A DNA stretch of 13,787 nt from Verrucomicrobiales bacterium (GTDB lineage: Bacteria; Verrucomicrobiota; Verrucomicrobiia; Verrucomicrobiales; DEV007), in NCBI GenBank assembly GCA_007123695.1, contig SLGN01000421.1, positions 1 through 13,787 on the forward strand, given 5' to 3'. Numbering within the stretch: position 1 is the stretch's first letter; each line of letters opens with the position of its first letter. The notes beneath the pieces are model-generated. The model did not search any database. It saw only the letters and a list, made by a program, of their open reading frames with translations, and was not told the DNA's origin. Both the position numbers and the translations under genes were made by a program. Shown in pieces: positions 1-13,787 of the stretch.

Positions 1-1
1 C

Positions 2-3000
2 ATCAACGTCTACGCCGGAGTGGACACGCGGATGCCCATCTCCATCAACCGAACCGCAGGAACGGTCAACGCCCAGGTGGGGCAGACAGGCAACGTGGTC
101 CTGCAGGCAAGTCAGGAGTGGAAGACCTCCAACATGCAGACCAGTGCCTTCGTGCAGATTGGCCACGGGGGAGTTGGGCAGATGGGTGAGTTCTTCGGTG
201 ACATTCACGTGGAGGCCGGTGGCAGCGTGGTGTTGCAGGGGGGCACAGCGACGCGCACTCACGCGACCATCGGCCACACCGTCGCGGCTCTGGTTGACTG
301 GAACCTTACCAACAATGCTGACCAGCAGTTGCGCTTCTTTGCTACAGCTTCCGACTTCGACAATCCCAACCTCCGTCGAGGTGAACTCTTCTCGGGGCGT
401 GTGACCACCGGTTTCGACCCGGCCATCGACCCGCACGCCGCCGCCCGGATCACCGATCCGCTCTATTTCCGGGGACGTGACCGGGAGATTGGCGACACCA
501 GCAATGAGTACAATGGCTTCCAGCGCGGCTTCGCGCCGCTGACCCTGGCACCCGATGGACCCGTGACTGTCGAGGCGCTGGACGGCAGCGTGATCACCGG
601 CATGCATGGCGACATCACTGTGATCGCCCGCAACGGCACCGTCCAACTGGAGGCAGGGACTACGCCCGACGACACCAACCAGCTCACCAACAGTGACAAC
701 ATGCACCGCGAGGGACGCTTCGCCCAGATCGGCCACGGCGGCACCGGTTCCGCCCAGGACGACCAGAACATGGGGTCTGGCTTCCGCATCGGCTCTTTGA
801 CATCCAATGCCAACACCTCGCGCGAGGACGTGCGGTTCCAGATCACCACCGATCCCGACGCCGATCCGGAGACTTCTTCGGGCGGACTCTCGCAGGTGAC
901 CGCGGGCGGATCTACCCTGAACCGTAGTCCAGCGCTGATGGGCATCACCGGCGATATTTTTGTGAAATCCGGGGGCAACATCGACCTGCTGGCGGGCAAC
1001 GACATCCATGACTTCGCCCAGATCGGACACGGCGGGGCGGCCTTGGCCGACTACGAAACCTCTTCCTTCATCCTCGGGGATGTGCAGGTGTCGGCCGGCG
1101 GAGACCTCACCCTGCGCGGTGGCGGATTCCTCTTCAACGAGGGGCGTCGCGGCAACTTCGATCTCCGGGCGTGGGCGCAGGTGGGACACGGGGGCTACCG
1201 TACCGGATTCTTCATGTTCAATGGCGACATCGATGTTTCGGTTGGCCGCGATCTCGGTCTGACCGGGGGTGCCTACGCCGCTACCTACGCCCAGATCGGC
1301 CATCAGGGCTTCGAATCTTGGGGCCAGTCCGGGGGGAACTTCTCGCGGGGAGAGCACTTCCTCTACGACGGGAACGTCGCACTGGTGCACAGCGTGCTCG
1401 ACGCCGGGCAGGCCACCGTGGAATACACTTTCACCGATTTCGACGGCAATGTGACCAACCAGTCGCGTAGCTTCGGCACTGCGGGCACCCTGCTGGGCGG
1501 TCGCAACACCGCCAACGTCAGCGTAGCTGTCGGCGGCGACATCCGTATGAACCATCTTCCCGATGCCCACCGCCAAAACTGGCGTTCCGAATTGCGCGGA
1601 GAGGTGAACCCAGAAAGCCAGACCCAAGGCACAAGGACGCAGCGCTCGCACGTGATGATCGGCCACGGAGGGGTGAGCACCCGCGCCTTCCGCAACAACA
1701 ACCCATTGGGCAACTACGGCAACAAGATCGGGGACATCCGCGTCAGCGCTGGCGGGAGCATCATCATGGAGAACGCCGGGGAGGCACGCGAGGTGCCCCA
1801 CCCATTCCTCCTGGTGGACGGAACCGCCGATCCCACCGGATCGGTCACCTACGGGTTGGAGCCAACCATCGTAGTGCGCGGGGGCGGCACGGACCGTTGG
1901 ACCCGCATCGGTCACGGTCTGGGGAGCGACACGGACCGGGTTGATGGATCCTCGACCCTCTTTGCGAACTCGACCGATTTGGCGGGAAACATCACCGTGA
2001 CGGCCGGCGGAGACATCATCGTTGACGCCAGCGCGGCGGACGCCAACGAAAACCCGCGCAACCTTGACTCTCTCTTCGGGGCGGCGAACCCCTCGCGACG
2101 CAACCCCGTCGTCATCGGCCACGGGGCGGTGGTCGACGCCCTTGACGCCGTGGTGCTGGGCAACGGTGAGTTGGTCAACGGCATCGCCGCGAGTTCGAAC
2201 ATCACGGTTGTGTCGGGTCGCGACATCGTGCTCCGCGGTGGCAAGGGGGTGGAGGGCTCGTCGGCCCAGATCGGTCATGGATTCAGCTCGGACGTAGGCA
2301 ATGATCCGGCACGTCGCTTCGGCATTCCCACCGGTTTCACCGGGAACATCAGCGTGAGTGCGGCCCGCAACCTGACGCTCGAGGCGGGCCACACCGCTTG
2401 GGTGGAGATGCCGGGAGGCATCCGCGGCTTGGCCCAGACCGTGGCCGGCGCGTTCGCCGCCATCGGCAATGGTGGCTTCATGATGGATCGTGCTCCCGCC
2501 CACGGCGACATTACCGTCTTCGTCGGCGGCGACATGTCTGTCATCTCCCAGCAACGCACCCAGGTCGGGACAAATACCGGAAGCGAGACGGGAGTTTACG
2601 TTCTCGCCAACCCGGAAGGATCCACCGCCATCGACCATGTCGCGAGTGCCTTCAACTTCGCAAAGGTTGGCCATGTCAACGCCGAGAACGGCAACCGCAC
2701 CACCGGCACAGGTGACCAAGTCCGCGCCTCAGACCAGAGCGGCGACATCAAGGTCGTCGTCACCAACAACCTCACCCTGCGCGGCGGGACAACGCCCGAC
2801 ATGAACACCCAGCCGATATACGGCGCCTTCGCCCAGATTGGGCACGGCGGTCCCAGCATCGGGGGCGACACCATCGGCGACATCACCGTCCTCGTCGGGA
2901 ACAATCTCAACGCCTTTGGCGGCACCACCAACGTGGGCTCCGAGATCCCGAACAATCCGAACAACTACACGATGATCGGGAACGGGGACTGGATCTTCAA

Positions 3001-4117
3001 CGCCTCCAGCAGCCCCGTTGCCCTCTTCCGCTCTGGGGCCGGGGGAACCCGCCGCGGCGACATCCAAGTCCTCGTCGGCAACAGCGCCGTCTTCGACCGA
3101 AGTCTTGTCGGGCACGCGGATCCGCGCGTATCGGTCCGGTTCACCTCCGGCGACGTCAGCATCGGAGTCAGCCGGAACAATCCGTTCTTCGGAGGAACCG
3201 GCACGCTCACCGCGATCAACAACAGCGCCTTCTTCAGCGGAGGATCCGTTCTCGGTGGATCCCAGATGAAGTTCTTCATGCCGGCGCGAAGCAACAACCT
3301 CATCAGCGGCAGCACCCTCATCAACAGCACTTCGGTCGGATTCGCCGAGGCTCCCCGGGATTTCGCCGGTTCCTTCAACCGCGCCAACGGGATCCTCGCA
3401 GGCCGCGCCGACGAGGTCTACCTGACCCCCGATCTGTGGTGGGACCGCCAGGGCCGCGCAGCCCAGGCAGGCTTCTCCGGAGGCGGCACCTTCCCCGGCG
3501 ACGCGGTCAGCGGCCAGGGCGGAGCCCTCGCGTTTGTCGAAAGCCCCGGCGGACTCCTCAACCTCGAAGAACTCCAGCCCGGCTCTCTCGGTGGCAGCAT
3601 TCCACTCTACCGCGACAACCATGGGATCAGTGGTCCCGGGCGCTACACTCTTTTCTACGATGCCATCACTGCGGTTTCGAACAACTTCCCCGTTCAGCCG
3701 GTCGATCCCGTCATTCCCCTTCCTCCCTCTCTCACCGACTTCACGGGCTTCTTCACCCCCCAGTTGCTCTTCGCCGAGACCTACGACGCCTTCTTCCGCG
3801 ACCAGTATATGTGGGACGGCATCGGCGGGGAAATGGACAATCTCTTCGCAGTCCTCGGACTGTTCGAGCGCGACTCCGAGACGGTCGAGGAGTCCGGGGC
3901 AACGAGGCTTGAGCGCCGTCTCGACCAGCTCTTCGGCAAGCGCCGCGATCCCGACTCGTTCGAAGAGCGGGCCGAGAGGGAGCGCAGCCGCCGCGCCCGC
4001 GGTTCGGCACCGGGTGCTCTCGGCATGTCCTACCACCTCTTCGTGCCCGGCACCAACCAGTATTCCAGCTTCCAGGTGTTCGGCCACCAGGCCGGCAACT
4101 TCTACCCGGAGCTGTGA
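2..4117 (+). CDS. Giant repeat exoprotein, TpsA/filamentous haemagglutinin-like (5' partial)
   Basis: The frame is open to the window edge. The GTG at 20 is an internal valine, because coding continues upstream as I-N-V-Y-A-G, so the N-terminus and any signal peptide or TPS secretion domain lie outside. The visible 1371 residues have almost no cysteine and are rich in Gly, Asn, Asp, Thr and Val. They carry 15 copies of an IGHGG-like anchor, usually followed by a G-D-I-x-V-x-x-G-G-x-L-x-L-x-G-G strand-turn pattern. That periodicity is typical of secreted right-handed beta-helix proteins. Repeats end near 3140. A low-repeat region follows, then a Pro-rich spacer near 3690-3740 and a tail (about 3750-4117) with an Arg/Glu-rich, probably helical stretch at 3900-4005. 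The next gene encodes a TpsB-type transporter, so I infer export by two-partner secretion and a surface or adhesive role. No enzymatic motif is visible. The repeat family itself is not one I can name. Confidence 0.75.
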   Translation: MNVYAGVDTRMPISINRTAGTVNAQVGQTGNVVLQASQEWKTSNMQTSAFVQIGHGGVGQMGEFFGDIHVEAGGSVVLQGGTATRTHATIGHTVAALVDWNLTNNADQQLRFFATASDFDNPNLRRGELFSGRVTTGFDPAIDPHAAARITDPLYFRGRDREIGDTSNEYNGFQRGFAPLTLAPDGPVTVEALDGSVITGMHGDITVIARNGTVQLEAGTTPDDTNQLTNSDNMHREGRFAQIGHGGTGSAQDDQNMGSGFRIGSLTSNANTSREDVRFQITTDPDADPETSSGGLSQVTAGGSTLNRSPALMGITGDIFVKSGGNIDLLAGNDIHDFAQIGHGGAALADYETSSFILGDVQVSAGGDLTLRGGGFLFNEGRRGNFDLRAWAQVGHGGYRTGFFMFNGDIDVSVGRDLGLTGGAYAATYAQIGHQGFESWGQSGGNFSRGEHFLYDGNVALVHSVLDAGQATVEYTFTDFDGNVTNQSRSFGTAGTLLGGRNTANVSVAVGGDIRMNHLPDAHRQNWRSELRGEVNPESQTQGTRTQRSHVMIGHGGVSTRAFRNNNPLGNYGNKIGDIRVSAGGSIIMENAGEAREVPHPFLLVDGTADPTGSVTYGLEPTIVVRGGGTDRWTRIGHGLGSDTDRVDGSSTLFANSTDLAGNITVTAGGDIIVDASAADANENPRNLDSLFGAANPSRRNPVVIGHGAVVDALDAVVLGNGELVNGIAASSNITVVSGRDIVLRGGKGVEGSSAQIGHGFSSDVGNDPARRFGIPTGFTGNISVSAARNLTLEAGHTAWVEMPGGIRGLAQTVAGAFAAIGNGGFMMDRAPAHGDITVFVGGDMSVISQQRTQVGTNTGSETGVYVLANPEGSTAIDHVASAFNFAKVGHVNAENGNRTTGTGDQVRASDQSGDIKVVVTNNLTLRGGTTPDMNTQPIYGAFAQIGHGGPSIGGDTIGDITVLVGNNLNAFGGTTNVGSEIPNNPNNYTMIGNGDWIFNASSSPVALFRSGAGGTRRGDIQVLVGNSAVFDRSLVGHADPRVSVRFTSGDVSIGVSRNNPFFGGTGTLTAINNSAFFSGGSVLGGSQMKFFMPARSNNLISGSTLINSTSVGFAEAPRDFAGSFNRANGILAGRADEVYLTPDLWWDRQGRAAQAGFSGGGTFPGDAVSGQGGALAFVESPGGLLNLEELQPGSLGGSIPLYRDNHGISGPGRYTLFYDAITAVSNNFPVQPVDPVIPLPPSLTDFTGFFTPQLLFAETYDAFFRDQYMWDGIGGEMDNLFAVLGLFERDSETVEESGATRLERRLDQLFGKRRDPDSFEERAERERSRRARGSAPGALGMSYHLFVPGTNQYSSFQVFGHQAGNFYPEL
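158..3121 (+). repeat. 15 degenerate IGHGG-anchored protein repeats with variable spacing
   Basis: Inside the exoprotein the motif I/V-G-H/N-G-G (often preceded by A-Q) recurs. The anchor Ile/Val codons begin at 158, 269, 728, 1022, 1181, 1295, 1658, 1907, 2114, 2270, 2462, 2666, 2837, 2975 and 3107. Most are followed, before the next anchor, by G-D/N-I-x-V and then G-G-D/N-L/I-x-L-x-G-G. Distances between anchors run from 111 to 459 bases (37 to 153 residues). The anchor is therefore conserved while the inserted segments differ in length and sequence. Copies are diverged at DNA level, which argues for old duplication and not recent slippage. Structurally this fits beta-helix coils with loops of varied size; that reading is inference. 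Confidence 0.8.
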
Positions 4118-4253
4118 AGCAAGGATTCGCCGGAGACAGTTCTCGAAGCGGCGACGATTCAAAAAATTGAAGTTTCCTCTTGCGAAGGGGCTCAGTAGAT
4201 TTCAAGATCCGGTGATACGTGGATCCCTCCCGAATTGTCCGACTCCGGAACCG
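4118..4253 (+). other. Intergenic spacer between exoprotein and transporter
   Basis: 136 bases between the two same-strand genes. I see no convincing -35/-10 pair, no terminator hairpin with a T-run, and no Shine-Dalgarno-like AGGAGG ahead of the ATG at 4254. This agrees with read-through co-transcription from upstream, with leaderless-like or SD-independent initiation as in several other genes here. Confidence 0.4.
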
Positions 4254-6785
4254 ATGAAGTCCCTGACCGCCAAAGCCATCTCCGCCCTGCTCCTTTTCTC
4301 CGCTCTCGAACGGGCGCAGGCGCAGGATTCGGATCTCGGCGGTCTTCCTCCCCTTCCGAATCTCGATCTCGGGGATCCGGAACGCAAGATGTCCTGGCGC
4401 GAAAAACGGGAACGCACCCGCCGCGCCGAGGAAAGCCGTTACGAGGGCAACGTCGTCCGCCGTGCCGACGACGACGCGGGTCGCGCCACTCTTGGCCAGC
4501 GGCTCTCCAGCGCAGCAAGCCAGAAAAAGGCGGCAGTTCCTCAGAAAGTTACCGTCCAGAGTTCCCTTCCTTCGACCGAGGACGGCATCACTGCGAGCGG
4601 ATCCCGCCTCCGCGCCTTCGGCGACGACCGCTATTGGGGCGAGATGCCCCCTCCCACTCCGGAAGAGGCGCTCATCGATCTCCCCCCCGCTCCCGACCTG
4701 CGCACTCCCGATCAAGTGACCCGCCGCGAGCGCATCCGCGACATGCGCGTCGCCAAGTTCGATCAGCGCAAGGCCGAGCTAGAGGCGCTGCGCGAAGAGA
4801 AGGAAGCCCGCCAACGCGCCGTCGTGAACCGTCCCGAAGCCGACCCGTCCACGGCGCTGGTCCTTGTCGAATCGCAGTCCCGCATGGGCAGCGGCTTCAT
4901 TGGCAACCAAGAGGCACCGCAGACGGTAGGGGAGGGGACTCTCCGGCCCTTCAACGAGGGTTCCACCTTCTTCAAAGACAACCAACTTCTCTACCGCGGC
5001 AACAATCCCGAGCCGAAGCCCGCCGTCTGGTGGAAGCGCGGGACCAACGAGCCGAGCGGTCCGGTCGAGGCCAAGCCGAAGTGGGAGTGGCGGAATCCCT
5101 TCGCCGCGACCAACGACGATGTCCAGCCCGTCACCTACAGCGTCCCGCGGGAGTCCGACTCGCGTGCCGGTGGCTACGCCGCCGCCGTCGCCTCCCAGGA
5201 GGGAACTTCTCTCACCTCCAACCTCCGTGGGATCCGCGTGGTCCGCTCGACCCGCGAGGTGGTCTCCAAAGGTTCCCCCGGTGCCTTCTCCGGAGTCGTC
5301 ACAGAGGGAGTCGATCTGCCTCCGAGGGTCTACAACGTTCTCTCCTCGCGGATCGGCAGTCCGCTTACCCTCGGGTCGCTCAACGAAATGGTGCGCGAGG
5401 CCGTTATCGCCTACCGTCGAAGCGACCTGCCCGTCGTCGATGTTCTCGTGCCCGAGCAGGAGATCACCTCCGGCGTTCTCCAACTCGTCATCATCGAAGG
5501 CCGTCTCGGCAATGTCCTCGTTGAGAATGCCAGCGACTCCGAGTCGCGCAACCTCGCCCGCCAGATCCGCTCCCAGCGAGGTGAGGTCATCCGCGAGAGC
5601 AAGCTCACCGACGACCTCAACTGGATCAATAAGCACCCCAACCGCCAAGTCGATCTCGTCTTCAGCCCCGGCGGCGGCTACGCCGAAACCGACATCATTC
5701 TCCGGAACGAGTCGAACCGCGAGCTGGTCGGCTACTTCTCCCTCGACAACTCCGGCAACTCCGCCCTGGGCGAATCGCGCGCGCTTCTCGGCGCTTCGTG
5801 GACCGGTCCTCTCTTCTTCGGCAACGACTCCATCCTCAGCTACCAGTTCACGACCAACATTGATGACGCCGCCACCCTCTACGGTCATAGCGGGGTCTTC
5901 TCGTCCTACCTGCCGTGGAGGCACCAGCTCACCCTTCTCGGGGCCTATGTCTTTACCGAGGCGCCGGTGCCGCTCGGAGACGGAGCCCTCTTCACCAGCG
6001 GTGGCGCGAACAAGCAAGGCAGCATGCGCTACGGCATCCCCCTCCCCGGCATCGGACCGGTTTCGCACGAGTTCGAACTGGGAATGGACTTCAAGTCGAA
6101 CCAGACCGCTTTGGCCTTCGACCAGATTCAGGTTTTCGACTCCACCGCCGAAATCGTCCAATACAGCATGGGCTACAACATCGTCGCACGCGACCGCACT
6201 GGTGTCTGGCGCGGTTCCGCGACCGTCGTGAACAGCCCCGGCAACGCCACCAACAAGAACAACGACTTTGTTTTCCAATCGCAGCGTGCCGGAGCCACCG
6301 CCGCCTACACCTACGGCCTCGCTACGATCGAGCGCGACCAGCAACTGCCGCAGGGATGGTCCGCCTACGCCCGCGTTCAGGGCCAGGCTTCCAACAGCAA
6401 CCTTCTCGCGACCGAGGCGCTCGGTGCTGGCGGCTTCGACAGCGTCCGGGGTTGGGAACAGCGCATCATCCTCGGAGACAGCGGCGTGGTCTTCTCGACC
6501 GAACTTCGCACCCCGATCTGGTATCCGTCCACCTTCCTCGGATTCGGGAATGTCCAGGATGGAGCCTACGGTCTCATCTTCTTCGACTATGCCTCGCTGT
6601 CTGCGGCCCAGCCCACGCCCGGATTGCCGTCGGATTTCGAGATCGGTTCCGTCGGTCTCGGCGTGCGCTACCAGCGCGACAACTGGCTTTCGCTGCGCGT
6701 CGATTACGGCTTTCAAGTCATCGAAGAAGGCTTCGAAGACGGGAACGTCGGCCGCTGGGAAATCGGGGCCACGGTCACTTTCTGA
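4254..6785 (+). CDS. TpsB-type outer-membrane transporter (ShlB/FhaC/HecB family) with long N-terminal extension
   Basis: 843 residues from the ATG at 4254. I chose this start because it gives a clean signal peptide (K3, hydrophobic 8-17, cleavage after A-Q-A at about 21-23), although the frame is open further upstream through the exoprotein gene. Residues 25 to about 320 are a Pro- and charge-rich extension with a helical Arg/Glu/Lys stretch near 155-192. Two POTRA-like domains follow: about 325-418 (GVDLPP, then the IIEGRLGNV strand) and about 419-487 (NKHPNRQVDLVFSPG, ending in a DIIL strand). The beta-barrel covers about 488-843, with the Omp85-superfamily VRGW motif at 731-734 (VRGY in most members) and a C-terminal Phe. 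Family members bind the secretion domain of a TpsA partner in the periplasm and pass it through the barrel. The upstream gene, 136 bp away on the same strand, is the obvious partner. The usual family length is roughly 550-600 residues, so the extra length lies in the extension. Confidence 0.88.
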   Translation: MKSLTAKAISALLLFSALERAQAQDSDLGGLPPLPNLDLGDPERKMSWREKRERTRRAEESRYEGNVVRRADDDAGRATLGQRLSSAASQKKAAVPQKVTVQSSLPSTEDGITASGSRLRAFGDDRYWGEMPPPTPEEALIDLPPAPDLRTPDQVTRRERIRDMRVAKFDQRKAELEALREEKEARQRAVVNRPEADPSTALVLVESQSRMGSGFIGNQEAPQTVGEGTLRPFNEGSTFFKDNQLLYRGNNPEPKPAVWWKRGTNEPSGPVEAKPKWEWRNPFAATNDDVQPVTYSVPRESDSRAGGYAAAVASQEGTSLTSNLRGIRVVRSTREVVSKGSPGAFSGVVTEGVDLPPRVYNVLSSRIGSPLTLGSLNEMVREAVIAYRRSDLPVVDVLVPEQEITSGVLQLVIIEGRLGNVLVENASDSESRNLARQIRSQRGEVIRESKLTDDLNWINKHPNRQVDLVFSPGGGYAETDIILRNESNRELVGYFSLDNSGNSALGESRALLGASWTGPLFFGNDSILSYQFTTNIDDAATLYGHSGVFSSYLPWRHQLTLLGAYVFTEAPVPLGDGALFTSGGANKQGSMRYGIPLPGIGPVSHEFELGMDFKSNQTALAFDQIQVFDSTAEIVQYSMGYNIVARDRTGVWRGSATVVNSPGNATNKNNDFVFQSQRAGATAAYTYGLATIERDQQLPQGWSAYARVQGQASNSNLLATEALGAGGFDSVRGWEQRIILGDSGVVFSTELRTPIWYPSTFLGFGNVQDGAYGLIFFDYASLSAAQPTPGLPSDFEIGSVGLGVRYQRDNWLSLRVDYGFQVIEEGFEDGNVGRWEIGATVTF

Positions 6786-6839
6786 TCCCGGATCGCCGAG
6801 TTCGGGAACAATCTCCGCGGGAAAGGTCTTCGCCTGACC

Positions 6840-6854
6840 GGGCTGCGCCAGCCC
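6840..6854. terminator. Short hairpin between convergent genes (weak)
   Basis: A perfect 6-bp stem, GGGCTG/CAGCCC with a 3-base loop, lies in the 139-base gap between the transporter stop at 6785 and the SDR stop at 6925. There is no T-run on either strand, so as an intrinsic terminator it is only suggestive. Nothing else of note appears in this gap. Confidence 0.25.
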
Positions 6855-6924
6855 ATGCGTGCTGCTGCGGAGACATTTCCCGTTTCTCGACGCGGGAGTG
6901 ATTCGCCGCCGGGCAACGCTGCCT

Positions 6925-7689
6925 TCAGTAGACGGCCCGGCCGCCCGAAAGGTCGAAGGTGAAGGCGGTGCAGAACGATGCCTCGGGCGACACGATCCAG
7001 CAGCTCATGTTGGCCACCTCCTCGAGAGTGCCGCAGCGCTTCATCGGAATCTTGTCGGTCATGTATTTGACCTGATCAGGATGAATGCCGTCCACCATGG
7101 GCGTGCGGATCACTGCCGGAGCGATCGCGTTCACAGTGATACCGGTCTCGGCAAACTCCTTCCCGGCTGATTTTACGAGCCCGATGACCGCCGCCTTGGT
7201 CGCTGAGTAGGGGCTCATGCCCGCATTTCCTTCCTTGCCTGCGATGGATGCGAAATTGAGGACCCTTCCGTAGTTCCGCGGCTCCATCGCGAGCAGGGCG
7301 TGCTTCGTCATGAGAAAGGTGCCGCGGAGGTTGATTGCTGTCTCGAGGTCCCATTCCTCCACCGTCACCTCGGTGATGCGGCGGTTCGTCGGACCTACGA
7401 TCGCGGCGCAGTTGACGACGATGTCGATGCGGCCGTCGATGCTGCGGGAGGCGACGGATGCGAAGCCCGACTGCACGGCGTCTTCGCAGGAGATGTCGAC
7501 GGGTTCGGAATGGACGGCGTGTCCGGACGAGGAGAGCTCCACCGCCGTGGCTGCCGCTTTTTCCGGAGCAACATCGAAAATGGTGACCGACGCGCCTTCT
7601 GCGGCGAGGCGGGCGGCGATGGCCTTTCCTATGCCGTCCGCGCCACCGGTTACGATGGCAACTTGTTTGGAGAATCGCGGGTCGTGCAT
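6925..7689 (-). CDS. SDR-family NAD(P)-dependent oxidoreductase
   Basis: 254 residues, a normal length for a classical short-chain dehydrogenase/reductase. Cofactor-binding motif TGGADGIG is at 14-21. Asp39 at the end of the second strand points to NAD(H) over NADP(H). Asp65 (VDIS) matches the adenine-contacting acidic residue. The catalytic set is Asn120, Ser148, Tyr161 and Lys165 (YSATK). Two family motifs are altered: the usual NNAG is NCAA (93-96) and the usual PG after strand 6 is PA (191-192). The C-terminus FDLSGGRAVY resembles sugar-acid or FabG-like members. Substrate cannot be read from sequence: 3-oxoacyl-ACP reductase is the default name, and a deoxy-sugar-acid dehydrogenase is an alternative. 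It stands alone, convergent with the transporter and divergent from the LysM gene. No Shine-Dalgarno is seen before the ATG. Confidence 0.92.
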   Translation of the reverse strand: MHDPRFSKQVAIVTGGADGIGKAIAARLAAEGASVTIFDVAPEKAAATAVELSSSGHAVHSEPVDISCEDAVQSGFASVASRSIDGRIDIVVNCAAIVGPTNRRITEVTVEEWDLETAINLRGTFLMTKHALLAMEPRNYGRVLNFASIAGKEGNAGMSPYSATKAAVIGLVKSAGKEFAETGITVNAIAPAVIRTPMVDGIHPDQVKYMTDKIPMKRCGTLEEVANMSCWIVSPEASFCTAFTFDLSGGRAVY

Positions 7690-7787
7690 GCTGGTGTGTC
7701 GGAGGGGGTGAAAATTTCCGCGTTGAAGTTCAAAATGCGGGCGGCTGCGGAGAAATTCGCCTAAAAAGAAATGAATATCAAGGTTTG

Positions 7788-7815
7788 TTGAAAATTTTAT
7801 AAAATCCGTTAAGAT
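7788..7815 (+). promoter_or_regulatory. Sigma70-like promoter for the LysM gene
   Basis: TTGAAA (7788-7793), a 16-base spacer and TAAGAT (7810-7815) lie in a strongly AT-rich pocket that stands out from the GC-rich surroundings. The predicted start near 7822 leaves a ~60-base leader. That leader holds two short inverted repeats: CGGATC/GATCCG at 7825-7830 and 7848-7853, and CCGTT/AACGG at 7851-7855 and 7866-7870. These could form competing hairpins or an operator; I cannot tell which. The same 195-base region (7690-7884) must also carry the promoter of the divergent SDR gene, for which I see no clear boxes. Confidence 0.5.
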
Positions 7816-7884
7816 TTTCGGTATCGGATCCTAGGAAATTCCGTCACGATCCGTTTTTCGTACAGAACGGAACCTCTTCCCATC

Positions 7885-8502
7885 ATGCCCTCGGTCCTTG
7901 CCTTCCGCTTTCCTTTTTTCTTCGTCGCCTTGTTCGCCCCTCTGCTTCTCTGTCAGTGCAAGACATCCACGGGCACCTACAAGGACATCGCCTACGATCC
8001 GTCCAAGCTCAAGACGCCGGCTGGCCACGGTCTCGAGCGGAAGGACTATCCTTTCGACGAGCAGGGCAACTACCGAAAAGACTGGGTCCAGAACGGCGCC
8101 CGCGGACGGGATCGTTCGGCGGCACCGGCTCCGGCAGCGCCGGCGTCCCCGACGGAATCGGCACCCTCGAAACCCTATCCCACCTACGCGCAAGCCTCCG
8201 CCGACCGCACGGGAGCCTCGATGGCCGCCTCCGCAAGCGCTCCGGCTTCTGCGGCAAGTTCGGAGGCTCCTGCCTCCGAGTCGGAATCGCCCGCCGACGA
8301 AGAGGGGCCGATTCTTCTGGCTTCGTCCGAAGGCGAGGAGGCCTCTGCGACCCCGGCGAGCCCGTCCTACCATCGCGTTTCCTCGGGCGACACTCTTTTC
8401 TCTCTCGCGAGCCGCTACAACACCTCGGTTGGCGACCTGAAGCGCATCAACGGACTTTCTGGCGACAGGATCCGGGCGGGCCAGAGCCTCCGCCTGCCTT
8501 GA
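7885..8502 (+). CDS. LysM-domain envelope protein, possible lipoprotein
   Basis: 205 residues. The N-terminus is a hydrophobic export signal (about 5-22) followed by C23-Q-C25. L20-L21-L22-C23 is only a loose lipobox match, because a small residue at -1 is usual, so lipidation is possible but not certain. Residues 26-75 are polar. Residues 78-160 are a low-complexity Ala/Ser/Pro/Glu linker that would span part of the periplasm. The C-terminus (162-205) is one complete LysM domain with the characteristic V-x-x-G-D-T-L-x-x-L-A-x-x-Y start and the R-I-R-A-G-Q-x-L-x-L-P end. LysM domains bind N-acetylglucosamine in peptidoglycan, so the protein probably tethers or senses the cell wall. No catalytic domain is present. 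An AT-rich promoter lies upstream, and the gene converges on the ABC-F gene with 13 bp between stops. Confidence 0.85.
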   Translation: MPSVLAFRFPFFFVALFAPLLLCQCKTSTGTYKDIAYDPSKLKTPAGHGLERKDYPFDEQGNYRKDWVQNGARGRDRSAAPAPAAPASPTESAPSKPYPTYAQASADRTGASMAASASAPASAASSEAPASESESPADEEGPILLASSEGEEASATPASPSYHRVSSGDTLFSLASRYNTSVGDLKRINGLSGDRIRAGQSLRLP

Positions 8503-8515
8503 GGGCGACGCCGGA

Positions 8516-10123
<1,608 letters not shown>

Positions 10124-10131
10124 AGTTCTGC

Positions 10132-10163
10132 GAAAGAAAGGGGGGAAGGGAAGGGGAGGGAGA
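10132..10163 (+). other. 32-base pure purine tract with G-quadruplex motif
   Basis: Every base from 10132 to 10163 on the + strand is A or G. Within it, 10140-10160 consists of G6, AA, G3, AA, G4, A, G3, which meets the standard four-run G-quadruplex rule with very short loops. It lies 8 bases upstream of the ABC-F ATG. The ABC-F mRNA would carry the complementary pyrimidine tract, and the G strand would be its template. The tract could also form a triplex. Any regulatory effect is inference. Confidence 0.6.
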
Positions 10164-10177
10164 TGCAGCCCCTACAT

Positions 10178-10222
10178 AGCCGAAGCCCCGTCCGGCGCAA
10201 ACTGAAACCGGGGCGGGCGGCT
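10178..10222 (-). terminator. Hairpin at the 3' end of the M1 peptidase gene
   Basis: AGCCG (10178-10182) and GCCCCG (10185-10190) pair with CGGGGC (10209-10214) and CGGCT (10218-10222), giving an 11-bp interrupted GC-rich stem with an 18-base loop. It overlaps the M1 stop codon. There is no T-run downstream in the M1 direction, so it may reduce and not abolish transcription into the ABC-F gene 97 bp downstream. Confidence 0.35.
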
Positions 10223-12851
10223 ACTGGGCCGACGCCTCGTTCCGCTTTTTCAGGGACTCCAGTTCCTCGCGGAGACTGTCGAGCTGCTTCCTTGCCTCCA
10301 GCATCTCGCGGCGCAGGTCCTCGACCTCGGCCGACTGCGGCTTTTCGCCGCTGAGTTTTTTGACGGCTTCTTCCGCAGCCTTGGTATCGGGCAGGTCGGG
10401 ACGGCCCGAATCGGCGAAGGATCGCAGGGCACCGAGGGATCGGGTGTCTCCGAGGATGCCGAGCGCGCTGACTGCCGCGCGGCGGAGCCCTTCCCTCGGA
10501 TCCTCGAGATACCCGAGGAGAAAGAGGCGGATTTCCTCGCGCGGTTCTTCCTTGAGTTCGCGCGACACCTTTGCGAGGGCTTCAAGCGCCCGACCGAACT
10601 GTTCAGTGGGATGATGTCCGTCCCGGCCGGCGAGATGCTCCCTCAGCGGTGCGGCGAGGGATGGATCCGGCGAGGCGGCAAGACCGCGGATCGCCGCCGA
10701 GGCGACGACGTTGCGGAAGCTGTCGCGCCCGAGCGATTCGAGCAGGAGCGGCCGAACTTCCACGGCGGGATACTTTCCGGCGGCGGCGAGGAGGTCGGCG
10801 ACCAGATCGGGATTGCGCTCTTTCCCGAGCTGGTCGCGCAGCGCAGCAAGGGCGGACTGGGAATAGGATTTGGCGATCCCCGCGAGGACTTCGCGCCGCA
10901 CCCGCGCGTCGCCCTGGTCGCGTGCCTCCAAGAGAATGGCGAGCGCCTCGGGCGTGCGGGTTTTGGCGAGGGCTTTCGCCGCCGCGATGCGCACCCCGTG
11001 GAAGGCATCCTCCCGCAGAAGCCGCCCGAGCCGGTCGAGGCTGTCGCGGTCGCGGCGGTCTCCCAGCGTCTCGGCGGCGAGCAACCGCCCGATCGGGTCC
11101 TCGCCGTTCTCGAGCTGGGCGTGGAGCAGGGGATTGGGCGGAGTGAAGTCGATCTTCGCAAGAACGGTCACCTCCGGATCGATGCGGACGATGCGCGGCT
11201 TCTTCGGCAGGGCGAAGTGGAAATCCTCGTGGGCCTTCCGGACCTCGATGGTGAAATCGTGGCCGCGGCCTTCTTCGTCGACGAAGCGGACCGGCAGAGG
11301 CAGGGAGAAGAGCAGGACGCGCTCGCTCGTCTTTTGATTCTGGCGCACCGTGAGCTTCGCGAGGCCGCGGGCCTCGTCCCACACGTAGACGATGCCCAGA
11401 GCCGGCGTCCCGCCGTGGTGGACCCACTGGTCGAAGAATTCGTCGTAGGACCGCCCCGATACCTCCTCGACCACGGCGAGTAGATCGCCGGTGACGACGT
11501 TTCCGTTCCGGTGGCGCTCCAGGTAGCTGCGGATGGCTTCGCGGTAGAGGTCGGCGCCCAACTGGGAGCGGAGCATGTGCAGCACCCACGAGCCCTTCGG
11601 ATAGGCGCGGTAGTCGAACTGCTCCATGGGGTTGCGGTAGCCCCGCCAGACGATGGGCTTTTCGTCCTTGTTCTCCACGAGCGACTTCGCGTCGAGCAGC
11701 AGCCGGTAGCGCATCTCGTCGAGGCCGAATTTGTGCCCGTCGTAGAGATGCGTGTAGTAGGTCGCGAATCCTTCGTTGAGCCAGAGGTGCGACCAGTCCT
11801 TGCAGGTGACCAGGTTTCCGAACCACTGGTGCGCGATCTCGTGGGCGTCGAGCCGATGCGACGTGCGGAGGTTTTCCGATTCGGCGGAAAAGAGCGTGTT
11901 CGTCGTCAGAGTCGTGACGCTGGTGTTCTCCATGCCGCCCGCGACGAAGTCGGCCACGCACACGCTGTAGTATTTGTCCCACGGATAGGCCACCCCGATC
12001 TCGCTCTCGAAGAACTCGAGGATCTGTGCGGTGTCCCGAAACGAGTTCTCCGCTGCGGCGAACTCCGACGGAGGTGTGAGGAAGGCCAGCGGCAGGTCGC
12101 CGTGCTTCCCCTCGAGCTTTTGGAAATGGCCCCCCACCACCGAGATCAGGTAGTTCACGTGCTCCTTTTCCTGCTTCCAATGGAAAACCGTCTCCTCTCC
12201 CTCGTCGCGCTCCTCGGCGAGGCGGCCGTTCGAGACGACGGTCATTCCCCTCGGCACCCGGCAGATCACCTCGCTGGTGAAGCGCTCGTTGGGGGAGTCG
12301 TAGCAGGGAAACCAGTGGCGGTGCCTCTCGGGCTGGCCCTGGGTCCAGAAATGGTCGTCTCCCGCCGGATAGCCCATCGCCTCGGTGCGGAAGAACCAGC
12401 CGTCTTGCGGATGGGCCCGGAAGCGAAGCGACAGATTCGTTTCGGCGCCCGGGGGGATGGGCTCAGCGAAGGTGAGGACGATCTCCGACTTTCCAACCTC
12501 GTGGCCGCGCAGCGCAACGGGCGAGTCGATATCGAGGATTTCGAGATCCACTGCGTCGAGACGCAGGCGTGAAAGCGGCATCGCGATCGGCGCAAAGGTG
12601 TAAGTGGCCGTGCCGCTGACGGATCGCTCCTCGAAGTCGGGGCTGAGCTCGAGGCGCAGATGCTTCAGGTCGATCTCCCGGTTCGGGGCGTAGCGGCGGT
12701 CCTTGCCTCCGGCGTTCGCGTCGGTCGCCGCGCCCGCATTCTCGTGGAGCCTGCCCTTGCACTGGCAAACCTCCCAGCCGCCGTGGAAATGGAGCTCGGC
12801 CTTGACGGCGAACGGAGCGAGGAAGGAAAGCGCGAGAATCAGAAGACGCAT
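10221..12851 (-). CDS. Secreted M1-family metallopeptidase with C-terminal HEAT-like repeats and coiled coil
   Basis: 876 residues from the ATG at 12851, chosen because it gives a signal peptide (about 1-18, cleavage after VKA); the frame is open further upstream, but that stretch runs into the heptamer repeat and looks non-coding. Residues about 55-270 are the M1 N-terminal beta domain, including WTQGQPERHRHWFPCYDSPN. The exopeptidase motif is GGMEN (305-309; GAMEN in most members). Zinc ligands are H337, H341 (HEIAH) and E360 (LWLNEG), with catalytic E338 and the transition-state Tyr417 in YPKG. Residues about 585-835 are helical HEAT-like repeats, and 840-872 a charged coiled coil. M1 enzymes remove N-terminal residues from peptides; the signal peptide places this one in the periplasm or outside. 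A short HFHGG...CQC segment follows the signal. It shares a strand with the ABC-F gene downstream. No clear Shine-Dalgarno is visible. Confidence 0.93.
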   Translation of the reverse strand: MRLLILALSFLAPFAVKAELHFHGGWEVCQCKGRLHENAGAATDANAGGKDRRYAPNREIDLKHLRLELSPDFEERSVSGTATYTFAPIAMPLSRLRLDAVDLEILDIDSPVALRGHEVGKSEIVLTFAEPIPPGAETNLSLRFRAHPQDGWFFRTEAMGYPAGDDHFWTQGQPERHRHWFPCYDSPNERFTSEVICRVPRGMTVVSNGRLAEERDEGEETVFHWKQEKEHVNYLISVVGGHFQKLEGKHGDLPLAFLTPPSEFAAAENSFRDTAQILEFFESEIGVAYPWDKYYSVCVADFVAGGMENTSVTTLTTNTLFSAESENLRTSHRLDAHEIAHQWFGNLVTCKDWSHLWLNEGFATYYTHLYDGHKFGLDEMRYRLLLDAKSLVENKDEKPIVWRGYRNPMEQFDYRAYPKGSWVLHMLRSQLGADLYREAIRSYLERHRNGNVVTGDLLAVVEEVSGRSYDEFFDQWVHHGGTPALGIVYVWDEARGLAKLTVRQNQKTSERVLLFSLPLPVRFVDEEGRGHDFTIEVRKAHEDFHFALPKKPRIVRIDPEVTVLAKIDFTPPNPLLHAQLENGEDPIGRLLAAETLGDRRDRDSLDRLGRLLREDAFHGVRIAAAKALAKTRTPEALAILLEARDQGDARVRREVLAGIAKSYSQSALAALRDQLGKERNPDLVADLLAAAGKYPAVEVRPLLLESLGRDSFRNVVASAAIRGLAASPDPSLAAPLREHLAGRDGHHPTEQFGRALEALAKVSRELKEEPREEIRLFLLGYLEDPREGLRRAAVSALGILGDTRSLGALRSFADSGRPDLPDTKAAEEAVKKLSGEKPQSAEVEDLRREMLEARKQLDSLREELESLKKRNEASAQ

Positions 12852-12966
12852 GACGGATGATCGGACGAACCCTTCTCTATCGGAAAAGAAGAGGCATGAA
12901 AAGGGCAAAAAAGAATGGGGCGAGGGGCGGATGGCGGGTGAAGGACGAATTTGTCGGCACCCCGAG
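12852..12966 (-). promoter_or_regulatory. Upstream region of the M1 peptidase gene
   Basis: The gap between the symporter module's stop and the M1 start contains a purine-rich + strand stretch (pyrimidine-rich on the M1 sense strand) and no well-matched -35/-10 pair. It probably holds the M1 promoter, but I cannot point to one. Confidence 0.2.
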
Positions 12967-13001
12967 CCGTCCACCGTCCACCGTTCACCGTCCACCGTCC
13001 A
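12967..13001. repeat. Tandem heptamer CCGTCCA, five units
   Basis: Units at 12967-12973, 12974-12980, 12981-12987, 12988-12994 and 12995-13001 read CCGTCCA, except the third, CCGTTCA. A partial unit, CCGT, follows at 13002. On the minus strand the unit reads TGGACGG. The variant middle unit reads TGAACGG, and its TGA is the stop codon of the 12985-13787 frame. Seven is not a multiple of three, so each gained or lost unit would change the reading frame through the array. Confidence 0.9.
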
Positions 13002-13338
13002 CCGTTTCCCCCTCCGAGCGGGCGACGACGACGGCCGCGACGGTGTCGCTGAAGACGTTGACCGTGGTCCGGGCCATGTCCAGAGGCCGGTCGAGCGCGA
13101 GGACGAGCCCAAGGCTGGCTTTGATCATGTCCTCGCTGAATCCCGCGCTCTGCATGATGATGATGATCGCCACGATGCTCGCCGCCGGGATTCCGGCGAC
13201 GCCGATGCTGGAGACGAGGGCCAGAAGCACGACGATGGCCTGCTGCGAGATGGACAGATCGATTCCGAGCACCTGGGCCGCGAACAGCACGACGACGCAC
13301 TCGTAGAGGGCCGTTCCGTTCATGTTCACCGTCGCTCC
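12985..13338 (-). other. C-terminal third of a dicarboxylate/amino acid:cation symporter (DAACS, GltP-like)
   Basis: From GATVNMNGTALYE to the stop, the frame matches TM7, HP2 and TM8 of glutamate/aspartate transporters. TM7 carries NMNGT (NMDGT in most members, where the Asp helps form a sodium site). HP2 carries SIGVAGIP. TM8 reads LDRPLDMARTTVNVFSD and keeps the equivalents of GltPh D390, D394, R397, T398, N401 and D405. The retained Arg predicts acidic amino-acid substrates. Everything before TM7, including TM1-6 and HP1, is missing and replaced by the glutathione transferase segment, so this module alone cannot transport. Its C-terminus, ETVDGGR, is encoded by the heptamer array. Confidence 0.85.
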
Positions 13339-13787
13339 TACCCCCGACGTTGTGTAGAGATCCCGAAGATACGGCCACAGGTGCTCGTACTCCCGGACGT
13401 ACTGGACGTTACACATGAAGTGCGTGTGGTAGACCTGGTCGAACCGGACCAGCGTCGTGAACATCGCGACGTCGGCCTCGGTGAGTCGGTCGCCTGCGAG
13501 GTATCGCTGCTCGCCCAGCACGGCGTTCCAGTGCTCGAGCGCCGAGAACAGCTCCTCGACGGCCTCGTCGTAGGGCTCCTGTCGGGTCGCGAAGCCGGCC
13601 CGGTAGACGCCGTTGTTGATCGGCTCGTAGATTTCGTCGATGATCCGGTCCACCTCCTCGCGGTACCCCTCCGGGTAGAGGTCGACGTCCCGGGTCGCGT
13701 ACGCGTCGAACTCGGTGTCGAGCATCCGCATGATCTCTCGCGACTCGTTGTTGACGATGGTGTTCTCGTGGGTGTCCCAGAGGACGG
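12985..13787 (-). CDS. Chimeric frame: Xi-class glutathione transferase C-terminal half joined to symporter C-terminus (5' partial)
   Basis: The frame is open to the right edge. The ATG at 13731 is internal, because upstream codons read VLWDTHENTIVNNES, matching the VPVLWD...NES segment of glutathionyl-hydroquinone reductases (YqjG/ECM4 type). The GST part continues with INNGVYRAGFATRQEPYDEAV, RYLAGDRLTEADVAMFTTLVRFD, HFMCN and LWPYLRDLY, the typical all-helical C-terminal domain; the catalytic Cys-Pro motif would lie outside the window. These enzymes reduce glutathionyl-quinones. The 144 residues up to LRDLY contain 30 Asp/Glu, 12 Arg and no Lys, and use CGG/CGA for 11 of 12 Arg codons, unlike the CGC-rich neighbouring genes. 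This is the signature of a salt-in halophile. At TVNM the frame passes without a break into a symporter C-terminus. The GST would normally continue to a further C-terminal segment. I read this as two broken genes joined, most likely by assembly. Confidence 0.75.
   Translation of the reverse strand, partial: VLWDTHENTIVNNESREIMRMLDTEFDAYATRDVDLYPEGYREEVDRIIDEIYEPINNGVYRAGFATRQEPYDEAVEELFSALEHWNAVLGEQRYLAGDRLTEADVAMFTTLVRFDQVYHTHFMCNVQYVREYEHLWPYLRDLYTTSGVGATVNMNGTALYECVVVLFAAQVLGIDLSISQQAIVVLLALVSSIGVAGIPAASIVAIIIIMQSAGFSEDMIKASLGLVLALDRPLDMARTTVNVFSDTVAAVVVARSEGETVDGGR
13321..13347 (-). other. Junction between glutathione transferase and symporter sequence
   Basis: On the minus strand these codons read S-G-V-G-A-T-V-N-M. 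Xi-class transferases have PG(I/V)AETVN(F/M) here and DAACS symporters have P(V/L)GATINM. The two families share T-V/I-N-M, so the switch occurs within a few bases of local identity. Sequence to the right is acidic and lysine-free; sequence to the left is hydrophobic membrane protein. Confidence 0.7.

Follow-up and report, generated by a model that had tools for sequence, protein, structure and literature searches.

An in-frame transferase–symporter frame at a contig end in a Verrucomicrobiales draft genome, best explained by a misjoin

At the end of a contig binned with the Verrucomicrobiales, part of a glutathione transferase runs without a frame break into part of a symporter, and the question is whether the organism carries such a gene fusion or whether the join was made outside the cell. 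The window analyzed here is the whole of contig C117 (13,787 bp), one of the 759 contigs of a draft genome that totals 4,428,105 bp and has an estimated completeness of 79.8%. The evidence set out below leaves us with little doubt that the frame is an artefact of the assembly or the library and not a real gene fusion; most likely the assembly graph was misjoined at a k-mer of 18–21 bp common to both genes.

The fused frame and its switch point

The frame lies on the minus strand (13785–12985, 266 aa), is free of internal stops, and remains open at the contig end. Pfam places GST_C_2 at residues 71–141 (E 5e-14) and SDF at residues 149–256 (E 4.9e-30), the latter covering profile positions 283–386 of 387. 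The switch from one gene to the other falls at GGAGCGACGGTGAACATG(AAC), 13338–13318 on the minus strand. The features on which the argument turns are these:

13339..13787, minus strand: foreign end piece, an internal portion of a haloarchaeal glutathione S-transferase, running off the contig end (98.5% DNA identity to the archaeal locus L041, Pfam GST_C_2, codon use)
13318..13338, minus strand: junction, bases fitting both genes (18 bp, 13321–13338, identical in L041; 21 bp should AAC follow ATG in the archaeal donor)
12985..13338, minus strand: last quarter of a verrucomicrobial SDF symporter, 117 aa including GATVNMNGT, stop at 12985–12987 (Pfam SDF 283–386; full-length symporters up to 90% identical)
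Contig C127, 2680–3822 of locus L009: symporter front half, running off the contig end at base 3822 (SDF profile 3–274)

The first-pass annotation had described an in-frame chimera of the two families at 13321..13347, and the open frame, the two domains, and the overlapping switch point agree with that description. It had also held that neither partner is complete, as proves to be the case: the symporter lacks profile positions 1–282, which fits the missing helices and HP1 it listed, and the junction cuts off the C-terminal end of the transferase. The N-terminal half of the transferase is missing too, a point which that annotation did not raise, because the contig stops there; with C117 complete in the window, the junction lies only about 450 bp from the contig end. 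GC content is uninformative here, with no step at the junction (62–67% in 300-bp windows from 12500 on).

The junction coincides with a motif found in both families. Haloarchaeal transferases read AETVNM, or GATVNM in protein P0002 and in L041, and SDF symporters read PLGATVNM(N/D)GT. P0002 continues as GATVNMNH, with Asn after Met; to judge from this protein, as distinct from its DNA, a P0002-like donor strain with Asn at that place would share 20 or 21 bases with the symporter gene. A 19-base direct repeat, CCGTCCACCGTCCACCGTT, occurs nearby in two copies with a spacing of 21 (12967–13006), overlapping the symporter stop codon; C501 and C514 hold the only two other copies of its 14-base core in the bin.

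Origins of the two parts

With the 158-aa transferase part as query, public species genomes yielded 213 pattern matches, 193 of which were confirmed as relatives, and the analysis retained the best 80. Every one of these 80 has a record title that names a haloarchaeal group or an archaeon, the genera given there being ones that we take to be haloarchaea. The best match, L041 (Natrialbaceae archaeon B1-Br10_E2g2, LKMK01000048.1), is a MAG, from soda-lake brine by its name; it is identical to window positions 13787–13321 at 98.5% of bases (467 bp, 7 mismatches), and its gene product is 99% identical to the transferase part over 156 residues. The 18-mer GGAGCGACGGTGAACATG (13338–13321) is unchanged in L041, and beyond it an ungapped comparison gives scattered, background-level matches. 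Because three of the seven mismatches fall within the 13 bases preceding the 18-mer, the donor would be a relative of L041 belonging to a different strain. The L041 gene itself is intact, a 349-aa frame that continues as an ordinary transferase, and a search of the L041 genome with the fused frame returned residues 1–157 as its sole match. When the 3,468 bp of L041 were compared with the bin's own genome, the only matches were C117:13318–13787 (98%) and a transferase on C159 (66%), and thus no other archaeal neighbor of the L041 gene is found in the bin.

Codon use was compared by means of a synonymous codon score whose training sets were 76 haloarchaeal transferase segments and, on the bacterial side, four window genes. 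Per codon, the transferase part scored +0.136 and the same segment of L041 +0.129; the maximum in 67 stretches (148 codons each) of the four window genes was +0.033, although these genes also train the bacterial side of the score, which favors separation. The symporter part scored −0.03 and the C127 half −0.11. By this measure the codon use of the transferase part is haloarchaeal, in agreement with an archaeal origin.

The hallmark of xi-class glutathione transferases is an N-terminal thioredoxin-fold domain with a CPWAHR motif. The domain and motif are present in the L041 gene and in the C159 copy, but the window fragment does not contain them, as they would lie past the contig end. The earlier assignment of the fragment to class xi is therefore one that the names of its relatives suggest, and the domain that defines the class is absent from the fragment itself. 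NCBIfam returned no family at cut-off for any of the five proteins tested, P0002 included. The C159 copy (L010 2192–3397) is the bin's own transferase of the same type, with 46% protein identity to the archaeal fragment.

The symporter part has different affinities. Among the best 120 of 5,529 matches, the top match overall is P0153 (90%), and the best matches named to an organism come from Prosthecobacter and other Verrucomicrobia (79–87% identical). For the neighboring ABC-F ATPase (8516–10123) and M1 peptidase (10221–12851), compared across 56 genomes including the bin's own, the best matches fall in the same genus, at 93% and 69%, respectively. These similarities place the bacterial side of the junction with the bin. 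The symporter type found in most of the bin's genus is a different one, at 52–65% identity; matches above 75%, among those listed, come from family f4, two f2 genomes (G298, G372), and metagenome proteins.

The remainder of the contig offers some observations of its own. The M1 peptidase carries HEAT repeats and adjoins the ABC-F ATPase (8516–12851), and the two lie close together on one contig in several genomes of the genus (e.g., G001 C151, G010 C109, G030 C25, G008 C46). Toward the other end, a large protein with IGHGG-like repeats (20–4117) is open at the contig start, has no Pfam family, and is followed by a ShlB/FhaC-type transporter with a POTRA domain; the region 2–6785 resembles a two-partner secretion pair whose passenger is undescribed.

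The front half of the symporter

SDF occurs at three places in the bin: complete on C582, as positions 3–274 on C127, and as positions 283–386 in the window, where the full transport core (profile 1–387) is not found. The same full-length proteins turn up as matches for the C127 half and for the window part (P0180 at 85% and 87%; P0153 at 80% and 90%), and both halves are matched by all 112 full-length symporters (at least 400 aa) among the matches listed in two symporter searches. The gap between them could be measured in the 104 of these that have the front half aligned to its last residue, the other 8 being left out, and the distance to GATVNM is exactly 9 residues in 104 of 104. The simplest reading of these alignments is that the C127 half and the window part would be a single gene divided between C127 and C117, with a gap of 27 bp.

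We regard it as very unlikely that they are instead two separate truncated genes, a reading under which the transferase join would be foreign all the same. C127 and the window have no overlap, not even a common 15-mer, and the genus mostly has another symporter type; these points, together with the gene order described below, would suit two genes. Yet both halves are of the same type, unlike the usual one of the genus, and share their best proteins at the identities just given; they are complementary, with an identical gap throughout, and they account for all SDF sequence in the bin apart from the complete copy.

Gene order in relatives was considered as support for joining C127 to C117 and gives none. 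The M1 peptidase (C117) and tilS (C127) are on different contigs in 12 of the 12 same-genus genomes that match both, among the matches listed, and the symporter regions of five relatives contain no neighbor genes from either contig, just weak ABC-ATPase matches. The lack of linkage could be due to the draft state of the contigs and to acquisition of the symporter. The tilS gene on C127 has its best match in the same genus (60–63%). Directly before the C127 symporter half is an IS200-like (Y1) transposase gene (L009 1540–2655); this neighbor, and a symporter type unlike that of the rest of the genus, suggest that the bin's symporter may have been acquired.

Misjoin, library chimera, or fusion

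The first-pass annotation had named homologues of the same fused architecture in other genomes among the signs of a real gene fusion. Three protein searches, of which the best 120 of 7,975 matches (8,000 candidates scored), of 1,725, and of 5,529 were considered, yielded 251 distinct homologues among the matches listed; 120 have the transferase part only, 131 the symporter part only, and none has both. The second search was centered on the junction (residues 125–190), where a fused relative would be expected on top, and its rows at 100% coverage (P0124, P0139, P0148) contain the SDF domain only. Nor are both parts found together, among the matches listed, in any of 55 relatives (56 genomes with the bin's own, 36 matching) or in any of 385 other genomes of the order (386 with its own, 184 matching at E 1e-30).

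A misjoin would proceed as follows. The verrucomicrobial symporter gene and the haloarchaeal transferase gene would have some 18–21 bases in common where both encode (G)ATVNM; at this common k-mer the assembler would pass from one genome to the other, producing a contig that ends in ~450 bp of archaeal sequence and leaving the true symporter front at the dead end of C127, 27 bp before the junction. The two organisms were presumably present in one sample, and it was probably the assembly graph, at small k, that produced the join, as opposed to a DNA molecule in the library. The frame survives such a join because the same codons are common to both genes in the same phase, so that an open frame is no sign of function. 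The shared bases were rejected as sole evidence: chance 17-mers in common with the window occur in 5 of 80 haloarchaeal loci, and a shared 18-mer alone is therefore barely beyond chance. What chance does not account for is its position, at the very point where the match to the archaeal gene breaks off. Besides the missing overlap and gene-order link between C127 and C117, it stands against a misjoin that the reading frame is kept, as it would be in a real fusion, and that the exact overlap of 18 bp is shorter than k = 21, the usual smallest k of common iterative assemblers. Vavourakis et al. 2018 (PMC6146748) obtained their soda-lake sediment MAGs with MEGAHIT at a minimum k of 21, and MEGAHIT also served for brine metagenome B1-Br10 (PMC4766312), to which the name of L041 points. 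Our guess is that the window DNA comes from one of these soda-lake data sets.

Within the strong expectation of an artefact, we reserve a modest share for a library chimera, in which archaeal and bacterial fragments were joined at their common bases during amplification or library preparation and the product was adopted by the assembler. An 18-bp common stretch suits template switching as well, and L041 itself accounts for 18, not 21, bases; however, an artificial molecule is usually rare in comparison with the true reads, and here it would have had to outcompete the true continuation. That a haloarchaeal transferase piece recombined by microhomology into the bacterial symporter gene, giving a real and probably nonfunctional fusion, seems to us highly improbable. 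The frame is kept across the junction, and, with L041 a soda-lake brine MAG by its name, the two organisms may at a guess have shared a habitat; but joining the same codons in phase preserves the frame by itself, the archaeal piece has hardly changed and retains haloarchaeal codon use, the symporter front is cut off by the end of C127 27 bp short of the junction, C117 in turn terminates within the foreign piece, and no fused relative appears among the matches listed. Slimmer still is the chance of a recent archaeon–bacterium recombination at these 18–21 bases that persists as an in-frame minority allele beside an intact symporter, the front of which would be on C127.

The case for a misjoin rests on the different origins of the two parts, on archaeal DNA that has barely changed, on a junction close to where the contig stops, on a symporter front stranded on C127, and on finding no fused relative among the matches listed. 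Of the causes offered by the first-pass annotation, which also doubted that such a fusion could work, a chimeric contig is the one that these results support, with partners from two domains of life, the archaeal one intact elsewhere and half of the bacterial one on C127; for its alternative, microhomology-mediated recombination, nothing was found in favor of an event in a living cell. The finding is an ordinary one, and its use is as a worked example of a misjoin passing for an in-frame gene fusion: where two unrelated families have identical in-phase codons, the reading frame stays open and gene-calling programs predict a fusion protein. Before this genome enters surveys of gene fusions or of archaeal–bacterial transfer, the final ~450 bp of C117 should be trimmed off. 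Were the fusion real, it would represent a very fresh transfer between domains.

Comparison with known systems

The archaeal piece corresponds to haloarchaeal glutathione S-transferases or glutathionyl-hydroquinone reductases (L041, P0002) and, near-identical to L041 as it is, differs from them in having neither the N-terminal half nor the C-terminal end. The bacterial piece corresponds to verrucomicrobial dicarboxylate/amino acid:cation symporters of the SDF family (P0153, P0180, P0128), to which its C-terminal part is 86–90% identical; it differs in that the front three quarters are absent from C117 and are found at the end of C127. The join as a whole most resembles the inter-species chimeric contigs of short-read metagenomes, which a review describes as arising via k-mers common to genomes, mainly of related species (PMC7299287). 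As in those contigs, two genomes meet in one contig across a short exact stretch close to its end, and the true continuation lies on another contig; C117 differs from them in that the switch passes between domains of life and stays in frame by way of in-phase codons.
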